From Flagellimonas amoyensis (lineage in GTDB: Bacteria > Bacteroidota > Bacteroidia > Flavobacteriales > Flavobacteriaceae), in contig NZ_QBUK01000001.1 in NCBI RefSeq assembly GCF_003058265.1, positions 248,001 through 312,000 on the forward strand: DNA of 64,000 bases, in the 5' to 3' direction. Within the stretch, counting starts at the first letter, position 1; every line of letters begins with the position of its first letter. The notes under the pieces were generated by a model. It saw only the letters and a list, made by a program, of their open reading frames with translations. It had not been told where the DNA came from and ran no database searches. Below, one piece after another: positions 1 through 64,000 of this stretch. The position numbers were made by a program, and so were the translations under genes.

Positions 1-126
1 TGCAAGGCCGCCAAATCTGAAATTTATTATTCCAGAAAGAATGTTTTTTATAAGCTCTTTCCTTTCTTTGAACCCAGAAAATATCAGTGCATGCAGTGCA
101 ATTTTGTTACAAGACCTGCCAAATGA
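1..126 (+). CDS. 3' end of a small protein with a CxxC pair, 5' truncated
   Basis: An open frame enters from the left edge and stops at TGA 124-126, giving 41 residues. They are basic and aromatic (YKLFPFFEPRKYQC) with a CMQC pair near the end. I infer the C-terminal half of a short zinc-ribbon protein: such proteins in Bacteroidota end in a similar Cys-x-x-Cys knuckle, but the partner knuckle would lie outside the window. The stop overlaps the ATG of bioD (ATGA), so the two are probably translationally coupled. The end does not look like the C-terminus of BioF, the neighbour one might expect here. Confidence 0.55.
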   Translation, partial: CKAAKSEIYYSRKNVFYKLFPFFEPRKYQCMQCNFVTRPAK

Positions 127-737
127 AGCTATTTATTACCGGAATTTCGACCGAAGTGGGAAAAACTGTTGCATCCGCCATTGTGGTGGAAGCCCTTCAG
201 GCCGATTACTGGAAACCCATTCAGGCCGGAGACTTGGACAACTCGGACAGCCATAAGGTGGAATCGCTTATTTCCAATGACAAGACCGTTATCCACCCCA
301 ACAGCTATGCCCTCAATACCCCGATGAGCCCACATGCCGCCGCGGAAATAGATGGTGTCATGATAGATTTGGATGCCATTGCACCGCCTGTCACCGAAAA
401 CCATTTGGTGATCGAGGGTGCGGGTGGTTTGTTGGTGCCTTTGAACGATGTGGATACCATTTTTGACCTGATTCAGCCCGATCACAAAGTGATCGTGGTG
501 TCCAGGCATTACTTGGGCAGCATCAACCATACCCTACTGACCATCGAAAAATTGCAGCAAAAAGAAGTTCGGGTCGGGATTATTTTCAGTGGGGATGAGC
601 ATCCCACTACCGAAGCGATCATCTTGAAAAAAACAGGGGCCGTTTTTTTGGGGCGGATCCATGAGGAGCCAAAATTCGATAAAAAGAAAGTGAGGGCATA
701 TGCGGATAAGTTCCGTACGGCCCTGCTGTCATTCTAG
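123..737 (+). CDS. bioD: Dethiobiotin synthetase BioD
   Basis: ATP-dependent ring closure of 7,8-diaminopelargonic acid with CO2 to dethiobiotin, the penultimate step of biotin synthesis, in the cytosol. The 204-residue product matches the usual length. It opens with the P-loop GISTEVGKT (residues 7-15), followed by the YWKPIQAG strand whose lysine contacts the substrate, and a mid-protein EGAGGLLVP motif. An in-frame ATG 36 bases upstream would add 12 unrelated residues; the start used here puts the MKLFITG strand at the N-terminus as in the family and overlaps the preceding stop. The 3' end overlaps the convergent glycosyltransferase gene by 9 bases. bioA lies 1.5 kb downstream on the same strand. 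Confidence 0.93.
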   Translation: MKLFITGISTEVGKTVASAIVVEALQADYWKPIQAGDLDNSDSHKVESLISNDKTVIHPNSYALNTPMSPHAAAEIDGVMIDLDAIAPPVTENHLVIEGAGGLLVPLNDVDTIFDLIQPDHKVIVVSRHYLGSINHTLLTIEKLQQKEVRVGIIFSGDEHPTTEAIILKKTGAVFLGRIHEEPKFDKKKVRAYADKFRTALLSF

Positions 738-2204
738 TCGCTGATAAATAAGCCCTCGCCCAACGGTCGCCGTAAGTTGGTAATGTTCCTCAAGGTAAGC
801 ATCGATATAGGTGTTGTAGCTCACCAGTTTTTCGTAAAAGATTTTTTTTCCTTTTCGGGCCACCACGATGTTGGGCCGAATGGTTTCCATAATATACCGG
901 AGTTCTTCCATGCCACTGTTCCTCGGATTGTCCAGATCGGAGAATAGCTCGTCGCGGGTAATGTTGCTCGGATGGATGGACACCTTTGTAGGCGGTGTTT
1001 CACCCAGCACCCAATAGCCGATATGGTACTCGGTGAAAAAGATGTTCTTCGTGTCCAATTGGTGCTTTGAAATATAGTTGGGAACGTCAATGCCCTCACC
1101 GTTGTAAAAAGATCCTTTCTTTATTTTGTTGGAAACGATGTTCACATACTCCAGATACGACTCCATCGGGATCAGGAACAGCAGCGCAATCACCAAGGGG
1201 CGATACGATTTTTTCAATTTTGGTAGTTTGCCAAAGGCCACGCCCAAAGGAATAAGGATAAACGGATAGAGTTGGATGAGATAGTGGCCGTTTACCTTCC
1301 CTGTTTGCATGAAGGAAAGCAGTATCCCAAGAATCACCACGGTCAGCAATTGGGATTCCCTGGACTTGAAATCGATGACCTTATACGCAAATCCGGCAAT
1401 CAAAAGCCCGAGCACAATGAACACGAACGGCAGTGTTTTTACGGGGGAATGGTATTTTCCGCCCGAATAGGCCAAAGGGGCTTCAAAAATGGACTCCCAC
1501 CAAACGTACAGGTTGTCCTGTAGGTAATAGGGCAGTGCAGTGACCAGCACAGTGAGACCGATCCCGATTCCCATAAAGAATAAATTCCGGATGCTACGGG
1601 ACAAGGTGTTCTTGGCAAACCCTTCGGACAAGAAATAGATCCCCAAGGTGAGTACAGGGTAGGCCATGTTCAATTTGGACATGATGGCGCACCCAAAAAG
1701 AAGACCGGCCACCAAATACCAGCCCCATTGCCTCTTGTACACAACCAGATATATGCCGATCACAAAGAAGAAGGTGCAGATATGTTCCGACATCACACCC
1801 TGTAGGCTCCCGAACAGACTTTGAAAGAACACACAGAAAACCGCTACCCAAAAAGCAATTTTTTTGGAGGCAATCTTTCGGGTGATGCCATAGGTGAACA
1901 AGGCGGTCACGGCCACCATGATGGCCCCAAAAAACCGGATGGCGAAGAAACTCTTCCCAAATAGCTTGATGATGATGGCAAAATATAGAAAAGTAATGGG
2001 TGGTTTCAGGTCCCAAAGCTGGGTGTAGGGCAGGTGCCCATCCGCCCAAGATTGCCCCATAAGGATGAACGTGCTTTCGTCCCTGTCCACATAGTCCCTA
2101 AAAAAAAAGGGAAAACGGATAAAAAGGGCCACTATGATCAATAGGGTCAGGACCTTCTTCCAATCGAGGTCGTTGTAGTCACGAAGCTGGAATGTATTAA
2201 GCAC
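729..2204 (-). CDS. Polytopic membrane glycosyltransferase, GT39/ArnT-like
   Basis: A 491-residue integral membrane protein with about ten hydrophobic segments over residues 15-360 and a soluble C-terminal part. The first extracytoplasmic loop carries an acidic DRDES motif followed by a GHLPYTQLWDLKPP stretch, typical of the GT39/ArnT/PMT superfamily, which uses polyprenyl-phosphate sugar donors to glycosylate lipids or proteins on the outer face of the inner membrane. The acceptor cannot be told from sequence. It sits alone on the minus strand between bioD and bioA, convergent with bioD and divergent from bioA, so it interrupts the biotin cluster without any obvious role in it. Confidence 0.75.
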   Translation of the reverse strand: MLNTFQLRDYNDLDWKKVLTLLIIVALFIRFPFFFRDYVDRDESTFILMGQSWADGHLPYTQLWDLKPPITFLYFAIIIKLFGKSFFAIRFFGAIMVAVTALFTYGITRKIASKKIAFWVAVFCVFFQSLFGSLQGVMSEHICTFFFVIGIYLVVYKRQWGWYLVAGLLFGCAIMSKLNMAYPVLTLGIYFLSEGFAKNTLSRSIRNLFFMGIGIGLTVLVTALPYYLQDNLYVWWESIFEAPLAYSGGKYHSPVKTLPFVFIVLGLLIAGFAYKVIDFKSRESQLLTVVILGILLSFMQTGKVNGHYLIQLYPFILIPLGVAFGKLPKLKKSYRPLVIALLFLIPMESYLEYVNIVSNKIKKGSFYNGEGIDVPNYISKHQLDTKNIFFTEYHIGYWVLGETPPTKVSIHPSNITRDELFSDLDNPRNSGMEELRYIMETIRPNIVVARKGKKIFYEKLVSYNTYIDAYLEEHYQLTATVGRGLIYQRLE

Positions 2205-2266
2205 GGTCGGCGTCGGGTTTATTGGCTATTAATTATCATCTTTGCAATATAGATAAATTGAATGTT

Positions 2267-3553
2267 TTGAGAGATTCTGTAGCACTGGAAAAATTATCGG
2301 ACAGGGACAAAAAACACCTGTGGCATCCCCTTACCCAACACAAGGTAAGCCCGGACGTGTTGGCTATATCCCGGGCGAGCGGCGCGCTGCTCTATGATGA
2401 GGACGGCAAGGAGTACGTGGACGGCATCGCATCGTGGTACACCTGTATGTACGGGCATTGCAACCCCTTTATTTTGGACAAGGTGATGGACCAGATGCAA
2501 CGGTTGGACCAAGTGGTCTTTAGCGGATTCACCCACGAACCTGCCGTACGATTGTCCGAAGAACTCGTCAAGATATTGCCACAAGGCCAACAAAAACTGT
2601 TTTTTTCGGACAATGGCTCCACGGCGACGGAAATCGGGATCAAAATGGCGTTGCAGTACCATTTTAACCAAGGACAAAAACGCAATGTGCTTTTGGCTTT
2701 TGAAGAAGGCTTTCATGGTGACACCTTTGGGGCCATGTCGGTCTCAGGGCTCTCGGTTTACAACGGACCTTTTGAAGATTTCTTCATTGAGGTGGAACGA
2801 ATCCCTCTGCCCACCAAAGAAAATATCGGTTCCGTTTTGGCCCAATTGGAACAACGTTTGAAAAATAACAACTTGGCAGGGTTTATCTACGAACCTTTGG
2901 TGCAAGGGGCGGCGGCCATGAAGATGCACGATGCCGAAGGTCTGGACAAGATACTTGCCCTTTTGAAGAAGCATGGGGTACTGCTCGTAGCGGATGAGGT
3001 GATGACGGGTTTTGGAAAAACGGGACGACCATTTGCTTCGGATTATCTGGACACCAAGCCCGATATCGTTTGCCTGTCCAAGGCATTGACGGCCGGACTG
3101 ATTCCCATGGGGCTGACCACTTGCACCGAAGAGGTGTATATGGCCTTTTACAGCGATGATATTGCCAAGGGGCTCTTCCATGGGCACACCTATTCGGCAA
3201 ATCCCCTGGCCTGCGCAACGGCACTGGCCGCTTTGGAACTTCTCCAGAGCGAAGAAATCCAACAATCCATCAAGGCCATTTCGCAGTGGCACCAACAGTT
3301 TGGCGAAGAGATCAAGGACCATCCCAAAGTAGGGAGCATCCGTCAGCTCGGCGTCATCTTTGCCCTCGACCTGAACGTGAAAATGGAGCGTTATGGTAAT
3401 TTGCGCAACAAGCTGTTTGCCCATTTTATGGGCCAAGGGGTGTTTTTGAGGCCTTTGGGCAGCACCATCTATATCTTGGCGCCCTACGTGACCACAAAAG
3501 ACCAAATGGAGCGGATTTACGGTGCCATCCGGTCGGCTCTTGAATTGGTATAA
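2267..3553 (+). CDS. bioA: Adenosylmethionine-8-amino-7-oxononanoate aminotransferase BioA
   Basis: PLP enzyme (fold type I, class III aminotransferase) that converts KAPA to DAPA with S-adenosylmethionine as amino donor. Hallmarks are the N-terminal DKKHLWHPLTQHK, the cofactor-phosphate loop around DNGSTATEIGIKMA, the DEVMTGFGKTGR strand and the PLP-binding lysine in CLSKALTAGLIPMG. There is no in-frame ATG before the conserved HLWHP block. TTG codons at 2222, 2258 and 2267 are the candidates; I chose 2267 because a -7-like CATCTTTG at 2237-2244 would place the transcript start near 2250, which excludes 2222. The exact start is uncertain. The ketoacyl synthase follows after 9 bases, so the two are cotranscribed. 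Confidence 0.93.
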   Translation: MRDSVALEKLSDRDKKHLWHPLTQHKVSPDVLAISRASGALLYDEDGKEYVDGIASWYTCMYGHCNPFILDKVMDQMQRLDQVVFSGFTHEPAVRLSEELVKILPQGQQKLFFSDNGSTATEIGIKMALQYHFNQGQKRNVLLAFEEGFHGDTFGAMSVSGLSVYNGPFEDFFIEVERIPLPTKENIGSVLAQLEQRLKNNNLAGFIYEPLVQGAAAMKMHDAEGLDKILALLKKHGVLLVADEVMTGFGKTGRPFASDYLDTKPDIVCLSKALTAGLIPMGLTTCTEEVYMAFYSDDIAKGLFHGHTYSANPLACATALAALELLQSEEIQQSIKAISQWHQQFGEEIKDHPKVGSIRQLGVIFALDLNVKMERYGNLRNKLFAHFMGQGVFLRPLGSTIYILAPYVTTKDQMERIYGAIRSALELV

Positions 3554-3562
3554 GCTATTGTT

Positions 3563-4771
3563 ATGTTGAAGGAACCCATTTCCATAACGGCCCTATCCTC
3601 CATTTCCGCCTTGGGGGAATCCCCCGAAGAGGTTTGGCAATCCTATAACCGGAACGAACATTTTCTCTCCGAAGCACTTATTGGGGAGCAAAAGGTGTGG
3701 GTATCACAATTGCCGGAATCCATCAAACTAAAAATTGAAGATCTACGCCAGTCCGATGCCAAGTACAAGCATTTGGACGATTCTGTGCTGTTTGCCATCC
3801 ATGCTGCCCGAAAGGCCATAGAAAGCGCCGAATGGGAGAAAGGGTGCAATTTTGGGATCAATATAGGGTCTTCACGCGGGGCCACTTCCCTTTTTGAAAA
3901 ATACCATGAAGAATTTCTGAGGGATGGCAAATCTGCGACCCTATCCTCACCTACGACCACGTTGGGGAACATTTCCTCATGGGTGGCCCATGACCTTAAA
4001 AGCAAGGGTCCGGAAATTTCACATTCCATCACTTGTTCCACCGCCTTGCATGCGGTATTGAATGCCGTCGCATGGATCCAAAGTGGAATGACCGATCAAT
4101 TTTTGGTTGGGGGGAGCGAAGCACCATTGACTTCTTTTACCATTGCCCAGATGCAGGCCCTTAAAGTGTATTCCAAGATGTCATCTCGAGCGCCCGCCAA
4201 CCGGACTGGCAGGCAGTCGAGAGAGGTATTTCCCTGTTTGGCCATGGACTTGGACAAGAACCAGAACACCATGGTGTTGGGTGAAGCGGCAGGACTCGCT
4301 TGTTTGGAAAAAGGTCAAAAAGCCAATGCCTTGGCAGTGATTGAAGGGATAGGATACGCCACCGAACCCTTGGAGCACAGTGTTTCCATCAGTACAGATG
4401 CCCAATGTTTCCAGGACTCTATGAAAATGGCCTTGGGGGATTTGGATCCATCCGAAGTGGATGCCGTGGTGATGCACGCTCCAGGGACGATAAAGGGAGA
4501 CCAGACCGAGTTCAATGCCATCCAAAAAGTATTCGGGCAAACAGTGCCTTTTTTGACGACGAACAAATGGAAATTGGGGCACACCTTTGGTGCTTCAGGT
4601 TTGTTGAGTATGGAAATGGCTGTGCTCATGATGCAAAACCAGGCGTACATCGCCAGTCCATTTTATAACAATAAAAATCAATCAAAACCAATAGCGAAAG
4701 TATTGGTGAATGCCGTTGGCTTTGGAGGGAATGCCGTCAGTATTTTGTTGAAGCGACCCGATGACCAATGA
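3563..4771 (+). CDS. Beta-ketoacyl-ACP synthase in the biotin cluster, carrying a repeat-derived insertion
   Basis: A 402-residue thiolase-fold condensing enzyme of the KAS I/II type. The catalytic triad is present: Cys158 in HSITCSTALHAV, His in VMHAPGT, and His in LGHTFGASG. The enzyme should join an acyl thioester to malonyl-ACP. Its place between bioA and bioB suggests a role in making the pimeloyl precursor of biotin; no bioF, bioC, bioH or bioW is visible here. Residues 208-221 (SRAPANRTGRQSRE) come from a palindromic DNA repeat and appear additional, because in related synthases the preceding YSKM leads almost directly into the PC-A-DLD segment. The frame is kept and both catalytic His residues lie downstream, so the protein may still be active. 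What it condenses is inferred. Confidence 0.88.
   Translation: MLKEPISITALSSISALGESPEEVWQSYNRNEHFLSEALIGEQKVWVSQLPESIKLKIEDLRQSDAKYKHLDDSVLFAIHAARKAIESAEWEKGCNFGINIGSSRGATSLFEKYHEEFLRDGKSATLSSPTTTLGNISSWVAHDLKSKGPEISHSITCSTALHAVLNAVAWIQSGMTDQFLVGGSEAPLTSFTIAQMQALKVYSKMSSRAPANRTGRQSREVFPCLAMDLDKNQNTMVLGEAAGLACLEKGQKANALAVIEGIGYATEPLEHSVSISTDAQCFQDSMKMALGDLDPSEVDAVVMHAPGTIKGDQTEFNAIQKVFGQTVPFLTTNKWKLGHTFGASGLLSMEMAVLMMQNQAYIASPFYNNKNQSKPIAKVLVNAVGFGGNAVSILLKRPDDQ
4184..4224. repeat. Imperfect palindromic repeat inside the ketoacyl synthase gene
   Basis: The left half TCTCGAGCGCCCGCCA and the right half TGGCAGGCAGTCGAGA are imperfect reverse complements around CCGGAC. The ends TCTCGA and TCGAGA match exactly. 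The outer sequence (TCGAGCG ... CAGTCGA) is the same core as in the intergenic palindrome at 62407-62468. It is read in frame as 14 codons. Confidence 0.7.
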
Positions 4772-4824
4772 ACAAGCTTGTCCTAAAAACACAGACTTTG
4801 GCAGTTCTTTTTGGAAGAATGCCT

Positions 4825-4832
4825 TACTTTTG
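4825..4832 (+). promoter_or_regulatory. Putative -7 promoter element of bioB
   Basis: TACTTTTG is an exact match to the Bacteroidota -7 consensus TAnnTTTG and lies about 20 bases upstream of the bioB ATG. A TTTG at 4797-4800 could serve as the upstream box but its spacing (24) is longer than the usual 17-21. It suggests bioB can be transcribed apart from bioA. Confidence 0.5.
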
Positions 4833-4852
4833 AACTAGACATACCAAAAAAT

Positions 4853-5950
4853 ATGACTACAAGACACAACTGGACCAAGGAAGAAATCCTCGAAATATAT
4901 AACAAGCCTTTTATGGAGTTGCTGTATGAAGCGGCCACCATCCACAGGCAACACCACGACCCTAATACCGTGCAGGTTTCCACCTTGCTTTCCATCAAAA
5001 CAGGTGGATGCCCGGAGGACTGTGGGTACTGCCCTCAGGCGGCCCGTTACCACACCAATGTGGAGGGCAATGACCTGATGTCCGTGCAACAGGTAAAGGC
5101 ACAGGCATTACGTGCCAAGTCATCCGGAAGTTCCCGTGTCTGTATGGGTGCCGCATGGCGAAACGTTAAGGACGGCCCCGAATTTGACCAAGTGTTGGAG
5201 ATGGTCCGTACCATCAACAAGTTGGATATGGAAGTGTGCTGTACCTTGGGCATGGTGACCGAAAACCAGGCCAAACGCTTGGCCGAAGCCGGTCTTTATG
5301 CCTACAACCACAACCTCGATACTTCGGAGGAATACTATAAGGAAGTCATTTCCACACGTGGATATGAAGATCGTTTGCAGACCATAGAAAATGTGCGCAA
5401 GACGAACGTTACGGTCTGTAGCGGCGGAATCATAGGCATGGGGGAATATATTGAGGACAGGGCCGGAATGTTGGTGGCCCTATCCACTTTGAACCCACAA
5501 CCCGAATCTGTTCCCATTAATGCTTTGGTGGCGGTGGATGGCACTCCGATGGAAGACCAAAAACCGGTGGAAATATGGGAAATGATCCGTATGGTGGCCA
5601 CTACCCGAATTGTGATGCCGCAGACCCAGGTGAGGTTGTCCGCAGGAAGAACAGGAATGAGCAGGGAAGGACAGGCCATGTGCTTTTTCGCCGGTGCCAA
5701 CTCCATTTTTGCAGGCGATAAATTGTTGACCACCCCCAATCCCGATGTGAACGAGGATATGGAAATGTTCAGGCAATTGGGACTGAATCCCCAAAAAGCC
5801 TTTGTGAAAGCGCCCCAGCCCCAGACCGTAGAAGCCATTGACTCTGAATATGCGGCCATGGGGGAAAAGCCTAAATGGTCCAGACCAGGACATACCATTG
5901 AGCGGAACGAAGCTGCCAAACACAAAGGAAGTTTGGTTTCCGGGGATTAA
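4853..5950 (+). CDS. bioB: Biotin synthase BioB
   Basis: Radical SAM enzyme that inserts sulfur into dethiobiotin, the last step of biotin synthesis. The 365-residue product has the radical SAM cluster motif CPEDCGYC (Cys-x3-Cys-x2-Cys) following KTGG, the substrate and auxiliary [2Fe-2S] cluster strands ([25 protein letters not shown]) and the [10 protein letters not shown] arginine motif. An upstream in-frame TTG at 4811 would add residues from the promoter region; the ATG used here gives the family-typical start [12 protein letters not shown]. It follows the ketoacyl synthase by 81 bases on the same strand. Confidence 0.96.
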
Positions 5951-6009
5951 GGTTTGGTAACTATTTAAAAACGTTTTAGTAATTTAGTGGTTTCAAATTC
6001 CTTGAAATC

Positions 6010-6879
6010 TTGAAGCTGAACCTTGAACAAATTCCCAGGGAAAAAACTCTTACCAAGAAGGAGTTTATCCAAAACTATTTCAAGCCCCAAAAGCCAGTAG
6101 TGATCGAAAGCTTTATTGAGGATTGGCCTGCACATTCCAAGTGGAGCTTGGATTATATGAAACAAGCGGCAGGGGAAAAGGAAGTGCCTCTGTACGATGA
6201 TCGCCCTGTAAAACATGATGAAGGTTTCAACCAGCCGCACGCCAAAATGAAAATGTCGGAATATGTGGACTTGTTGAAGAGCGGACCTACCAAATACCGA
6301 ATTTTCCTTTGGAACATTTTGAAAGAAGTTCCCGAGCTGCAAAAGGATTTCACCTATCCCGATTTTGGATTGAAACTGATGAAAGGCTTGCCCATGCTGT
6401 TCTTCGGTGGGGAAGATTCCTATACCTTCATGCACTACGATATCGATCTCGCCAATATTTTCCATTTCCATTTTGAAGGGAAAAAGCAATGCATCCTTTT
6501 TTCGCAGGAGGAGACCAAATATCTCTATAAGGTGCCCCATTCGCTGATCACTAGGGAAGATATCGATTTTGACAATCCCGATCTGGACAAATGGCCTGCC
6601 CTGCAACGGGCCAAGGGACATATCGCCAATTTGGAACATGGAAATGTGCTCTACATCCCAGAAGGATATTGGCACTACATGAAATACGTGACCCCGGGAT
6701 TCTCCATGAGTTTACGGTCTATTGCCAAAAAACCCAAAAATTTGGGTAGGGCGGTGTACAATATTTTTGTCATGCGCCATTTCGATAATGTAATGCGAAG
6801 GATGAAAGGCCAGCAATGGATCGATTGGAAAAACGAACAAGCAATTCTGCGTACTCAAAGATTGATAGTACAAAAGTAA
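6010..6879 (+). CDS. Cupin-like (JmjC-fold) protein, putative Fe(II)/2-oxoglutarate oxygenase
   Basis: A 289-residue protein of the cupin_8 family. The HYDID segment supplies a His-x-Asp iron motif, and the later GYWHYMKYV supplies the distal His, so a 2-His-1-carboxylate centre is complete. The N-terminal KPQKPVVIESFIEDWPA block is typical of FIH-like oxygenases, which hydroxylate protein or small-molecule substrates; the substrate here is unknown. No in-frame ATG precedes the conserved start, and TTG at 6010 gives MKLNLEQIPR, the N-terminus normally seen in this family. It stands alone after bioB and converges on recX. Confidence 0.8.
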   Translation: MKLNLEQIPREKTLTKKEFIQNYFKPQKPVVIESFIEDWPAHSKWSLDYMKQAAGEKEVPLYDDRPVKHDEGFNQPHAKMKMSEYVDLLKSGPTKYRIFLWNILKEVPELQKDFTYPDFGLKLMKGLPMLFFGGEDSYTFMHYDIDLANIFHFHFEGKKQCILFSQEETKYLYKVPHSLITREDIDFDNPDLDKWPALQRAKGHIANLEHGNVLYIPEGYWHYMKYVTPGFSMSLRSIAKKPKNLGRAVYNIFVMRHFDNVMRRMKGQQWIDWKNEQAILRTQRLIVQK

Positions 6880-6885
6880 CTGGTA

Positions 6886-7359
6886 CTATTTGATCAGGTC
6901 ATTGATTTTATCAAAGACCAAATGACTTTCCCAGCCGCGGTACAACAGATAATCGGCCAATTTTTTCTTGCGTTTTTGGAGGTTGGTTTCCTTGATCTGT
7001 TCCAATCGTTTTTGGGCCAATTCGTCCAAGGTATCGAGGTAATCCCCATCATGGATTTCTTTTAGGGCACTTTTGATGTTGTAAGCGGAGATTTGTCGCA
7101 GTTGAAGTTCCCGTACAATCCGGTTCCTGCCCCATTTTTTAATATTGAACTTGCCCCGGGCATAACTCTTGGCAAACCGTTCCTCGTTCAAGTAATTTTC
7201 TTGGATGAGGTGTCCCACAATTTGGTCAATGGCCTCTGGGATCATGTTCATCCCCTTGAGTTTTTCCACCACTTCGTAGTGGCAACGTTCCTGATAGGCG
7301 CAATAACCTTCCAGTATTCGAGTGGCTTCGGCCAAGGTATAGCTTTTGGTATACGGCAT
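6886..7359 (-). CDS. recX: Regulatory protein RecX
   Basis: A 157-residue, largely helical, basic protein with the three tandem three-helix repeats of RecX, which binds RecA filaments and tunes recombination. Recognisable parts are CAYQERCHYEVVEKL, YLNEERFAKSYARGKFNIKKWG and the C-terminal KKKLADYLLYRGW. An ATG 21 bases upstream (MFYVHLN) is possible but MPYTKSYTLAEATRILEGYCAYQ fits the family start better. It lies downstream of the RNase E/G gene, separated from it by a strong terminator, and a CAAATGTA at 7363-7370 (TACATTTG on the minus strand) may be its own -7 element, though very close to the start. Confidence 0.88.
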   Translation of the reverse strand: MPYTKSYTLAEATRILEGYCAYQERCHYEVVEKLKGMNMIPEAIDQIVGHLIQENYLNEERFAKSYARGKFNIKKWGRNRIVRELQLRQISAYNIKSALKEIHDGDYLDTLDELAQKRLEQIKETNLQKRKKKLADYLLYRGWESHLVFDKINDLIK

Positions 7360-7380
7360 GTTCAAATGTACATAAAACAA

Positions 7381-7409
7381 AAAAGCGACCCCATTGCTGG
7401 AGTCGCTCT
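7381..7409 (-). terminator. Intrinsic terminator after the RNase E/G gene
   Basis: On the minus strand AGCGACTCC pairs with GGGGTCGCT around AGCAAT, followed by a T run. It lies directly downstream of the RNase E/G stop and before recX. Confidence 0.8.
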
Positions 7410-7416
7410 TTGATTA

Positions 7417-8967
7417 TTATATTCCGATTGTTTTGCCGTCTTTGTCCTTGAAGTGGTATTCAAGATAGGTATAGGCATCCCTAGGCTGGACCTTTATCCA
7501 TTTTTTATAGGCTTTGAACCATTTGGAACGGATGGAAGGGAATCCTTTGGTAAGGTAGGCCGCAATGAACGGGTGTATGTTGAGTACAATCCCATTGTTC
7601 TTTTGGTCACTTTTCAGGATTCGTTCCAGATCTGCTTGGATCTTATCGATCAATACAATGGGGGCCTCCACTTCGGCACCTGTGCCGTTGGGGTTTTCCT
7701 CACTGGTCTTGATGTTCATTTCGGGACGTACCCTTTGTCTGGTGATCTGTACCAGTCCAAATTTACTGGGGGGCAAAATCTTGTGTTTTGCACGATCGTC
7801 CTTCATTTCGTTCCTAAGGTGATCGAACAGTTTTCTCCTGTGATCGCCCCGGGTCATATCTATAAAATCCACCACGATGATACCGCCCATGTCGCGCAGT
7901 CGTAATTGTCTTGCAATTTCGGTCGCTGCCAACATATTGACTTCCAAAGCGGTGTCTTCTTGGTTTTTGGCCTTGTTGGAGCGGTTACCACTGTTCACGT
8001 CGATAACGTGAAGTGCTTCGGTATGCTCAATGACAAGGTAAGCGCCCCTGCTCATGGAAGCAGTTTTGCCAAATGAGGTCTTGATCTGACGCTCGATCCC
8101 AAATTTTTCAAAAATGGGGGCTGGGCCTGAATATTGCTTTACAATGGATTCTTTTTCGGGTGCAATTTCATGCACATAGTCCTTGATCTGGTTGTAAAGC
8201 GTTTCTTCATCAACATGTATTCCGTAAAAGGAATCGTTGAAAACATCCCTCAGGATGGACGAGGCCCTATTGAGCTCCACCAATACTTTGGATGGATGCG
8301 AGGCTCTCTGCAATTTCTTGCACATGGCTATCCATTTGGATAGCAGGTTCTGAAGATCTTTGTCCAGTTCTGCAACTTTTTTGCCTTCTGCAACGGTACG
8401 GATAATGACTCCAAATCCTTTGGGCTTGATGCTCTTCACAAGTCTGATGAGCCTGTCCTTTTCCTCTTTGCTCGCTATCTTCTGCGATACCGAGACCCGA
8501 TCGGAAAAAGGGACCATGACCAAGTAGCGCCCGGCAATGGAAAGCTCGGAGCTGATTCTTGGGCCCTTGGTGGAGATGGGTTCTTTTACAATTTGTACCA
8601 ATAATGACTGATTGGCTTTGATCACATCATTGATGCTGCCATTCTTGTCAATGTCTTTTTCAAATGGAAAATCCTTCAGGGTATAGTCTTTCAACTTCCC
8701 TGTTCTAGCTTTTTTGATGAATTTAAGCATGGAGGACAATTGCGGACCAAGGTCATGGTAATGCAGGAACGCATCTTTTTCATAACCTACGTTCACGAAG
8801 GCCGCATTTAGGCCAGTAACGGGTTTTCTGATCTTGGCCAGGAAGATATCCCCTACGGAAAAGTTGTTGTTGTCCTCCTCTTTGTGTAATTCGATGAGTT
8901 TTCCATCCTTTAACAAGGCAAAATCGACTGCTTCGGGACTAGATCTAACGATTAATTCTCTATTCAC
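7417..8967 (-). CDS. rng: Ribonuclease E/G family endoribonuclease
   Basis: A 516-residue single-strand-specific endoribonuclease acting in rRNA maturation and mRNA decay. Domains in order: an N-terminal S1-type RNA-binding region (VGDIFLAKIRKPVTGLNAAFVNVG), the 5'-sensor/RNase-H-like part, and the catalytic DNase-I-like subdomain with HVIDVNSGN and GGIIVVDFIDM, whose aspartates bind Mg2+. The CPxCxG zinc link of RNase E and a long degradosome tail are both absent, so it is of the shorter RNase G type. It is transcribed downstream of HU and the tiny ribosomal protein, on the same strand, and ends at a hairpin terminator. Confidence 0.93.
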   Translation of the reverse strand: MNRELIVRSSPEAVDFALLKDGKLIELHKEEDNNNFSVGDIFLAKIRKPVTGLNAAFVNVGYEKDAFLHYHDLGPQLSSMLKFIKKARTGKLKDYTLKDFPFEKDIDKNGSINDVIKANQSLLVQIVKEPISTKGPRISSELSIAGRYLVMVPFSDRVSVSQKIASKEEKDRLIRLVKSIKPKGFGVIIRTVAEGKKVAELDKDLQNLLSKWIAMCKKLQRASHPSKVLVELNRASSILRDVFNDSFYGIHVDEETLYNQIKDYVHEIAPEKESIVKQYSGPAPIFEKFGIERQIKTSFGKTASMSRGAYLVIEHTEALHVIDVNSGNRSNKAKNQEDTALEVNMLAATEIARQLRLRDMGGIIVVDFIDMTRGDHRRKLFDHLRNEMKDDRAKHKILPPSKFGLVQITRQRVRPEMNIKTSEENPNGTGAEVEAPIVLIDKIQADLERILKSDQKNNGIVLNIHPFIAAYLTKGFPSIRSKWFKAYKKWIKVQPRDAYTYLEYHFKDKDGKTIGI

Positions 8968-9122
8968 CTGAATCGATTTATATTCATCCCAAGGAATAGG
9001 TTTTGGGACAAATGATTAAACAATATATGGAATCGGTCATTTTTCGAACCGATTGAAATTCGTTTCTTGAATCTCTATGTCAAAGAACGTATGGATGTAA
9101 AATGAAAAAGTAGTCGCTACAA

Positions 9123-9212
9123 CTACTTTTTCTTGTGTCGGTTAGCTCTTCTGCGTTTTTTACGCTTGTGGGTAGCTACCTTATGTCTTTTTCTTTTCTT
9201 TCCACTCGGCAT
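9123..9212 (-). CDS. 29-residue basic ribosomal protein (Thx/COX24-like)
   Basis: The short frame encodes MPSGKKRKRHKVATHKRK followed by more Lys/Arg, 29 residues in all and about two thirds basic. This is the small protein annotated in Bacteroidota as an AURKAIP1/COX24-domain or Thx-like 30S ribosomal protein; it is nearly invariant across Flavobacteriaceae and is thought to bind the small subunit. It is too short for most gene finders. The neighbours are HU upstream and RNase E/G downstream, the usual order in this family, which supports the call. Confidence 0.88.
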   Translation of the reverse strand: MPSGKKRKRHKVATHKRKKRRRANRHKKK

Positions 9213-9243
9213 ATGGCTCTTCCTTTAAGTGTTGTTAATTATA

Positions 9244-9534
9244 TTATTTTACTTGTACGTTGCTCTTTACTCCCTCCACGAAAACTTTGGCGGGCTTGAA
9301 GGCGGGGATATTGTGTGCGGGGATTTTAATGGTAGTGTTCTTTGAAATGTTCCTACCTGTCTTTTCGGCGCGGGTCTTTATGATAAAGCTCCCAAAACCT
9401 CTTAAATAAACATTATCTCCATTTTCCAAGGAAGATTTTACTTCTTCCATAAAAGATTCCACTGTTGCTTGTACGTCACCTTTCTCAATTCCTAGCTTTT
9501 CTGAGATTTTAGTTACAATATCTGCTTTCGTCAT
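9244..9534 (-). CDS. HU-family nucleoid protein
   Basis: A 96-residue histone-like protein that bends and compacts DNA. It begins with the helical dimerisation part MTKADIVTKISEKLGI and has the GDNVYLRGFGSF core. The beta-arm region reads RAEKTGRNISKNTTIKIPAHNIPAFKPA, with the proline that intercalates into DNA. Length and motif order are standard for HU/IHF, and the last residues form a short tail (EGVKSNVQVK). It lies 31 bases upstream of the small basic ribosomal protein gene. Confidence 0.94.
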   Translation of the reverse strand: MTKADIVTKISEKLGIEKGDVQATVESFMEEVKSSLENGDNVYLRGFGSFIIKTRAEKTGRNISKNTTIKIPAHNIPAFKPAKVFVEGVKSNVQVK

Positions 9535-9631
9535 TTCTCTTGATTATTTTTCTTATTTTTTTAGGCTTGCAAATATAAACATTAAAATTAATCTTTCGTT
9601 TAAAGCCTTTAATTTTAAGTATATAAACTGA

Positions 9632-9639
9632 TACATTTG
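9632..9639 (+). promoter_or_regulatory. Putative -7 promoter element of mutY
   Basis: TACATTTG matches TAnnTTTG exactly and ends 20 bases before the mutY ATG. The preceding AT-rich tract is shared with the divergent HU promoter region. I see no convincing -33 box. Confidence 0.5.
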
Positions 9640-9658
9640 GTCCATAGTATTTTTACGC

Positions 9659-10699
9659 ATGTCTTTTTCCCATAAAATTCTGGCCTGGTACGGCGAGCAC
9701 CAACGTGACCTTCCGTGGAGAAAAACACGGGACCCCTATAAGATCTGGCTGTCCGAGATCATGCTCCAGCAGACCCGCGTGGCGCAGGGAATGCCCTATT
9801 ACCACAGGTTCTTGGAGGCTTTCCCGACGGTTCGGGACCTCGCCGCGGCACCCGAGGAAAAAGTGCTGAAGCTCTGGCAGGGCTTGGGATATTATTCCCG
9901 TGCGCGCAACCTCCATGCGACGGCAAAAATGGTGGTCAGCGACCATCACGGCAAATTTCCCCGGACCTACGAGGGGCTCAAATCGTTGAAAGGAGTGGGG
10001 GATTATACTGCCAGTGCCATAGCCTCTTTCTGTTTTGATGTCCCGGAACCCGTGGTGGACGGGAATGTGTACCGGGTACTGGCCAGGTATTTTGGCGTGG
10101 AGCTACCCATAAACAGTACCGAAGGCATCAAATATTTCAAGGAATTGGCCCAGGAGGTCATGGATGCCCCAAATATCAGGGATTATAATCAGGGGATCAT
10201 GGAGTTTGGTGCTATTCAATGTGCGCCGAAGAAACCCTATTGCCTGCTGTGTCCGTTGAATGAAAGCTGTGTTGCCCTCAAAGAGAACAAGGTGGCCCAC
10301 TTGCCCGTCAAATTGAACAAGACCAAGGTGAAGGAGCGTCATTTCAACTATTTGGTGTTCTTGGATGAGGAAGGCCATACGTTGATGGAACAACGACGGG
10401 GAAAGGGAATTTGGCAGAACCTTTATCAGTTTCCCTTGGTAGAATCTGATCGGGAGTTGGACCACCAGTCCCTTCAACAGCAATTGGAGGACAAAAATGG
10501 CGTTCCCGAAGTAGAGTCCCTTACCTTATATAATACCAATGGGCCCATAGTCCATAAACTGTCCCATCAGCACTTGTACACCAAGTTCTGGATGGCAAAA
10601 TCGCCCAAGATCTTGAAGGAAGGGATCCATTGGGACAAAATAGCAGCTTTTCCCGTCCCTGTTTTGATCGCGGATTTCATCCAGACATTTAAAATTTAG
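9659..10699 (+). CDS. mutY: A/G-specific adenine glycosylase MutY
   Basis: Base-excision enzyme that removes adenine mispaired with 8-oxoguanine. The 346-residue product has the WLSEIMLQQTRV helix with the catalytic Glu, a helix-hairpin-helix LKGVGDYTASAIA, the catalytic Asp in PVVDGNVYR, and a [4Fe-4S] motif with Cys spacing 6-2-5 (CAPKKPYCLLCPLNESC). A C-terminal NUDIX-like 8-oxoG recognition domain follows (FNYLVFLDEEGHTLMEQRRGKGIW). The gene starts the conserved flavobacterial block mutY-ssb-gldE-gldD and is divergent from HU. Confidence 0.96.
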   Translation: MSFSHKILAWYGEHQRDLPWRKTRDPYKIWLSEIMLQQTRVAQGMPYYHRFLEAFPTVRDLAAAPEEKVLKLWQGLGYYSRARNLHATAKMVVSDHHGKFPRTYEGLKSLKGVGDYTASAIASFCFDVPEPVVDGNVYRVLARYFGVELPINSTEGIKYFKELAQEVMDAPNIRDYNQGIMEFGAIQCAPKKPYCLLCPLNESCVALKENKVAHLPVKLNKTKVKERHFNYLVFLDEEGHTLMEQRRGKGIWQNLYQFPLVESDRELDHQSLQQQLEDKNGVPEVESLTLYNTNGPIVHKLSHQHLYTKFWMAKSPKILKEGIHWDKIAAFPVPVLIADFIQTFKI

Positions 10700-10707
10700 T
10701 ACTTTTG
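10700..10707 (+). promoter_or_regulatory. Putative -7 promoter element of ssb
   Basis: TACTTTTG, an exact TAnnTTTG match, starts at the base following the mutY stop and lies 15 bases before the ssb ATG. It gives ssb, and perhaps gldE-gldD, a promoter of their own. Confidence 0.45.
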
Positions 10708-10722
10708 ATTAATTAAAGAGTT

Positions 10723-11178
10723 ATGAGCGGAACATTAAATAAAGTAATGCTGATCGGGCATTTGGGAGACGAAGTGAAAATCCACTATTTTGAAGGTGGA
10801 AATTGCGTTGCCAGATTCCCCTTGGCCACCAATGAGACCTATACCAACAGGCAAACAGGTGAGAAGGTGACCAACACGGATTGGCACAACATCGTAGTGA
10901 GGAACAAGGCCGCCGAAGTCTGTGAAAAATACCTGAGCAAAGGCGATAAGGTGTATGTGGAAGGTAGGCTGAAGAACAGGCAGTGGCAAGGTGAGGACGG
11001 TAATATGCGGTACACCACAGAAGTGCATGTCCAGGATTTTACCTTTTTGACCACGAAGAACGAAAGTATGACCAATGCACAGACCACATCGGCCCCAGAG
11101 CAAAGAGAACCTATTAGGAACCAAGGGCCGGCCGTACCAATGGACGATACCGAAGAAGATGACGACCTGCCATTTTAA
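10723..11178 (+). CDS. ssb: Single-stranded DNA-binding protein
   Basis: A 151-residue OB-fold protein that coats single-stranded DNA in replication and repair. The first 110 residues carry the usual strands (MLIGHLGDEVKIHYFEGG, TDWHNIVVRNKAAEVCEKYLSKGDKVYVEG). A short glutamine/proline-containing linker leads to the acidic tip DDTEEDDDLPF, the docking site for partner proteins. Conserved neighbours mutY and gldE place it in the standard locus. The DUF3127 protein encoded near 43 kb ends in a very similar acidic tip (EEDHDDLPF). Confidence 0.96.
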   Translation: MSGTLNKVMLIGHLGDEVKIHYFEGGNCVARFPLATNETYTNRQTGEKVTNTDWHNIVVRNKAAEVCEKYLSKGDKVYVEGRLKNRQWQGEDGNMRYTTEVHVQDFTFLTTKNESMTNAQTTSAPEQREPIRNQGPAVPMDDTEEDDDLPF

Positions 11179-11202
11179 AACCAAAGTTTAAAGCAACACC
11201 AT

Positions 11203-12513
11203 TTGGATCCCGAGCCCCATTGTTTGGTCTTTTTCTTTACAGCTTTTAGTGGCCTATTCACTATCAAGGTGATCGTGCTTATATTGCTCCTGATCGGGTC
11301 GGCCATGATTTCGGGTGCCGAAGTGGCACTTTTTGGACTGTCGCAGACCGATGTGAACGAAATGGAGGAAAATGGATCTTCCCGTGAAAGACTCATCGTG
11401 AAGTTGTTGGAAAAGCCCAAAAAGCTATTGGCCACCATTCTCATCACCAACAATGCCATCAATATAGGTATCGTATTGTTGTTCAGTTCCATTGGAGACA
11501 CCCTTTTTTCCGAGATTGACGGAACCCTTCGCTTTTTATTGGAAGTGGTCGTGGCCACCTTTCTGATCTTGATGTTCGGGGAAATCCTTCCCAAGATATA
11601 TGCGAATAGGAACCGTGTGCAATTTTCCCATTTTATGGCCATGCCCATCAATGGTCTTAGCTTTCTTTTTACGCCCCTGAGCTCCCCGATGAGGTCGGCC
11701 ACGTTGTTTTTGGAGGACAAACTGGGCAAACAAAAATCGAGCCTGAGCGTGGACCACCTGTCCCAGGCATTGGAACTCGCCTCCGAGGGTGATACCACCA
11801 AGGAAGAACAAAAGATATTGGAGGGCATCGTCAGTTTTGGCAACACGGATACCAAGCAGGTGATGCGGCCCCGTATCGATATTTTTGCGGTCAACGAGAA
11901 AATGAAGTTCCCCGAAGTGCTCCAAGAGATCAAAAAGAATGGATATTCCAGGATTCCCGTTTTTTCCGAGAATATGGACAATGTGTTGGGCGTGCTCTAT
12001 GTGAAGGACCTATTACCTTATATAGATAGGAAGACCTTCAATTGGATGTCCCTAATTCGGGAACCCTATTTTGTGCCGGAGAACAAGAAATTGGACGATC
12101 TGTTGCTGGAGTTCCAGGACAAGAAGAACCATTTGGCCGTTGTGGTTGACGAATACGGCGGCACCTCGGGTATCGTGACCTTGGAGGACATCATCGAGGA
12201 AATTGTGGGGGACATCAGCGATGAGTTCGACGATGAGGACCTGGTCTTCTCCAAATTGGATGACCACAATTATGTATTTGACGGTAAAACCACGTTGAAA
12301 GATTTTTATCGGGTCGTGAAAATTGAGAACGAGGAGGAATTTGAGTCCAAGAAAGGGGAATCGGAGACCATAGCCGGGTTTGTACTGGAAATTTCGGGCA
12401 GTTTCCCCAAGCAGGGAGAAAAAGTATTGTTCAAGGAATACCAGTTCATTGTGGAAAGTATGGACAAAAAAAGATTGAAACGCATAAAAGTAACCTTGCC
12501 ACATGAAGTATAG
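11203..12513 (+). CDS. gldE: Gliding motility-associated membrane protein GldE
   Basis: A 436-residue CorC/HlyC-family membrane protein. Residues 1-200 form a DUF21 domain with about four hydrophobic segments and the SGAEVALFGLS motif. Two CBS domains follow (VMRPRIDIFAV, RIPVFSENMDNVLGVLYVKDLL), then a C-terminal transporter-associated domain. GldE supports gliding and type IX secretion in Flavobacteriia and is normally encoded immediately before gldD, as here. Only TTG at 11203 gives the family N-terminus (MDPEP), so this rare start is used. The gene overlaps gldD by 11 bases. Confidence 0.92.
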   Translation: MDPEPHCLVFFFTAFSGLFTIKVIVLILLLIGSAMISGAEVALFGLSQTDVNEMEENGSSRERLIVKLLEKPKKLLATILITNNAINIGIVLLFSSIGDTLFSEIDGTLRFLLEVVVATFLILMFGEILPKIYANRNRVQFSHFMAMPINGLSFLFTPLSSPMRSATLFLEDKLGKQKSSLSVDHLSQALELASEGDTTKEEQKILEGIVSFGNTDTKQVMRPRIDIFAVNEKMKFPEVLQEIKKNGYSRIPVFSENMDNVLGVLYVKDLLPYIDRKTFNWMSLIREPYFVPENKKLDDLLLEFQDKKNHLAVVVDEYGGTSGIVTLEDIIEEIVGDISDEFDDEDLVFSKLDDHNYVFDGKTTLKDFYRVVKIENEEEFESKKGESETIAGFVLEISGSFPKQGEKVLFKEYQFIVESMDKKRLKRIKVTLPHEV

Positions 12514-13066
12514 CAGATTGATTTTCGTTTCCATGGCCCTATCGCTCCTTACCATGGCCTGCAAGGAAGATGTGCTGCCCAAGCCCAAGGCCATGTTGCG
12601 GTTGGATTATCCTACTGCCGAATATGTGGAAACCGATGTGGACTGTGCCTATATTTTTGGCCGGAACATGTCATCGAACATCAAAGAGAACAAAGACTGT
12701 TCGCTTGTTTTGGACTATCCTCAAATGAAAGGGGCCATTTTCCTTACCTATAAAAAGGTGGATGGCAATATCAGGGAGTTGATGATCGATGCGGAAAAAT
12801 TGACCTACGAACATGTGGTCAAGGCCGACCAGATTGCTCCCGTGGATTATCTGCATCCGGAGGAAAAAGTATATGGAAAGTTTTTTGAAGTGACCGGGAA
12901 TGCGGCCTCACAGTCGCAGTTCTATGTCACGGACAGCATTAATCATTTTGTGACGGGTTCCCTGTATTTCTATGCAAAACCCAATTACGACTCCATTCTG
13001 CCTGCGGCGATGTACCTGCAGAACGATATTCGCAATATCATGGAAAGTTTGCGGTGGAAAGAATGA
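12503..13066 (+). CDS. gldD: Gliding motility lipoprotein GldD
   Basis: A 187-residue lipoprotein needed for gliding and type IX secretion in Flavobacteriia; its biochemical role is not established. The signal peptide ends in the lipobox LTMAC, so the mature protein would begin at Cys20 and be membrane anchored. The family core LRLDYPTAEY and the final FYAKPNYDSILPAAMYLQNDIRNIMESLRW are present. The overlap with gldE indicates translational coupling. The stop abuts the stop of the convergent lipoprotein gene within the sequence TGATCA. Confidence 0.93.
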   Translation: MKYSRLIFVSMALSLLTMACKEDVLPKPKAMLRLDYPTAEYVETDVDCAYIFGRNMSSNIKENKDCSLVLDYPQMKGAIFLTYKKVDGNIRELMIDAEKLTYEHVVKADQIAPVDYLHPEEKVYGKFFEVTGNAASQSQFYVTDSINHFVTGSLYFYAKPNYDSILPAAMYLQNDIRNIMESLRWKE

Positions 13067-13504
13067 TCATTCTTCTCCTTTTTCCTCGGTAAGTAGGGCC
13101 TCGGCTCTTTCAATGCTTCCGTTGATTTGTTCCTTGAGGGCCTTTACCTTGGCTTCTTCCTCGTCCAGCCATAGTTGTTTTTGCTCGCTGAGTTCCTTCC
13201 CGTTCAGGATTTCATCGGAATCAAATCTGTCGCCAAAATCCCTCATCCAGTCCATCATGGACTTGTGGGCGGACTGTAGGTCTCGCATGGCCGTTTCATA
13301 TTCTTGCCCCACTGCGGTAGTGTCCACCTTGGTTTTGAGTTCCCCGACCAGTTTTCCCAGTTTTCCCATTTTGGGCATCACTTCGTCATGGATGGCCATC
13401 ACCTGTTCCATTTGGGAGGGCCCTTCGGGAGCTTTTTTCACTTCTTTGCATGAAGAAAAGAAAACCAAAAGGGTGCAGGCAAGTGTTGAAAGGAATATTC
13501 TCAT
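13067..13504 (-). CDS. Small predicted lipoprotein with helical, charged mature region
   Basis: A 145-residue protein with a signal peptide and lipobox (LVFFSSC, Cys19). The rest is polar and almost entirely helix-forming, with probable coiled-coil stretches (SEQKQLWLDEEEAKVKALKEQINGSIERAEALL). I do not recognise a functional family. Similar small lipoproteins next to gldD in Flavobacteriaceae are often labelled 'viral A-type inclusion protein', a name based only on coiled-coil similarity. It is convergent with gldD with no gap between the stop codons. Confidence 0.7.
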   Translation of the reverse strand: MRIFLSTLACTLLVFFSSCKEVKKAPEGPSQMEQVMAIHDEVMPKMGKLGKLVGELKTKVDTTAVGQEYETAMRDLQSAHKSMMDWMRDFGDRFDSDEILNGKELSEQKQLWLDEEEAKVKALKEQINGSIERAEALLTEEKGEE

Positions 13505-13573
13505 GGTAAAGTTTTTTCAAAAATAACACATTGTTCTAAAGCAACTGCTATTTGGATTGAAGAATAGGGAAAG

Positions 13574-13603
13574 AAAAAGGGCACTTGAAAAGTGCCCTTT
13601 TGT
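13574..13603. terminator. Bidirectional hairpin terminator
   Basis: AAAGGGCACTT and AAGTGCCCTTT form a perfect 11-bp stem with a three-base loop and A/T flanks on both sides. It closes the M16 peptidase operon on the minus strand. The lipoprotein gene on the other side starts nearby and reads away. Confidence 0.8.
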
Positions 13604-13622
13604 ATGAGGATCGTGTTTGTTT

Positions 13623-15695
13623 TTATTTGAAATCGGCAGCATCGACCCCTTCGTTCACCTTGATTTCCTTTACCAGAAATTCAAAACTTTGTGGTCCCAT
13701 GCTCTGGGTGATCTTGAACGGGAACATGATGCCGGAAACTTCCTGATAGTCACCAAGGCCCACAGTGCTCGTCATTTGCTGTCCCTGTGCCTCTTCAGTG
13801 GTCACCTCCTGCACCTTTAGGCCGGTTTCCATATCGTAAAAAGCAGTTTTCTTCTCGCTGATCTTGAGTTTGTAGGCCTTCATGCCATCAACGGATTCAA
13901 TGCCTTCCAAAGTAATGTCGCCAGCGGCCAGATAGTTCAGTTCTGGGAAGGCAGCGGCTTCCTCCTTGATGCTGTTCACCTCCTCGGGTGATAGGTCCTT
14001 GCGTTGCCCTTGGATGACCATGTATCCCTTGTCGCCATCCAACACTTGTTTTTGCATGGAGTTGCCCATCACCTTCACATCCTGTAGAAACTGGTCCTTG
14101 GTGGTTTTTTTCATTTCAAGTTCCAATTTCATGCCCTGCATTTCTGCCTCTGCGACCATGGAATAGGATTCCACACCTTCCAGTTTGCTTTTTCCTCCAA
14201 TGGCTTCTATATATTTTTCCAATACGGAGTCCACCGTCATACCTTCAGGTATTTCGGCAGTGTAGTTGGGCTTTTCTGCTTTGGTGGCATATTTGTCATA
14301 GAAAAGCACGGGAACGGTTTTTCCTTTAAAGGAAATTTTTTCCAAATTTTCGAGAACGTCACTGCCTTTTCCCGTGACCACTACCCTGGCATTGGAGGTG
14401 GAAAAGTGTTTTTGGGCTGCTTTCTGTACATCATCCACGGTCACTGCATCGAGACGTTCCAGATAGGTTTTGTAGAAATCCTTGGGGAGTCCTTCGGTTT
14501 CGATGTTCAGGGCATAGTTGGCCACGGTCTCGGGTCTTTCCAAAGCCATGACAAAGCTGCCGGCGTATATGGCCTTGGCATTGTCCAGTTCCTCTTGGGA
14601 AACGGGTTCTGATGTAATTTTGTCTATTTCCTGAAGGATCTGGACCACGGAGCTATCGGTAACGGCGTTGCGCACCTGTGCATATGCGCTAAAGCGCATG
14701 GGGCTGTACTTGTTGTCCCGAACACCGGAATAGGAGCCGTAGGTATAGCCCTTGTCCTCCCTTAGGTTCTTGAACAAACGGGCTTGGGATCCCCCGCCCA
14801 AAATACGGTTGGCCAAGAGCGCATCCAGATAATCATCGTCCTTCATTTTCAGATGGGTGATGTTCTGCACGGCCACTTCGGATTGCACCGCGTTGGGCAC
14901 ATCCACAAAATTGATCTGCGTGTATTGGGCATCGGTAGGGTCGGAATAGGCAAAAGATGGTGGCACCGCCTTGGTCCAAGGGGTGAAATATTGGGTCACC
15001 AATTCTTTGACATTGTCAAAATCCACATCGCCGATCACTACCAAATAGGCATTGGCCGGAACAAAGTACGACCTGTAAAACTGTTCTACATCTGTCAAGG
15101 TCACGTTGTTCACGGTCTCCTCCGTAGTGATTTCACCAAAGGGATGGTTTTTTCCATAGGCCAGTGCCAGTTGTACCCTGTCGGAAATGGCAGAAACGTC
15201 TTTTTCCTCAGACTTTAGGCCGGTTAGGAGTTTTTCTTTTTCCTTTTCAAACTCCTCTTGGGTAAAGTTGGGGTTGAGGGAAGCATCGGCCAACAACTCC
15301 AATATCCTTGGGAAATATTTGGAGAGGGAGCTTGCAAAGGCACTCTGGTCGCCCACATACACACTGGCGCCCAAAAAGTCCACCTCCTCGTAAAAATCGT
15401 CCTTGGAAATGTTCTTGGATCCCTTGCCGAGCATGCTGGAGGTGAGGTCCGAAACCCCTGCCTTGTTCCCTTCCAAAATGGGGGGATTGTCGATGGACAA
15501 TTGCATGCGCACCCTTGGCAGTTTATGGTTTTCCACCACCAATACCTTCAGGCCATTGCTCAGCTCAAAACGGGCGGGTTCCTTTAAATTGATCTCTGGA
15601 GCGGGCCCTGGTTTGGGTTGTTTGCTCCGGTCTATCTGTGCGTAGGATGCTGTCATCAAAAGGGACAGCACAGTAAGTACAATATATCTTTTCAT
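13623..15695 (-). CDS. Non-catalytic M16 (pitrilysin-like) subunit with C-terminal LolA-like domain
   Basis: A 690-residue secreted protein with an M16 peptidase fold over roughly residues 30-470. The zinc motif HxxEH is missing: the corresponding place reads GVSDLTSSML. It therefore resembles the non-catalytic partner of an M16 heterodimer. Residues from about 500 to the end form a separate beta-rich domain similar to outer-membrane lipoprotein-sorting/LolA-like domains. The signal peptide is MKRYIVLTVLSLLMTASYAQ. An upstream in-frame ATG would add 15 residues overlapping the preceding gene and is rejected. It follows the catalytic subunit gene after one base and ends at a hairpin terminator. 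Confidence 0.88.
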   Translation of the reverse strand: MKRYIVLTVLSLLMTASYAQIDRSKQPKPGPAPEINLKEPARFELSNGLKVLVVENHKLPRVRMQLSIDNPPILEGNKAGVSDLTSSMLGKGSKNISKDDFYEEVDFLGASVYVGDQSAFASSLSKYFPRILELLADASLNPNFTQEEFEKEKEKLLTGLKSEEKDVSAISDRVQLALAYGKNHPFGEITTEETVNNVTLTDVEQFYRSYFVPANAYLVVIGDVDFDNVKELVTQYFTPWTKAVPPSFAYSDPTDAQYTQINFVDVPNAVQSEVAVQNITHLKMKDDDYLDALLANRILGGGSQARLFKNLREDKGYTYGSYSGVRDNKYSPMRFSAYAQVRNAVTDSSVVQILQEIDKITSEPVSQEELDNAKAIYAGSFVMALERPETVANYALNIETEGLPKDFYKTYLERLDAVTVDDVQKAAQKHFSTSNARVVVTGKGSDVLENLEKISFKGKTVPVLFYDKYATKAEKPNYTAEIPEGMTVDSVLEKYIEAIGGKSKLEGVESYSMVAEAEMQGMKLELEMKKTTKDQFLQDVKVMGNSMQKQVLDGDKGYMVIQGQRKDLSPEEVNSIKEEAAAFPELNYLAAGDITLEGIESVDGMKAYKLKISEKKTAFYDMETGLKVQEVTTEEAQGQQMTSTVGLGDYQEVSGIMFPFKITQSMGPQSFEFLVKEIKVNEGVDAADFK

Positions 15696-15696
15696 C

Positions 15697-17019
15697 TTAA
15701 TTGGCTGCTTTTTGTTCAGGTAGATATTCCAGTTCCACACGTTGGTTCACTTTCAGATATTTTTTGGCCACTTCCATGATCTCTTCACGGGTGATGGACC
15801 TATAAATATCAATTTCTGTGTTGATGAGGTTCGTGTTGTCCTTCAGCATATAGTTTTCGGCCAAGGAGTTGGCAATGCCCTCAACACTGCTGTTGGCGTT
15901 CACAAATTGGTTCTCGAACTTGTTCTGGAGTTTTTGGTAATCCTTTTCGGAAATCAATTCCATCTGCAGTTTCAGGATTTCCTCATCGATTTCCTTTTTG
16001 ATCTCTTGGATGGAGTTGTCCCCCACGGGAAGCCCTCCCACAATGTAGGAGCTATAGTCCTCCGCGTCGATGGGTACGGAAAGGATCTGCAGGGCCATTT
16101 TTTTCTCATCCACCAGTTTTTTATAGAGTTTGGAGCTTTCCCCGTCGCTCAGGTAGGTGGAGATCATGTTGATCACATAGGCATCGCGTTGTCCCTGTCC
16201 CGGTGTCCGGTAGGCCAGAAGAATGGCCGGAATCTGGATGTTCGGGTCTTGATAGGACGCATATATGGTTTGGGTGATGGGTTCTTCCTTGGCATCTGTC
16301 CTTATGATATCAGCACCTTTGGGAATGGGTCCAAAATAATCGGCGACCATCTTTTTGGTCTTTGCGGTATCAAAATCCCCTGCAATGACCAGCACGGCAT
16401 TGTTGGGCACATAATAGGTTTTGTTGAACTTTTTAAAGTCATCCAAAGTAGCACTGGCCAAGTGGTCCAAGGAACCGATAACGCCCCAACGGTACGGATG
16501 CTTGGAGTAAAGGTTTTTGAGGAGCTCTTCAAAAAATGCGCCGTAAGGAGAATTGTCCACACGCAACCTTCGTTCTTCCTGCACCACCTCTTTTTGGGTG
16601 TCCACCCCTACCTGTCCGATGATGGGGTGCATCAACCTTTCGGATTCCAGCCATAGGCCGACCTCCAAGCTGTTGGACGGAAAGGTTTCATAATAATAGG
16701 TCCGGTCCAGAAACGTATTGGCATTGCCGCTGCCTCCATTGGCAGAAACAATCTTGTCCCATTCCCCGCGCTCAATGTTTTTGGTGCCCTCGAACAACAG
16801 GTGTTCAAAGAAATGCGCAAAGCCTGTTTTTTGTGGATCTTCGTCCTTGGATCCCACATGGTACATGACCGAGGTGGTGACCACAGGTGCCGAGTTGTCC
16901 TGATGCAGGATCACATGGAGTCCATTGTCCAGGTCATACTCTTCAAAAACCACTTCCTGTGCGAAAAGGAGGGAGCTTGCAAATAGCATGGAAAATGCTG
17001 AAAGCAAATGTTTTCTCAT
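15697..17019 (-). CDS. Catalytic M16 zinc metallopeptidase
   Basis: A 440-residue secreted M16B peptidase. The signal peptide MRKHLLSAFSMLFASSLLFAQ is followed by the zinc motif HFFEH inside GFAHFFEHLLFEGT, with a downstream Glu in the QEERRLRVDNSPYG region acting as third ligand. The second half is the non-catalytic M16 repeat. It probably pairs with the product of the next gene, as in mitochondrial-processing-peptidase-type heterodimers, to degrade peptides in the periplasm; substrates are unknown. The two genes are one base apart and form an operon. Confidence 0.9.
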   Translation of the reverse strand: MRKHLLSAFSMLFASSLLFAQEVVFEEYDLDNGLHVILHQDNSAPVVTTSVMYHVGSKDEDPQKTGFAHFFEHLLFEGTKNIERGEWDKIVSANGGSGNANTFLDRTYYYETFPSNSLEVGLWLESERLMHPIIGQVGVDTQKEVVQEERRLRVDNSPYGAFFEELLKNLYSKHPYRWGVIGSLDHLASATLDDFKKFNKTYYVPNNAVLVIAGDFDTAKTKKMVADYFGPIPKGADIIRTDAKEEPITQTIYASYQDPNIQIPAILLAYRTPGQGQRDAYVINMISTYLSDGESSKLYKKLVDEKKMALQILSVPIDAEDYSSYIVGGLPVGDNSIQEIKKEIDEEILKLQMELISEKDYQKLQNKFENQFVNANSSVEGIANSLAENYMLKDNTNLINTEIDIYRSITREEIMEVAKKYLKVNQRVELEYLPEQKAAN

Positions 17020-17203
17020 AAAGTTTTCATTTTATAGTGATAGATCAGTACAGAGGTTGGTATTGGTTTTTTGATGGATGTTACATTAAATATAGCACAA
17101 ATATTGGAAGGCAGGGATGGGCATGAAACCCTTTTGGAATAAATAGTGGCATAATTCACAAACATTCAGTAATTTAAACATCACATTCATAAAAAGCCAC
17201 GTG

Positions 17204-17650
17204 ATGAAAAAAATGACCCTTCCCATCCGTTTTGGAATTGTTACCAGTGCTGTATTGATTGCCTATTTCCTGATACTTTCCCTCATCGGAAAGCACACCA
17301 ATGTGTTCTATAGTCTTTTTAACGGGGTCATCACAGGTTTTGGAATCTATGAGACCATAAAATATACCAAACTCCGCCAGGGCAAGGGATTCAGCTACGG
17401 GAATGGGTTCACTGCAGGGGTTACCACCGGCTTCATTGCCACCCTGTTGTTCACCATTTTTTTTGCCCTCTACGCCACGGAACTGGACGGTGGATTTCTG
17501 GAGGAACTTTCCACGGTTTGGTCCAAGGACTATAAAAATTTTGAAGGAATCGTTTTCTTTACGGTCGCCATTATGGGATTTGCCACCTCCCTTGTGCTGA
17601 CCCTTTCCTTTATGCAGCTCTTCAAAACCTCCAACAACTCCAAAAAATAA
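17204..17650 (+). CDS. DUF4199 integral membrane protein
   Basis: A 148-residue protein with four hydrophobic segments and a basic C-terminus, matching the Bacteroidota family DUF4199, for which no function is known. Typical is the GFGIYETIKYTKLRQGKGFSYGNGFTAG loop between the second and third segments. A GTG codon lies immediately before the chosen ATG. No operon partner is evident: it is divergent from the M16 genes and separated from rplU by a clear promoter. Confidence 0.75.
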   Translation: MKKMTLPIRFGIVTSAVLIAYFLILSLIGKHTNVFYSLFNGVITGFGIYETIKYTKLRQGKGFSYGNGFTAGVTTGFIATLLFTIFFALYATELDGGFLEELSTVWSKDYKNFEGIVFFTVAIMGFATSLVLTLSFMQLFKTSNNSKK

Positions 17651-17672
17651 TGGGCAAATAGGGGAATAATAC

Positions 17673-17702
17673 TTGTGGATTAAGGATTTAGCAGTATATT
17701 TG
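17673..17702 (+). promoter_or_regulatory. Promoter of rplU-rpmA
   Basis: TTG at 17673-17675 and TATATTTG at 17695-17702 are separated by 19 bases, an excellent match to the Bacteroidota primary sigma factor consensus. The predicted start leaves a leader of about 45 bases before rplU. Confidence 0.8.
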
Positions 17703-17752
17703 CACCCGCTTATTTTGATAAAGCGAAGTAATTTTAATCTAATCAACGTATT

Positions 17753-18292
17753 ATGTACGCAATTGTAGAGATGGCAGGGCAGCAATTCAAAGTTGCAAAA
17801 GACCAGAAAGTGTACGTTCACCGTTTGCAGGAAGAAGAAGGCGAAAAAGTCACTTTTGACAAAGTCCTTCTTTTGGAAGACGGAGGTGACGTAACCATTG
17901 GCGCCCCAGTCATAGAAGGAGCGGCTGTAGAGGCCAAAATCGTTAAGCACCTAAAAGGTGACAAGGTGATCGTTTTCAAAAAGAAAAGACGTAAAGGTTA
18001 CCAAAAGAAAAACGGTCACAGACAATATTTGACCGAAATCGTGGTTGAAGGAATCGTGGCCAAAGGTGCCAAGAAAGCGGCTCCTGCCAAGGCCAAAGCT
18101 GATGAAAAACCAGCTGAAGCACCAAAAGCAGCTGAGAAAAAAGCTGAGGCTCCAAAAAAAGAAGCTCCAAAGGCAACTGAGGACCTAAACTCCAAAACTG
18201 TTGCCGAATTGAGAGATTTGGCCAAGGACAAGGACATTACTGGTTACTCTTCCATGAAGAAAGCCGAGTTGATCGAAGCATTAAGCAAATAA
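17753..18292 (+). CDS. rplU: Ribosomal protein bL21 with C-terminal SAP-like extension
   Basis: A large-subunit protein that binds 23S rRNA. Residues 1-103 are a normal bL21 (MYAIVEMAGQQFKVAKDQ, KRRKGYQKKNGHRQYLTEI). It continues with an Ala/Lys/Pro/Glu-rich linker (about 104-142) and then a helical DLNSKTVAELRDLAKDKDITGYSSMKKAELIEALSK module resembling Rho-N/SAP nucleic-acid-binding motifs. The protein is 179 residues against about 103 for standard bL21. Extensions at this place occur in several Bacteroidota. rpmA follows after 24 bases. Confidence 0.95.
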   Translation: MYAIVEMAGQQFKVAKDQKVYVHRLQEEEGEKVTFDKVLLLEDGGDVTIGAPVIEGAAVEAKIVKHLKGDKVIVFKKKRRKGYQKKNGHRQYLTEIVVEGIVAKGAKKAAPAKAKADEKPAEAPKAAEKKAEAPKKEAPKATEDLNSKTVAELRDLAKDKDITGYSSMKKAELIEALSK

Positions 18293-18316
18293 GAAAAGAA
18301 CTAAAATTTATATATC

Positions 18317-18577
18317 ATGGCTCACAAGAAAGGTGTAGGTAGTTCAAAAAACGGTAGGGAATCAGAATCGAAACGCTTGGGCGTTAAGATTTTTGGTGGC
18401 CAGGCAGCTGTTGCTGGTAACATCATTGTTAGACAACGTGGTACCAAGCACAATCCTGGAGACAACGTATACGCAGGTAAAGACCACACTTTGCACGCCA
18501 AGGTGGACGGTGTCGTTAAGTTTGAGAAAAAGGCAAGTGGAAAATCTTATGTTTCCATTGAGCCATTCCAAGCATAA
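18317..18577 (+). CDS. rpmA: Ribosomal protein bL27
   Basis: An 86-residue large-subunit protein located near the peptidyl-transferase centre. It begins [24 protein letters not shown], so the conserved N-terminal arm reaching the active site is present without the cleavable extension seen in Firmicutes. The [22 protein letters not shown] core is standard. It is cotranscribed with rplU and ends at a strong terminator. Confidence 0.97.
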
Positions 18578-18595
18578 GGAATAATCCTATAAATG

Positions 18596-18630
18596 AAAAG
18601 GCCCTTTGCATAAGCAGAGGGCCTTTTTTT
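18596..18630 (+). terminator. Intrinsic terminator after rpmA
   Basis: AAAAGGCCCT and AGGGCCTTTT form the stem, followed by further T residues. It closes the rplU-rpmA operon. Confidence 0.85.
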
Positions 18631-18718
18631 GTGGATTTTTTTAATGGTTTCATAACCTAAAGTTGATGTTTTGGTGAGAATCATTGGCGTTCTTGATAGC
18701 TTGTATCAAAACGCGTCA

Positions 18719-20317
18719 ATGAGAAAGGCACTTCGGATTGTTTATGTGGTGGTGCTCTGTTTTCTGGGCCATTCGTTAGGTCACGCCCAACATACCCCTC
18801 CATCGGTTGCCAATGAAGGAAGGCCGGACGTCACTTTTTTTGCCCTTCAAGAACAGCTCGAAGCATCCAGAAAACATCCAGATGTTCCCATAAAAATAGC
18901 AGAGGCCCATCTGCAGTTGGGAGAATACTATCATTCCTTCGGATTGTATACCGAGGCCATGGCAGAATATAACAAGGCCTTGGAAGAATTGGGAACTGGT
19001 TTCAACGATGAACTTTTCATCGTCCTGAACAACAATATCGGAAAGGTATACCTGTCACTCAATAATTTTGAACTGGCGGAGCAGCATTTTGAAGAAACCC
19101 GAAAATCATCGATACAATTAAATGATGCCAAGGGCCTTGCCATCTCATTGGGGCTGCTTGGGGCAAGCCATGAAAAACAGGGAGAGTATGAGGAGGCCTT
19201 GAAAGACCAAGAGGAAAGCCTTTCCTTGTTTGAAAAGTTGGGAGATCAACATGGTGTGGCCATGACCAATGAAAACATTGGTAGCATTTATGAAGATCTG
19301 GAGAAATTTGATCTGGCCCATAAATTCTTCGCTCGGGCCTACGAATACCTAAAAGGTTCGGGAAAAGCCGAGGAGGTCAATGTGCTCAATAACCTGGGGG
19401 ATGTTTTCAGAAAAACAGCCGATTACCCCTCTGCATTGGAGAAAACAGGGAGGGCCTTGGCGGCGGCCAAGGAGCTGAACGATCTCCATCAATTGGAAAG
19501 TGCCCACAAAGACCTGTCCAAAACCTATGCCCTGATGGGGGACTACGAAAAGGCGCATGCCCATCTCCTTCAGGCGGAGGAATTCAACAGTGCCATGCTG
19601 CGATCACAGAACACGGACCAGCTCAATGTGCTCCAGACCATATACGAGACCAATAAAAAAGAGGCAGAGATCCAACTGCTCAAGGAACAGAACAAGGTCA
19701 GCGTTGCCAACCAAAATCTCTTGTGGGTGGCCCTGTTCGCCATTGTTGCCATTCTGACGATTGGGTACAATTTTTTGGGAAGAAAAAGAAAAGCCAAGCT
19801 AAAGATCCAGGAATACAAGCAGCGAATGTTGAAGGCGGAATTGGAGAAAAAGGCGATCGAGGAGAAGAACCTGCAGGATGAAGTCCAGTTGAAAGCAGCC
19901 TCCCTGTCCCGATACAGCCTCCATTTGTCCCAGAAGAACAAGATCTTGCTGGATCTGGCTAATACGCTCAGGAACATTGCCGCCCGAAAAAACATGGATA
20001 CCTCGCGGAAGATCAAGGAACTGGTGAAAGAAATCGATTTTAACCTACAGCAAGAGCAGGAATGGGACGAGTTTATGGTCTTTTTCAAAGAGATCCACCC
20101 TGAGTTCATCAAAAAACTTTCGTCCTTATCCGAAAATAGCCTGTCGCCTGCAGAGCTTCGTTTGGGAATGTTGTTGCGGTTGAACCTTTCCTCCAAGGAA
20201 ATTGCCTCCATTTTGAGGGTCACCCCGGACAGTGTTCGTGTAGCGCGTCACAGGTTAAGAAAAAAGTTGCCCATCGACCAAAAAGAGGAGTTGGTAAATT
20301 TTATGATCGATCTCTGA
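18719..20317 (+). CDS. TPR sensor-regulator with one membrane segment and a LuxR-like HTH
   Basis: A 532-residue protein: signal peptide (MRKALRIVYVVVLCFLGHSLGHAQ), about six tetratricopeptide repeats (residues 40-310), one transmembrane segment (LLWVALFAIVAILTIGYNFLG), a coiled coil, and a C-terminal helix-turn-helix (LSPAELRLGMLLRLNLSSKEIASILRVTPDSVRVARHRLRKKL). It should sense through periplasmic TPRs and bind DNA from the cytoplasmic side, a layout common in Bacteroidota. The TonB receptor and phytase genes follow on the same strand, so it may control them; this is inferred from position. An upstream TTG would extend the N-terminus without benefit. Confidence 0.82.
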   Translation: MRKALRIVYVVVLCFLGHSLGHAQHTPPSVANEGRPDVTFFALQEQLEASRKHPDVPIKIAEAHLQLGEYYHSFGLYTEAMAEYNKALEELGTGFNDELFIVLNNNIGKVYLSLNNFELAEQHFEETRKSSIQLNDAKGLAISLGLLGASHEKQGEYEEALKDQEESLSLFEKLGDQHGVAMTNENIGSIYEDLEKFDLAHKFFARAYEYLKGSGKAEEVNVLNNLGDVFRKTADYPSALEKTGRALAAAKELNDLHQLESAHKDLSKTYALMGDYEKAHAHLLQAEEFNSAMLRSQNTDQLNVLQTIYETNKKEAEIQLLKEQNKVSVANQNLLWVALFAIVAILTIGYNFLGRKRKAKLKIQEYKQRMLKAELEKKAIEEKNLQDEVQLKAASLSRYSLHLSQKNKILLDLANTLRNIAARKNMDTSRKIKELVKEIDFNLQQEQEWDEFMVFFKEIHPEFIKKLSSLSENSLSPAELRLGMLLRLNLSSKEIASILRVTPDSVRVARHRLRKKLPIDQKEELVNFMIDL

Positions 20318-20488
20318 CCCCATTTTTCAACGCTTCTTTGGAAAACGTTAGCCCAATGTAAAATAACTGTAATTGTTGCCTTGTTGTTTCTGCCCTTTTT
20401 CACTTTTGTTTCCTTTTTGTTTCCCTTTAATTTAAATCATAATCATCTGATATACATAGTTTTGGAGTGCATTATAATTCAAACCAAA

Positions 20489-23389
20489 ATGAAACTGATG
20501 AACCTTAAAAAACTAATTTTTGTAACGCTCTTTTCACTGTTTGGCCTCGCTTATGCACAGGCCCAAACAGGAAATATACAAGGCACCATTACCGATGAAA
20601 ATGGTATATATGTGCCAGGGGCAAACGTGTATATCAAGTCCATTTCCAAAGGAGGGATAACGGATTTTGATGGAAGGTTTACCTTGGTGGGTATTCCTGC
20701 TGGCGACCATACCCTGACCATTACCTATATGGGTTATGCAGATGTGGAGCAGCAAGTTTCTGTCACGGCCGGACAGACCGCTTCTGTGGGCATAGTCCTG
20801 AACCCGACCAATGTGGAACTTGATGAAGTACAAGTAAGTGCCTACGGGCTCAGCGGCCAGGCAAAGGCACTGAACACACAAAGAACAAACCTGAACATTA
20901 CCAATGTGGTGTCCACTGACCAAATTGGGAAATTTCCCGATGCGAACATTGGAGATGCCGTCAAGCGAATTCCCGGAATCACCATGCAGGTGGACCAAGG
21001 GGAAGCCAGGAACATTATCGTACGGGGTCTATCCCCACAATTGAACTCCGTGACCCTGAATGGGAGCAGGATCCCATCTGCGGAAGCGGACAACAGGAAC
21101 ATCCAAATGGATTTGATCCCTTCTGACATGATCCAGACCATTGAAGTGAACAAGGCCGTTACCCCCGATATGGATGCAGATGCCTTGGGTGGATCTGTGA
21201 ACTTGGTCACCAGAACTGCACCACAAGGATTCAGGCTTTCGGCGACCGCTGGTTCTGGGGTCAATTTTATTACCGATAAAGGTATTTGGAACGGATCATT
21301 GTTGGTAGGAGACCGTACCAAAGATGGAAAATTTGGATGGATGGTCTCGGCCACCATCAACGATAATGATTTCGGATCACACAACATCGAGGCCGAATGG
21401 ACCGATGAATTTGAATACAACACAGGCGTAGAGGACGAAGAGGGCGAGCCCATTTTGGAAGAAGTGGCCGTGGACCCCTATACCAATGTTACCGAGCAAC
21501 GCACCTATTTGGTGCAACGGGTAAGGCGCAGTTTTGCCGCCAATTTTGATTACCAGATCAATGCGGACAACAATATTTTCCTGAAGACCATGTACAACTG
21601 GAGGGACGACCGCGAAAACCGGTTTGCCTTGACCCAGGAGATGTTGGACGGAGAGGATATTGAAGCGGGAGATTTTACCATTGCCAATGGGGTGCCCACG
21701 AGATTTCCGGCCGAGGTGGTCCGGGAGACCAAGGGAGGTATCGCCGGAGGGCGCAACCAAAACCGTAGGTTGGAAGACCAGCGCATGCAGAACTATACTT
21801 TGGGTGGGAACCACTTGTTCGGCAGCCTAAAATTTGACTGGATGGGATCCTATGCCAAGGCATCCGAGGAGCGTTTGAACGAAAGATATGCGGTCTATGC
21901 CACTGAATACATCGTCAACAATGACAACAGCTATCCAAGATATCCGATCATGACGGCTGCCAATGCCAGTGATTTCAACGATTTGGGAGCATTTGAATTT
22001 GACGAACTGACCAACGAGAACCAGTACACAGAGGAAGAGGATATGAACTTCTTTGCCAATTTTGAATTGCCTGCAGATCTTTTAGGCAATGGAGGTACAA
22101 TAAAGTTTGGGGCAAGGGGACGCTTTAAGAGCAAGGAAAGAAACAACGATTTCTTCGAATACGATTTTGAGGACCTGTACCCAACTTTGGCCGACATGCC
22201 GGTCAAGGACTATACCAATCCAGATTTCTTGGCAGGGGAAAAGTACCGCGCTGGGACCTTCGCCAGTGAAGAGTGGTTGGGTTCCTTGGACCTGAACAGT
22301 GCCAACGGGGAGGCCGTTCCGGACGAATACCTTCCAGGCAATTTTGAGGTAAAGGAAAACGTTTGGGCCGCTTATGCCATGATCAACCAAAAAGTGTCCG
22401 ATAAATTGAGCATATTGGCAGGTCTTCGAATGGAGAACACCAAATTGGAGACCGAAGGCAATAGGGTGACCTACATTGAAGAGGACGAAGATGCCGGAAT
22501 AGAGGAAGGAATTGAAGTGGAACAGGTATCGGACGAAAACTCCTATACCAACCTTTTGCCAGGTATCCATTTTAAATATGACTTGGACAACAATACTGTT
22601 TTGAGGTTGGCTTGGACCAATACCTTGGCCCGTCCAAACTATGTAGATCTGATCCCAAGGGCGGAGATAATCAATGAGGACAGGGAAGTCGTTGTGGGCA
22701 ACCCAGAGCTTGATCCTACTACTTCCATGAACTTTGACTTCAATGCCGAGCACTATTTTGAAAGCGTGGGGATCATCTCCGGAGGCGTTTTTTATAAAAG
22801 GATCAACGATTTCATCTATACCTACATCACACAGACAGACGACGACACCTTTGGTGCCGGCACTACGGGATATGATGTGTACCAACCTTTGAATGGTGAT
22901 GCGGCCTCTATTTTTGGTGCGGAGGTCTCATTCCAGCGACAGTTGGATTTCTTGCCCGGTTTTGCCCGAAATTTTAGCATTTACTTGAACTATACCTATT
23001 TGAGCTCAAGTGCAGATGGTATCCGCAACGAGGATGGTGACGAGCGAACCGATCTGGACCTGCCCAACACTGCACCCAATATGTTCAATGGGTCTTTGGG
23101 TTATGCCGATAAAAGGTTCAGTGCAAGGTTGTCCGCCAACTTCTCCGATTCCTATATTGATGAGATCGGGGGCAACGCCTTTGAAGATAGGTATTATGAT
23201 ACCCAGTTCTTTCTGGATTTCAATGCTAGTTATGCCATCAACAAGAACCTAAGGCTTTATGCCGATGTCAACAACATCACCAACCAGCCATTACGTTATT
23301 TCCAAGGCGTAAAGGAAAGGACCCAGCAAGCCGAGTTCTATGATATCCGCTTTACTTTTGGATTGAAGTACGACCTTTTCAAAAAATAG
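20489..23389 (+). CDS. TonB-dependent outer membrane receptor linked to phytase
   Basis: A 966-residue outer-membrane receptor. After the signal peptide (ending AYAQAQ) comes a carboxypeptidase-regulatory-like domain (GNIQGTITDENGIYVPGANVYI), a plug domain (about residues 125-250, with NIGDAVKRIPGITMQ and GLSPQLNSVTLNGSRIPS) and a large beta-barrel ending in an aromatic-rich strand (RFTFGLKYDLFKK). It belongs to the CirA-like TIGR01782 group. Placed before a beta-propeller phytase, it may import inositol phosphates or their products; such receptor/phytase pairs are known in aquatic bacteria. An alternative upstream TTG adds 36 hydrophobic residues and is rejected. Confidence 0.85.
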   Translation: MKLMNLKKLIFVTLFSLFGLAYAQAQTGNIQGTITDENGIYVPGANVYIKSISKGGITDFDGRFTLVGIPAGDHTLTITYMGYADVEQQVSVTAGQTASVGIVLNPTNVELDEVQVSAYGLSGQAKALNTQRTNLNITNVVSTDQIGKFPDANIGDAVKRIPGITMQVDQGEARNIIVRGLSPQLNSVTLNGSRIPSAEADNRNIQMDLIPSDMIQTIEVNKAVTPDMDADALGGSVNLVTRTAPQGFRLSATAGSGVNFITDKGIWNGSLLVGDRTKDGKFGWMVSATINDNDFGSHNIEAEWTDEFEYNTGVEDEEGEPILEEVAVDPYTNVTEQRTYLVQRVRRSFAANFDYQINADNNIFLKTMYNWRDDRENRFALTQEMLDGEDIEAGDFTIANGVPTRFPAEVVRETKGGIAGGRNQNRRLEDQRMQNYTLGGNHLFGSLKFDWMGSYAKASEERLNERYAVYATEYIVNNDNSYPRYPIMTAANASDFNDLGAFEFDELTNENQYTEEEDMNFFANFELPADLLGNGGTIKFGARGRFKSKERNNDFFEYDFEDLYPTLADMPVKDYTNPDFLAGEKYRAGTFASEEWLGSLDLNSANGEAVPDEYLPGNFEVKENVWAAYAMINQKVSDKLSILAGLRMENTKLETEGNRVTYIEEDEDAGIEEGIEVEQVSDENSYTNLLPGIHFKYDLDNNTVLRLAWTNTLARPNYVDLIPRAEIINEDREVVVGNPELDPTTSMNFDFNAEHYFESVGIISGGVFYKRINDFIYTYITQTDDDTFGAGTTGYDVYQPLNGDAASIFGAEVSFQRQLDFLPGFARNFSIYLNYTYLSSSADGIRNEDGDERTDLDLPNTAPNMFNGSLGYADKRFSARLSANFSDSYIDEIGGNAFEDRYYDTQFFLDFNASYAINKNLRLYADVNNITNQPLRYFQGVKERTQQAEFYDIRFTFGLKYDLFKK

Positions 23390-23512
23390 GAAGGCACATA
23401 CCTAAATTTAGAAAACAAACTAAGTCAGATTGATCAGCGTCAGGAATTCTCAAGGGTAAAACCAAATAATTCCTGATGCTCATCGACCTGAAAAAATGCA
23501 AAAGAATTCATT

Positions 23513-24535
23513 ATGATCAAAAGATATATCTCATTTTGTGTGCTATTAGCCGTGCTTTCCTGCAAGCAGCAGGGAAGTAAGTTGCCGGCCATCGCCCCGG
23601 ACATCATCACCGAAAAAACGCCCAACGATACCGATGATCCAGCCATTTGGATCCATCCAGAAGATGCCACAAAGAGCATCGTTTTTGGAACCGACAAGGA
23701 AACCAACGGGGGAGTCTATGCCTTTGACCTGAGTGGAAAGATCATCAGGGAGAAATCAATAACGGATATCCAACGGCCCAATAATGCGGATGTGGAATAC
23801 GGTTTTCAGTTGAACGATTCCGTTGCCGTGGACATCATTGCTTTTACCGAAAGGGAAAAGCAGCAGATCCGATTGTTTTCCGTGCCGGATATGAAACCAT
23901 TGGATGGTGGCGGTTTCCCTGTTTTTGAAGATGAAACGGATAGGGAACAGCGTTTGGCCATGGGGATCAGTCTGTACAAATCACCAAAGGATTCGGCCAT
24001 GTACGCCATTGTAGGGCGAAAAATTGGCCCCAGCGGTTCTTACCTCTATCAATATAAATTGGAATCCGACAGCACAGGAGTTTCTGCCCGTTTGGTAAGG
24101 AAGTTCGGGAGCTTTACCGGAGGAAAGGAAATCGAGGCCATTGCCGTGGACAACGAGCTTGGCTTTGTGTATTATTCCGACGAAGGTGAATGTGTGAAAA
24201 AGTATCATGCCGAACCCAACATGGGCAACGAAGAACTGGCCTGCTTTGGCGGCGAGCTGTTTTTGGAGGACATTGAAGGAATCGCCATCGCCAAATATCC
24301 GAACGGTGAGGGCTATATCATTGTTTCCGATCAGCAAAGGGGGCAATTCAACATTTTCTCCCGAAAGGACAACAGCTTTATCAAGGCGGTGAACCTATCC
24401 ACGACCGAGACCGATGGTTGCGATGTGGTCACGGTGCCCTTGAACGATACCTTTCCAAATGGACTCTTTGCTGCTATGAACGATGCGAAGGACTTCTATT
24501 TTTACGATTTGGGAAAGGTACTGGATTTGGATTGA
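23513..24535 (+). CDS. Beta-propeller phytase (3-phytase), lipoprotein
   Basis: A 340-residue enzyme predicted to release phosphate from phytate (inositol hexakisphosphate) in a Ca2+-dependent manner. The signal peptide ends in the lipobox LAVLSC, so it is likely anchored in the outer membrane. The family signature TPNDTDDPAIWIHPE follows, and further blade motifs include GTDKETNGGVYAFDLSGK and GGKEIEAIAVDNELGFVYYSDE. Length fits single-domain beta-propeller phytases. It lies 123 bases downstream of the TonB receptor and converges on the D-threonine-aldolase-like gene. Confidence 0.88.
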   Translation: MIKRYISFCVLLAVLSCKQQGSKLPAIAPDIITEKTPNDTDDPAIWIHPEDATKSIVFGTDKETNGGVYAFDLSGKIIREKSITDIQRPNNADVEYGFQLNDSVAVDIIAFTEREKQQIRLFSVPDMKPLDGGGFPVFEDETDREQRLAMGISLYKSPKDSAMYAIVGRKIGPSGSYLYQYKLESDSTGVSARLVRKFGSFTGGKEIEAIAVDNELGFVYYSDEGECVKKYHAEPNMGNEELACFGGELFLEDIEGIAIAKYPNGEGYIIVSDQQRGQFNIFSRKDNSFIKAVNLSTTETDGCDVVTVPLNDTFPNGLFAAMNDAKDFYFYDLGKVLDLD

Positions 24536-24538
24536 TGC

Positions 24539-25651
24539 CTAAAAACGAAGCTTTCGTTTTCGTGCAGTGATTTCCCAAGTATCCATTTTTCTACCGTTTT
24601 GGATCACCGATACTTCATCATGGAGATTGATGGTGGGGCAAATGTGGTAGGGAACTCCGTAGAGAACGTCCCCAACTTTCCAGTTGTCCCAGTCCTGAAC
24701 CTTGATTACCCCATGTTCTTCACTTTGTGAAACCAGTTCATAGGAATCAAGGTTCAGGAATTTTATGCGTTTGTCGATCGGGTTTTCTGAAGCCACGGAT
24801 TTGTGGCCCATATCCACGGTGATAATTCCCTCGGCGGGTTTGGAAATGATACGGGTGACCAGAAGTGCGGCATATTTAAACTCCTGTTCCGTCAATTTTT
24901 CGCCATACCCCCAATCCCAGAGCACGCAGGTACCCGGGCTGGTGATCCTTTTTTCCTGCAGGACGTGTGAAGTGAACGAAGGCGTACCACCACAGATCAA
25001 ATGGGCCTGGGGATAACTTTCCTTTAGAGCTTCAAAATAGGTTTCCACATCTTTTATGTCCGCCTCTATCTTTTCGTTCCGGACAGAAAAGTCAGTATCC
25101 CTGAGGTGCCCATCGTATGCATGCAGCCCTTTGAAAGATAGGTTTTTGCAGATTTTCAAATAATCCAACAGCACATCCAGCTCCGTCCCGATCTTGATTC
25201 CCGAACGGTCCATGCCATTGTTGATATCGATATGGATATTGACGATAAGCTCCTGTTCCAAGGCTTTTTGGTTCAACAGTTCCGCACTGTCGATATTGTC
25301 GATCAAGCTTGAAAATTCCGTATCGGGAAAATGCTTGGCCAAATGGATGAAACGATCCACTTTGGGTCCTACCAATTGATGGGCGATCAGTATGGAGGAT
25401 GCACCGGCCTCGGCGGCCATTTCCGCTTCGGCAATGGTGGAGGCCTTGAACTTGGAAATGCCTGACTCCACTAAAAATTGCATCACCTTGGGCATCTTGT
25501 TGGTCTTGATGTGGGGCATCAATCGCTCAAGGTGGCCATTGGTAAGGGAAACCATTCGGTCCACATTGTACTTTAGATGTTCCAAGTACAGAACAATTGA
25601 GGGGGAATCCACTGTTTCCACATTTTCTATTTGGTACCAATGCGTATCCAT
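24539..25651 (-). CDS. D-threonine aldolase-like PLP enzyme (alanine racemase fold)
   Basis: A 370-residue fold-type III PLP enzyme. The N-terminal TIM barrel has the cofactor lysine in PHIKTNKMPKV, and the C-terminal domain has the metal-binding His-x-Cys motif in PYHICPTINLHDEV, which distinguishes D-threonine aldolase and D-serine dehydratase relatives from alanine racemase. Expected chemistry is retro-aldol cleavage of D-threonine to glycine and acetaldehyde, or a related beta-hydroxy-D-amino acid. Which substrate is used cannot be decided here. It is a single gene, convergent with phytase and separated by only 3 bases. Confidence 0.82.
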   Translation of the reverse strand: MDTHWYQIENVETVDSPSIVLYLEHLKYNVDRMVSLTNGHLERLMPHIKTNKMPKVMQFLVESGISKFKASTIAEAEMAAEAGASSILIAHQLVGPKVDRFIHLAKHFPDTEFSSLIDNIDSAELLNQKALEQELIVNIHIDINNGMDRSGIKIGTELDVLLDYLKICKNLSFKGLHAYDGHLRDTDFSVRNEKIEADIKDVETYFEALKESYPQAHLICGGTPSFTSHVLQEKRITSPGTCVLWDWGYGEKLTEQEFKYAALLVTRIISKPAEGIITVDMGHKSVASENPIDKRIKFLNLDSYELVSQSEEHGVIKVQDWDNWKVGDVLYGVPYHICPTINLHDEVSVIQNGRKMDTWEITARKRKLRF

Positions 25652-25811
25652 ACCTACCTGTTTTATAGGTAAAGGTAATCATCACTATAGAATTGAAAGA
25701 GGCTTTTCCAATACTTAAATTGGAAAAAATGTTGATGAGGGCATTGAATCTGGAATGGTTCCAAGTAGATCTTTTCGTAGCTTTAAGACCATTAACCATA
25801 ATTCTTATATC

Positions 25812-26390
25812 ATGAAAAAAGCCGTTATTTCTTCATTGTTGGCCTGCTCTATTCTGTTTACCAGTTGTTTGGGCTCGTTTAAAGCGTTCAATAACCTAAA
25901 GGATTGGAACCAGGGATTGACCGACAGTAAATTTTTGGACAACCTGATTTTTTGGGGACTGAACATTGTCCCTGTCTATGGACTGTTCTTTTTGGGCGAT
26001 GCTTTGATTTTCAACGTGATCGAGTTCTGGTCGGGATCCAATCCCATCGCCATGAAGCCAGGGGAATCCGAAACCCAAATGGTGGAACGTGATGGTAACA
26101 CCTACAAAATGGTGGCCACCCAGAACCGAATCCAAGTGACCGTGGTGGAGGGCCCCAAGAAAGGAAAGAAAATAGATTTGGTGTACAAGCCGGACGAAAA
26201 ATCATGGAACGCCGTTCGTCCAAATGGGGAGATCATCAAACTTTCCTCTTTTGAAGAAGGATTTTACATTGTTTATATGCCCAATGGAGAGCAGATCAAA
26301 ATCGACCCAATGGATACAAGGGAAGAAGGTTTGGCTTTGTTGAAAGAAAACAAGACCTGCTACTACGAGCAAGGTCTTTTGGCAGACTGA
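25812..26390 (+). CDS. DUF3332 family lipoprotein
   Basis: A 192-residue protein matching DUF3332, function unknown. The signal peptide contains LLACSILFTSCLGSF, with a lipobox-like LFTSC, and there is a second hydrophobic segment (IVPVYGLFFLGDALIFNVI). The C-terminal half is beta-rich (MVERDGNTYKMVATQNRIQVTVVEG). An upstream TTG start would add 19 residues outside the signal peptide and is rejected. A near-consensus -7 box (TAGCTTTA) lies about 30 bases upstream. The gene ends at a bidirectional terminator shared with ahcY. Confidence 0.75.
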   Translation: MKKAVISSLLACSILFTSCLGSFKAFNNLKDWNQGLTDSKFLDNLIFWGLNIVPVYGLFFLGDALIFNVIEFWSGSNPIAMKPGESETQMVERDGNTYKMVATQNRIQVTVVEGPKKGKKIDLVYKPDEKSWNAVRPNGEIIKLSSFEEGFYIVYMPNGEQIKIDPMDTREEGLALLKENKTCYYEQGLLAD

Positions 26391-26407
26391 CCCAAAAATA
26401 ATTGCAA

Positions 26408-26443
26408 ATAAAAAACCCCAAGGCTTGCCTTGGGGTTTTTTTG
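26408..26443. terminator. Bidirectional terminator between the DUF3332 gene and ahcY
   Basis: ACCCCAAGGC and GCCTTGGGGT form a perfect stem with a two-base loop, flanked by A and T runs. It can end both convergent transcripts. Confidence 0.88.
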
Positions 26444-26461
26444 TTTATGCTTGTAGTGTTT

Positions 26462-27778
26462 TTAATACCTGTAATAATCCGGTTTGAAAGGACCGTCAAC
26501 AGTCACGCCGATATATTCGGCCTGATCTTCCTTGAGTTCGGTGAGCTCGGCACCCAAACGCGCCAAATGCAGTTTGGCCACTTTTTCGTCCAAGTGCTTT
26601 GGAAGCATGTACACGTCGTTCTCATACTTGTCACTGTGGTTCCAAAGCTCTATCTGTGCTAAGGTCTGGTTGGTGAACGAGTTGCTCATCACAAAACTGG
26701 GGTGTCCCGTGGCACAACCCAAGTTGACCAATCGGCCCTCGGCCAAAATGATGATGTCCTTGCCATTGATGGTGTATTTGTCCACCTGTGGTTTTATCTC
26801 ATCCTTGGTATCGCCATAGGCGCCGTTCAACCAAGCCATGTCGATCTCATTGTCAAAATGTCCAATGTTGCAGACAATGGCCTTGTCCTTCATGGACCTA
26901 AAGTGCTCTTCGCGGATAATGTCCTTGTTTCCGGTCGTGGTGATCACAATATCGGCATTGGAGACAACGGTCTCCAATTTTTTCACCTCATAGCCGTCCA
27001 TACAGGCCTGTAGGGCACAGATGGGGTCTATTTCGGTAACGGTTACAATAGATCCCGCTCCTCGGAAAGAGGCTGCGGTACCTTTGCCAACATCGCCATA
27101 ACCGGCAACCACTACGCGTTTTCCGGCCAACATGGTGTCCGTGGCCCTGCGGATGGCATCCACAGCACTTTCACGGCAGCCATATTTGTTGTCGAACTTG
27201 GATTTGGTCACGGAATCGTTCACGTTGATGGCGGGCATGGGCAAAGTTCCCTTCTTCACTCGTTCGTACAAACGGTGCACCCCTGTGGTGGTCTCTTCGG
27301 AAAGTCCCTTGACACCTGGGGCCAATTCTGGATATTTGTCCAAGACCATATTGGTAAGGTCGCCCCCATCGTCCAAGATCATGTTCAGGGGTTTTCTGTC
27401 CTCTCCAAAGAAAAGGGTCTGCTCAATGCACCAATCAAATTCCTCGGCGTTCATTCCTTTCCAGGCATACACGGGAACACCTGCTGCGGCAATGGCGGCA
27501 GCGGCATGGTCCTGAGTGGAAAATATGTTACAGGAGCTCCAGGTTACTTCGGCACCAAGGGCCACCAAGGTCTCAATAAGGACCGCTGTTTGGATGGTCA
27601 TGTGCAGGCAACCGGCAATTCGGGCGCCTTTCAAGGGTTGCTGGTTCCCGTATTCCTCCCGTAAGGCCATAAGTCCTGGCATTTCCGCTTCGGCAAGCTC
27701 AATCTCTTTTCTTCCCCAACTTGCAAGGGAGATATCCTTTACCTTATAGGGTATGTATGGAATTGTCTTTGTGCTCAT
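26462..27778 (-). CDS. ahcY: Adenosylhomocysteinase
   Basis: A 438-residue NAD-dependent enzyme that hydrolyses S-adenosylhomocysteine to adenosine and homocysteine, clearing the product of SAM-dependent methylation. The catalytic Lys/Asp segment is in [11 protein letters not shown], the NAD-binding loop in [12 protein letters not shown], and the C-terminal KPDYYRY supplies residues to the neighbouring subunit. Length and motif order are those of bacterial SAHases. It is a single gene with its own promoter, divergent from the phosphopantetheinyl transferase gene. Confidence 0.97.
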
Positions 27779-27822
27779 ACTTTATGTATATTTACTTTTG
27801 TAGCTTCGCTTTATTAGTGCGA

Positions 27823-27830
27823 CAAAGATA
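27823..27830 (-). promoter_or_regulatory. Putative -7 promoter element of ahcY
   Basis: Read on the minus strand this is TATCTTTG, an exact TAnnTTTG match, 44 bases before the ahcY ATG. No clear -33 box is seen. Confidence 0.5.
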
Positions 27831-27852
27831 CAAATTCGCTTAACTTTTGGTC

Positions 27853-28494
27853 ATGCCCATTTACAAAACCATAACAGTTTCACCCACCACCAAGGTATAT
27901 CTCTGGAAGGTCACCGAACCTGAGTCCCAGCTATCTAGGAATGTGGAGCTCACTTCGCACTGCCAGAACCGGATGGACGGCATGAAATCCGAGGCACACC
28001 GCAGGGCATTCTTGAGCATAAGGCACCTTATGGCAGAGGCCGGATACAAGGACGGCGACCTTTATTACGATGATTTTGGCAAGCCCCATCTCAAAGATGG
28101 AAACTATATTTCCATCACCCATTCCCATAATTTTACAGGGATCATCGTGAGCGAGAGCGATGAGGTGGGTATCGACATAGAGATGCAGCGGGACAAGATC
28201 CTGAACATTGCCCACAAGTTCACGCCCATTGAGGAGTACAAGACCTTGGCCAATGCGGAGGCCATTATCCGAAAACTGACCATCGTGTGGGGTGCGAAGG
28301 AATCCCTCTATAAAATATACGCGCAGCAGGGCCTTAGCTTTTTAAGACATATTAATGTCATGGATTTTACGTTTGATGATTCGCGCACCGTGGCCGAAAT
28401 TCTATACAAGGGCAAAAAATCACAATACGAGGTCGAGTTTTTTGAATTTGAAGGGTTCACCTGTGTATATGCCCTTAAAATGATGGGCGGTTGA
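27853..28494 (+). CDS. 4'-phosphopantetheinyl transferase superfamily protein
   Basis: A 213-residue Sfp-type enzyme expected to move phosphopantetheine from CoA to a carrier protein serine. The two diagnostic motifs are present: VGIDIE (Mg2+ binding) and WGAKESLYKIYA (the W-x-x-K-E motif). The preceding YISITHSHNFTGIIVS is also typical. It may serve fatty acid ACP as the only such enzyme or a second one; no synthase genes lie nearby. An upstream TTG adds two residues only, so the ATG is preferred. pnuC follows after 70 bases with its own probable promoter. Confidence 0.87.
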   Translation: MPIYKTITVSPTTKVYLWKVTEPESQLSRNVELTSHCQNRMDGMKSEAHRRAFLSIRHLMAEAGYKDGDLYYDDFGKPHLKDGNYISITHSHNFTGIIVSESDEVGIDIEMQRDKILNIAHKFTPIEEYKTLANAEAIIRKLTIVWGAKESLYKIYAQQGLSFLRHINVMDFTFDDSRTVAEILYKGKKSQYEVEFFEFEGFTCVYALKMMGG

Positions 28495-28507
28495 CCATAA
28501 CTTTTAG

Positions 28508-28515
28508 TAGTTTTG
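28508..28515 (+). promoter_or_regulatory. Putative -7 promoter element of pnuC
   Basis: TAGTTTTG matches TAnnTTTG, 49 bases upstream of the pnuC ATG. The upstream box is not obvious. Confidence 0.4.
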
Positions 28516-28564
28516 CGCCTGAAAAATGTTCCCATGAAAATGGTAAAATCCGACAGTAGCGGTT

Positions 28565-29206
28565 ATGAATCCCATTTTTGATTTCTTCCTAGGCCCGTAC
28601 GAGGATAGGGAGTTTTCACTCATTATTCTGGAAGCCACCGCTTTTTTCTTTGGAATAGCCAGTGTGATCTATGCCAAGAAGGAAGACATTATGGTCTATC
28701 CCACAGGTTTGGTGGGCACTGCCATCACCAGTTACATCTTTTTCGTGGACAGTCTTTTTGGAGATATGATGCTGAACTTCTATTTCTCCATCATGAGCAT
28801 TTATGGCTGGTGGAACTGGGCCCGACGAAAGGAGAACAGGGATCCGGTGGTGCTCATCACTAGAACCGACACAAAGGAAAAATGGGTGGGTCTTGGCCTT
28901 TTTGTCCTCACCATGCTGGTCACCTACGCGGTATACGTGCTATTCGGGGCAGAGATAAAGGCGAGCAATTATGTGGACATCGTCACCTCGGGAATCTTTT
29001 TTACGGCAATGTGGTACATGGCCAACAAAAAATTGGAAAGCTGGACCCTATGGATCATAGGAGATTTAATAACCGTACCTTTGTACGCTCATAGAGGATG
29101 GGGCATGTTCTCATTGCAGTACCTCATCTTTACCGTATTGTCCATACAGGGATATCTAACATGGAAGAAACACTTGGGCAAGAGCCCTCAAACCTCATCA
29201 AAGTAG
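28565..29206 (+). CDS. pnuC: Nicotinamide riboside transporter PnuC
   Basis: A 213-residue inner-membrane protein with about seven hydrophobic segments. The PnuC signature region with clustered Trp residues (SIYGWWNWARRK) and the later WTLWIIGDLITVPLYA are present. It carries nicotinamide riboside into the cell by facilitated diffusion, trapped there by phosphorylation. The next gene, whose start lies 46 bases inside pnuC, begins with a NadR-like kinase domain that would do exactly this. No thiamin riboswitch precedes it, so nicotinamide riboside rather than thiamin is the likely substrate. Confidence 0.88.
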   Translation: MNPIFDFFLGPYEDREFSLIILEATAFFFGIASVIYAKKEDIMVYPTGLVGTAITSYIFFVDSLFGDMMLNFYFSIMSIYGWWNWARRKENRDPVVLITRTDTKEKWVGLGLFVLTMLVTYAVYVLFGAEIKASNYVDIVTSGIFFTAMWYMANKKLESWTLWIIGDLITVPLYAHRGWGMFSLQYLIFTVLSIQGYLTWKKHLGKSPQTSSK

Positions 29207-31260
29207 TCCTTTTTGGACCGGAATCCACAGGAAAGACCACATTGGCCGAACAACTGGCCGAACATTACCGCACCGAATGGGTGCCCGAATATGCCCGCGA
29301 ATACCTTCAGGAAAAGTGGGACAGGGAACAAAAGACCTGTGAGCCCAAGGATCTATTGCCCATTGCCTATGGACAGATGCGCCTGGAAAACCAATTGGCA
29401 ACAACGGCCCATAAGGTCCTGATCTGCGATACCGATCTTTTGGAGACCAAGGTCTATTCCGAAACCTACTATACTGGCACCTGCGATCCCCTTTTGGAGG
29501 AATATGCCCTCAAGAACACCTACGACCTTTATTTGTTGACCTACATCGACACCCCTTGGGTGGCCGACGACCTTCGGGACAAACCGGACGAGCGCGAACG
29601 AATGTTTTCGTATTTCAAGGAATCATTGGAAAAATATGACCGAAATTTTATTACCTTAAGAGGAGATAAGGCAACACGGCTCTCAACGGCCATAAAGTAT
29701 ATTGACAAACTTCTCCAAAACATGATAGAATTAAGTCCGAAAGACTTGGAACAATTGGATTCCAAAGGAATTTCAAAAGAAAAAGTCATCCGTCAGATCA
29801 ACACCTTTGCAGAAGGGATCCCATTTGTGCAACTCACAAAGGCCGCAGTGGTAGGGAACGGGATCTTGAGGTTTTCCGATAAGGAACAGAAAGAGCTTAT
29901 CCAGTATTTTGAAGACCACAGGGGCCATCTGGACCTGTTGAAGTTCGTTCCCGCTTCGGGTGCCGCTTCACGGATGTTCAAGGCCATGTTCAATTTTTTG
30001 GATGCCTACGATCCTTCCAAGGAAAGCCTCTCGGACTATGTGGATAGAACAAAGGACAAGGACGTGCAGGTTTTTGCCGCACAAATGAACAAGTTTCCTT
30101 TCTATGACAAGATTATGGAAAGAATCAAGGGAAAAGCAGGCAGCAAGGATGAAGAAGTCTATCTTTTTGCCAAGGAAATGTTGGTAGAGGAAGGTCTTGA
30201 TTACGGATTTTATCCAAAGGGACTTTTGCCTTTCCACAGCTATGCAACTGGCAGTGCCACCCCTTTTGAGGAACACTTGAAGGAAGCGGCCCTCTATGCG
30301 AAAACGGACGGGAAGGCCCATCTCCATTTTACGGTCTCGGAACAGCATGATGAAATGTTCAAGGCAGAAGAGGCCAAGGTGGCCCCGAAAATCTCGAAAA
30401 GCACCAATACCCAGTTTGAAATTTCATACTCCAACCAGAAACCATCAACGGACACCATTGCGGTGGACATGGAGAACAAACCTTTCAAAAATGGGGATGG
30501 ATCGCTCCTCTTCAGGCCAGGGGGACATGGCGCCCTCATCGAAAACCTGAACGACCAAGATGCAGACATCATCTTCATCAAGAATATTGATAATGTGGTG
30601 ATCGACAAGAATTTGGAGGAAGTGGCCAATAGCAAGAAAATGTTGGCCGGGGCACTCAAAAAGGTCCAGGACAAAGCATTTGCCTATGCAGAACTGTTGG
30701 ACAAGGGAAATGTTTCCGTGGAAAAAGCGGACGAAATAAAGGCGTTTTTAGAGAAGAGCCTCAATGTGCGCATGCCCAACGATTATGATGAATTGGATGT
30801 GAGCCAACAACAAACCGTGCTGAAAAACAGCATAAACAGGCCCATTCGGATATGTGGCATGGTCAAGAATGAAGGGGAACCCGGTGGTGGCCCATTTTGG
30901 ATCCAGGACTCCCAAGGGAACGTTTCACTTCAGATCATAGAATCCGCCCAAATAGACTTGGACAATCCTGAACAAGCAGGAATTCTTAAGAATTCGACCC
31001 ACTTCAATCCTGTGGATCTGGTGTGCGGAGTGCGAAATTATAAAGGGGAAAAGTATGACCTCTTACATTTTGTGGATGAGAAGCAAGGCTTCATCACAGG
31101 CAAGACCATGGAAGGAAAAGAACTCAAGGCCTTGGAATTGCCCGGGCTGTGGAATGGGGGTATGGCATTCTGGAACACCATCTTTGTGGAGGTTCCGTTG
31201 GTGACCTTTAATCCAGTGAAGACCGTGAACGATCTTTTGAAGCCCACACACCAAGCCTAA
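29161..31260 (+). CDS. NadR-like nicotinamide riboside kinase fused to DUF4301
   Basis: One 699-residue frame holding two proteins. Residues 1-187 are a NadR-type kinase: P-loop GPESTGKTTLAEQLA, the WVPEYAREYLQ motif and the CDTDLLETKVYSE strand; it should phosphorylate nicotinamide riboside. Residues 188-699 match DUF4301: PASGAASRM resembles a nucleotidyltransferase glycine loop, and LPFHSY, FRPGGHGAL and KNIDNV recall UDP-sugar pyrophosphorylases. The two are usually separate, neighbouring genes. Here no stop separates them, and the ATG at 29722 (MIELSPKD) may still serve as an internal start for DUF4301. The reading frame is open throughout, so this is a fusion rather than a visible frameshift. 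Confidence 0.82.
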   Translation: MEETLGQEPSNLIKVVLFGPESTGKTTLAEQLAEHYRTEWVPEYAREYLQEKWDREQKTCEPKDLLPIAYGQMRLENQLATTAHKVLICDTDLLETKVYSETYYTGTCDPLLEEYALKNTYDLYLLTYIDTPWVADDLRDKPDERERMFSYFKESLEKYDRNFITLRGDKATRLSTAIKYIDKLLQNMIELSPKDLEQLDSKGISKEKVIRQINTFAEGIPFVQLTKAAVVGNGILRFSDKEQKELIQYFEDHRGHLDLLKFVPASGAASRMFKAMFNFLDAYDPSKESLSDYVDRTKDKDVQVFAAQMNKFPFYDKIMERIKGKAGSKDEEVYLFAKEMLVEEGLDYGFYPKGLLPFHSYATGSATPFEEHLKEAALYAKTDGKAHLHFTVSEQHDEMFKAEEAKVAPKISKSTNTQFEISYSNQKPSTDTIAVDMENKPFKNGDGSLLFRPGGHGALIENLNDQDADIIFIKNIDNVVIDKNLEEVANSKKMLAGALKKVQDKAFAYAELLDKGNVSVEKADEIKAFLEKSLNVRMPNDYDELDVSQQQTVLKNSINRPIRICGMVKNEGEPGGGPFWIQDSQGNVSLQIIESAQIDLDNPEQAGILKNSTHFNPVDLVCGVRNYKGEKYDLLHFVDEKQGFITGKTMEGKELKALELPGLWNGGMAFWNTIFVEVPLVTFNPVKTVNDLLKPTHQA

Positions 31261-31284
31261 ACCACACATAAACAAAACAGTATG

Positions 31285-31316
31285 TCCGCCATCACTTGAG
31301 ATGGCGGATTTTTTTT
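31285..31316 (+). terminator. Intrinsic terminator after the NadR/DUF4301 gene
   Basis: TCCGCCATC and GATGGCGGA form a 9-bp stem with a six-base loop, followed by a run of T. Confidence 0.85.
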
Positions 31317-31486
31317 GCCCATTGGTGTGACCAGTACCGATAAAAGGTGTCAAAAAAGTGTACGACCTATTGGGATGACAATGTCCTTCTCAAGGTAAAG
31401 TAATTCTCGGTCCTTCTGGATTGTAAGGATTTAGGTTGGTTGATTTGGTTAGAGGGCCGTGCATTCTGTACGGCTTTCTTTTAACC
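31317..31486 (+). other. Non-coding stretch with a second terminator-like hairpin
   Basis: I see no supportable gene here. At 31431-31452 is a 22-base GGTT/TTGG-rich segment that agrees in 20 of 22 positions with 32257-32278, which lies just before the terminator of the PepSY-like gene. It is followed in both places by a GGGCCG-starting hairpin; here GGCCGTGC...GTACGGC and a T-rich tail (31455-31482). This looks like the duplicated 3' end of a related, now lost, gene. Confidence 0.45.
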
Positions 31487-31504
31487 TTGGCACGGAAACT
31501 GCAA
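31487..31504 (+). promoter_or_regulatory. Sigma-54 (-24/-12) promoter
   Basis: TTGGCACGGAAACTGCAA has the invariant GG and GC separated by exactly 10 bases and a perfect TGGCACG -24 box; the -12 box is CTGCA against TTGCA. The predicted start lies a few bases before the ATG of the 41-residue frame. A sigma-54 activator gene lies 0.9 kb downstream. Confidence 0.65.
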
Positions 31505-31520
31505 ATGTGAATGAAAAAAG

Positions 31521-31646
31521 ATGTTTTTAAAGATAGTATTGCTTCTCAACTTGGTCTCCCTCGGGATTGCCATGTACATTATATATTCTTATGTGAAGAA
31601 TAAAAAAAAGAACAATGAGCGAAAGAACCAGGACGATGCTATGTAG
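31521..31646 (+). CDS. 41-residue small membrane protein under a sigma-54 promoter
   Basis: The frame encodes a single hydrophobic helix (FLKIVLLLNLVSLGIAMYII) followed by a very basic, polar tail with KNKKKNNERKNQ. I do not recognise a family. The evidence that it is real is its context: a -24/-12 promoter ends 17 bases upstream, and a GC-rich hairpin with a TTCG loop lies 78 bases downstream. Topology by the positive-inside rule would put the tail in the cytoplasm. The neighbours are a PepSY-like exported protein and a sigma-54 two-component system, so a role in envelope stress signalling is possible but only inferred. Confidence 0.5.
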   Translation: MFLKIVLLLNLVSLGIAMYIIYSYVKNKKKNNERKNQDDAM

Positions 31647-31724
31647 ACACTAACCATGTATTGTTCATCTCAGCCAATCTCATTCATAGTCTTTTTCCTT
31701 GGGATTATGATTTTGGCGCAATGG

Positions 31725-31750
31725 AAAGGCTGCTTCGGCGGCCTTTCTTG
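31725..31750 (+). terminator. Hairpin terminator downstream of the small membrane protein
   Basis: AAAGGC-T-GC, TTCG loop, GC-G-GCCTTT forms a stable tetraloop hairpin with one internal mismatch, followed by CTTGTG. The T tract is short, so termination strength is uncertain. Confidence 0.55.
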
Positions 31751-31871
31751 TGTAAAAACTATACAGCTTGTCCCGCCCATTACACAGTTTTACACAGTCC
31801 TTCAAAAATGGCACAAAATATAACTGTTTAATATACAGTGATTTAAGTCAAATTCAAGATTACTTCCAGAA

Positions 31872-31888
31872 TTGGCACTAGTTTTTCA
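31872..31888 (+). promoter_or_regulatory. Sigma-54-like promoter of the PepSY-like gene
   Basis: TTGGCACTAGTTTTTCA has a perfect TGGCAC -24 box; 10 bases after GG the -12 dinucleotide is TC instead of GC. It sits 45 bases before the ATG, about right for this promoter class. One deviation at a key base keeps it tentative. Confidence 0.4.
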
Positions 31889-31932
31889 TATAGATAAGCA
31901 AGTTTAATTAATAACATTTAAAATCTTATACC

Positions 31933-32235
31933 ATGAAAAAATTAATTTTCGCAACCGCACTATCATTTGTAGGACTTACAGCTATGGCCAATGTTGGAAC
32001 CACAGAATTGAATATGGACGAAACAACTGTTGTTGTAGCGCAAGACTTTGAAGAAATCAGTGTTTCTGATGTCCCTGAAGCAGTAACAGCAGCTGTGGCA
32101 AAGGATTACCCCACTGCCAAAGTTGCCAAGGCATATAAAAACGATCAGGACCAATACAAATTGGACCTTACCCTTGAAGATGGTACTTCTGGATCAGTAT
32201 ATGCCGATGCTGAAGGGAACTGGATTGAGATGTAG
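31933..32235 (+). CDS. Exported PepSY-like small protein
   Basis: A 100-residue protein with a signal peptide (MKKLIFATALSFVGLTAMA) and a mature part holding one PepSY-like unit: VPEAVTAAVAKDYPTAKVAKAYKNDQDQYKLDLTLEDGTSGSVY, ending in a short strand with WIEM. Such domains in Bacteroidota are periplasmic or secreted; their ligand is unknown. It has a possible sigma-54 promoter, a strong terminator, and lies next to the response regulator gene. Base composition is more AT-rich than the neighbours, usual for highly expressed small exported proteins. Confidence 0.78.
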   Translation: MKKLIFATALSFVGLTAMANVGTTELNMDETTVVVAQDFEEISVSDVPEAVTAAVAKDYPTAKVAKAYKNDQDQYKLDLTLEDGTSGSVYADAEGNWIEM

Positions 32236-32281
32236 ATCATAGTTTTCGAAACCACGTTAGGTTAGTTGGTTTGGTTAGTGA

Positions 32282-32310
32282 GGGGCCGCGAGAGCGGCCC
32301 CTTCTTTTTT
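32282..32310 (+). terminator. Intrinsic terminator after the PepSY-like gene
   Basis: GGGGCCGC and GCGGCCCC form a perfect 8-bp GC stem with a GAGA tetraloop, followed by TTCTTTTTT. Confidence 0.9.
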
Positions 32311-32376
32311 GTGATAAATTTATAGGTTGCCCAGCATGTGATCAAACGGTGGTATCGTATATTAGACAACTGAGAT

Positions 32377-33717
32377 ATGCCCAAAATCTTGATCATTGAG
32401 GACGACACGGCTTTCTGTCAAATGCTGCAAAAGTTTTTGACAAAGCACGGTTTTGCCGTTTCCACAAGCTACTCCATCAAGGAAGCGGAAGAACAGATCA
32501 GCACTTCCACTTTTGATATTATCTTATCGGATGTACGGCTTCCCAAAGGGAACGGGGTCACGTTGCTCCCCCAGGTCAAGAAGGAATCGCCCACTACCCA
32601 GGTCATCTTGATGACGGGTTATGCAGAGGTAAAGACCGCGGTCAATGCCATGAAAAAAGGGGCTTTCGATTATATCTCAAAACCCTTTACCCCAGAAGAG
32701 ATCCTATCGGTGATCAACAACGCCTTGAATGTGGCACATACCAAGGAAGAAACTCCAAAGAAATCGGCACCCAGCCCCAAAAAGCAGGAGCAGGGCAGCT
32801 TCTTGGTCGGGGAAAGCGAAAGATCAAAAAAACTCCAACAATACATAGATTTGGTGGCGCCCACCAACATGTCGGTCCTGTTGACCGGGGAAAGCGGTAC
32901 GGGCAAGGAAGTCACGGCCAATTCCATCCACAATGCCAGCAAAAGAAAAGGACAGCCCTTTGTGGCGGTAGACTGTGGCGCCATTCCAAAGGAAATTGCC
33001 ACCAGTGAATTTTTTGGCCATGTCAAGGGAAGTTTCACCGGGGCCATAGAGGACAAAAAAGGCCACTTTGAAGCGGCCAATGGCGGCACCCTGTTTTTGG
33101 ATGAGGTGGGCAACCTGTCCTACGAACACCAAGTGCAGCTGCTCCGGGCCATTCAGGAACGAAAGATAAAACGGGTGGGGAGCACCAAAGAGATCCAACT
33201 GGATCTTCGGATCATTGCCGCTACCAACGAAAACCTATTGGAAGCCGTTGAGGAAGGCAGTTTCAGGGAAGACCTTTATCATCGGTTGAACGAATTTTCC
33301 ATCGAGGTTCCTTCATTGCGTGAAAGAAGGGAGGACATTCTTTTGTTCGCCAATTATTTTTTGGATAGGGCCAATGCCGATTTGGAGAAAGAGGTGTTGG
33401 ATTTTTCAGAGGAGGCCAAACAGATTTTGATGGACTATCCATGGCCGGGAAACCTCAGGGAGATGAAGAACATGATCAAGCGGGCCGTCCTGTTTACAGA
33501 GGGCGACACCGTACTGTCCAGTTCATTGGCCGAAGAGGTCGTCAATGGAACCAAGGGCAACAATGCTCCCGTCTTTTCCAAGTCCGAATATGAAAAGGAA
33601 AGGATTTTGGACGCTCTGAAACAGACCAATTTCAACAAGAGCAAGGCAGCCAAATTACTACAGATAACCCGCAAGACCCTTTACAACAAGATCAATCAAT
33701 ATCAACTGGAAGTCTGA
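32377..33717 (+). CDS. Sigma-54-dependent response regulator (NtrC family)
   Basis: A 446-residue transcription activator. Receiver domain with phospho-acceptor Asp52 (IILSDVRLP); AAA+ domain from about residue 145 with Walker A GESGTGKE and the sigma-54 contact loop GSFTGA; Walker B GGTLFLDEVG; C-terminal Fis-type helix-turn-helix (FNKSKAAKLLQITRKTLYNKINQ). The receiver and AAA+ parts are joined by a Lys/Ser/Pro linker. It faces the hybrid histidine kinase gene, with the 3' ends overlapping by 26 bases. Likely targets are the -24/-12 promoters just upstream. Confidence 0.95.
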   Translation: MPKILIIEDDTAFCQMLQKFLTKHGFAVSTSYSIKEAEEQISTSTFDIILSDVRLPKGNGVTLLPQVKKESPTTQVILMTGYAEVKTAVNAMKKGAFDYISKPFTPEEILSVINNALNVAHTKEETPKKSAPSPKKQEQGSFLVGESERSKKLQQYIDLVAPTNMSVLLTGESGTGKEVTANSIHNASKRKGQPFVAVDCGAIPKEIATSEFFGHVKGSFTGAIEDKKGHFEAANGGTLFLDEVGNLSYEHQVQLLRAIQERKIKRVGSTKEIQLDLRIIAATNENLLEAVEEGSFREDLYHRLNEFSIEVPSLRERREDILLFANYFLDRANADLEKEVLDFSEEAKQILMDYPWPGNLREMKNMIKRAVLFTEGDTVLSSSLAEEVVNGTKGNNAPVFSKSEYEKERILDALKQTNFNKSKAAKLLQITRKTLYNKINQYQLEV

Positions 33718-36142
33718 TCAGATAATCCTTGATGGCAGCATTCAGGTGGTGGACCACTTTTTGAAGTTGTGTCAATGTCCCGAATACTCTTTTCGCTTTC
33801 GCATCATCGGAAAGATGTTCCAGTTCTTCCAGCAAAGGGATGGCCTTATGTACCTCCAATTGCCTGAACATGGGCAACATTTTGTGTGAAATGGCACGGA
33901 TTTCCGAAAAATTAGTACTCCCAACATGTGAAAAGAGCAGTTCCATGTTTTTTTCCGTGTTTTCCAAAAAGACTTCCAGGACTTCCAGCACGGCCTGCGG
34001 GCTGTCCAGAAATGGGGCTATATTATTGACGCTGAAATGTGTCGATTGCGAACCGGGAACGGAAGTGGTCGCTGCGCCTGTCCCATTGATTGAATGGCCT
34101 ACCTTGCCCAAAATGTCCAGGAAGGAGGTATTGGAAAATGGCTTTTGCAGCACATCTGTAAAGCCTGCCCCGGTGTAGATGGACTTGTCCGTGATTTGTT
34201 GCCCCGTCATCGCGATCACCGGATTTTCATAGCCCAACTCCCGCAGTTTTTTCAGGACGGAAAAACCATCGATTCCGGGCATCTGTATATCGGTAAGCAC
34301 AACATCACATGAAATGTTCTCCACTTCTTCAATTTCCTTGAAATTGGTATAGGTCTTTATGTCAATTGCATGGACCTGACAAATGTCCTCCAAGAGTTTC
34401 AGCATATTGGCATCATCATCGATTGCGCATAGGGTAAGGGGTCCTTCAAGAGTTTTTTCATGTGGGAGGTTCTCCTCAATGGGCATTTCGCCCAACGCTA
34501 CAGGAATCCGGATGGTAAACGTACTTCCTTCGTTCTCATGGCTTTCCAAATATATTGTTCCGTTGAGGAGTTCGGTCAGCTTTTTTGAAATGGTAAGCCC
34601 CAGTCCATAGCCACCATATTTTTTTTCGGTGGAATCAGTGGCTTGGGCAAATTCTTGGAATATCAACTCTTGTTTTTCAGCAGGTATGCCGATTCCCGTA
34701 TCCTTTACCCTGATCCTGACCCACTGTTTATCCCCTTTTTCCTCCAAGAGCGCACTTATTTTCACATGGCCTTTTTGGGTGAATTTAAAAGCATTGCCCA
34801 CAAGGTTGGTCAATATCTGCCGTAGACGGAACGGGTCGCTCACAATCGGTTTTTCCAGATTTTCATCAATCTCCAATTGGAGTTCCACCTCCTTTTTGGA
34901 ATTCACTTCCCTAAAATGCAATGAAGTTTCCTGGATAAGGTTGGAAAGGATGAAAGGCACCCGTTCAAGGTTCACTCTTCCCGCTTCCAATTTTGAATAG
35001 TCCAGAAGATCGTTCACCAAGTTTTCCACATAACCTGATGCGGACCTCACATTTTTCAGATAGTTCAGTTGTTTGCTGTTCAATCCGCTGTGCTCCATCA
35101 ATTCGGAATATCCGCTGATGGTGTTCAAGGGTGTCCTCAGGTCGTGGCTCACGGTAGAGATCAATTGTTCCCTGCTCTTCAACAGGAATTCAGAATATTT
35201 TTTCTCTTTTTCCAGTTGCTCCCGATAGCGTTGGACTTTCCAAAAGTCCCTGGAAATCAAAAAAGTAAAGAAAATAACGATGATCAGTCCCAATAAAATG
35301 GCGCCTCCGGCCAATCGGGTGGTCCTTTCCAATGCCTGTTCCTGGTTCAGGCTGTCGAAATAGGCATTTTGGGCCATTTCTTCCTCAAAGCCAGCGATAA
35401 TGTTCCGTATTTTTTGGGAAAGCTCAAGATCGGTCCTATAAATCTGTAGCTCTTTTTGGATCATGGAACGCTCAATGGAAGCTGTTTCCATTTTGGCCCT
35501 GTTCAATATGGACTTGGACAATTGGAGGATGGAGTCGATGTTGTTCGCATCAACATCCCCCTTGGAACTGGGAATGTTTTTATTGAGAAGGGCCACATAT
35601 TCCCGAATGGAATTTTGTGTGGATGCAGGCAACTGTTTAAAGTTGGGCGCAAAAGTCTCTGGGGTGATCCGCCCCATGCCCACTTCCATTTTATGGAAAG
35701 CGTCCAGCACGGAATCGTAGGAGGTCCTGTTTTCGTTCTGTACCCTCAACTTGCGTAGCTCGGCACTGTTGAATACCTTTTGTTTCAATAGCTCTTGCAC
35801 ACTGTCCAATTGAGAAATAGGGGCATCTGGATCCGAATTGGAAAGCGGTTTGAGGGAGTCTATGATGGTATTGATGGAATCCACTTTCTGCGCATAGGCC
35901 TGAAGGTCGTCCGGTTTTTTGGTCTGGAGCGCCAACTTGGAAAGGTTTTCGGCTTCGTACAGATCAGTGAGCAGTCTATTGGTTTTCAGTAATTTGGCAT
36001 TATCATCCTCTTTGCTCTTGGCAGAGACATAGGTCTTGAACTCACTGTAGATAAAAAAGGAAGCAAGCACGGCCAATACCCCAAGGACCACATAACTGGA
36101 GATGATCTTGAACGTAAACCTTTTTTTGGATTTAGGGTGCAT
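33692..36142 (-). CDS. Hybrid histidine kinase with receiver and Hpt domains
   Basis: An 816-residue sensor. Two membrane segments (about residues 12-30 and 275-297) flank a periplasmic helical region. HisKA follows with HDLRTPLNTISGY, then HATPase_c (GNAFKFTQKG, KYGGYGLGLTI), a receiver domain with Asp in VVLTDIQMPG, and a C-terminal Hpt domain with His in AISHKMLPMFRQ. The built-in phosphorelay His-Asp-His would hand phosphate to an external receiver; the adjacent convergent sigma-54 regulator is the obvious candidate. The signal sensed is unknown. Confidence 0.93.
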   Translation of the reverse strand: MHPKSKKRFTFKIISSYVVLGVLAVLASFFIYSEFKTYVSAKSKEDDNAKLLKTNRLLTDLYEAENLSKLALQTKKPDDLQAYAQKVDSINTIIDSLKPLSNSDPDAPISQLDSVQELLKQKVFNSAELRKLRVQNENRTSYDSVLDAFHKMEVGMGRITPETFAPNFKQLPASTQNSIREYVALLNKNIPSSKGDVDANNIDSILQLSKSILNRAKMETASIERSMIQKELQIYRTDLELSQKIRNIIAGFEEEMAQNAYFDSLNQEQALERTTRLAGGAILLGLIIVIFFTFLISRDFWKVQRYREQLEKEKKYSEFLLKSREQLISTVSHDLRTPLNTISGYSELMEHSGLNSKQLNYLKNVRSASGYVENLVNDLLDYSKLEAGRVNLERVPFILSNLIQETSLHFREVNSKKEVELQLEIDENLEKPIVSDPFRLRQILTNLVGNAFKFTQKGHVKISALLEEKGDKQWVRIRVKDTGIGIPAEKQELIFQEFAQATDSTEKKYGGYGLGLTISKKLTELLNGTIYLESHENEGSTFTIRIPVALGEMPIEENLPHEKTLEGPLTLCAIDDDANMLKLLEDICQVHAIDIKTYTNFKEIEEVENISCDVVLTDIQMPGIDGFSVLKKLRELGYENPVIAMTGQQITDKSIYTGAGFTDVLQKPFSNTSFLDILGKVGHSINGTGAATTSVPGSQSTHFSVNNIAPFLDSPQAVLEVLEVFLENTEKNMELLFSHVGSTNFSEIRAISHKMLPMFRQLEVHKAIPLLEELEHLSDDAKAKRVFGTLTQLQKVVHHLNAAIKDYLIRLPVDID

Positions 36143-36233
36143 ACCCTTATATACGCAGGGGCATTGGGGTCCCGGTTGTTAGTAAAAGTTAAATTTTCTC
36201 GATTTATTTTTATGAAAAGTGGCCTCGGCACAG

Positions 36234-36241
36234 TACATTTG
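36234..36241 (+). promoter_or_regulatory. Putative -7 promoter element of the TPP riboswitch leader
   Basis: TACATTTG matches TAnnTTTG exactly and would start transcription just before the riboswitch aptamer. Confidence 0.55.
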
Positions 36242-36249
36242 CCCCATCT

Positions 36250-36330
36250 CAAAGGGGTGCTTTTTTCACGAAAGGCTGAGATTATACCCAATGAACCTGG
36301 GCGGGTAATGCCGCCAAGGGATTGCGCTAG
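36250..36330 (+). promoter_or_regulatory. TPP (thiamin) riboswitch
   Basis: The aptamer is recognised from GGGGTGC, the central CTGAGATTATACCC segment, GAACCTG, GGGTAATGCCGCC and AAGGGA in the right order and spacing. It should bind thiamin pyrophosphate and reduce expression of the downstream receptor when thiamin is plentiful. I see no strong terminator between aptamer and gene; a hairpin over the start codon suggests translational control. Confidence 0.92.
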
Positions 36331-36400
36331 GCGCATCTTGGAATTTCTATGTTTCTTTTGAAACAAAAATCATTTATCAACAAGAATAATGACCCCTTTT

Positions 36401-36422
36401 ATTCGTAACATTTTTTACGAAT
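36401..36422 (+). promoter_or_regulatory. Start-codon hairpin behind the TPP riboswitch
   Basis: ATTCGTAA and TTACGAAT form a perfect 8-bp stem with a six-base loop; its 3' strand covers the first two bases of the ATG at 36421. It could be the sequestering stem of the riboswitch's expression platform. Confidence 0.5.
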
Positions 36423-38679
36423 GAAACTGCTTTATTCAAACAGTAAGCCCATGACCGCTGGGTTGAAATGCGGTCCAACGCGACCGTCAAAGAACTACGG
36501 GAGCAACATCAAAACCTTATTTGCAACATTGGCCCTTTCCGGACTGGCGCTTAGCATGAATGCCCAAGAGGTGCAGACCGATTCCTTGGAAGGAAAAAAG
36601 GTCGTGCTGGATGAGGTCTTGGTACAGGCCATTAGGGTGACCAAGGAATTTCCCATCACTTTTACCAATTTGGACCAGGAGGAAATGGCCTCCAGGAACT
36701 TGGGGCAGGATGTGCCCATTCTGATGAACTTTATGCCTGCGGTAGTGACCACTTCCGATGCAGGTGCCGGAGTGGGATACACCAGCATTCGCGTTCGGGG
36801 TAGTGATGCCACGCGGGTAAACGTGACCATCAATGGTGTGCCCTACAACGATGCGGAATCGCAGGGTACATTTTGGGTGAACATGCCCGATTTTGCCTCT
36901 TCCACCCAAAGCCTTCAATTGCAACGAGGGGTGGGAACCTCGACCAATGGGGCCGGTGCTTTCGGGGCAAGCCTCAACGTGCTTACCGATGCGTTTTCCG
37001 AGGAAGCTTATGCCAAGGTCTCATCATCCGTGGGGAGCTTCAACACGCTACGGAACAATGTGAAGTTCAGCACCGGCATCTTGAACGATCATTTTGAATT
37101 TTCGGGCAGGTTGTCCCGCATCACTTCCGATGGTTATGTGGACAGAGCCGCTTCTGAACTGGATGCCTATTTCCTGCAAGGGGTCTATAAGGACGAAAAC
37201 ACCCTTATAAAGGCCCTGCTCTTTGGGGGGCACGAGATTACTTATCAAGCTTGGGACGGGGTCACCGCACAGCAGTTGGAAGAAGACCGAACCTTCAATC
37301 CTGTGGGTGAGTACACCGATGCCAATGGACAGACCCGGTTCCATGACAATGAAGAGGACAATTACAAGCAAGATCATTTTCAACTGCACTGGAGCGAGAC
37401 CTTGAGTCCTGAGTGGAGCACCAATCTGGCCTTCCACTATACACGTGGGCGAGGTTTTTTTGAACAGTACCGCGATGAGGACGATTTTGCCGATTATGGA
37501 TTGGAACCCATTACTGTGGACGGTGAAGAGGTGAACATCACAGATTTGATCCGTAGGCGTTGGCTGGAAAATGATTTTTACGGGACCGTCTTCTCGGCCA
37601 CGTACAAGAAGAACGACCTCCGGTTGATTTTTGGAGGAGGATACAACGAGTACAAGGGGGATCATTTCGGTGAGATCATTTGGGCACGCTTTGCCAGCAA
37701 CAGCGATATTCGGGACCGATATTATGACGATAACTCCACCAAGACCGATCTTAATGTCTATGCCAAGGCCAACTATCAGCTCAATAGCAAATGGTCCATT
37801 TTTGGCGATGTGCAATACCGAGGGGTTGGCTATGAGGCCAATGGGAACGATACCGGACTGGTCGATGATACCTTTGACTTTTTCAATCCCAAGGCCGGTA
37901 TCACTTTTGACATGGACCGGAACAATAATTTCTATCTTTCCTATGCTAGGGCCAGCAGGGAGCCCAACCGTAACGATTATGAAAGTGGAAGCCCAAAACC
38001 TGAGCATCTGAACGATTTTGAGTTGGGATGGCGCTACGTTTCCCCCAATTTCCAATGGAACACCAACGTGTATTACATGAGGTACAAGGACCAATTGGTG
38101 CTTACCGGGGAGCTCAACGATGTAGGAGCGCCCTTGAGGTCCAATGTAGGGGACAGTTATCGCTTGGGTCTGGAAATGGATGCCAACATCAAACTGGGAC
38201 AAAAGTTCATGCTTAGGCCAAACATTGCCCTTAGCGACAACCGAAACCTTGATTTTTATTTTCAGCGGGACGGGGAACTACAGGACTTGGGAAATACCAA
38301 CATCGCCTATTCCCCCAAGATCGTGGCAGGTAATATTTTGGCTTTTCAGCCTAATCAAAACCTGCAATTGTCCTTGTTGTCCAAATTTGTGGGCAAGCAA
38401 TATATGGGCAATATTGATTCGGAAAATTCCACTTTGGACAGTTATACCCAGACCGATTTCAATGTGCAATATGTCATCAAGGCCAACTCCTTTTTTAAGA
38501 GCATAGTCCTGTCCGGTCTGGTGAACAACATTTTCGATGCCGATATTGTTTCCAACGGATATTTTTACACCTACGATGATGATTTTTCCAACCCAGGAAC
38601 CATCACCACCATCGAGGAAGCAAGGTATTATCCCCAGGCAGGAATCAACTTTTTGTTGGGGGCCACCATTGTTTTTTAA
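36421..38679 (+). CDS. TonB-dependent receptor, probable thiamin/thiamin-precursor uptake
   Basis: A 752-residue outer-membrane receptor with a plug domain (VLVQAIRVTKEFPITFTNL through FGASLNVLTDAF) and a beta-barrel ending in a phenylalanine strand (GINFLLGATIVF). It lacks the carboxypeptidase-like N-terminal domain of the phytase-linked receptor. Control by a TPP riboswitch points to thiamin or a precursor as ligand, as for the OMP class described in Bacteroidetes. The signal peptide hydrophobic core (TLFATLALSGLALSMNAQ) begins only near residue 32, giving an unusually long basic n-region; a later start (ATG at 36451) is possible but the ATG used here fits the leader hairpin. Confidence 0.88.
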   Translation: MKLLYSNSKPMTAGLKCGPTRPSKNYGSNIKTLFATLALSGLALSMNAQEVQTDSLEGKKVVLDEVLVQAIRVTKEFPITFTNLDQEEMASRNLGQDVPILMNFMPAVVTTSDAGAGVGYTSIRVRGSDATRVNVTINGVPYNDAESQGTFWVNMPDFASSTQSLQLQRGVGTSTNGAGAFGASLNVLTDAFSEEAYAKVSSSVGSFNTLRNNVKFSTGILNDHFEFSGRLSRITSDGYVDRAASELDAYFLQGVYKDENTLIKALLFGGHEITYQAWDGVTAQQLEEDRTFNPVGEYTDANGQTRFHDNEEDNYKQDHFQLHWSETLSPEWSTNLAFHYTRGRGFFEQYRDEDDFADYGLEPITVDGEEVNITDLIRRRWLENDFYGTVFSATYKKNDLRLIFGGGYNEYKGDHFGEIIWARFASNSDIRDRYYDDNSTKTDLNVYAKANYQLNSKWSIFGDVQYRGVGYEANGNDTGLVDDTFDFFNPKAGITFDMDRNNNFYLSYARASREPNRNDYESGSPKPEHLNDFELGWRYVSPNFQWNTNVYYMRYKDQLVLTGELNDVGAPLRSNVGDSYRLGLEMDANIKLGQKFMLRPNIALSDNRNLDFYFQRDGELQDLGNTNIAYSPKIVAGNILAFQPNQNLQLSLLSKFVGKQYMGNIDSENSTLDSYTQTDFNVQYVIKANSFFKSIVLSGLVNNIFDADIVSNGYFYTYDDDFSNPGTITTIEEARYYPQAGINFLLGATIVF

Positions 38680-38712
38680 ACGGTAATGAATGGGATTCTG
38701 TACTTTTATGAC

Positions 38713-39714
38713 ATGGCAGAATCCCATTTTCTTTTTCCTGAAAACAGACCCCTTCGTTGGGGCATCATTGGTTGTGGCAGTGTGGCCGAAAAAAAGAGCG
38801 TTCCGGCCTATGTGAACACTCCCGGTTTTGAAGTGCGAATGGTCATGCGCCGCGATGCGGAGAAGGCGAGGGACTATGCCGAAAGGCACAAAATAGCCCA
38901 ATGGACCACCAATGCGGATGAGGTGATAGACCATCCGGAAATAGATGCCATATATATTGCCACACCACCCGACTCCCATAAATTATATGCCCTAAAAGTG
39001 GCCGCTGCCGGGAAACCCTGCTGTATCGAAAAGCCCATGGCTCCCAATTATGCGGACAGTCTTGCCATTTATGAAGCGTTCCACACAAAGGGTATTCCTC
39101 TTTTTGTGGCCTACTACCGCCGTTCCCTGCCCAGATTTCTTAAGGTGAAGCAATGGCTGGATGAAGGACTGATCGGGGACGTACGGCACATCCATTGGCA
39201 AAAGACAAAACCGCCAAGTGACATAGATCTGAGCGGGGAGTACAATTGGCGAACGGACGGAAAAGTGGCGCCCGGAGGCTATTTTGATGATCTGGCGAGC
39301 CACGGACTGGATTTGTTCACCTTTCTTTTAGGGGACGTCCAAACCGCCCACGGGATTGCCTTGAACCAACAAGGGCTATATGCTGCACACGATACGGTTT
39401 CCGGGACTTGGTTGCACGAAGGCGGTATCACCGGAACGGGCCTTTGGAACTTTGGCTCTTTTTTGAGGGTAGATAAGGTGGACATTTTGGGTTCTGCAGG
39501 AAAAATCAGCTTTGCTGTTTTGGACGAGGCTCCTTTGATATTTGAAAATGGATCGGGCCAACAATCCATCGAAATTTTACACCCCGACCATGTGCAACAA
39601 TTTCACGTGGAAAACATCAGGGAACACCTGCTTGGTAAGGCAACCCATCCATCTACCGGAAAAACAGGATTGCATACCAGCTGGGTCATGGACCGGATTT
39701 TGGGCAATGGCTGA
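38713..39714 (+). CDS. Gfo/Idh/MocA family NAD(P)-dependent oxidoreductase
   Basis: A 333-residue dehydrogenase. The N-terminal Rossmann fold has LRWGIIGCGSVAEKKS, and the catalytic EKP motif is in GKPCCIEKPMAPNY. The C-terminal alpha/beta domain reads LIGDVRHIHWQKTKPP and GGYFDDLASHGLDLF. Members oxidise or reduce sugars, inositols or bile-pigment-like substrates; no specificity can be read. An ATG 27 bases upstream is also in frame, but a TACTTTTA box overlaps that start, favouring the one used. The stop abuts the convergent Rieske-like gene. Confidence 0.87.
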   Translation: MAESHFLFPENRPLRWGIIGCGSVAEKKSVPAYVNTPGFEVRMVMRRDAEKARDYAERHKIAQWTTNADEVIDHPEIDAIYIATPPDSHKLYALKVAAAGKPCCIEKPMAPNYADSLAIYEAFHTKGIPLFVAYYRRSLPRFLKVKQWLDEGLIGDVRHIHWQKTKPPSDIDLSGEYNWRTDGKVAPGGYFDDLASHGLDLFTFLLGDVQTAHGIALNQQGLYAAHDTVSGTWLHEGGITGTGLWNFGSFLRVDKVDILGSAGKISFAVLDEAPLIFENGSGQQSIEILHPDHVQQFHVENIREHLLGKATHPSTGKTGLHTSWVMDRILGNG

Positions 39715-40152
39715 TCAGTTGGAGATCACCACCACATTCCCACTTTGTGTAGCCCTATAGTACAGCAGGTCGTGATATCTGTTCCCATCGTTGGGTCTGT
39801 CCAATTGCTGGCCCGTAAATAGACTGTACGTGTACCCTTCGCAGCTACACACCACATTCTGTCCGTCAATGGTCATGGTGGAGCAATCGTTGGGGGTATG
39901 GTTGGGGCAGCTGGCCTCAAAGGCATAATAGGTGTCCAAACTGGATTTGATCACAAAGGCACCACGGGTGCCCACACCACTGTTTCCCACATACACCGGA
40001 TTGCCAATGGTGTTGAGGTTGCTGTACAAGGGCAGGTTTAGGTTCAGGTCGAACCGAAAACGCACTTCTTGCAAATAGGGATTTCGATTGGTACTATCTG
40101 AACTACAGGCGAATAGGGTTAAAATAAGGCAAAGGCCCCAGAAGTATCTCAT
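39715..40152 (-). CDS. Rieske-like lipoprotein with incomplete cluster ligands
   Basis: A 145-residue lipoprotein (lipobox LTLFAC, Cys16). The C-terminal half has a Rieske-like layout: CPNHTPNDC, then VVCSCEGYTYSLFTGQQLDRP. A true Rieske centre needs Cys-x-His and Cys-x-x-His; here the spacing differs and the second motif has Glu where His is expected, so a [2Fe-2S] cluster may not form. The family is frequent in Flavobacteriaceae as a hypothetical protein. An upstream ATG would add 24 residues before the signal peptide and is rejected. It is divergent from greA. Confidence 0.7.
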   Translation of the reverse strand: MRYFWGLCLILTLFACSSDSTNRNPYLQEVRFRFDLNLNLPLYSNLNTIGNPVYVGNSGVGTRGAFVIKSSLDTYYAFEASCPNHTPNDCSTMTIDGQNVVCSCEGYTYSLFTGQQLDRPNDGNRYHDLLYYRATQSGNVVVISN

Positions 40153-40200
40153 AGTGCTATTTTCAATGGACTGCTTCCACAAAGTTGAACAAAAATTACC

Positions 40201-40208
40201 TATATTTG
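40201..40208 (+). promoter_or_regulatory. Putative -7 promoter element of the greA leader
   Basis: TATATTTG is a perfect match to TAnnTTTG and lies 130 bases before greA, so the leader is long. A TTG at 40185-40187 is closer than usual for a -33 box. Confidence 0.5.
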
Positions 40209-40212
40209 CGTT

Positions 40213-40262
40213 AAATCCTCGCAAAAACCATGCAGGTCATGGGAATCGTAGAGGATTTTTTG
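40213..40262 (+). promoter_or_regulatory. Terminator-like hairpin in the greA leader
   Basis: AAATCCTC pairs with GAGGATTT over 8 bp; inside, CCATG pairs with CATGG around CAGGT. The outer stem is followed by TTTTT. It begins about 5 bases after the promoter element, so it would form at the very 5' end of the transcript and could stop it after about 50 bases. Confidence 0.55.
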
Positions 40263-40338
40263 TATTTGTAGAGAAAGAGACCATTGGGGAAATTTTTTTG
40301 ATTTTCTTCGATGTTCTTTTGCATTAAAACATCACGAT

Positions 40339-40815
40339 ATGAGCAAGATATCTTATTATACCGCTGAAGGATTGAAGAAGTTGAGGGACGAGCTGAACCA
40401 GCTAAAGGACGTGGAGCGTCCAAAGGCATCCCAAGCCATTGCAGAGGCCAGGGACAAAGGAGATCTGTCCGAAAATGCCGAATATGACGCCGCAAAGGAA
40501 GCGCAGGGCCTCTTGGAAATGAAGATATCCAAGATGGAGGAAACCTTGGCCAATGCCCGATTGATAGATGAATCGCAACTGGACGACTCAAAAATACTGG
40601 TGCTGTCTACCGTGAAATTGAAAAACCAGGCCAATGGCATGGTGATGAAATATACCTTGGTGGCCGAAAGTGAGGCCGATCTAAAGACGGGAAAAATATC
40701 CGTTACTTCCCCGATAGGAAAAGGCCTGTTGGGAAAATCAGTAGGGGACATGGCAGAGATCAAGGTGCCCAATGGAACCCTGAAACTGGAAGTTTTGGAA
40801 ATCACCAGGGAATGA
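40339..40815 (+). CDS. greA: Transcription elongation factor GreA
   Basis: A 158-residue factor that enters the secondary channel of RNA polymerase and stimulates cleavage of backtracked RNA. The N-terminal coiled coil has the tip acidic pair in the AEARDKGDLSENAEYDAAKEAQG region (Asp and Glu that position Mg2+). The C-terminal FKBP-like domain is complete (VTSPIGKGLLGKSVGDMAEIKVPNGTLKLEVLEI). It is followed by a terminator and then the HIT gene. The 130-base leader is discussed separately. Confidence 0.97.
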   Translation: MSKISYYTAEGLKKLRDELNQLKDVERPKASQAIAEARDKGDLSENAEYDAAKEAQGLLEMKISKMEETLANARLIDESQLDDSKILVLSTVKLKNQANGMVMKYTLVAESEADLKTGKISVTSPIGKGLLGKSVGDMAEIKVPNGTLKLEVLEITRE

Positions 40816-40838
40816 CAGCGATTAAAATCTGTATATTT

Positions 40839-40864
40839 AATCCCGTCCCACGACGGGATTTTTA
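40839..40864 (+). terminator. Intrinsic terminator after greA
   Basis: AATCCCGTC and GACGGGATT form a 9-bp stem with a four-base loop, followed by T residues. It ends 18 bases before the HIT-family gene, whose own promoter must overlap it (TATATTTA at 40832-40839). Confidence 0.85.
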
Positions 40865-40882
40865 GTTAAAAACCAAATCAAG

Positions 40883-41272
40883 ATGGCCAGTATTTTTACC
40901 AAGATCATGAATGGGGAGATTCCCTGCCATAAAATAACCGAAGACGAGGACAACTTTGCCTTTTTGGACATCAACCCAAATTCCAAAGGGCATACCTTAT
41001 GTGTCCCCAAAAGAGAAGTGGACAAAATATGGGACTTGGACGAGGAATCCTATAACAAACTCATGTCGTTTTCACGAAAAGTGGCCATTGCCTTGGAAAA
41101 AGCCGTTCCCTGCAAACGGGTCGGCATGACGGTCATCGGCTTGGAAGTGCCCCATGTGCATGTGCACCTTATTCCCTTGCAGAGCATGGCGAATGCAACC
41201 TTTCAGCACAAGGAAAAATTGTCCACAGCAGAATTTGAGGCCGTGGCCGAAGCCATCCGGTCCCACCTCTAG
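40883..41272 (+). CDS. HIT-family nucleotide hydrolase/transferase
   Basis: A 129-residue protein of the HINT/Fhit superfamily. The catalytic triad motif His-x-His-x-His is present in PHVHVHLIPL near residue 95. The N-terminal ASIFTKIMNGEIPCHKITEDEDNFAFLDINP matches the HINT-type purine nucleoside phosphoramidase branch. The physiological substrate is not known for bacterial members. The 3' end overlaps the convergent zinc-ribbon gene by 4 bases. Confidence 0.92.
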   Translation: MASIFTKIMNGEIPCHKITEDEDNFAFLDINPNSKGHTLCVPKREVDKIWDLDEESYNKLMSFSRKVAIALEKAVPCKRVGMTVIGLEVPHVHVHLIPLQSMANATFQHKEKLSTAEFEAVAEAIRSHL

Positions 41273-41619
41273 ATCGTACCCTGAATAAAAAAGTACACAG
41301 CTCCCGCCACTAGGGAGAGCAATAATGCCACAATGATGAAGAACAGGGTGGTAAAACGCACCGACTTACGGTCGGGGGCCACCAGCTTGTTGTAATACTC
41401 ATAGACCCTTTCTATATCAGGGGTCCAGTTCACCGGATAAATTGTCGAATTGCACTTTTTACACTTGATCTCGTGGGTCACCTCGTTTGTGGTCCGATGG
41501 TAGAACGGGCTGTAGGTGTGCTTTTGGTAAAAGGTAAGCGTCAGTTCCTGATTGTAACATTCGGGGCAGTTGTTGGTGATATCAGCTTCCTTTAGTACAA
41601 GTTTTTTTTCCTTTGCCAT
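41269..41619 (-). CDS. Small membrane-anchored zinc-ribbon protein
   Basis: A 116-residue protein with two Cys pairs (CPECYNQ and CKKCNS) about 35 residues apart that can form a zinc ribbon, and one C-terminal transmembrane segment (FTTLFFIIVALLLSLVAGAVYFFI). Tail-anchored topology leaves the ribbon in the cytoplasm. I do not know a function. It is encoded 3 bases downstream of a histidine kinase gene on the same strand, so they are cotranscribed and may act together. Confidence 0.7.
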   Translation of the reverse strand: MAKEKKLVLKEADITNNCPECYNQELTLTFYQKHTYSPFYHRTTNEVTHEIKCKKCNSTIYPVNWTPDIERVYEYYNKLVAPDRKSVRFTTLFFIIVALLLSLVAGAVYFFIQGTI

Positions 41620-41622
41620 GAC

Positions 41623-42774
41623 TCATTTTTCATTTGCTCTTAGGGAAATTTGCATGATTGTTCCTTCCTTACTTGACGAAAATACTTTAATTTTTCCTTT
41701 ATGGTACTCTTCCACAATTCTTTTTACCAAGGAAAGTCCCAGTCCCCAACCTCTTTTTTTGGTGGTCACCCCAGGGTTGAAGATGTCCTGGAAGTCACTT
41801 TTCGCGATTCCGTGACCAGTGTCCGAAACCAAAATGTTGACCGTTTGTCCTTTTTTCTCGATCTGTATGGCGATGTTCCCTTTGCCTTTCATCGCATCGA
41901 TTCCGTTTTTCACCAAGTTTTCAATGCTCCAGTTGTACAAGGGGGGGTTCAGTAGCACCAACGCCTCCTCCACATTGCTGCTAAAGGAAAAATGGACCAG
42001 TTTGGAGCTTCTTTGTTTTAGATAGTCGTAGGCCTTTTTGGTTTCCTCCACAATATCATGGACGTGAAGTTCAGGGATGGAGCCAATTTTGGAAAAACGC
42101 TCCGTAATGGTCTGCAAGCGGTCAATGTCCTTGGCAATTTCCTTGGTCACATCCGGGTTGATGTCCTCGGTTTTCAAAAGTTCGTTCCAGCCCATGAGCG
42201 ATGTAAGCGGTGTGCCGATCTGGTGTGCCGTCTCCTTGGCCATGCCCGCCCAGAGCTTGTTCTGTTCCGAAGCCTTGTTGGTCTTGAAGAAAAAGAAAAT
42301 GACCGTCCCGAACAGGCATATGATGAGCAATAGCGCTAGGGGATAGTACTTCAACTTGTTGAGCACCTCGGAATTTCCGTAGTAGAGAGTTTCCAACAGT
42401 TCATCTTCCTGGATGATCTGTATGGGCTCGTTCTCATTTTTGAACTGTTCTATCTTTTGTCGGATATAGATGCTGTCGGCAATCTTGTCCTTGGCAATAT
42501 TATGTGTTTTGTAGGACCCTTCCTCATTCACCAAGATCATGGGAGTGGAGGTATTGTTGGCCATCACCTTCAAGGTGAGGTTGCCCAGTTCTTGGTCCAC
42601 CGGGGACTGGATGAGCTCCAACTGGGCCGTGGCCCATATTTCCATTTTCAAACGCTCCTCTTCCTTGAACTTTCTGAAAAAACTGTTGGTGTTCCACAAG
42701 ATCAAGCTCACAATGATGAATGCTGATATCAACAAAGTAATATTGGAAGCTTTCCTTTGGGGGCTGAAGTTCAT
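41623..42774 (-). CDS. Sensor histidine kinase
   Basis: A 383-residue membrane kinase. Two hydrophobic segments (about 13-28 and 148-165) enclose a short periplasmic sensor region. The phospho-acceptor His is in AKETAHQIGTPLTSLMGW, and the ATPase domain has NLVKNGIDAMKG, VSDTGHGIAKSDF and GWGLGLSLVKRIVEEYHKG. No response regulator is encoded nearby; its neighbour is the zinc-ribbon membrane protein. It may phosphorylate a regulator elsewhere in the genome. Confidence 0.92.
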   Translation of the reverse strand: MNFSPQRKASNITLLISAFIIVSLILWNTNSFFRKFKEEERLKMEIWATAQLELIQSPVDQELGNLTLKVMANNTSTPMILVNEEGSYKTHNIAKDKIADSIYIRQKIEQFKNENEPIQIIQEDELLETLYYGNSEVLNKLKYYPLALLLIICLFGTVIFFFFKTNKASEQNKLWAGMAKETAHQIGTPLTSLMGWNELLKTEDINPDVTKEIAKDIDRLQTITERFSKIGSIPELHVHDIVEETKKAYDYLKQRSSKLVHFSFSSNVEEALVLLNPPLYNWSIENLVKNGIDAMKGKGNIAIQIEKKGQTVNILVSDTGHGIAKSDFQDIFNPGVTTKKRGWGLGLSLVKRIVEEYHKGKIKVFSSSKEGTIMQISLRANEK

Positions 42775-42867
42775 TGTTGGTCGGATTGTGTTTTAAAGAT
42801 AGCGGAAAATGGAAAACATGTTGATAGTTAGTTAGCATAACGGGTTTTCAATAGGATTCATTTTATG

Positions 42868-42875
42868 TACTTTTG
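42868..42875 (+). promoter_or_regulatory. Putative -7 promoter element of the DUF3127 gene
   Basis: TACTTTTG matches TAnnTTTG exactly and lies 22 bases before the ATG. A TTTTC at 42845-42849 may be the upstream box. Confidence 0.5.
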
Positions 42876-42897
42876 AAAATCAACAAAAATTAACATA

Positions 42898-43275
42898 ATG
42901 GAAGTTCAGGGAAAAATCAAAATGATCGATGATACCAAAACCTTTGGAAACAATGGTTTTAGGAAAAGGGAGGTCGTAGTGACCACGGAAGAGCAATATC
43001 CCCAGCATATTTTGGTGGAGTTTGTGCAGGATAAGTGTGATTTGTTGGACAGCTATAATGTGGGTCAGCCCGTGAAGATAAGCATCAACCTTAGGGGTAG
43101 GGAATGGGTGAATCCCCAGGGAGAGACCAAATATTTCAACTCCATCCAAGGATGGCGAATAGAGAACCTACAGGCCGAGACCAGCAATGGCAATATGCCC
43201 CCTGTTCCCCCAATGGAGGCCTTTGAGCCTGCGGACGACCTCAATGAGGAGGACCATGACGACCTTCCGTTCTAA
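42898..43275 (+). CDS. DUF3127 protein, probable OB-fold
   Basis: A 125-residue protein of DUF3127. The beta-rich core (VQGKIKMIDDTKTFGNNGFRKREVVV, YNVGQPVKISINLRGREW) suggests an OB-like fold. It ends in the acidic tip EEDHDDLPF, almost identical in kind to the SSB tail encoded at 11.1 kb, through which SSB recruits repair and replication proteins. A role as an SSB-like factor is therefore reasonable but inferred. It stands alone with its own promoter. Confidence 0.8.
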   Translation: MEVQGKIKMIDDTKTFGNNGFRKREVVVTTEEQYPQHILVEFVQDKCDLLDSYNVGQPVKISINLRGREWVNPQGETKYFNSIQGWRIENLQAETSNGNMPPVPPMEAFEPADDLNEEDHDDLPF

Positions 43276-43387
43276 AAGTCAAACATCTTTCCTTTAGGAA
43301 AACAATTTTTAGGAAAGCCCGACCTTGGAAAAAGGAAGGGCTTTCTGATTTCTGTTCCATTGCTTATTTTTAGGATAAAACAGGATC

Positions 43388-44068
43388 GTGGAAAACTACG
43401 GAAGCAAATTTCCGCTACATTTTTTGGGAAAACGACTGGAATTCCCCTCGGTGGAGTTGGCCAATGAGGATGGTCTTCTTGCCGTGGGCGGTGACCTTTC
43501 GCCGGAAAGACTCCTTTTGGCCTACAAAAGCGGTATTTTTCCTTGGTTCAATGACGATGCCCTGATCCTTTGGTGGAGCCCTGATCCAAGGATGGTACTT
43601 TTTCCGGATAGATTAAAAATATCCAAGAGCATGCGGAAGGAGTTGCGGAGCGACAAGTTCAGGCTCACCCAAGATACCTGTTTTGAGCAAGTGATGGAGC
43701 ACTGTGGCCAAGTGGAACGAAAAGGGCAGCAAGGAACTTGGATCACCCCCGATATGAGGACCGCCTACGCCGATCTGCACCATCAGAAAATAGCCCGTTC
43801 CTATGAGGTTTGGGAGGAAAATCAATTGGTGGGTGGACTCTATGGCGTGGACCTGGGCCATGTGTTCTGTGGGGAAAGCATGTTCAGCCTAAGGCCCAAT
43901 GCCTCCAAATATGCGTTTATAAAAATGGTACAGGAACTGCAACAAAAAAGATATCAGCTCATCGATTGCCAAGTCCATACCGATCATTTGGAAAGCCTCG
44001 GTGCCGAATTGATCCCTAGGAACAGGTTTATGGAAATTTTACAGGGACAATTGGGCGCTGGTGAGTAA
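43388..44068 (+). CDS. aat: Leucyl/phenylalanyl-tRNA-protein transferase
   Basis: A 226-residue GNAT-fold enzyme that adds Leu or Phe to N-terminal Arg or Lys of proteins, marking them for ClpAP degradation under the N-end rule. Family blocks are complete: DGLLAVGGDLSPERLLLAYKSGIFPWF, WWSPDPRMVLFPD, GLYGVDLGHVFCGESMFS and IDCQVHTDHLESLGAELIPR. The start is GTG at 43388; no in-frame ATG lies upstream of the conserved block. The 3' end overlaps the DUF2490 gene by 30 bases on the other strand. Confidence 0.95.
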   Translation: MENYGSKFPLHFLGKRLEFPSVELANEDGLLAVGGDLSPERLLLAYKSGIFPWFNDDALILWWSPDPRMVLFPDRLKISKSMRKELRSDKFRLTQDTCFEQVMEHCGQVERKGQQGTWITPDMRTAYADLHHQKIARSYEVWEENQLVGGLYGVDLGHVFCGESMFSLRPNASKYAFIKMVQELQQKRYQLIDCQVHTDHLESLGAELIPRNRFMEILQGQLGAGE

Positions 44069-44725
44069 GAACACTACATTTTGGGGCAGCCCTGATGTGA
44101 ATTCCTCCATGCGATATTCCACCCCGGCCTGAAGTTTTAGTCCGTGGTCCAGTTGCCACCCTATCTGTCCGCTCAGCCTGACATCATATAGGGAAGAGGT
44201 GCCTTTGGCCACACTGAGCAGGTTTTCAAAACTCCCCACGAAGTAAGGCTCCCCTAGATCCAACTTTTCGCCCATCAAGGGAAAATCCACCGCAAAACGG
44301 TAGCGGAACCTATGGGTGGTGAGAGATTCGGTGATGCGCTGCTCCGATCGCAACCGATGACCATAACGTACAGATAGAGGTTTGCTGGTCACGTTGTACT
44401 GCTGGGTGAGCCGGAGTTCGTTGTCGCCGCCATCAAAATTGTTCCTGAACCGGTACTGTATGCCCAATGCGAGTGTTTGGTTATCCTTCAGCTTCAGTGT
44501 GGAAAAATGGACCAAATCAATCTGTCTTGTTTTTAGGACTACCTCGCTGTCATCAATGATATAGTTTCGGTTGGCCACCGAAAAATTATGCGAATAGATG
44601 CCGGTCACGTCATAGTTTATGGCAAGTTGCGGTTGCCAATAACCAGTAAGGTTGTCTTGGGCATGGATAGTGCCAAAGAGCAAAAAAAAGAAAAGGAATA
44701 AGGGCCATTTATTAGTAGAGGACAT
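44039..44725 (-). CDS. DUF2490 outer-membrane beta-barrel protein
   Basis: A 228-residue exported protein with a signal peptide ending GTIHAQ and a chain of amphipathic strands with alternating hydrophobic residues (TLALGIQYRFRNNF, YRFAVDFPLMGE, GLKLQAGVEYRMEEF, NVVFLLTSAQLSL), characteristic of DUF2490 barrels. No function is established. It is the last gene of a minus-strand trio with the following hypothetical protein and tag, each overlapping the next by 11-14 bases. Confidence 0.78.
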   Translation of the reverse strand: MSSTNKWPLFLFFFLLFGTIHAQDNLTGYWQPQLAINYDVTGIYSHNFSVANRNYIIDDSEVVLKTRQIDLVHFSTLKLKDNQTLALGIQYRFRNNFDGGDNELRLTQQYNVTSKPLSVRYGHRLRSEQRITESLTTHRFRYRFAVDFPLMGEKLDLGEPYFVGSFENLLSVAKGTSSLYDVRLSGQIGWQLDHGLKLQAGVEYRMEEFTSGLPQNVVFLLTSAQLSL

Positions 44726-45290
44726 GGTCGTAGCTTGGGGGAAATGATTTGCGGATGTTGATCAAATTGCCTTCGAAATTGAACAATGCCTCGTAAGTTT
44801 GGAATCCTTTTTCGTTTTTGGCCGAAAAAACAAACTCATAATTGATGTGTGGCAGCATTAGGTTTTGGAAGGCCTCGTGCAATGTTTTTTTGGGGTCATG
44901 GTCGGTTAGAGGATGTTGTTGTTGGATTTTTTTGATACGGAACTTTGGATATGTAGCATCAAGATAGTCCATGATCGTGTCCCAGGTATCTCTAGGGATG
45001 TCCCTTTCCTTGATGATAAATTCCACGTCTTCTAGAATGCCATTTTCATTGAATTCCACACTATAGTGCAGCCTGCCCTTTTTGAACTTGGCCTCGTAGC
45101 TTTTTTTGGTACTGTCCATCTCTTGGTAGAACCTGATCCTTTTGGCATTTGCCAGATACCCTTCAATTTGGGCCAGCGCTGCCCCGGGGAATTCTTCCCT
45201 GTCGATCCTGAACTCCTGTTCACGCTTTTCCTGGGACACCACCCAAAAGGGCAGACAGCACAGGAATAATAGTCCAATCTTATACTTCAT
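44712..45290 (-). CDS. Exported PepSY-like hypothetical protein
   Basis: A 192-residue protein with a signal peptide (MKYKIGLLFLCCLPFWVVSQ). The mature part has alternating strands and helices with a PepSY-like look (YEAKFKKGRLHYSVEFNENGILEDVEFIIKERDIPRDTWDTIMDYLDATYPKFRIKKI). I do not recognise a named family with confidence. It overlaps the DUF2490 gene by 14 bases at its 3' end and tag by 11 bases at its 5' end, so the three genes form one translational unit. Confidence 0.65.
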   Translation of the reverse strand: MKYKIGLLFLCCLPFWVVSQEKREQEFRIDREEFPGAALAQIEGYLANAKRIRFYQEMDSTKKSYEAKFKKGRLHYSVEFNENGILEDVEFIIKERDIPRDTWDTIMDYLDATYPKFRIKKIQQQHPLTDHDPKKTLHEAFQNLMLPHINYEFVFSAKNEKGFQTYEALFNFEGNLINIRKSFPPSYDHVLY

Positions 45291-45843
45291 GGTATCTAAA
45301 ACAGTGGATTTCGTGATCGTTCACCATACCTGTGGCCTGCATATGGGCATAGACCACGGTGCTGCCCACAAACTTGAAACCGCGTTTTTTCAGGTCTTTG
45401 CTAATGGCGTCGGAAACAGGGGTGGTTGCAGGGGCATGCTTGTAATTTTCCAGTTTGTTTTTGATGGGGCTGCCATCCATGAATCCCCAGATATAGTTGC
45501 TGAAACTCCCAAATTCCTTCTGAATTTCCATAAATGCAATGGCATTGGAGACCGTGGCGTGTACCTTCAATTTGTTGCGGATGATGCCCGGATTTTCCAA
45601 AAGCGCATCGATTTTGGGCTGTTTGTAGTTCGCGATTTTTTGATAATCGAACTGATCAAAGGCCTCTCGGAAATTCTCCCGTTTTCTCAATACGGTGATC
45701 CAACTCAGACCTGCTTGGAAGGTTTCCAAAATCAAAAATTCGAAGAGTAGATCATCGTCTTTTACGGGCACTCCCCATTCGGTATCATGATATGCTTCAT
45801 ACAAGGGGTCGCCAACGCACCACCCACACCTGTGTTTTTCCAT
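45280..45843 (-). CDS. tag: DNA-3-methyladenine glycosylase I
   Basis: A 187-residue base-excision enzyme removing 3-methyladenine. The zinc-snap ligands are in place: Cys in RCGWC, His in YHDTEWG, and the C-terminal His/Cys in VNDHEIHCFRY. The family core FLILETFQAGLSWITVLRKRENFREAFDQFD is also standard. A second ATG immediately upstream would add one Met. The first gene of an overlapping minus-strand trio, it is divergent from the TetR gene. Confidence 0.95.
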   Translation of the reverse strand: MEKHRCGWCVGDPLYEAYHDTEWGVPVKDDDLLFEFLILETFQAGLSWITVLRKRENFREAFDQFDYQKIANYKQPKIDALLENPGIIRNKLKVHATVSNAIAFMEIQKEFGSFSNYIWGFMDGSPIKNKLENYKHAPATTPVSDAISKDLKKRGFKFVGSTVVYAHMQATGMVNDHEIHCFRYHEV

Positions 45844-45926
45844 CAACTACATTTTTTTCAAAAATACTGGAAAATCGGCAATAGTTAATCGAAAGTTAAA
45901 GGGTTATATATTGATAGTAAAACTAT

Positions 45927-45934
45927 TATTTTTG
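45927..45934 (+). promoter_or_regulatory. Putative -7 promoter element of the TetR-ABC-HlyD-TolC operon
   Basis: TATTTTTG matches TAnnTTTG, 27 bases before the likely regulator ATG. Confidence 0.5.
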
Positions 45935-45961
45935 CAACATTTGATTTTAAAAAGAGAAAGG

Positions 45962-46636
45962 ATGGAAGTATTGATGCGTTCTCTTAAAATGGGAATAAAC
46001 GACGAGCTGTACATTAAAGACCCCGAATCATCCGATCTGGGGAAGAAAATAGTGGAACAGAGCATCCTGTTGTTGGATGAGGTAGGATTTGAACAGTTTA
46101 CCTTCAAAAAACTAGGGACCAGGATCAAATCGAACGAGAGTTCCATTTACCGGTATTTTGAAAACAAGAACAAGCTGTTGCTATATCTGGCTTCGTGGCA
46201 CTGGGCATGGATGGAATGCAGGATGGTATTTGAGACCAATGGCATCCCGGACCCTAAGGAAAAGTTGAAAAGGGCCATAGAAATCTTGACCCAGAATGTG
46301 GAGTATGACTCTACGGTATCCCACATCAACGAAAGTGTGCTCAACAAGGTCATCATAGATGAGTATTCCAAGTCCTTGTTGGTCAGGGAAGTGTCCAAGG
46401 AAAAAAGGGATGGGTATTGTATCATTTACATGCGGTTGGTGGAGCGTTTGTGCAAAATGATCATAGCGGTGGATAAAGGTTACCCCTATCCAAATTCGTT
46501 GGCCAGCACCGTTCTGGAGGGCACGCTTTATCAATATTTTCTCAAAGCGCATTTTCCTGCGCTCACGGATTGTGATGGGGACATCACACCAACAGATTAT
46601 TTTACGGATTTGGTTTTTAGAGCAATAAAAAAATAG
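45962..46636 (+). CDS. TetR/AcrR family regulator
   Basis: A 224-residue regulator. The N-terminal helix-turn-helix is recognisable in IVEQSILLLDEVGFEQFTFKKLGTRIKSNESSIYRYFENKNKLLLYL, the standard TetR DNA-binding fold with the SSIYRYF recognition helix. The C-terminal ligand domain is not similar to well-known drug-binding members. It is the first gene of the export operon, 1 base before the ABC gene, so it likely autoregulates the operon. The in-frame TTG upstream is rejected; ATGs at 45974 and 45989 are alternatives. Confidence 0.88.
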   Translation: MEVLMRSLKMGINDELYIKDPESSDLGKKIVEQSILLLDEVGFEQFTFKKLGTRIKSNESSIYRYFENKNKLLLYLASWHWAWMECRMVFETNGIPDPKEKLKRAIEILTQNVEYDSTVSHINESVLNKVIIDEYSKSLLVREVSKEKRDGYCIIYMRLVERLCKMIIAVDKGYPYPNSLASTVLEGTLYQYFLKAHFPALTDCDGDITPTDYFTDLVFRAIKK

Positions 46637-46637
46637 A

Positions 46638-48311
46638 ATGGCAAAAAATATACTTACAGCTTGGCAGCGACTGATGGGTCTGCTGGCCTTGGATAAAAAA
46701 GACATCCTACAGGTTTTTTACTATGCCATCTTTGCCGGATTGGTCAACCTTTCCCTTCCCTTGGGCATACAGGCCATCATCAATTTGATACAGGGGGCAA
46801 AAGTGAGCACTTCGTGGCTCATTCTGGTGGTTTTGGTCACTATGGGGGTTGCTTTTGTGGGCACATTGCAATTGATGCAAATTCGGATCATTGAAAACCT
46901 TCAGCAGAAAATCTTTACCAGATCTTCCTTTGAGTTTGCCTACAGGTTTCCAAAAATAAAGATGAGCGAACTGCGCAATTATTACCCGCCGGAACTGGCC
47001 AACCGCTTTTTCGATACCATCACCGTACAGAAATCACTTTCCAAGGTGCTCATAGACTTTCCATCTGCCTTTTTGCAGATCATTTTTGGATTGATGTTGC
47101 TTTCGTTCTACCATCCATTCTTTATCATTTATGGTCTGTTGTTGGTGTTGTTGATCTACTTTGTGTTCAAGTTCACTGGTCAGAAAGGATTGGAAACCAG
47201 TCTGGAAGAGTCCAAACATAAGTATAAAGTGGCCCATTGGATACAGGAAATAGCCAGATCCATCATTAGTTTCAAACTTTCAGGAAGGACCTCTTTGGCC
47301 ATGAACAAGAACGATGCGTTGGTAGAAGAATATTTGGATGCTAGAGAAGATCATTTTAGGGTCTTGGTACTTCAGTTCATCCAAATGATCGGGTTCAAGG
47401 TATTGGTCACTGCGGGCCTTTTGCTGATCGGAGGACTTCTGGTGTTGGACCAAGAGATGAACATTGGACAATTTGTGGCAGCGGAGATTATCATACTGCT
47501 GGTGATCAACTCGGTGGAAAAGATGATCTTGGGTCTTGAAACCTTTTACGACCTGTTGACATCCCTGGAAAAGCTGGGGCAGGTAGTGGACAAGGAACTT
47601 GAGCCATTGAACGGTGAGAGCCCTTTTGATGACAACAAAGGATTGACCATCGAGCTGCAAGGGTTGGTGTACAAGGTGCCTGGAAGGGACAAAAAAATAA
47701 TTGACGACGTGTCCTTTAATATTGAACCGGGCACTACGACCATCATACATGGGCCCAATGGTTCCGGAAAATCCAGTTTACTTCGGATCATTGCCGGTGT
47801 TTTGGAGCCCAATGCAGGCAATATCTATGTCAACAATGTTTCGCTCAAGGGTATAGATCTTAGGGAATATAGGTCCCGTTTGGGGCATTGTCTTGCCGAA
47901 GAATATCCCTTCGAGGGCACTATTTGGGAGAACATCACCTTTGGAAACAAGGACATTTCTTCCGAGGACATCTACTGGGCCTTGGACAAGGTTGGTCTTA
48001 CCCAGTTCGTGAAAGAACAGCCGGATGGGCTCAAAACAGTCTTATATCCAGAGGGGAAAAAGATTCCAGATTTTATTTCCAAGAAAATTGTCCTGGCCCG
48101 CAGTATAGTGAACAGACCAAAGCTATTGCTCTTGAAAGATCCTTTGGACCTGTTCGAAGAAGAAGAATTGGAACGGGTAATGGATTTCTTGGCGGATAGC
48201 TCCAACGGCTGGTCTTTGGTGGTGGTGAGTGAAAACCCCAAGTGGATCAGAAAATGTAACCGGGTGATCACTATGGAAAATGGAAAACTAACCAACGTAA
48301 AACGAAACTGA
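46638..48311 (+). CDS. ABC exporter subunit with degenerate ATPase domain
   Basis: A 557-residue half-transporter: exporter-type membrane domain (about residues 25-300, five to six hydrophobic segments) and a C-terminal nucleotide-binding domain. Walker A is intact (GPNGSGKS, 372-379). All other catalytic motifs are lost: Ala420 replaces the Q-loop Gln, PDFI at 477-480 replaces SGGQ, Walker B reads LLLLKDP with Lys500 and Asp501 for Asp-Glu, and Glu532 replaces the H-loop His. It may bind ATP but should not hydrolyse it as a homodimer. No C39 peptidase domain is present. HlyD and TolC genes follow, overlapping by 1 and 17 bases. Confidence 0.88.
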   Translation: MAKNILTAWQRLMGLLALDKKDILQVFYYAIFAGLVNLSLPLGIQAIINLIQGAKVSTSWLILVVLVTMGVAFVGTLQLMQIRIIENLQQKIFTRSSFEFAYRFPKIKMSELRNYYPPELANRFFDTITVQKSLSKVLIDFPSAFLQIIFGLMLLSFYHPFFIIYGLLLVLLIYFVFKFTGQKGLETSLEESKHKYKVAHWIQEIARSIISFKLSGRTSLAMNKNDALVEEYLDAREDHFRVLVLQFIQMIGFKVLVTAGLLLIGGLLVLDQEMNIGQFVAAEIIILLVINSVEKMILGLETFYDLLTSLEKLGQVVDKELEPLNGESPFDDNKGLTIELQGLVYKVPGRDKKIIDDVSFNIEPGTTTIIHGPNGSGKSSLLRIIAGVLEPNAGNIYVNNVSLKGIDLREYRSRLGHCLAEEYPFEGTIWENITFGNKDISSEDIYWALDKVGLTQFVKEQPDGLKTVLYPEGKKIPDFISKKIVLARSIVNRPKLLLLKDPLDLFEEEELERVMDFLADSSNGWSLVVVSENPKWIRKCNRVITMENGKLTNVKRN

Positions 48312-49666
48312 TGCTAAATATTTCCTCACATAGCAAATTGAACGAGAAGGTGGATATTTTGGGATATGGTGCCGGAAAAAAGGTTTTTCATAAAAGACAT
48401 TACAAACAGTTCAACCGATTTTTGGCGGCGTTCTCCATTATTGTACTGGTCATCTTGTTCCTGCCTTGGACACAGATCATTTCCGGTCGGGGGTACCTCA
48501 CCACCTTGACCCCGGATCAGCGGCCGCAGACCATTCAGTCCCCCATTCCGGGACGAATTGAAAAATGGTATGTGCGCGAAGGCGATTATGTGGAAAAAGG
48601 GGACACCATCCTATACATTTCCGAGGTGAAGAGCGAATACTTTGATCCCAATTTGGTGGAGCGTACCGGTAAGCAGATAGCGGCGAAATCCATGTCGGTC
48701 ACCTCATATAAGGAAAAAGTGAAGGCCCTTGGGCAACAGATCAACGCATTGACCACCGAAAGAAAGTTGAAGTTGGAACAGGCCAAGAACAAGTTGACCC
48801 AATCAATTTTGAAGGTCAGTAGCGATAGCATCGACCTGGAAGCGGCAAAGACCAACATTTCCATAGCACAGCGGCAATATGACCGTGTGGTCCAATTGGA
48901 AAAAGAGGGCCTCAAGGCTGTGACCGATTTGGAGGAAAAACGCTTGAAACTGCAGGAAACCCAGGCCAAACTCATCAGCCAGGAGAACAAATTGTTGGCC
49001 AGTAAAAACGAGGTCATCAATGCGCGGGTGGAAATCAACCGCGTCCAGGCCGAATACACGGACAAGATATCAAAAGCACAGAGCGATCTCTATACGGCCC
49101 AGTCCAATCAATTTGACTCCGAAGCGCAAGTGACCAAATTGGAAAATGAATATACCAACTATGAGGTCAGGAACAGCCTCCTCTACATCAGGGCGCCCCA
49201 AAGTGGCTATATCAACAAGGCCATCCAGTCTGGAATAGGGGAGACCTTCAAGGAAGGAGCCCAGTTGGTGGGGATCATGCCAGCCAATTACGATGTGGCC
49301 GTGGAAACCTATGTGGATCCCATAGACTTGCCGTTGCTCCATATCGGGGAAAAGGTGCGAATTCAGTTTGATGGTTGGCCCGCCATTGTTTTTAGCGGGT
49401 GGCCCAATGTGTCCTATGGAACCTTTGGAGGTGAGATCGTGGCCATTGAAAACTTTATAAGTCCCAATGGAAGGTACCGTATCCTTTTGATTCCCGACAA
49501 GGAAGATGCACCCTGGCCCAAGGACATCAGGGTAGGTTCGGGAGCCAGCACCATGGCCCTTTTGGAAGATGTGCCCATTTGGTATGAAATCTGGCGAAAA
49601 CTCAATGGCTTCCCGCCCAATTATTACCAACCCCAAAATGTCAATACCGATGTCACCACAAAATAA
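48311..49666 (+). CDS. HlyD-family periplasmic adaptor
   Basis: A 451-residue membrane fusion protein linking the inner-membrane subunit to TolC. One N-terminal transmembrane segment (FLAAFSIIVLVILFLPWTQII), the split lipoyl-like barrel-sandwich (PIPGRIEKWYVREGDYVEKGDTI and IRAPQSGYINKAIQSGIGE), a long alpha-hairpin coiled coil (about residues 125-280), and a C-terminal beta-barrel (YVDPIDLPLLHIGEKVRIQFDGWPAI). It starts on the last base of the ABC stop codon and overlaps the TolC gene. Confidence 0.92.
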   Translation: MLNISSHSKLNEKVDILGYGAGKKVFHKRHYKQFNRFLAAFSIIVLVILFLPWTQIISGRGYLTTLTPDQRPQTIQSPIPGRIEKWYVREGDYVEKGDTILYISEVKSEYFDPNLVERTGKQIAAKSMSVTSYKEKVKALGQQINALTTERKLKLEQAKNKLTQSILKVSSDSIDLEAAKTNISIAQRQYDRVVQLEKEGLKAVTDLEEKRLKLQETQAKLISQENKLLASKNEVINARVEINRVQAEYTDKISKAQSDLYTAQSNQFDSEAQVTKLENEYTNYEVRNSLLYIRAPQSGYINKAIQSGIGETFKEGAQLVGIMPANYDVAVETYVDPIDLPLLHIGEKVRIQFDGWPAIVFSGWPNVSYGTFGGEIVAIENFISPNGRYRILLIPDKEDAPWPKDIRVGSGASTMALLEDVPIWYEIWRKLNGFPPNYYQPQNVNTDVTTK

Positions 49667-51065
49667 AGTGAAACACCTACTTTGGGTGCTGGTTTGCCTT
49701 GCCGTAGGCCGTTCATACGGTCAGGAGGCTCCGCAGGTGCTTGGGTTCAAGGAATATTTGGGGTATGTGAAAAAATACCATCCCGTGGCCAAACAGGCCC
49801 AACTGAACATTCCCGTGGGGCAGGCCAACCTCATGAAGGCCCGAGGCGGCTTCGACCCCAAAATAGAAGCTGATTATGGTAGGAAAGAATTCAACGGGAC
49901 TGAATATTGGGACCGATTGAACACCACGTTCAAAATACCCACTTGGTTCGGGATAGAACTCAAGGGCAATTTCCAGCAAAGCGAGGGATATTACATCAAC
50001 CCCGATGAAACGCTGCCAGAGAACGGCTTGTACAGTGCCGGGGTCTCCATGTCGCTCGCTCAGGGATTTTGGATCAACGAACGGATGGCGACCTTGCGAA
50101 AGGCTAAACTTTTTAGGGAGCAGTCCAAGGCCGACCAGGACCTTCAAGTGAACCAAGTGCTCTACAACGCATCCGTGTCCTATTTTGATTGGTTGAAGAC
50201 CTACAGGGATGTTGAGGTGTACAAGGATTTTTTGGAAAATGCCGAGATACGGTTTGAAGGAATCAGGGAAAGTGCCCTGGCAGGGGATATTGCCATGATC
50301 GATACGGTGGAGGCCAAGATCGCCGTGCGCAACAGGGCCCTTGGTTATGAACAGGCCAAAGTAAAGTTGATGAAAGCATCTTTGCAAGTGGCCAATTTTT
50401 TGTGGATCGATGAGACTCCGGTGGAACTTCAACCAGGTGTCCGGCCAGATCTGGAAATGGATCTAGATGTTGACTCCACATTGGAGATCCAAGGAGTGCC
50501 CTTGGATAGTTTCATGCTGGACAACCACCCCAAGATTGTCTCGCTGGACTATAAAATTGAAGGATTGGAGACCGACAAAAGATTGAAGGCCAACAAACTG
50601 CTTCCGAAACTGAACGTGGAATACAATTTTGTCACGGAAACCCCAGAACTGATGAATTCCTTTGTCACCGAAAACTACAAAGCCGGCCTCGCCTTTCAAA
50701 TGCCCTTGTTTTTGCGCAAGGAACGTGGAGACCTCAAGTTGGCCAAATTTAAACTTCGGGATGCGGAGTTTGAAAGGGACAATGCCCAAGTGGAAATACA
50801 GAACAAGATAACCGCCATATACAACGAGTTGGATTCCTATGTGGTCCAGAACCAGATCATTCGGGATGTGGTACAGGACTATGCCACCCTCCTATCCGCC
50901 GAGGAGCGAAAGTTCAGTTTTGGAGAGAGTTCCCTGTTCCTGATCAATTCCCGAGAGGGCAACCTCATAGATGCGCATCTCAAGCAGAACGAGATGGAGA
51001 ACAAGTTCCTGCATACCAAGGCCAAGTTGTTCAAAAGCCTGGCCATCAATCCCAAAACACTCTAA
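49650..51065 (+). CDS. TolC-family outer-membrane efflux protein
   Basis: A 471-residue trimeric channel subunit with signal peptide (HLLWVLVCLAVGRSYGQ) and two repeated helical/strand halves; the second half ends NEMENKFLHTKAKLFKSLAINP. The family's helix pairs are clear (VNQVLYNASVSYFDWLKTYRDVEVYKDFLENAEIRFEGI and NKITAIYNELDSYVVQNQIIRDVVQDYATLLSAEERKFSFGESS). It completes the tripartite exporter with HlyD and the ABC subunit. ATGs at 49638 and 49650 are both possible; the later gives a compact signal peptide. Confidence 0.9.
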   Translation: MSPQNKVKHLLWVLVCLAVGRSYGQEAPQVLGFKEYLGYVKKYHPVAKQAQLNIPVGQANLMKARGGFDPKIEADYGRKEFNGTEYWDRLNTTFKIPTWFGIELKGNFQQSEGYYINPDETLPENGLYSAGVSMSLAQGFWINERMATLRKAKLFREQSKADQDLQVNQVLYNASVSYFDWLKTYRDVEVYKDFLENAEIRFEGIRESALAGDIAMIDTVEAKIAVRNRALGYEQAKVKLMKASLQVANFLWIDETPVELQPGVRPDLEMDLDVDSTLEIQGVPLDSFMLDNHPKIVSLDYKIEGLETDKRLKANKLLPKLNVEYNFVTETPELMNSFVTENYKAGLAFQMPLFLRKERGDLKLAKFKLRDAEFERDNAQVEIQNKITAIYNELDSYVVQNQIIRDVVQDYATLLSAEERKFSFGESSLFLINSREGNLIDAHLKQNEMENKFLHTKAKLFKSLAINPKTL

Positions 51066-51146
51066 GGATCTCTAAGAAAGTGTAAGTTCTTGGACTATCT
51101 GCGACAACCTATGACAAAAGTCACAGAATAGGCCATTGGCCCATTG

Positions 51147-51154
51147 TATTTTTG
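51147..51154 (+). promoter_or_regulatory. Putative -7 promoter element of the thioredoxin-like gene
   Basis: TATTTTTG matches TAnnTTTG, 15 bases before the ATG. The upstream box is unclear. Confidence 0.45.
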
Positions 51155-51169
51155 AAACAAACAAAGAAA

Positions 51170-51790
51170 ATGGAAGTCATCGAAAAAGACAGGTTGGCAC
51201 TGGTGCAGGAGGCCCTTTCCAAAGGAAAGGAATACCAACAATACCGGGAAATGGTGCACGCATTGGCGCAGGAAGGCAAGGCGACTGGGACAGACCAATC
51301 GGAGGCCCGTATCGATTTTACCCAGCTGAACGACCGTCGTATGCACCGATGGGAGAAAACCTTCAAATTGCCCGAAGATGCACGGGAACAACTGTCCAAC
51401 TTGGGTTCGGAACTGGTTTTTTTAGTGTTGACAGAGAGTTGGTGCGGTGATGCCGCTGCCAGTTTGCCCATCATGGACAAAATTGCGGGGGAGGCAAAAA
51501 ATATCGATCTCCGAATCATTCTCCGGGATGAAAACCTTGAGCTTATGGATGCCTTTTTGACCAATGGGAGCCGTTCCATCCCCAAACTCATTGTTTTGGA
51601 CAAGAACAAGGACCAAATAGTCGGAGAGTGGGGTCCTAGGCCCAGTATGGCCACGGAAATGGTAGAGGCGTTCAAGGCAGCGCACGGAAAACTGACCGAT
51701 GAGTTCAAACAGGACCTCCAAGTTTGGTACAACAAGGACAAAGGCCAGAATATCCTGAGCGATATCCTACAACTACTTGCTCTGGAATAG
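51170..51790 (+). CDS. Thioredoxin-fold protein with single cysteine
   Basis: A 206-residue cytosolic protein with a thioredoxin fold in its second half. The active site reads TESWCGDAAASLPIMDKI: only the first Cys of the usual CxxC is kept, as in other members of this Bacteroidota/Bacillota group, which may work as monothiol or bacillithiol-type redox proteins. The cis-proline region SRSIPKLIVLD is present. An ATG 18 bases upstream is in the promoter and is rejected. The 3' end overlaps the convergent TonB-like gene by 18 bases. Confidence 0.82.
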   Translation: MEVIEKDRLALVQEALSKGKEYQQYREMVHALAQEGKATGTDQSEARIDFTQLNDRRMHRWEKTFKLPEDAREQLSNLGSELVFLVLTESWCGDAAASLPIMDKIAGEAKNIDLRIILRDENLELMDAFLTNGSRSIPKLIVLDKNKDQIVGEWGPRPSMATEMVEAFKAAHGKLTDEFKQDLQVWYNKDKGQNILSDILQLLALE

Positions 51791-52498
51791 ATAGGTGATG
51801 GTCCCGATCTGCGAACTTTTGGAATCGGGGTTGAAACGCGCCTTTAGCGCATAGTTGATGGCGTTGTCCACCAAGCAGCCATTGCTGGTCGTGGAACTTT
51901 TGTCGTTGAAATTCGCCTCGGTGACATAGCCATTGGAATCCACGTTGATGTTGATGACCACCTTTCCACCTTCAATACAGGTGTAGATGGGCGGCGGCAA
52001 CGAGTAGGCATTTCTTTCCACCAAAGAGTAGGAAATGGAGGTGCGCTTATCTTTTAAATAGTTGGTGAATTCCTGCTTTTGGGCATCACGTTCGCCCAAT
52101 TTTTGTTTTTTTTCGTCCCGTTGTTCCCTCAACTGCTTCAATTGGCTCGAAAAATTGCTGTCCCCGGAATATTCCCCGGTCTCACTGCTCAATGCCCTTT
52201 CTTCGATAAGTTCTTCCAAGGTTTTCAAGGGCTCTGGGTTCCCTACATTGGGTTTGGCCGTCTCGTTCAGGGCCATATGGCTTTTGATGGGATCGCTGTT
52301 GGCGGCAAGCTCTTCCAGTTTTCTGTCCTCCTCTTCGAGCAATTTCTCGATGTCCTCGTCCGCCAAACTCATTTCAATGACGTATTCATCTTCTTTCATC
52401 CCGCCCAAGTGAATGTTGAACAACAACAAGATCACAATGGCCATGGAAAAGAAGGTGATCAAGAGCGATAATTGGCTTTTGTTCAGGTTCATGGTCAT
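51773..52498 (-). CDS. TonB-like energy transducer protein
   Basis: A 241-residue protein with one N-terminal membrane anchor (LSLLITFFSMAIVILLLFNIHL), a charged helical middle (about residues 35-155, rich in Glu/Lys/Gln) and a C-terminal domain IEGGKVVININVDSNGYVTEANFND that resembles TonB_C. No proline-rich spacer is seen. It could couple proton-motive force to outer-membrane receptors or act in envelope scaffolding. It lies 28 bases after truB in the ftsX-DUF3098-uppP-truB operon. ATG choices at 52498 and 52492 differ by two residues. Confidence 0.75.
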   Translation of the reverse strand: MTMNLNKSQLSLLITFFSMAIVILLLFNIHLGGMKEDEYVIEMSLADEDIEKLLEEEDRKLEELAANSDPIKSHMALNETAKPNVGNPEPLKTLEELIEERALSSETGEYSGDSNFSSQLKQLREQRDEKKQKLGERDAQKQEFTNYLKDKRTSISYSLVERNAYSLPPPIYTCIEGGKVVININVDSNGYVTEANFNDKSSTTSNGCLVDNAINYALKARFNPDSKSSQIGTITYLFQSK

Positions 52499-52526
52499 AC
52501 TATAACCGCTTTTTTCGAAAAATATT

Positions 52527-53216
52527 TTACTCCAGACTTTCTTTGAAAACCAAAGGGCTGGTAGCATTATTTACGTTGAAATCCCCTATTTTGGTTCTTC
52601 TGAGGGCTGAAAGATAGGCTCCGGAGCCCAATGCACCGCCAAAATCGTGGGCCAAGGAACGGATGTAGGTCCCTTTGCTGCAAACCACTCTGAAATCGAC
52701 CTCGGGCATGGCGATTCGGGTAATTTCAAATTCCAAGATGGTGATGTTTCGTGGTTGTATGTCCACTTCTTTTCCTTCCCGTGCCAGTTCATAGAGCCGT
52801 TTTCCGTCTTTTTTTAATGCGGAGAACACCGGTGGTACCTGTGCTATCTCCCCCAAAAATTGGTTGGTGGTCTCTTTGATGGCCGTGTCGGAAATGTGTT
52901 CCGTGGGGAAGGTCTGGTCCACCTCGGTTTCCAGATCATAGGAAGGCGTAGTGGCCCCCACGGTGAACGTGCCGGTATATTCCTTTACTTGGCCTTGGAG
53001 TTCGGGGATTTTTTTGGTGTACTTTCCGGTACAGATGATCAACAGGCCCGTCGCCAATGGATCTAAGGTGCCGGCATGGCCAATCTTTATCTTCTTGAGG
53101 TCGAACTTTTTGCGAATGGCCCATTTTAGGGCATTAACGGCCTGAAACGAGCTCCATTCCAAGGGCTTGTCGATCAGAAGGATCTGACCGTTCAAAAAAT
53201 CTTCTTTGGTCTTCAA
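52527..53216 (-). CDS. truB: tRNA pseudouridine(55) synthase TruB
   Basis: A 229-residue enzyme that makes pseudouridine 55 in the tRNA T-loop. The catalytic Asp lies in GHAGTLDPLATGLL, with the preceding PLEWSSFQAVNALKW start and the later KGTYIRSLAHDFG motif. It lacks the C-terminal PUA domain of E. coli TruB, as is normal in Bacteroidota. Position within the ftsX-uppP operon is conserved in the family. Confidence 0.95.
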   Translation of the reverse strand: MKTKEDFLNGQILLIDKPLEWSSFQAVNALKWAIRKKFDLKKIKIGHAGTLDPLATGLLIICTGKYTKKIPELQGQVKEYTGTFTVGATTPSYDLETEVDQTFPTEHISDTAIKETTNQFLGEIAQVPPVFSALKKDGKRLYELAREGKEVDIQPRNITILEFEITRIAMPEVDFRVVCSKGTYIRSLAHDFGGALGSGAYLSALRRTKIGDFNVNNATSPLVFKESLE

Positions 53217-53251
53217 AAGCTAAGCTTTGGGTTTGTGGCAAAGGTACTGAT

Positions 53252-54046
53252 CTATCCCCAAATGCTCCAAGCCACGGCGATAAGCCCGACAATGAGACAA
53301 TAGATGGCAAAATAGGTAAGCTTGCTTTGGCGCACCAGTTTGATCATCCATGTACAAGCAGCCAATCCGGCAATGAAAGCAGCGATGAACCCAGCACCCA
53401 TGGCCACGGCCTGGTCCCCATGGAAATTGATCTCCCCCCCCATAAGATCTTTGGCCACTTTGCCCAAGATCAATGGAACTACCATCAAAAATGAAAAACG
53501 AGCGGATTTGGTCTTGTCCACACCCAATAGCACGGCCGCGGAAATCGTGGCCCCACTTCGGGAAATACCGGGCAGGATGGCTACGGCCTGTGCCATGCCG
53601 ATGACAAAGGCACTTCGGAAAGACACCCCTTTGTCCGTGGTCTTGGCCATATCGGCCAAGTAGAGCAATATGGCAGTGATGATGAGCATGATCCCTACAA
53701 TGATGATGGCACCATCAAAAAACACTTCGATGAAATCATTTAAAAAGAGACCCACCAATGCCGCGGGGATCATCGAGATGATGATCTTGAGGGAAAATTG
53801 GGTCTGTTCGTTCCATTTGAATTGAAAAAGACCCTTAAAAATATCGAGAATGTCCTTTCGAAACACCACAATGGTACTCAATGCGGTGGCAAAGTGCAGT
53901 ATCACGGTGAACAAAAGGCTTTCTTCAGGCAGGGCATTCGCGCCCAATATGGCTTTTCCCAATTCCAAATGACCGCTGGAAGACACGGGCAGGAATTCTG
54001 TCAATCCTTGGATGATGCCAAGGATGATCGCATCTATCAACTCCAA
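53252..54046 (-). CDS. uppP: Undecaprenyl-diphosphatase UppP/BacA
   Basis: A 264-residue membrane enzyme converting undecaprenyl diphosphate to the monophosphate carrier used for peptidoglycan and surface polysaccharides. The two catalytic regions are present: GIIQGLTEFLPVSSSGHLELG and LPGISRSGATISAAVLLG, with the Glu and Ser/His/Arg residues of the BacA active site. About eight hydrophobic segments. It is one base downstream of the DUF3098 gene. Confidence 0.95.
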   Translation of the reverse strand: MELIDAIILGIIQGLTEFLPVSSSGHLELGKAILGANALPEESLLFTVILHFATALSTIVVFRKDILDIFKGLFQFKWNEQTQFSLKIIISMIPAALVGLFLNDFIEVFFDGAIIIVGIMLIITAILLYLADMAKTTDKGVSFRSAFVIGMAQAVAILPGISRSGATISAAVLLGVDKTKSARFSFLMVVPLILGKVAKDLMGGEINFHGDQAVAMGAGFIAAFIAGLAACTWMIKLVRQSKLTYFAIYCLIVGLIAVAWSIWG

Positions 54047-54047
54047 A

Positions 54048-54311
54048 TCAGTCTTTATTTTTATTGGGGTTCAACAAAATGGCATATACTTGGATGCCGA
54101 GGCCGATCAACACCAAAGTGGGGGCCAAACGGATCCTTCTAAAATTGTAGATCTCTGGATTGAAGACATTGGGGTCGTCACTACCACCGCCGCTCATCAA
54201 AATAAAACCCAAGGCAATGAAGGCAATGCCGATAAAAAGAAAGAGGTAATTTTTCCTTTGGAAAACAAACTCCTTATTGGGTTTTTGATCGTTGTTGTTT
54301 TTCTTGCTCAT
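54048..54311 (-). CDS. DUF3098 small membrane protein
   Basis: An 87-residue protein with two transmembrane segments (YLFLFIGIAFIALGFILMSGG and LAPTLVLIGLGIQVYAIL) and charged ends, matching DUF3098. It is found nearly always between ftsX and uppP in Flavobacteriia, so it may help cell-envelope growth, but no function is known. Confidence 0.85.
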   Translation of the reverse strand: MSKKNNNDQKPNKEFVFQRKNYLFLFIGIAFIALGFILMSGGGSDDPNVFNPEIYNFRRIRLAPTLVLIGLGIQVYAILLNPNKNKD

Positions 54312-54387
54312 GGCACAAATTTAATCAAAACTTTTCCAGGTTTGTGTCGTCCTATGTCTAAAAGCGCAGCGGTCCAGAGTCTTGTGT

Positions 54388-55266
54388 CTAATAATAAAGA
54401 TCGTCCGTCCTCAAATTGAGGAAGCGTTGGGTGGCAAAATGGGTGCTGGCCCAAGAGATGGCAACCCCCAATCCGAACACGCCCACAAAGAGGAGGATAA
54501 GGATGGGATAATCGTCCAAGAGGTTCAGTTCGGGGAAATTTTTGTTGAGGTAATACAGCAAAATACCCAAGGAGACAAGGGCTACAAAGGACCCGATCAT
54601 GCCCAGTTTGATATTGGTCCAGATGAAAGGCCTCCGGATGAATTTTTTGGTCGCCCCGACCATTTGCATCGTTTTGATAATGAACCGCTTGGAGTAAATG
54701 GACAAACGTATGGAACTATTGATGAGCAAAACCGCAATGACCGTGAAAATGGCACTGGCCACCAAGATCCAAAGTCCAATTTTTCTGGCATTGTCGTTGA
54801 GCAGTTCTATCAGGGGCTTGTCATAGCTCACTTCGTCCACATAGGTTTTTTCCGCTATCCCTTCGGCAATCTCGGTAATCTGTTCCGGGGACACAAAATC
54901 CGCTTTCAAGTGCACATCAATGGAATTTTTAAGGGGATTGTACCCCAAAAATTCCACGAAATTCTCGCCAATGTCCTCACTGTACTGTTCGGCGGCATCC
55001 TCTTTGGAAATATATTCGGCAGATTTGGTGTATTCTGCCAAAGCAAGGCTTTTTTGCAATTGATCGATCTCTACCGGCTTGGCACTGTCCTTCAGGAATA
55101 CGGAAATGGTGATCTGCTCCTTGAAATGATCGCCCAGCTTCTTGGTGTTCAGCACCAAAAGACCGAGCGCACCGAGCAGGAACAGCACAAGTCCTATGCT
55201 CAGTACCACGGAAAAGTAGGAGGAGATCAGTTTTCTTCGCTGATATCTTTCAATATATTGGCTCAT
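54388..55266 (-). CDS. ftsX: Cell division protein FtsX
   Basis: A 292-residue membrane component of the FtsEX complex that activates peptidoglycan hydrolases at the septum. One N-terminal membrane segment, a large periplasmic domain (about residues 45-165), and three C-terminal membrane segments containing MQMVGATKKFIRRPFIWTNIKLG, the FtsX coupling region. ftsE is not in this window, as is common in Bacteroidota. It is the first gene of the operon and divergent from leuS. Confidence 0.93.
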   Translation of the reverse strand: MSQYIERYQRRKLISSYFSVVLSIGLVLFLLGALGLLVLNTKKLGDHFKEQITISVFLKDSAKPVEIDQLQKSLALAEYTKSAEYISKEDAAEQYSEDIGENFVEFLGYNPLKNSIDVHLKADFVSPEQITEIAEGIAEKTYVDEVSYDKPLIELLNDNARKIGLWILVASAIFTVIAVLLINSSIRLSIYSKRFIIKTMQMVGATKKFIRRPFIWTNIKLGMIGSFVALVSLGILLYYLNKNFPELNLLDDYPILILLFVGVFGLGVAISWASTHFATQRFLNLRTDDLYY

Positions 55267-55301
55267 ATAGTGGAATCAATACGTAAAAATAGAAAAGTAA
55301 A

Positions 55302-55330
55302 TTGTATTTAGGGGATTAAACCTATTTTTG
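55302..55330 (+). promoter_or_regulatory. Promoter of leuS
   Basis: TTG at 55302-55304 and TATTTTTG at 55323-55330 are separated by 18 bases, a good match to the Bacteroidota consensus. The predicted start leaves about 20 bases before the ATG at 55356 and almost none before the ATG at 55341. Confidence 0.75.
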
Positions 55331-55355
55331 CAACTCGAAAATGAAAGCGAATAGC

Positions 55356-58300
55356 ATGAATTACGATTTCCGTGAAATTGAAGCCAAGTGGCAGAAGTAT
55401 TGGGCAGAGAATGAAACCTTTAAGGCTTCCAACCACTCCGATAAACCCAAGTTCTATGCACTGTCCATGTTTCCCTATCCATCTGGGGCGGGACTGCACG
55501 TGGGGCATCCACTGGGCTATATTGCCACGGATATCTATTCGCGCTACAAAAGACACAAAGGGTTCAACGTGTTGCACCCCATGGGCTACGATTCCTTCGG
55601 GCTGCCCGCGGAGCAATATGCCATCCAAACCGGACAGCACCCGGCCATCACCACGGAGAACAACATCAATAGGTATCGCGAGCAGTTGGACCGATTGGGC
55701 TTTTCCTTTGACTGGAGCCGTGAGGTGCGTACTTCCAACCCTGCGTATTATAAATGGACACAGTGGATCTTTATTCAATTGTTCAATTCATGGTACAACA
55801 AAACATCCGATAAGGCGGAAGCTATTGAAACCTTGGTTTCTCAGTTCGAAAAGGAGGGCAATGCGAAGGTGCAGGCGGCCTGTGACGAGGATACCCCTAT
55901 TTTTTCTGCGGAAGATTGGAATGGATTTTCAACAAAGACAAAACAAGAGCTCCTTTTAAAATACAGGTTGACCTATTTGGCGGATACCGAAGTGAACTGG
56001 TGTCCGGCTTTGGGCACCGTTTTGGCGAACGATGAGATTGTGAACGGCGTTTCGGAGCGTGGCGGCCACCCTGTGATCCGTAAAAAAATGACGCAATGGA
56101 GCATGCGTATCACTGCTTATGCCCAACGTTTGTTGGATGGTTTGGATAATATCGATTGGCCACAACCCTTGAAGGATTCCCAAACCAACTGGATCGGTCG
56201 CTCTGAAGGAGCATCGGTTACTTTTAATGTTTTGGACGCTGAGCGTAGTCGAAGGGACGGAGATGTGATTTCGACTTCGCTCAATCACCCCTACCAAATA
56301 GAAGTCTTCACCACCCGCCCCGATACCATTTTTGGGGTGAGCTTTATGACCTTGGCACCCGAACATGATCTGGTGGCCAAAATCACCACACCGGAACAAA
56401 AAGCTGCCGTGGGAGCCTATGTGGAGGCCACTGCCAAACGTTCTGAGCGGGACCGTATGGCCGATGTGAAAACCGTTTCAGGGGTTTTTACGGGAGCGTA
56501 TGCCGAGCATCCGTTCACCAAAGAACCTATTCCGATCTGGATTGGCGACTACGTATTGGCCAGTTATGGAACAGGTGCCGTGATGGCCGTTCCGTGTGGG
56601 GACCAGCGCGACTATGATTTTGCCAAACATTACAACATAGACATCCCCAATATTTTTGAGGGCGTGGATATTTCCGAAGAGGCTTTTGCCGACAAGGCCA
56701 CGACCATTATCGCCAATTCCGACTTTTTGAATGGACTTTCCTATAAAGAGGCCACCAAAAAGGCTATTGCCGAACTGGAAAAAATAGGTCAGGGCAAGGG
56801 CAAGGTGAACTATCGCCTTCGGGATGCGGTGTTCAGCCGTCAGCGTTACTGGGGGGAACCTTTCCCGGTGTATTATGTGGACGGGATGCCACAGATGATC
56901 GATGTGGAACATTTGCCTTTGGAATTGCCTGAAGTGGAAAAATACTTGCCCACCGAAACTGGCGAACCGCCCTTGGGCAACGCCACCCATTGGGCTTGGG
57001 ACCGCCTCAAGGCGGCAGTGGTTAGCAATGATCTCATTGATCATGTCAATGTTTTTCCTTTGGAATTGAACACCATGCCGGGTTGGGCAGGAAGCTCCCA
57101 ATACTTTAATCGATATATGGATCCCCGAAACAACGAGGCCATTTTCTCCAAGGAAGCGATTGACTACTGGCAAGATGTGGATCTTTACATTGGAGGTAGT
57201 GAACATGCCACGGGCCACCTGTTGTATTCCCGTTTTTGGCAGCACTTTATGTTCGATAGGGGCTATGTGCCCAAAGCGGAGTATGCCCAAAAGTTGATCA
57301 ACCAAGGGATGATCACGGGAACGAGTGCTTTTGTTTATCGAGTTGATTTAAAGTTCCATTGGGAAACCACATCTAATGTGGAGTTTAAACAGCCGAGTCT
57401 TTCAAGGGCTATTTATATCAGTAAAAATTATTACAAAAAGTTTGAAGACTTACGCAATTTCATATTAAACTCTGAACTATCTGCTCATGATAAAAATGAA
57501 TTTATGATGGGTATAGGGTTTACAAAAGGTTTGGCTAGTGTAAATAATGATACGGTATTTTTTGACATCTTGGATGATGAAAAGAAACAGACATTGAGTG
57601 ATTTTACGAGATTGTTTGAATCTGTAAGGAAGGATATTTATTCTCAAAATGTTGGAGTAATCGTAGAAGACCTAAAATTTACCCCTATCCATGTTGATGT
57701 GTCTTTGGTCAATGCATCTGATGAGTTGGATATTGAAAGTTTCAAAAAATTGAATCCTGAAAATTTGGATGTTACTTTCATTCGTGAAGAGGGAAAATAT
57801 ATTGTTGGGCGTGAAGTCGAAAAAATGTCCAAGTCCAAATACAATGTCGTCAACCCAGATGCCATTTGTGAGGAGTACGGGGCGGATTCCCTTCGGTTGT
57901 ACGAAATGTTCCTCGGGCCGTTGGAGCAATCCAAGCCTTGGAACACGGCGGGCATCACCGGTGTGTTCTCCTTCCTTAAAAAACTATGGAAGCTCTATGC
58001 CCCTTATGTGGACGGGTCGCTGAGCGGAGTCGAAGCTGAACCCACCGCCGAAAACCTAAAAACCTTGCACAAGACCATTAAAAAGGTGGAGGAGGATATC
58101 GAGAACTTCTCCTTCAACACGTCGGTGTCCACTTTTATGATCTGCGTGAACGAACTCACGACACAGAAATGTACCAGCAGGGCCATTTTGGAACCTTTGG
58201 CCGTCTTGGTGTCGCCCTACGCCCCCCATATTGCCGAAGAGCTTTGGGAGCGATTGGGTCATTCAGGCTCCATTGCCGAGGTGCCTTTCCCCAAGTTCGA

Positions 58301-58508
58301 AGAAAAATATTTGGTGGAGAGCAGCAAGGAATACCCCATTTCCTTTAATGGTAAAATGAGGTTCAAACTGGAATTCCCGACGGACATGGACAGCAAGGCG
58401 ATCGAAGCCGCCGTGTTGGCCCATGAAAAGACCCAGGAACAGTTGCAGGGTCGAGCTCCCAAAAAGGTGATCGTGGTGCCGGGCAAGATCGTAAATATCG
58501 TAGGATAG
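55356..58508 (+). CDS. leuS: Leucyl-tRNA synthetase with two unusual insertions
   Basis: A 1050-residue class I synthetase charging tRNA-Leu. HIGH is HVGH in SGAGLHVGHPLGY and KMSKS is EKMSKSKYNVVNP; the CP1 editing domain (TTRPDTIFGVSFMTLAPEHD) and the anticodon domain are complete. Flavobacterial LeuRS is about 930-945 residues. Two additions explain the excess: residues about 291-312, derived from a palindromic repeat at the entry to the editing domain, and residues about 663-773, just before KMSKS at the site of the leucine-specific domain. The latter is visibly AT-rich (57330-57815). The frame is open throughout. The start fits the promoter spacing and family N-terminus (MNYDFREIEAKWQ). 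Confidence 0.95.
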   Translation: MNYDFREIEAKWQKYWAENETFKASNHSDKPKFYALSMFPYPSGAGLHVGHPLGYIATDIYSRYKRHKGFNVLHPMGYDSFGLPAEQYAIQTGQHPAITTENNINRYREQLDRLGFSFDWSREVRTSNPAYYKWTQWIFIQLFNSWYNKTSDKAEAIETLVSQFEKEGNAKVQAACDEDTPIFSAEDWNGFSTKTKQELLLKYRLTYLADTEVNWCPALGTVLANDEIVNGVSERGGHPVIRKKMTQWSMRITAYAQRLLDGLDNIDWPQPLKDSQTNWIGRSEGASVTFNVLDAERSRRDGDVISTSLNHPYQIEVFTTRPDTIFGVSFMTLAPEHDLVAKITTPEQKAAVGAYVEATAKRSERDRMADVKTVSGVFTGAYAEHPFTKEPIPIWIGDYVLASYGTGAVMAVPCGDQRDYDFAKHYNIDIPNIFEGVDISEEAFADKATTIIANSDFLNGLSYKEATKKAIAELEKIGQGKGKVNYRLRDAVFSRQRYWGEPFPVYYVDGMPQMIDVEHLPLELPEVEKYLPTETGEPPLGNATHWAWDRLKAAVVSNDLIDHVNVFPLELNTMPGWAGSSQYFNRYMDPRNNEAIFSKEAIDYWQDVDLYIGGSEHATGHLLYSRFWQHFMFDRGYVPKAEYAQKLINQGMITGTSAFVYRVDLKFHWETTSNVEFKQPSLSRAIYISKNYYKKFEDLRNFILNSELSAHDKNEFMMGIGFTKGLASVNNDTVFFDILDDEKKQTLSDFTRLFESVRKDIYSQNVGVIVEDLKFTPIHVDVSLVNASDELDIESFKKLNPENLDVTFIREEGKYIVGREVEKMSKSKYNVVNPDAICEEYGADSLRLYEMFLGPLEQSKPWNTAGITGVFSFLKKLWKLYAPYVDGSLSGVEAEPTAENLKTLHKTIKKVEEDIENFSFNTSVSTFMICVNELTTQKCTSRAILEPLAVLVSPYAPHIAEELWERLGHSGSIAEVPFPKFEEKYLVESSKEYPISFNGKMRFKLEFPTDMDSKAIEAAVLAHEKTQEQLQGRAPKKVIVVPGKIVNIVG
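56241..56282. repeat. Palindromic repeat inside leuS
   Basis: GAGCGTAGTCGAA and TTCGACTTCGCTC are reverse complements with one mismatch, 16 bases apart. The core is shared with the palindromes at 4184-4224 and 62407-62468. It is read in frame as ERSRRDGDVISTSL. Confidence 0.7.
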
Positions 58509-58539
58509 CTATAAAATGGATTTTGGGAGAATCTTTTAG

Positions 58540-58621
58540 TCGTCATTCCGAATTTATTTCGGAATCTCATCCATATTTATAAATAGTTTAATGAGAACCT
58601 GAAACAAGTTCAGGTTGACGA
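58540..58621. repeat. Nested inverted-repeat element downstream of leuS
   Basis: Outer arms TCGTCA and TGACGA enclose two small hairpins, ATTCCGAA/TTCGGAAT and AACCTGAA/TTCAGGTT, and an inner pair CTCAT/ATGAG, over 82 bp. This layout is that of a short non-coding mobile (MITE- or REP-like) element; similar attccga/ttcggaat sequences are common between flavobacterial genes. Confidence 0.6.
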
Positions 58622-58656
58622 AAAATTTAGCCTTTCCATAAATAAGGACAGTCCTT

Positions 58657-58690
58657 AAAAATGCACGCCAAAAGGCGTGCATTTTTATTT
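58657..58690 (+). terminator. Intrinsic terminator after leuS
   Basis: AAAAATGCACGCC and GGCGTGCATTTTT form a long perfect stem with an AAAA loop and a T-rich tail. It lies 150 bases after the leuS stop, beyond the repeat element. Confidence 0.85.
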
Positions 58691-58703
58691 TTACAATTAT
58701 TTA

Positions 58704-58816
58704 ACCCCTAAAAAAATATAGGGTAATTCAATTTAAAAACATTAAAAAATGATTTTACCCCTATTAAAAATAGGGTATAAAGTTAAAAAAACATCATTTT
58801 TGACTGTTGACCCCTA
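58704..58816. promoter_or_regulatory. Three operator-like sites spaced 53 bp upstream of ald
   Basis: ACCCCTA occurs at 58704, 58757 and 58810, exactly 53 bases apart. The first two are palindromic, continuing to TAGGGT after 8 and 7 AT bases. The rest of this 380-base gap is AT-rich with no gene. The arrangement suits a regulator that wraps DNA, such as Lrp/AsnC proteins, one of which is encoded 3 kb away. Confidence 0.5.
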
Positions 58817-58890
58817 CTTTTTTTTGATTTTATTTCTTGAATTCTGTTTTTTATATCACCTTTGAGGCATTAACTACTAAACATATCAAA

Positions 58891-59991
58891 ATGATAGTCG
58901 GGGTACCAAAGGAAATCAAGAACAACGAAAGTCGGGTTGGGATGACACCAGCCGGGGTTTTTGAATTGGTAAAGAACAACCACACCGTATATGTGCAGTC
59001 CGGAGCGGGCGAAGGGAGTGGTTTTTTCAATCACGATTACCAGCGGGCCGGGGCCACTATTTTGGATACCATCGGTCAGGTGTATGCCATGAGCGATATG
59101 ATCGTAAAGGTCAAGGAGCCCATCGCTGAAGAATATGGACTCATCCAAAAAGGGCAGATCGTGTTCACCTACTTTCATTTTGCATCCAGCGAGTCCCTCA
59201 CCAAGGCCATGATCGAGAGCAAATCCATTTGTATTGCCTATGAAACGGTGGAAGATGAGGACGGGACCCTTCCCCTGCTCACCCCCATGTCCGAAGTTGC
59301 CGGAAGGATGGCCATTCAGCAAGGGGCCAAATACTTGGAAAAGCCCGTAAAAGGGCGAGGTGTGCTCTTGGGCGGTGTGCCCGGAGTGGCACCAGGGCGC
59401 GTTTTGGTGCTCGGAGCAGGTGTAGTGGGCATTCAGGCTGCTAAAATGGCAGCGGGACTTGGTGCCCATGTGACCATATTGGATGTCAACATGAAACGCC
59501 TACGCCATGTGAACGACATTATGCCACCGCACGTGGTGACCGAATTTTCGAATGAATTCAATATCAGAAAACATATAAAGAACCATGATTTGATCATAGG
59601 CGGGGTCCTCTTGAAAGGGGCCAAGGCACCCAACCTGATCACCAGGGATATGCTCAAGGACATGCGTCCGGGCACGGTGATCGTTGATGTTGCCGTGGAC
59701 CAAGGAGGTTGTGTGGAGACCACCAGACCTACCACCCACGAGAACCCAACCTATATTGTTGACGATGTGGTCCATTACTGTGTAGCAAATATGCCAGGGG
59801 CAGTGCCTTATACTTCTACAGTTGCCTTGACGAATGTAACACTGCCCTATGTGCTAAAACTGGCCAACACAGGATGGCGAACCGCTTGCAAACTGGACAA
59901 GTCCCTGGGCAAGGGATTGAACATTGTGGAGGGCGATATCGTTTACAAAGAGATAGCCAAAGCGTTCCAATTTGAGCCGGTCTTGGCCTAA
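58891..59991 (+). CDS. ald: Alanine dehydrogenase
   Basis: A 366-residue NAD-dependent enzyme interconverting L-alanine and pyruvate plus ammonia. N-terminal MIVGVPKEIKNNESRVGMTPAG with the substrate Arg, the catalytic Lys and His regions (KVKEPIAEEYGLIQKGQIVFTYFHFAS), and the Rossmann motif VLGAGVVGIQAAKMAAGLGA are all present. An in-frame TTG further upstream would add 18 residues overlapping the leader and is rejected. The gene is alone, behind a long AT-rich leader region with repeated sites and before a terminator. Confidence 0.95.
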   Translation: MIVGVPKEIKNNESRVGMTPAGVFELVKNNHTVYVQSGAGEGSGFFNHDYQRAGATILDTIGQVYAMSDMIVKVKEPIAEEYGLIQKGQIVFTYFHFASSESLTKAMIESKSICIAYETVEDEDGTLPLLTPMSEVAGRMAIQQGAKYLEKPVKGRGVLLGGVPGVAPGRVLVLGAGVVGIQAAKMAAGLGAHVTILDVNMKRLRHVNDIMPPHVVTEFSNEFNIRKHIKNHDLIIGGVLLKGAKAPNLITRDMLKDMRPGTVIVDVAVDQGGCVETTRPTTHENPTYIVDDVVHYCVANMPGAVPYTSTVALTNVTLPYVLKLANTGWRTACKLDKSLGKGLNIVEGDIVYKEIAKAFQFEPVLA

Positions 59992-60008
59992 AACGTACAT
60001 TTTGTCAG

Positions 60009-60042
60009 AAAAAAAGCCCCGTCAAATATTGGCGGGGTTTTT
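60009..60042 (+). terminator. Intrinsic terminator after ald
   Basis: AAAAAGCCCCG pairs with CGGGGTTTTT around a GC-poor loop. It ends 42 bases before the metallopeptidase gene. Confidence 0.8.
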
Positions 60043-60083
60043 GCTTTAATATGGTATATTTATGATACCAAAATAGAAAAGTT

Positions 60084-60785
60084 ATGATGACATATTATAT
60101 ATTGATAGGTGCCATCGCACTGGTCAGCTGGTTGGTCAGCAATCAATTGAAGAGTAAGTTCAAAAAATATTCCCAAGTGCACCTGCGCAATGGGATGAGC
60201 GGTGCCGAAATTGCCCAAAAAATGTTGGACGACCATGGCATCAGGGATGTGAAGGTCATTTCCACCCCTGGAATGTTGACGGACCATTACAACCCAAAGA
60301 ACAAAACGGTCAACCTCAGTGAAGGGGTCTATAGCCAAAGGAATGCCGCCGCGGCAGCCGTGGCTGCCCACGAATGCGGACACGCCGTACAGCATGCCCA
60401 AGCGTATGAGTGGCTGACCATGCGTTCCAAATTGGTACCTGTGGTGAGCGTGACCTCCGGGATGTCCACCTGGGTGGTGTTCGGGGGTATTGCCCTGATG
60501 GCCGCGACCGGAGTGGCAGGCGGTATTGGATTTTACATTGCCGTGGCCGGATTGATCATGATGGGTTTTGCCACATTGTTCAGTTTTGTGACCCTTCCCG
60601 TGGAATATGATGCCAGTAAAAGGGCATTGGTGTGGCTGAAGCAGAAGAACATGGTGACCCAACAGGAATATGCAGGAGCGGAAGATGCCTTGAAATGGGC
60701 CGCACGTACCTATTTGGTGGCTGCTATTGGCGCATTGGCCTCCTTGCTTTACTGGGCCCTTCAGGTCTTTGGTGGTAGGGATTAG
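60084..60785 (+). CDS. Membrane zinc metallopeptidase (YugP/Zn_peptidase_2 family)
   Basis: A 233-residue integral membrane protein with four hydrophobic segments. The zinc motif HECGH lies in AAVAAHECGHAVQHAQAYEWL near residue 94, and a downstream Glu-bearing segment (TLPVEYDASKRAL) supplies the third ligand. The family is widespread but its substrates are unknown; membrane protein quality control is a possibility. The first two codons are both ATG. The gene is bounded by terminators on both sides, so it is monocistronic. Confidence 0.88.
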   Translation: MMTYYILIGAIALVSWLVSNQLKSKFKKYSQVHLRNGMSGAEIAQKMLDDHGIRDVKVISTPGMLTDHYNPKNKTVNLSEGVYSQRNAAAAAVAAHECGHAVQHAQAYEWLTMRSKLVPVVSVTSGMSTWVVFGGIALMAATGVAGGIGFYIAVAGLIMMGFATLFSFVTLPVEYDASKRALVWLKQKNMVTQQEYAGAEDALKWAARTYLVAAIGALASLLYWALQVFGGRD

Positions 60786-60802
60786 AAAAAAAATATAGCA
60801 AC

Positions 60803-60829
60803 AAAAAAGGGGCCTTTAGGCCCCTTTTT
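60803..60829. terminator. Bidirectional terminator between the metallopeptidase and ferritin genes
   Basis: AAAAAGGGGCC and GGCCCCTTTTT form a perfect stem with a TTTA loop, useful on both strands. Confidence 0.88.
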
Positions 60830-60850
60830 AATTTTATGGTCGGATGAAAA

Positions 60851-61369
60851 TTAATCGATCCATTTGGCAACTTGGTTGTCGATCATTTGAAGACCTACAC
60901 CTTCCGTGCCTGTGATTTCGATCATGTCCAAAATGTCCCTAACGGTGTTTTCCTCTTCAATCTGTTCCATAACGAACCAATCCAAGAACCGCTCTGTGGC
61001 GATATCACCGATCTCCCTTGCTTTTTTCACGATGTTGTGGATGGACTTGGTCACGGCCACCTCATGTTCCAGTGTGCTTTCAAACACATCCACGATAGAG
61101 GAATAATCGTGGTTGATGTCCGTTACTTCTGGAGAAACGGGGCTACCACCGGTATCCACCAAAAAGTTGAATATCTTCATCATGTGCTCACGCTCTTCCT
61201 CAGTTTGTTTGAAGAAAAACTTGGCACTGGTAAAAAATCCGTTTTGTTCGCACCAAGATGCCATCGCCAAATAGGTGGCAGAGGCATGGGCTTCCATTTT
61301 TATCTGGGCATTGAGCAGGTCCATGGATTCCACTTTAATGCTCATGCTTTGTCTTGCTATATCTTTCAT
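60851..61369 (-). CDS. Ferritin
   Basis: A 172-residue iron-storage protein. The four-helix bundle carries the ferroxidase ligands: Glu in QIKMEAHASATYLAMASW, Glu and His in TEEEREHMMKIF, and Glu/Gln in WFVMEQIEEENTV. It is a non-haem FtnA-type protein storing iron as ferric mineral and limiting Fenton chemistry. A second ATG at codon 9 is possible (MSIKVESMD). Single gene with its own terminator. Confidence 0.93.
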   Translation of the reverse strand: MKDIARQSMSIKVESMDLLNAQIKMEAHASATYLAMASWCEQNGFFTSAKFFFKQTEEEREHMMKIFNFLVDTGGSPVSPEVTDINHDYSSIVDVFESTLEHEVAVTKSIHNIVKKAREIGDIATERFLDWFVMEQIEEENTVRDILDMIEITGTEGVGLQMIDNQVAKWID

Positions 61370-61490
61370 AATCGAATTGAATTGAAACTTTATACAGTAA
61401 AAATACGGAATTTTGACCGCATACTAAGGCTAAGTCATTAATTTTAAGCCAATTTAAGACTGAATAAAAATAAGAGGAAAAGAGGTCGTG

Positions 61491-61811
61491 TTAGGCATTG
61501 ACGAGCTCGCTTTCCGCAGATAGGCCCATGGCCACAAAACCTTCTCCCACCATTTTTTTAAGGTCCAAGATCTCGAAAGTGTTCAGGATGAAAAGGTGTT
61601 CCTTGTTGCAGAGCATCAACACTTCAAACCCGTGCTTGTTCAGGTCGCTATCGAAATGGCTTTCAATGGAAATGGACATCACCTTTTGGCGGAGCGATAA
61701 TAGCTGGCAAAGGGACATGCGGACCATTTTCTGGCCAAAATCGACAAAGAAGCACCGTTCCTTGGTGTCTTGGTACAGGGTGTAATATGTAGATTGAACT
61801 ATTACATTCAT
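61491..61811 (-). CDS. Hypothetical protein, 106 residues
   Basis: I do not recognise this protein. It has no signal peptide or membrane segment, is mixed alpha/beta (YYTLYQDTKERCFFVDFGQKMVRMSLCQLLSLRQKV, GFEVLMLCNKEHLFILNTFEILDLKKMV) and ends in a small acidic tail. It lies 38 bases downstream of the Lrp/AsnC gene on the same strand, so the two may be cotranscribed. Codon use matches its neighbours, which supports a real gene. Confidence 0.6.
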   Translation of the reverse strand: MNVIVQSTYYTLYQDTKERCFFVDFGQKMVRMSLCQLLSLRQKVMSISIESHFDSDLNKHGFEVLMLCNKEHLFILNTFEILDLKKMVGEGFVAMGLSAESELVNA

Positions 61812-61849
61812 GGCCCAAATGTAATATTTATTTAGATTGAATACAAATA

Positions 61850-62320
61850 TCAGATCTGTATTTGTCGATCAATTTGTTGGTTCAGGGAAATGAAGGTTTC
61901 GGTTCGTGATACCCCTTCTATTTGTTGGATTTTTTTGTTGAGCACCTGCATAAGGTGTTCGTTGTCCCTACAGAGCACTTTGATGAGGATGGACCAATTG
62001 CCCGTGGTATAATGGCACTCCAAAACTTCAGGGATCTTTTCCAGTTCTTTCACGGCCATGGGATTGGACATGGCCTTGTCCAGAAAGATACCGATATAGG
62101 CCATGGTGGTATAGCCCAAGACCCTCGGGTTTACAATGAATTTGGAGCCTGCCAGCAGACCGGAGCTTTCCAATTTGCGCAGTCTTTGGTGTATGGCCGC
62201 CCCAGAAATGCCAATGCTACGGGCAATTTCGAGAATGGGTTTGCGGGCATCTTCCATCAAAAACCTTAAGATTTTCTTGTCTATGCCATCGATTTTCACC
62301 GAATTGTTATTGTTTTTCAC
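61850..62320 (-). CDS. Lrp/AsnC family transcriptional regulator
   Basis: A 156-residue regulator: N-terminal winged helix-turn-helix (KIDGIDKKILRFLMEDARKPILEIARSIGISGAAIHQRLRKLESSGLL) and C-terminal RAM effector domain (GYTTMAYIGIFLDKAMS, LECHYTTGNWSILIKVLCRDNEHLMQVL). Such proteins sense amino acids and form octamers that wrap DNA. No ATG is available; GTG at 62320 is used, and GTG at 62301 is an alternative start. Likely targets by proximity are ald or the saccharopine-dehydrogenase-like gene directly upstream. Confidence 0.92.
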   Translation of the reverse strand: MKNNNNSVKIDGIDKKILRFLMEDARKPILEIARSIGISGAAIHQRLRKLESSGLLAGSKFIVNPRVLGYTTMAYIGIFLDKAMSNPMAVKELEKIPEVLECHYTTGNWSILIKVLCRDNEHLMQVLNKKIQQIEGVSRTETFISLNQQIDRQIQI

Positions 62321-62379
62321 AACAATGATTTGAAATTGTAGCTAAAGATATCCAAAATCTGGAAAAAAATCTGATTGTT

Positions 62380-62501
62380 CATAATCAATCATAATCTAAT
62401 GTCTCTTCGAGCGCAGTCGAGAAGTCATTAAGTTCAAAAACATAAAATGAGGTCTCGACTGCGCTCGACCTGACAACTTTTTGTTTGTATGATTGATTAT
62501 G
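62380..62501. repeat. Nested 122-bp palindrome between the reductase gene and lrp
   Basis: Outer arms CATAATCAATCATA (62380-62393) and its exact complement (62488-62501) enclose inner arms TCGAGCGCAGTCGAGA (62407-62422) and its exact complement (62453-62468). No gene is seen within. The inner arms belong to the same repeat family as those inside the ketoacyl synthase and leuS genes. Confidence 0.7.
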
Positions 62502-62515
62502 GATATTCAAAAAAA

Positions 62516-63889
62516 TTAACTTGCCACCGAATCAGGATTATAGCCCAAATAGGGCACATCGTATTCCTTGAAATGTATGCCATGGGACTTCAACTCTGAT
62601 AGTATTGGGCCATAAACTTCCTTTTTGATGGGAATCTGCACGCCCGGCGTGCTGATCTTTCCATTCAGGATCTGGAGCGTGGCCATGGCCACGGGCAGCC
62701 CCACCGTCTTGGACATGGCCGTGTAGGTGCGGTTCTCCCCAATGACCACCATATTGGCATCAATCTGTTTTTTCTCCCCGTTCAGTTCATAGCCAAATTT
62801 GTGGTACATCACGATCATGTCCTTTTCATGTTCTTTCAGGGTCCAATTGTCCTCGAGGATGTATTGCAGCACTTGTGCAGGGGAGGCATTTTTCAGGGGA
62901 ATTTTTTTCTGGGGATCAAAAAGGTTCAGCTCCACCAATTTTCCCCACATGATATCGTCTTGGTCTATTTTGAGGTAATGCCTTAGCTTCAGTTCCACGG
63001 AATCGGTGGGCGAATAGGGCAGGAACAGGTTCACAAATTCACGATAGGACATGCCCTCCGAATTTTCAATGGTATAGCTGTCATCTGTCATGCCCAAAAT
63101 CACGAACATTTGCCAAGCCTTGGAAAAACCGACCCTCCGCATGGTGCCCCGATACAGGGTGAGTACATCTTGTAGGCCATAGGCCTCCCTATATTTCAAG
63201 GAATCCCGATTGGCGTAGGCCTCGAAGGTCCCATAGCCAGAAATATTCATGAATTCCGTCCTTCTAAAAAGTTTTTGGTAGGGGATGTATTTGTAGGTAC
63301 CCTCCTGAATGAACTTGGCCACACCACCCTGCCCGGCGAGGACCACATTTCGGGGGTTCCAGGTAAACTTATAGTTCCAGAGGTTGGAATCGCTTTCCGG
63401 GGCCACCAACCCTCCGGTGAAGGACTCAAAAAGGAGCATTTTACCTGCTTTGCCGCGAATTCGGTCTATCACCTCCATGGCGCTCATGTGATCAATGCCC
63501 GGGTCCAGCCCAATTTCGTTCATGAAGACCAGACCATTCTTTTTGGCCTCACCATCAAGAGCTTCCAGTTCCTTGCTCACGTAGGAAGCTGTGATCAAGT
63601 GTTTTTTGAACTGGATGCAATCTTCCGCTACCTTGATGTGCAGACTGGCGGGAAGCATCGAGATCACTATCGATGCTTCGGAGACTGCCTTTTTTCGTTC
63701 CTCGTCATTGAAGATGTCCAACGTAAAAACAGTGCAATTGGGATGTGAGGTAAATTCTATGGGAATATGTTCCGGGTGTAGATCCCCGATTTTCAATTGA
63801 ATATTTTCTTCGTCGGATTTCTTCAAGATATAATCCAAAAGGTATGAGGTGGACTTTCCAGCGCCAATGACCAAAATAGTGCGGACCAT
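62516..63889 (-). CDS. Saccharopine dehydrogenase-like reductase
   Basis: A 457-residue NAD(P)-dependent protein. N-terminal Rossmann motif TILVIGAGKSTSYLLDYIL, the SMLPASLHIKVAEDCIQFKKHLITASYVS segment, and the catalytic domain with NEIGLDPGIDHMSAMEVIDRI are typical of saccharopine dehydrogenase/lysine-forming enzymes used in lysine degradation or related condensations. Residue and length pattern match the Bacteroidota saccharopine dehydrogenase C-terminal family. Placed upstream of an Lrp/AsnC gene, it may be part of amino acid catabolism regulated by it. Confidence 0.88.
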   Translation of the reverse strand: MVRTILVIGAGKSTSYLLDYILKKSDEENIQLKIGDLHPEHIPIEFTSHPNCTVFTLDIFNDEERKKAVSEASIVISMLPASLHIKVAEDCIQFKKHLITASYVSKELEALDGEAKKNGLVFMNEIGLDPGIDHMSAMEVIDRIRGKAGKMLLFESFTGGLVAPESDSNLWNYKFTWNPRNVVLAGQGGVAKFIQEGTYKYIPYQKLFRRTEFMNISGYGTFEAYANRDSLKYREAYGLQDVLTLYRGTMRRVGFSKAWQMFVILGMTDDSYTIENSEGMSYREFVNLFLPYSPTDSVELKLRHYLKIDQDDIMWGKLVELNLFDPQKKIPLKNASPAQVLQYILEDNWTLKEHEKDMIVMYHKFGYELNGEKKQIDANMVVIGENRTYTAMSKTVGLPVAMATLQILNGKISTPGVQIPIKKEVYGPILSELKSHGIHFKEYDVPYLGYNPDSVAS

Positions 63890-63899
63890 AGGTTTTGCT

Positions 63900-63907
63900 T
63901 ACTTTTG
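63900..63907 (+). promoter_or_regulatory. Putative -7 promoter element of the gene at the right edge
   Basis: TACTTTTG matches TAnnTTTG on the plus strand, 59 bases before the ATG of the truncated gene. Confidence 0.35.
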
Positions 63908-63966
63908 TTAGACAGATACTAAGGTATCAAATTGTTATATTTCTAAAAAAAATAGCATATAAAGTT

Positions 63967-64000
63967 ATGAACAGAACAATTGTGTTGATTGGAATCCTAT
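63967..64000 (+). CDS. 5' end of a gene cut by the window edge
   Basis: ATG followed by MNRTIVLIGIL, a hydrophobic start compatible with a membrane segment or signal peptide. Eleven codons are too few to name it. It is divergent from the saccharopine-dehydrogenase-like gene. Confidence 0.4.
   Translation, partial: MNRTIVLIGIL

Follow-up and report, generated by a model that had tools for sequence, protein, structure and literature searches.

A probable sigma-54-dependent envelope circuit with a PepSY-like output, conserved among Flavobacteriaceae

In enterobacteria, ZraSR-ZraP and CpxAR-CpxP are two-component envelope responses with a small periplasmic product, and ZraR is a sigma-54 activator. 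When compared with these systems from genes alone, the locus described here has a PepSY-like product in place of ZraP or CpxP and a hybrid kinase in place of the simple kinase. Within the same bacterial family, the SM4 regulon of F. psychrophilum comprises -24/-12 promoters of genes for the envelope and for protein quality control; Skp is among them and is entered there under SM4, a mapped sigma-54 motif (PMC9723704). Three proteins of that bacterium carry the activator domain, and one SM4 promoter precedes a putative regulatory RNA (PMC9723704). The main text of that work does not use the word PepSY and no PepSY-like gene appears in its Table 2 selection; our circuit differs from the SM4 regulon as described there in that it has a hybrid kinase of its own and, in related genomes, PepSY genes in tandem. 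In Bacteroides thetaiotaomicron, the PepSY-like genes BT0922-BT0923 lie near a PAS-domain sensor kinase, and their expression rises 2-5-fold under iron depletion (PMC10434189); therefore, iron limitation is one candidate signal. The likeness, tandem PepSY-like genes beside a sensor kinase as in relatives of our locus, is one of description only, and the passages on BT0922-BT0923, unlike our circuit, mention no sigma-54 activator or promoter (PMC10434189). Among the open-licence matches listed, we found no paper that treats this locus or a PepSY-like sigma-54 regulon, which is a weak statement.

The analysis was computational throughout and concerned 64 kb of Flagellimonas amoyensis (NZ_QBUK01000001.1, positions 248,001-312,000; Flavobacteriaceae), the whole of which is called the window below. 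From its genes and sites, the locus very probably represents a sigma-54-dependent envelope circuit with a PepSY-like output that is conserved in Flavobacteriaceae. It would give this family a compact circuit from sensor to output, in which both the promoter and a candidate activator site are defined, composed of the following parts:

31749..31765, + strand: inverted activator-type half-sites, TGTGTA-N5-TATACA, from the sequence alignment
31780..31796, + strand: direct activator-type half-sites, TTACACAGTTTTACACA, the sole exact TTACACA-N3-TTACACA in the genome
31872..31888, + strand: sigma-54-type promoter TTGGCAC-TAGT-TTTTCA (GG-N10-TC), conserved in the genus and a wider set
31933..32235, + strand: PepSY-like small protein of 100 aa, secreted-looking, with a signal-peptide-like N-terminus by eye
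32257..32310, + strand: 3'UTR of the PepSY gene, with GU-rich element copy 2 (32257-32278) and a terminator hairpin
32358..32365, + strand: TATATTAG, a putative -7-like element of the housekeeping type, upstream of the activator gene and present in 30/40 genus intergenic sequences
32377..33717, + strand: sigma-54 activator with receiver, AAA+ domain containing GSFTGA and Fis-type HTH, from the domain search
33692..36142, - strand: hybrid histidine kinase with a helical membrane sensor part, HisKA, HATPase, REC and an Hpt-like part, from domains and a structure model

Conservation was followed in three sets of loci. The first genus set held all 40 close activator orthologues (the window and 39 fetched loci), the family set consisted of 20 long stretches fetched from 43 other PepSY-bearing genomes, and the second activator set held 81 loci, the window and the best 80 of 549, with 28 from the genus and 53 others; the genus loci of the first and second sets overlap in part. 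The PepSY, activator and convergent kinase genes occurred together in 39/39 fetched genus loci, two of the kinases being cut at a contig end, and in the same order in 19 of the 20 family loci. In the second set (window and best 80 of 549), the kinase was convergent in 79/81 loci and PepSY lay upstream in 78/81; in two of the three loci lacking PepSY the activator is ≤400 bases from the start of the stretch. At the same time, the circuit is far from universal in the genus and the family: 20/60 genus genomes had no close activator orthologue, and 105/149 family genomes had no PepSY match at E ≤0.001.

An earlier note on this DNA had described the activator as NtrC-type with a GSFTGA motif, which the domain search confirmed. 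The protein has a receiver with its Asp, a Sigma54_activat AAA+ domain with Walker A and the GxFTGA loop, and a Fis-type HTH (HTH_8), arranged in the same order as in NtrC/AtoC/ZraR-type regulators. The commoner form of the loop is GAFTGA, whereas GSFTGA was found in 81/81 activators (window and best 80 of 549). The window activator scored under the curated cut-off of each of the best 25 of 130 NCBIfam models. The kinase gene is convergent with the activator gene, overlapping its end by 26 bp, and the kinase proved to be a hybrid one, as had been claimed, with HisKA, HATPase_c and receiver domains. The terminal Hpt domain of the same claim is plausible: four helices follow the receiver in the structure model, H753 is invariant across 40 aligned kinases (40 of 78), and 24 of the 40 kinase family members scanned matched Pfam Hpt at E ≤1 (best 1.5e-5), yet the window kinase gave no such match even at E ≤1. 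In the Foldseek comparison, the 50 matches listed were receiver-domain proteins. The sensor domain could not be named, being all-helical with a mean pLDDT of 70 and a best fold match of E 0.15; McpS and TorS sensors were among the weak matches.

The PepSY copy of the window scored 21.3 bits against PF11396, below the curated cut-off of 28.3, and 44 of the 52 orthologues and paralogues scanned matched this family at E ≤0.01 (best 3.8e-6). The alignment of 52 PepSY proteins contained the window copy and 51 of 147. The PepSY-like profile also matched 3due and 3db7, solved structures of putative periplasmic proteins; these and PepSY_like PF11396 are likewise small secreted PepSY-like proteins. In relatives the loci carry 1-5 tandem PepSY copies, many of them with their own promoter.

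The half-sites recur well beyond the window. Across 126 promoters of related loci, which are not independent because they were drawn from related genomes, we counted 205 TACACA half-sites where 6.2 were expected, most of them 70-120 bp before the -24 element, and a TACACA-type direct repeat at 64/126 promoters against 0.02 expected; the shuffles preserve base composition only. The 31872 promoter, too, has activator-type sites in the region ~80-150 bp upstream where they would be expected. It is unlikely that the activator chiefly serves other genes, with the PepSY gene as one member of a broad regulon: a half-site pair with one mismatch does occur elsewhere in the genome (C19:113041), but the repeat is not enriched at ≤2 mismatches (16 matches versus 27 for the reversed pattern), a result on which we rejected a broad TTACACA regulon, and the exact copy is present at the PepSY locus only.

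The region upstream of these half-sites contains a further group of features:

31327..31351, + strand: GTGACC-N14-GTGTC element, ECF-promoter-like or a direct-repeat operator, conserved upstream of the activator
31358..31484, + strand: candidate non-coding RNA unit with putative ends, made up of a variable 5' part, usually a hairpin, a GU-rich stretch and a terminator
31431..31452, + strand: GU-rich element copy 1, TTAGGTTGGTTGATTTGGTTAG, its two copies at this locus being the only ones in the genome at ≤3 mismatches
31487..31504, + strand: first GG-N10-GC site, kept loosely in the nearest species, probably not a conserved functional promoter
31521..31646, + strand: 41-aa one-helix membrane protein, with a small hydrophobic ORF at the same place in 25/28 genus loci
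31724..31749, + strand: terminator-like hairpin, after the small membrane gene and before the PepSY promoter, from the alignment

Two sigma-54 promoters had been proposed here, and both -24/-12-like strings are present: TTGGCACGGAAACTGCAA at 31487-31504 (GG-N10-GC) and TTGGCACTAGTTTTTCA at 31872-31888 (GG-N10-TC). By number they are at chance level, as TGGCACN5TTGCA with ≤1 mismatch gave 2 matches in the 64 kb window versus 1.71 expected from shuffles. Only the 31872 site is both conserved in relatives and preceded by half-sites, which is opposite to the ranking in the earlier note. We consider it quite improbable that both are sigma-54 promoters and that the small membrane and PepSY genes make up a regulon of two genes with feedback on the kinase. 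The 31487 site is an exact GG-N10-GC, the nearest three to four species retain GG[CT]A[CT] and ACTG[CT], and the four nearest species differ from one another there at pyrimidine positions, which are variable in the PepSY -24 as well. However, genus loci beyond the three nearest species have no equivalent at this place; in several of them strings scoring ≤9 of 11 are displaced and lie mostly within the small ORF. The flanks are as conserved as the site itself among the four species, the 160 bp upstream contain no TACACA, TGTGTA, TATACA or TGTATA, and a promoter at this position would leave the small membrane ORF a leader of <10 nt. The 31487 site was rejected on these grounds as a conserved promoter, and its perfect-looking match is probably due to chance.

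Moreover, a different element, GTGACC-N14-GTGTC, is found 45-47 bp before the ATG of the small membrane ORF in 9/28 genus loci; these 28 loci, in which small ORFs were counted by a pattern and a hydrophobicity rule, come from the window and the best 80 of 549. The small membrane gene adjoins the PepSY regulon, its membership is not clear, and it goes rather with this element. The idea that the kinase and the activator form a local circuit with small envelope proteins is supported for one secreted protein, PepSY, and not for the small membrane protein.

The 31872 site was kept in 40/40 genus loci, and its -12 dinucleotide was TC in all 40, never the consensus GC, in a scan that scored TTGC higher and is an unbiased check on this point. 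The GG-to-TC spacing is fixed in these loci, and the site lies ~36-60 bp upstream of the ATG. The later best-site scans (the skp, 126-promoter and 78-locus sets) scored TTTC highest and made GG and A at -24 obligatory, so that the share of GG in them is by construction. The promoter of the activator-adjacent PepSY copy had TC in 70/78 loci, GC in 1, GT in 1 and no acceptable site in 6 (from the window and the best 80 of 549). Non-genus sites in the N10 register had TC in 72/98 cases (CT 10, CC 10, GT 4, CG 1, GC 1), and 22/148 PepSY copies were without an acceptable promoter site. The same TC-type site precedes skp in 29/29 readable genus loci. The genome has a single sigma-54 gene, whose RpoN box is identical to that of solved sigma-54 proteins. 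The TC at 31872 is likely a lineage variant of the -12 element, the same as in skp, and the site likely works like a sigma-54 promoter. That TGGCAY-N5-TTTTC is an operator or the site of another sigma factor, standing by chance before PepSY and skp, is highly improbable, for although the -12 GC is absent from all 40 genus copies and in this genome groES and dnaK carry GC and GA there, respectively, the motif combines its fixed spacing and distance from the ATG with an adjacent GSFTGA activator and half-sites at the usual distance, and an SM4 promoter is mapped at Skp of F. psychrophilum (PMC9723704). Among the regions of six other activators in this genome, four lacked such a site once long ORFs were set aside, one had two weak sites and one had the groES site. 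These results suggest that some Flavobacteriaceae sigma-54 promoters may have TTTTC at -12; searches tuned to TTGC would under-score these.

In the sigma-54-dependent envelope circuit that we propose, the membrane hybrid kinase (33692-36142) would detect an envelope signal through its helical extracytoplasmic domain, and phosphate would pass from the kinase receiver to the Hpt-like domain and on to the NtrC-type activator, at its receiver, as their domains suggest. The activator would then occupy the TACACA/TGTRTA half-sites at 31749-31796, whose position and conservation point to this role, and its GSFTGA loop would open sigma-54 RNA polymerase at 31872-31888, where the -12 TTTTC is as in skp. 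The output would be the PepSY-like protein, from a transcript predicted to end at the terminator near 32310, and this protein may serve in envelope protein quality control or in feedback.

More tentatively, the locus might be a mixed protein-RNA stress hub that passes two envelope signals into one RNA regulon via a shared seed. This reading, possible but doubtful when its parts are taken jointly, supposes that GTGACC-N14-GTGTC drives a small RNA of about 31358-31484, that a GU-rich single-stranded seed is common to this RNA and to the 3'UTR of the sigma-54-driven PepSY mRNA, and that the conserved TTTTC sites form a sigma-54 promoter class with its own activation properties. The two GU-rich copies point to a candidate RNA pair with one common seed. 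The GTGACC-N14-GTGTC element occurs exactly at two places in the genome (31327 and C1:448038). In the second set (window and best 80 of 549), the 3.8 kb preceding the activator contained 31 matches in 26/81 loci, with 25/28 genus loci and 1/53 others having the element; the opposite strand of these regions had none, and neither did the other 739 kb of the loci on the matching strand. As a genome-wide regulon it was rejected, since one mismatch gave 29 matches versus 37 for the reversed control. This arrangement of the RNA unit recurred in 31 distinct units, the selection pattern having demanded the element and the GU stretch. Its terminator stem showed changes on both sides at 6/10 pairs; RNAalifold predicted this stem alone, and the middle hairpin comes from single-sequence folds. 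Neither the 31358-31484 unit nor the PepSY 3'UTR had an Rfam match at E ≤1. The sole Rfam match at this threshold within 30500-36500 was a TPP riboswitch at 36243-36338.

The locus lies in a genome of 4.1 Mb with one sigma-54 gene, in whose product the RpoN box is identical to that in solved sigma-54 proteins. The genes and candidate activator sites of the locus are:

31521-31646, 41-residue one-helix protein
31749-31796, candidate activator half-sites
31933-32235, 100-residue secreted-looking protein, matching PepSY_like weakly (21.3 bits against a cut-off of 28.3)
32377-33717, response regulator with Sigma54_activat, AAA+ lid and HTH_8 domains
33692-36142, hybrid histidine kinase, convergent

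The earlier note had proposed sigma-54 promoters before both small genes, and the -24/-12-like strings are indeed present at 31487 and 31872. However, TGGCACN5TTGCA with at most one mismatch matched twice in the window versus 1.71 times in shuffles, and the sequence alone gives both strings little weight. With counts so near the shuffle expectation, conservation, the check that the note had itself proposed, therefore had to decide. An activator match at E up to 1e-100 was present in 41 of 60 genomes of the genus: 40 close orthologues (identity 66-100%, with the window counted) and one relative at 42%. The window and the 39 fetched loci all had a PepSY-like gene before the activator and the kinase convergent after it, with the kinase cut by a contig end in two of the loci. 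The 31872 site stood out as a block in the alignment and ended 36-46 bp upstream of the PepSY-like ATG. Since GG-N10-TC was returned in 40/40 loci even though the scan scored canonical TTGC higher, the TC at -12, previously taken for a blemish, is on this alignment the conserved state.

The 31487 site, in contrast, had no equivalent at that place in genus loci beyond the nearest three species (TTGGTACGGAAACTGTAA, TTGGTATGGAAACTGCAA and TTGGCATGGAAACTGTAA), where its flanks were as conserved as the site itself. Several other genus loci had strings with scores as high as 9 of 11 at other positions, mostly within the small ORF. A small hydrophobic ORF occupied the 31521 place in 25 of 28 genus loci, and in nine of these 25 a GTGACC-N14-GTGTC element started 45-47 bp upstream of its ATG; the ORFs of those nine loci were positional equivalents with weak or absent sequence likeness (tblastn). 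At and past the end of the small gene, 31631-31669 and its relatives form a conserved stretch, roughly GGATGATGCTATGYAAACACTAACCATG. Its similarity persists in loci whose ORF stops sooner (L122 and L152), so it could be an element of the DNA or RNA.

We then considered the window and 80 further loci, the best 80 of 549 activator matches; judged by the activator gene, the nearest named relatives were Flagellimonas hadalis (97%) and Allomuricauda taeanensis (96%). The GSFTGA loop was present in 81/81 activators. One PepSY copy was found in 36 loci, two in 22, three in 14, four in 4, five in 2 and none in 3. With a scan that scored TTTC highest and required GG and A at -24, 126 of the 148 copies had an acceptable upstream site, 16 had only another best string and 6 had none. 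The -12 dinucleotide was TC in 28/28 genus copies; in the 98 non-genus copies it was TC (72), CT (10), CC (10), GT (4), CG (1) or GC (1). The 78 copies adjoining the activator gave TC in 70, GC and GT in one each, and no acceptable site in 6. The unit is patchy, a PepSY match of any kind occurring in 44 of 149 family genomes. One family locus (L079) carries a PepSY-like gene with no activator within its 12 kb stretch.

Upstream of the 126 promoter sites, which come from related genomes and are not independent, 140 bp contained 205 TACACA half-sites, mostly at 70-120 bp, versus 6.2 in shuffles that keep base composition only; direct repeats accompanied 64 of the 126 (0.02 expected from the same shuffles). 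No half-sites were found in the 160 bp before 31487. Exact TTACACA-N3-TTACACA occurs once in the genome, at this locus, and with up to two mismatches it showed no genomic enrichment.

Exact TGGCAYN5TTKC gave 72 sites in the genome versus 42 for the reversed pattern. Eight, of which six had TC and two GC, lay outside reading frames of at least 100 codons; they included the PepSY site and TTGGCACGATATTTTCT, 23 bp upstream of an OmpH/Skp-family gene and kept in 29/29 readable genus loci (30 examined, one masked). In the available part of a Flavobacterium psychrophilum study (PMC9723704), Skp, groES and dnaK all belong to SM4, a mapped sigma-54-type motif. In the present genome groES and dnaK have a TGGCAT-type -24 with GC and GA, respectively, at -12. 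Because these differ from the TC of the PepSY and Skp sites, it seems that the -12 element takes several forms, TC being one. A 2025 regulon survey (PMC12316311), in the portion available, gives the consensus TGGCAC-N5-7-TTGCT and notes that its method can handle deviating promoters only to a limited extent. Elsewhere in the genome, a canonical intergenic site, TTGGCACGCTGATTGC (L222:3231; C21:18230), lies 53 bp upstream of a 394-aa secreted-looking protein with no Pfam match at E up to 0.01, and TTTTC-type sites lie 101 bp upstream of a secreted-looking 466-aa ORF (L230; C1:451165) and 25 bp upstream of a 200-aa ORF (L267; C18:93127). About 3 kb separate groES from another sigma-54 activator gene (L218; C1:474000-485000); the F. 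psychrophilum excerpt likewise gives a sigma-54 regulator and groES close locus tags (PMC9723704).

In the 3.8 kb before the activator, GTGACC-N14-GTGTC occurred 31 times, spread over 26/81 loci, and the remaining 739 kb of those loci had no same-strand copy. The window has a single element (31327-31351, forward strand), followed by an RNA-like unit (31358-31484) with a GU-rich stretch and a strong terminator at its end. Thirty-one distinct units of this type, picked by a pattern requiring both element and GU stretch, share one layout: the 5' part varies, a hairpin usually follows, and the GU stretch and a terminator complete the unit. The terminator stem showed both-side changes at 6/10 pairs; the consensus energy was -16.6, and shuffled columns averaged -0.2. 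Rfam gave no match for the unit. A related GU-rich stretch stands in the PepSY 3'UTR, directly before the terminator, and a loose pattern found it in 57 of 78 last-copy PepSY 3'UTRs of the wider set; with up to three mismatches, the stretches of the unit and of the PepSY 3'UTR are the only two copies in the window's own genome. Alternatively, the unit may be what is left of a PepSY gene that was lost, because an upstream PepSY copy in some relatives has a similar 3'UTR. In L144, L146 and L152 a second small membrane ORF seems, by eye, to follow the first element, upstream of the GU-rich stretch.

The best reading of these comparisons is a conserved candidate sigma-54 circuit with one or more PepSY-like secreted proteins as output, likely serving envelope protein homeostasis. 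The kinase would pass phosphate to the activator, whose DNA binding would drive a putatively sigma-54-dependent PepSY promoter, with possible feedback. It would work like ZraSR-ZraP, of which it is no family member by product or by kinase type. It is set apart from the known kind of circuit by a TTTTC class of promoter, by PepSY output in tandem copies and by the RNA-like unit beside it. A distant parallel, from the accessible part of its report, is the PepSY-like pair BT0922-0923 of B. thetaiotaomicron, which adjoins a sensor kinase and is raised under iron depletion; iron limitation is therefore one candidate signal (PMC10434189).

HisKA, HATPase and REC domains were clear in the kinase, and its sensor region was predicted as all-helical with modest confidence, a fold search giving no significant match. 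An Hpt domain at the end of the kinase is plausible: its C-terminal part is predicted (mean pLDDT 89) to form a receiver followed by four helices, and a conserved stretch, H-x-M-L-P-M-F-R-Q, contains an invariant His. At E up to 1, Pfam Hpt matched 24/40 family members (best 1.5e-5), whereas the window copy gave no match. The Foldseek matches listed for this part are receiver-domain proteins. Beyond the kinase, a TPP riboswitch (36243-36338, forward strand; 52.7 bits, slightly below the cut-off of 54.3) precedes a receptor-like ORF at 36421, which would on that account be a thiamine-related gene.
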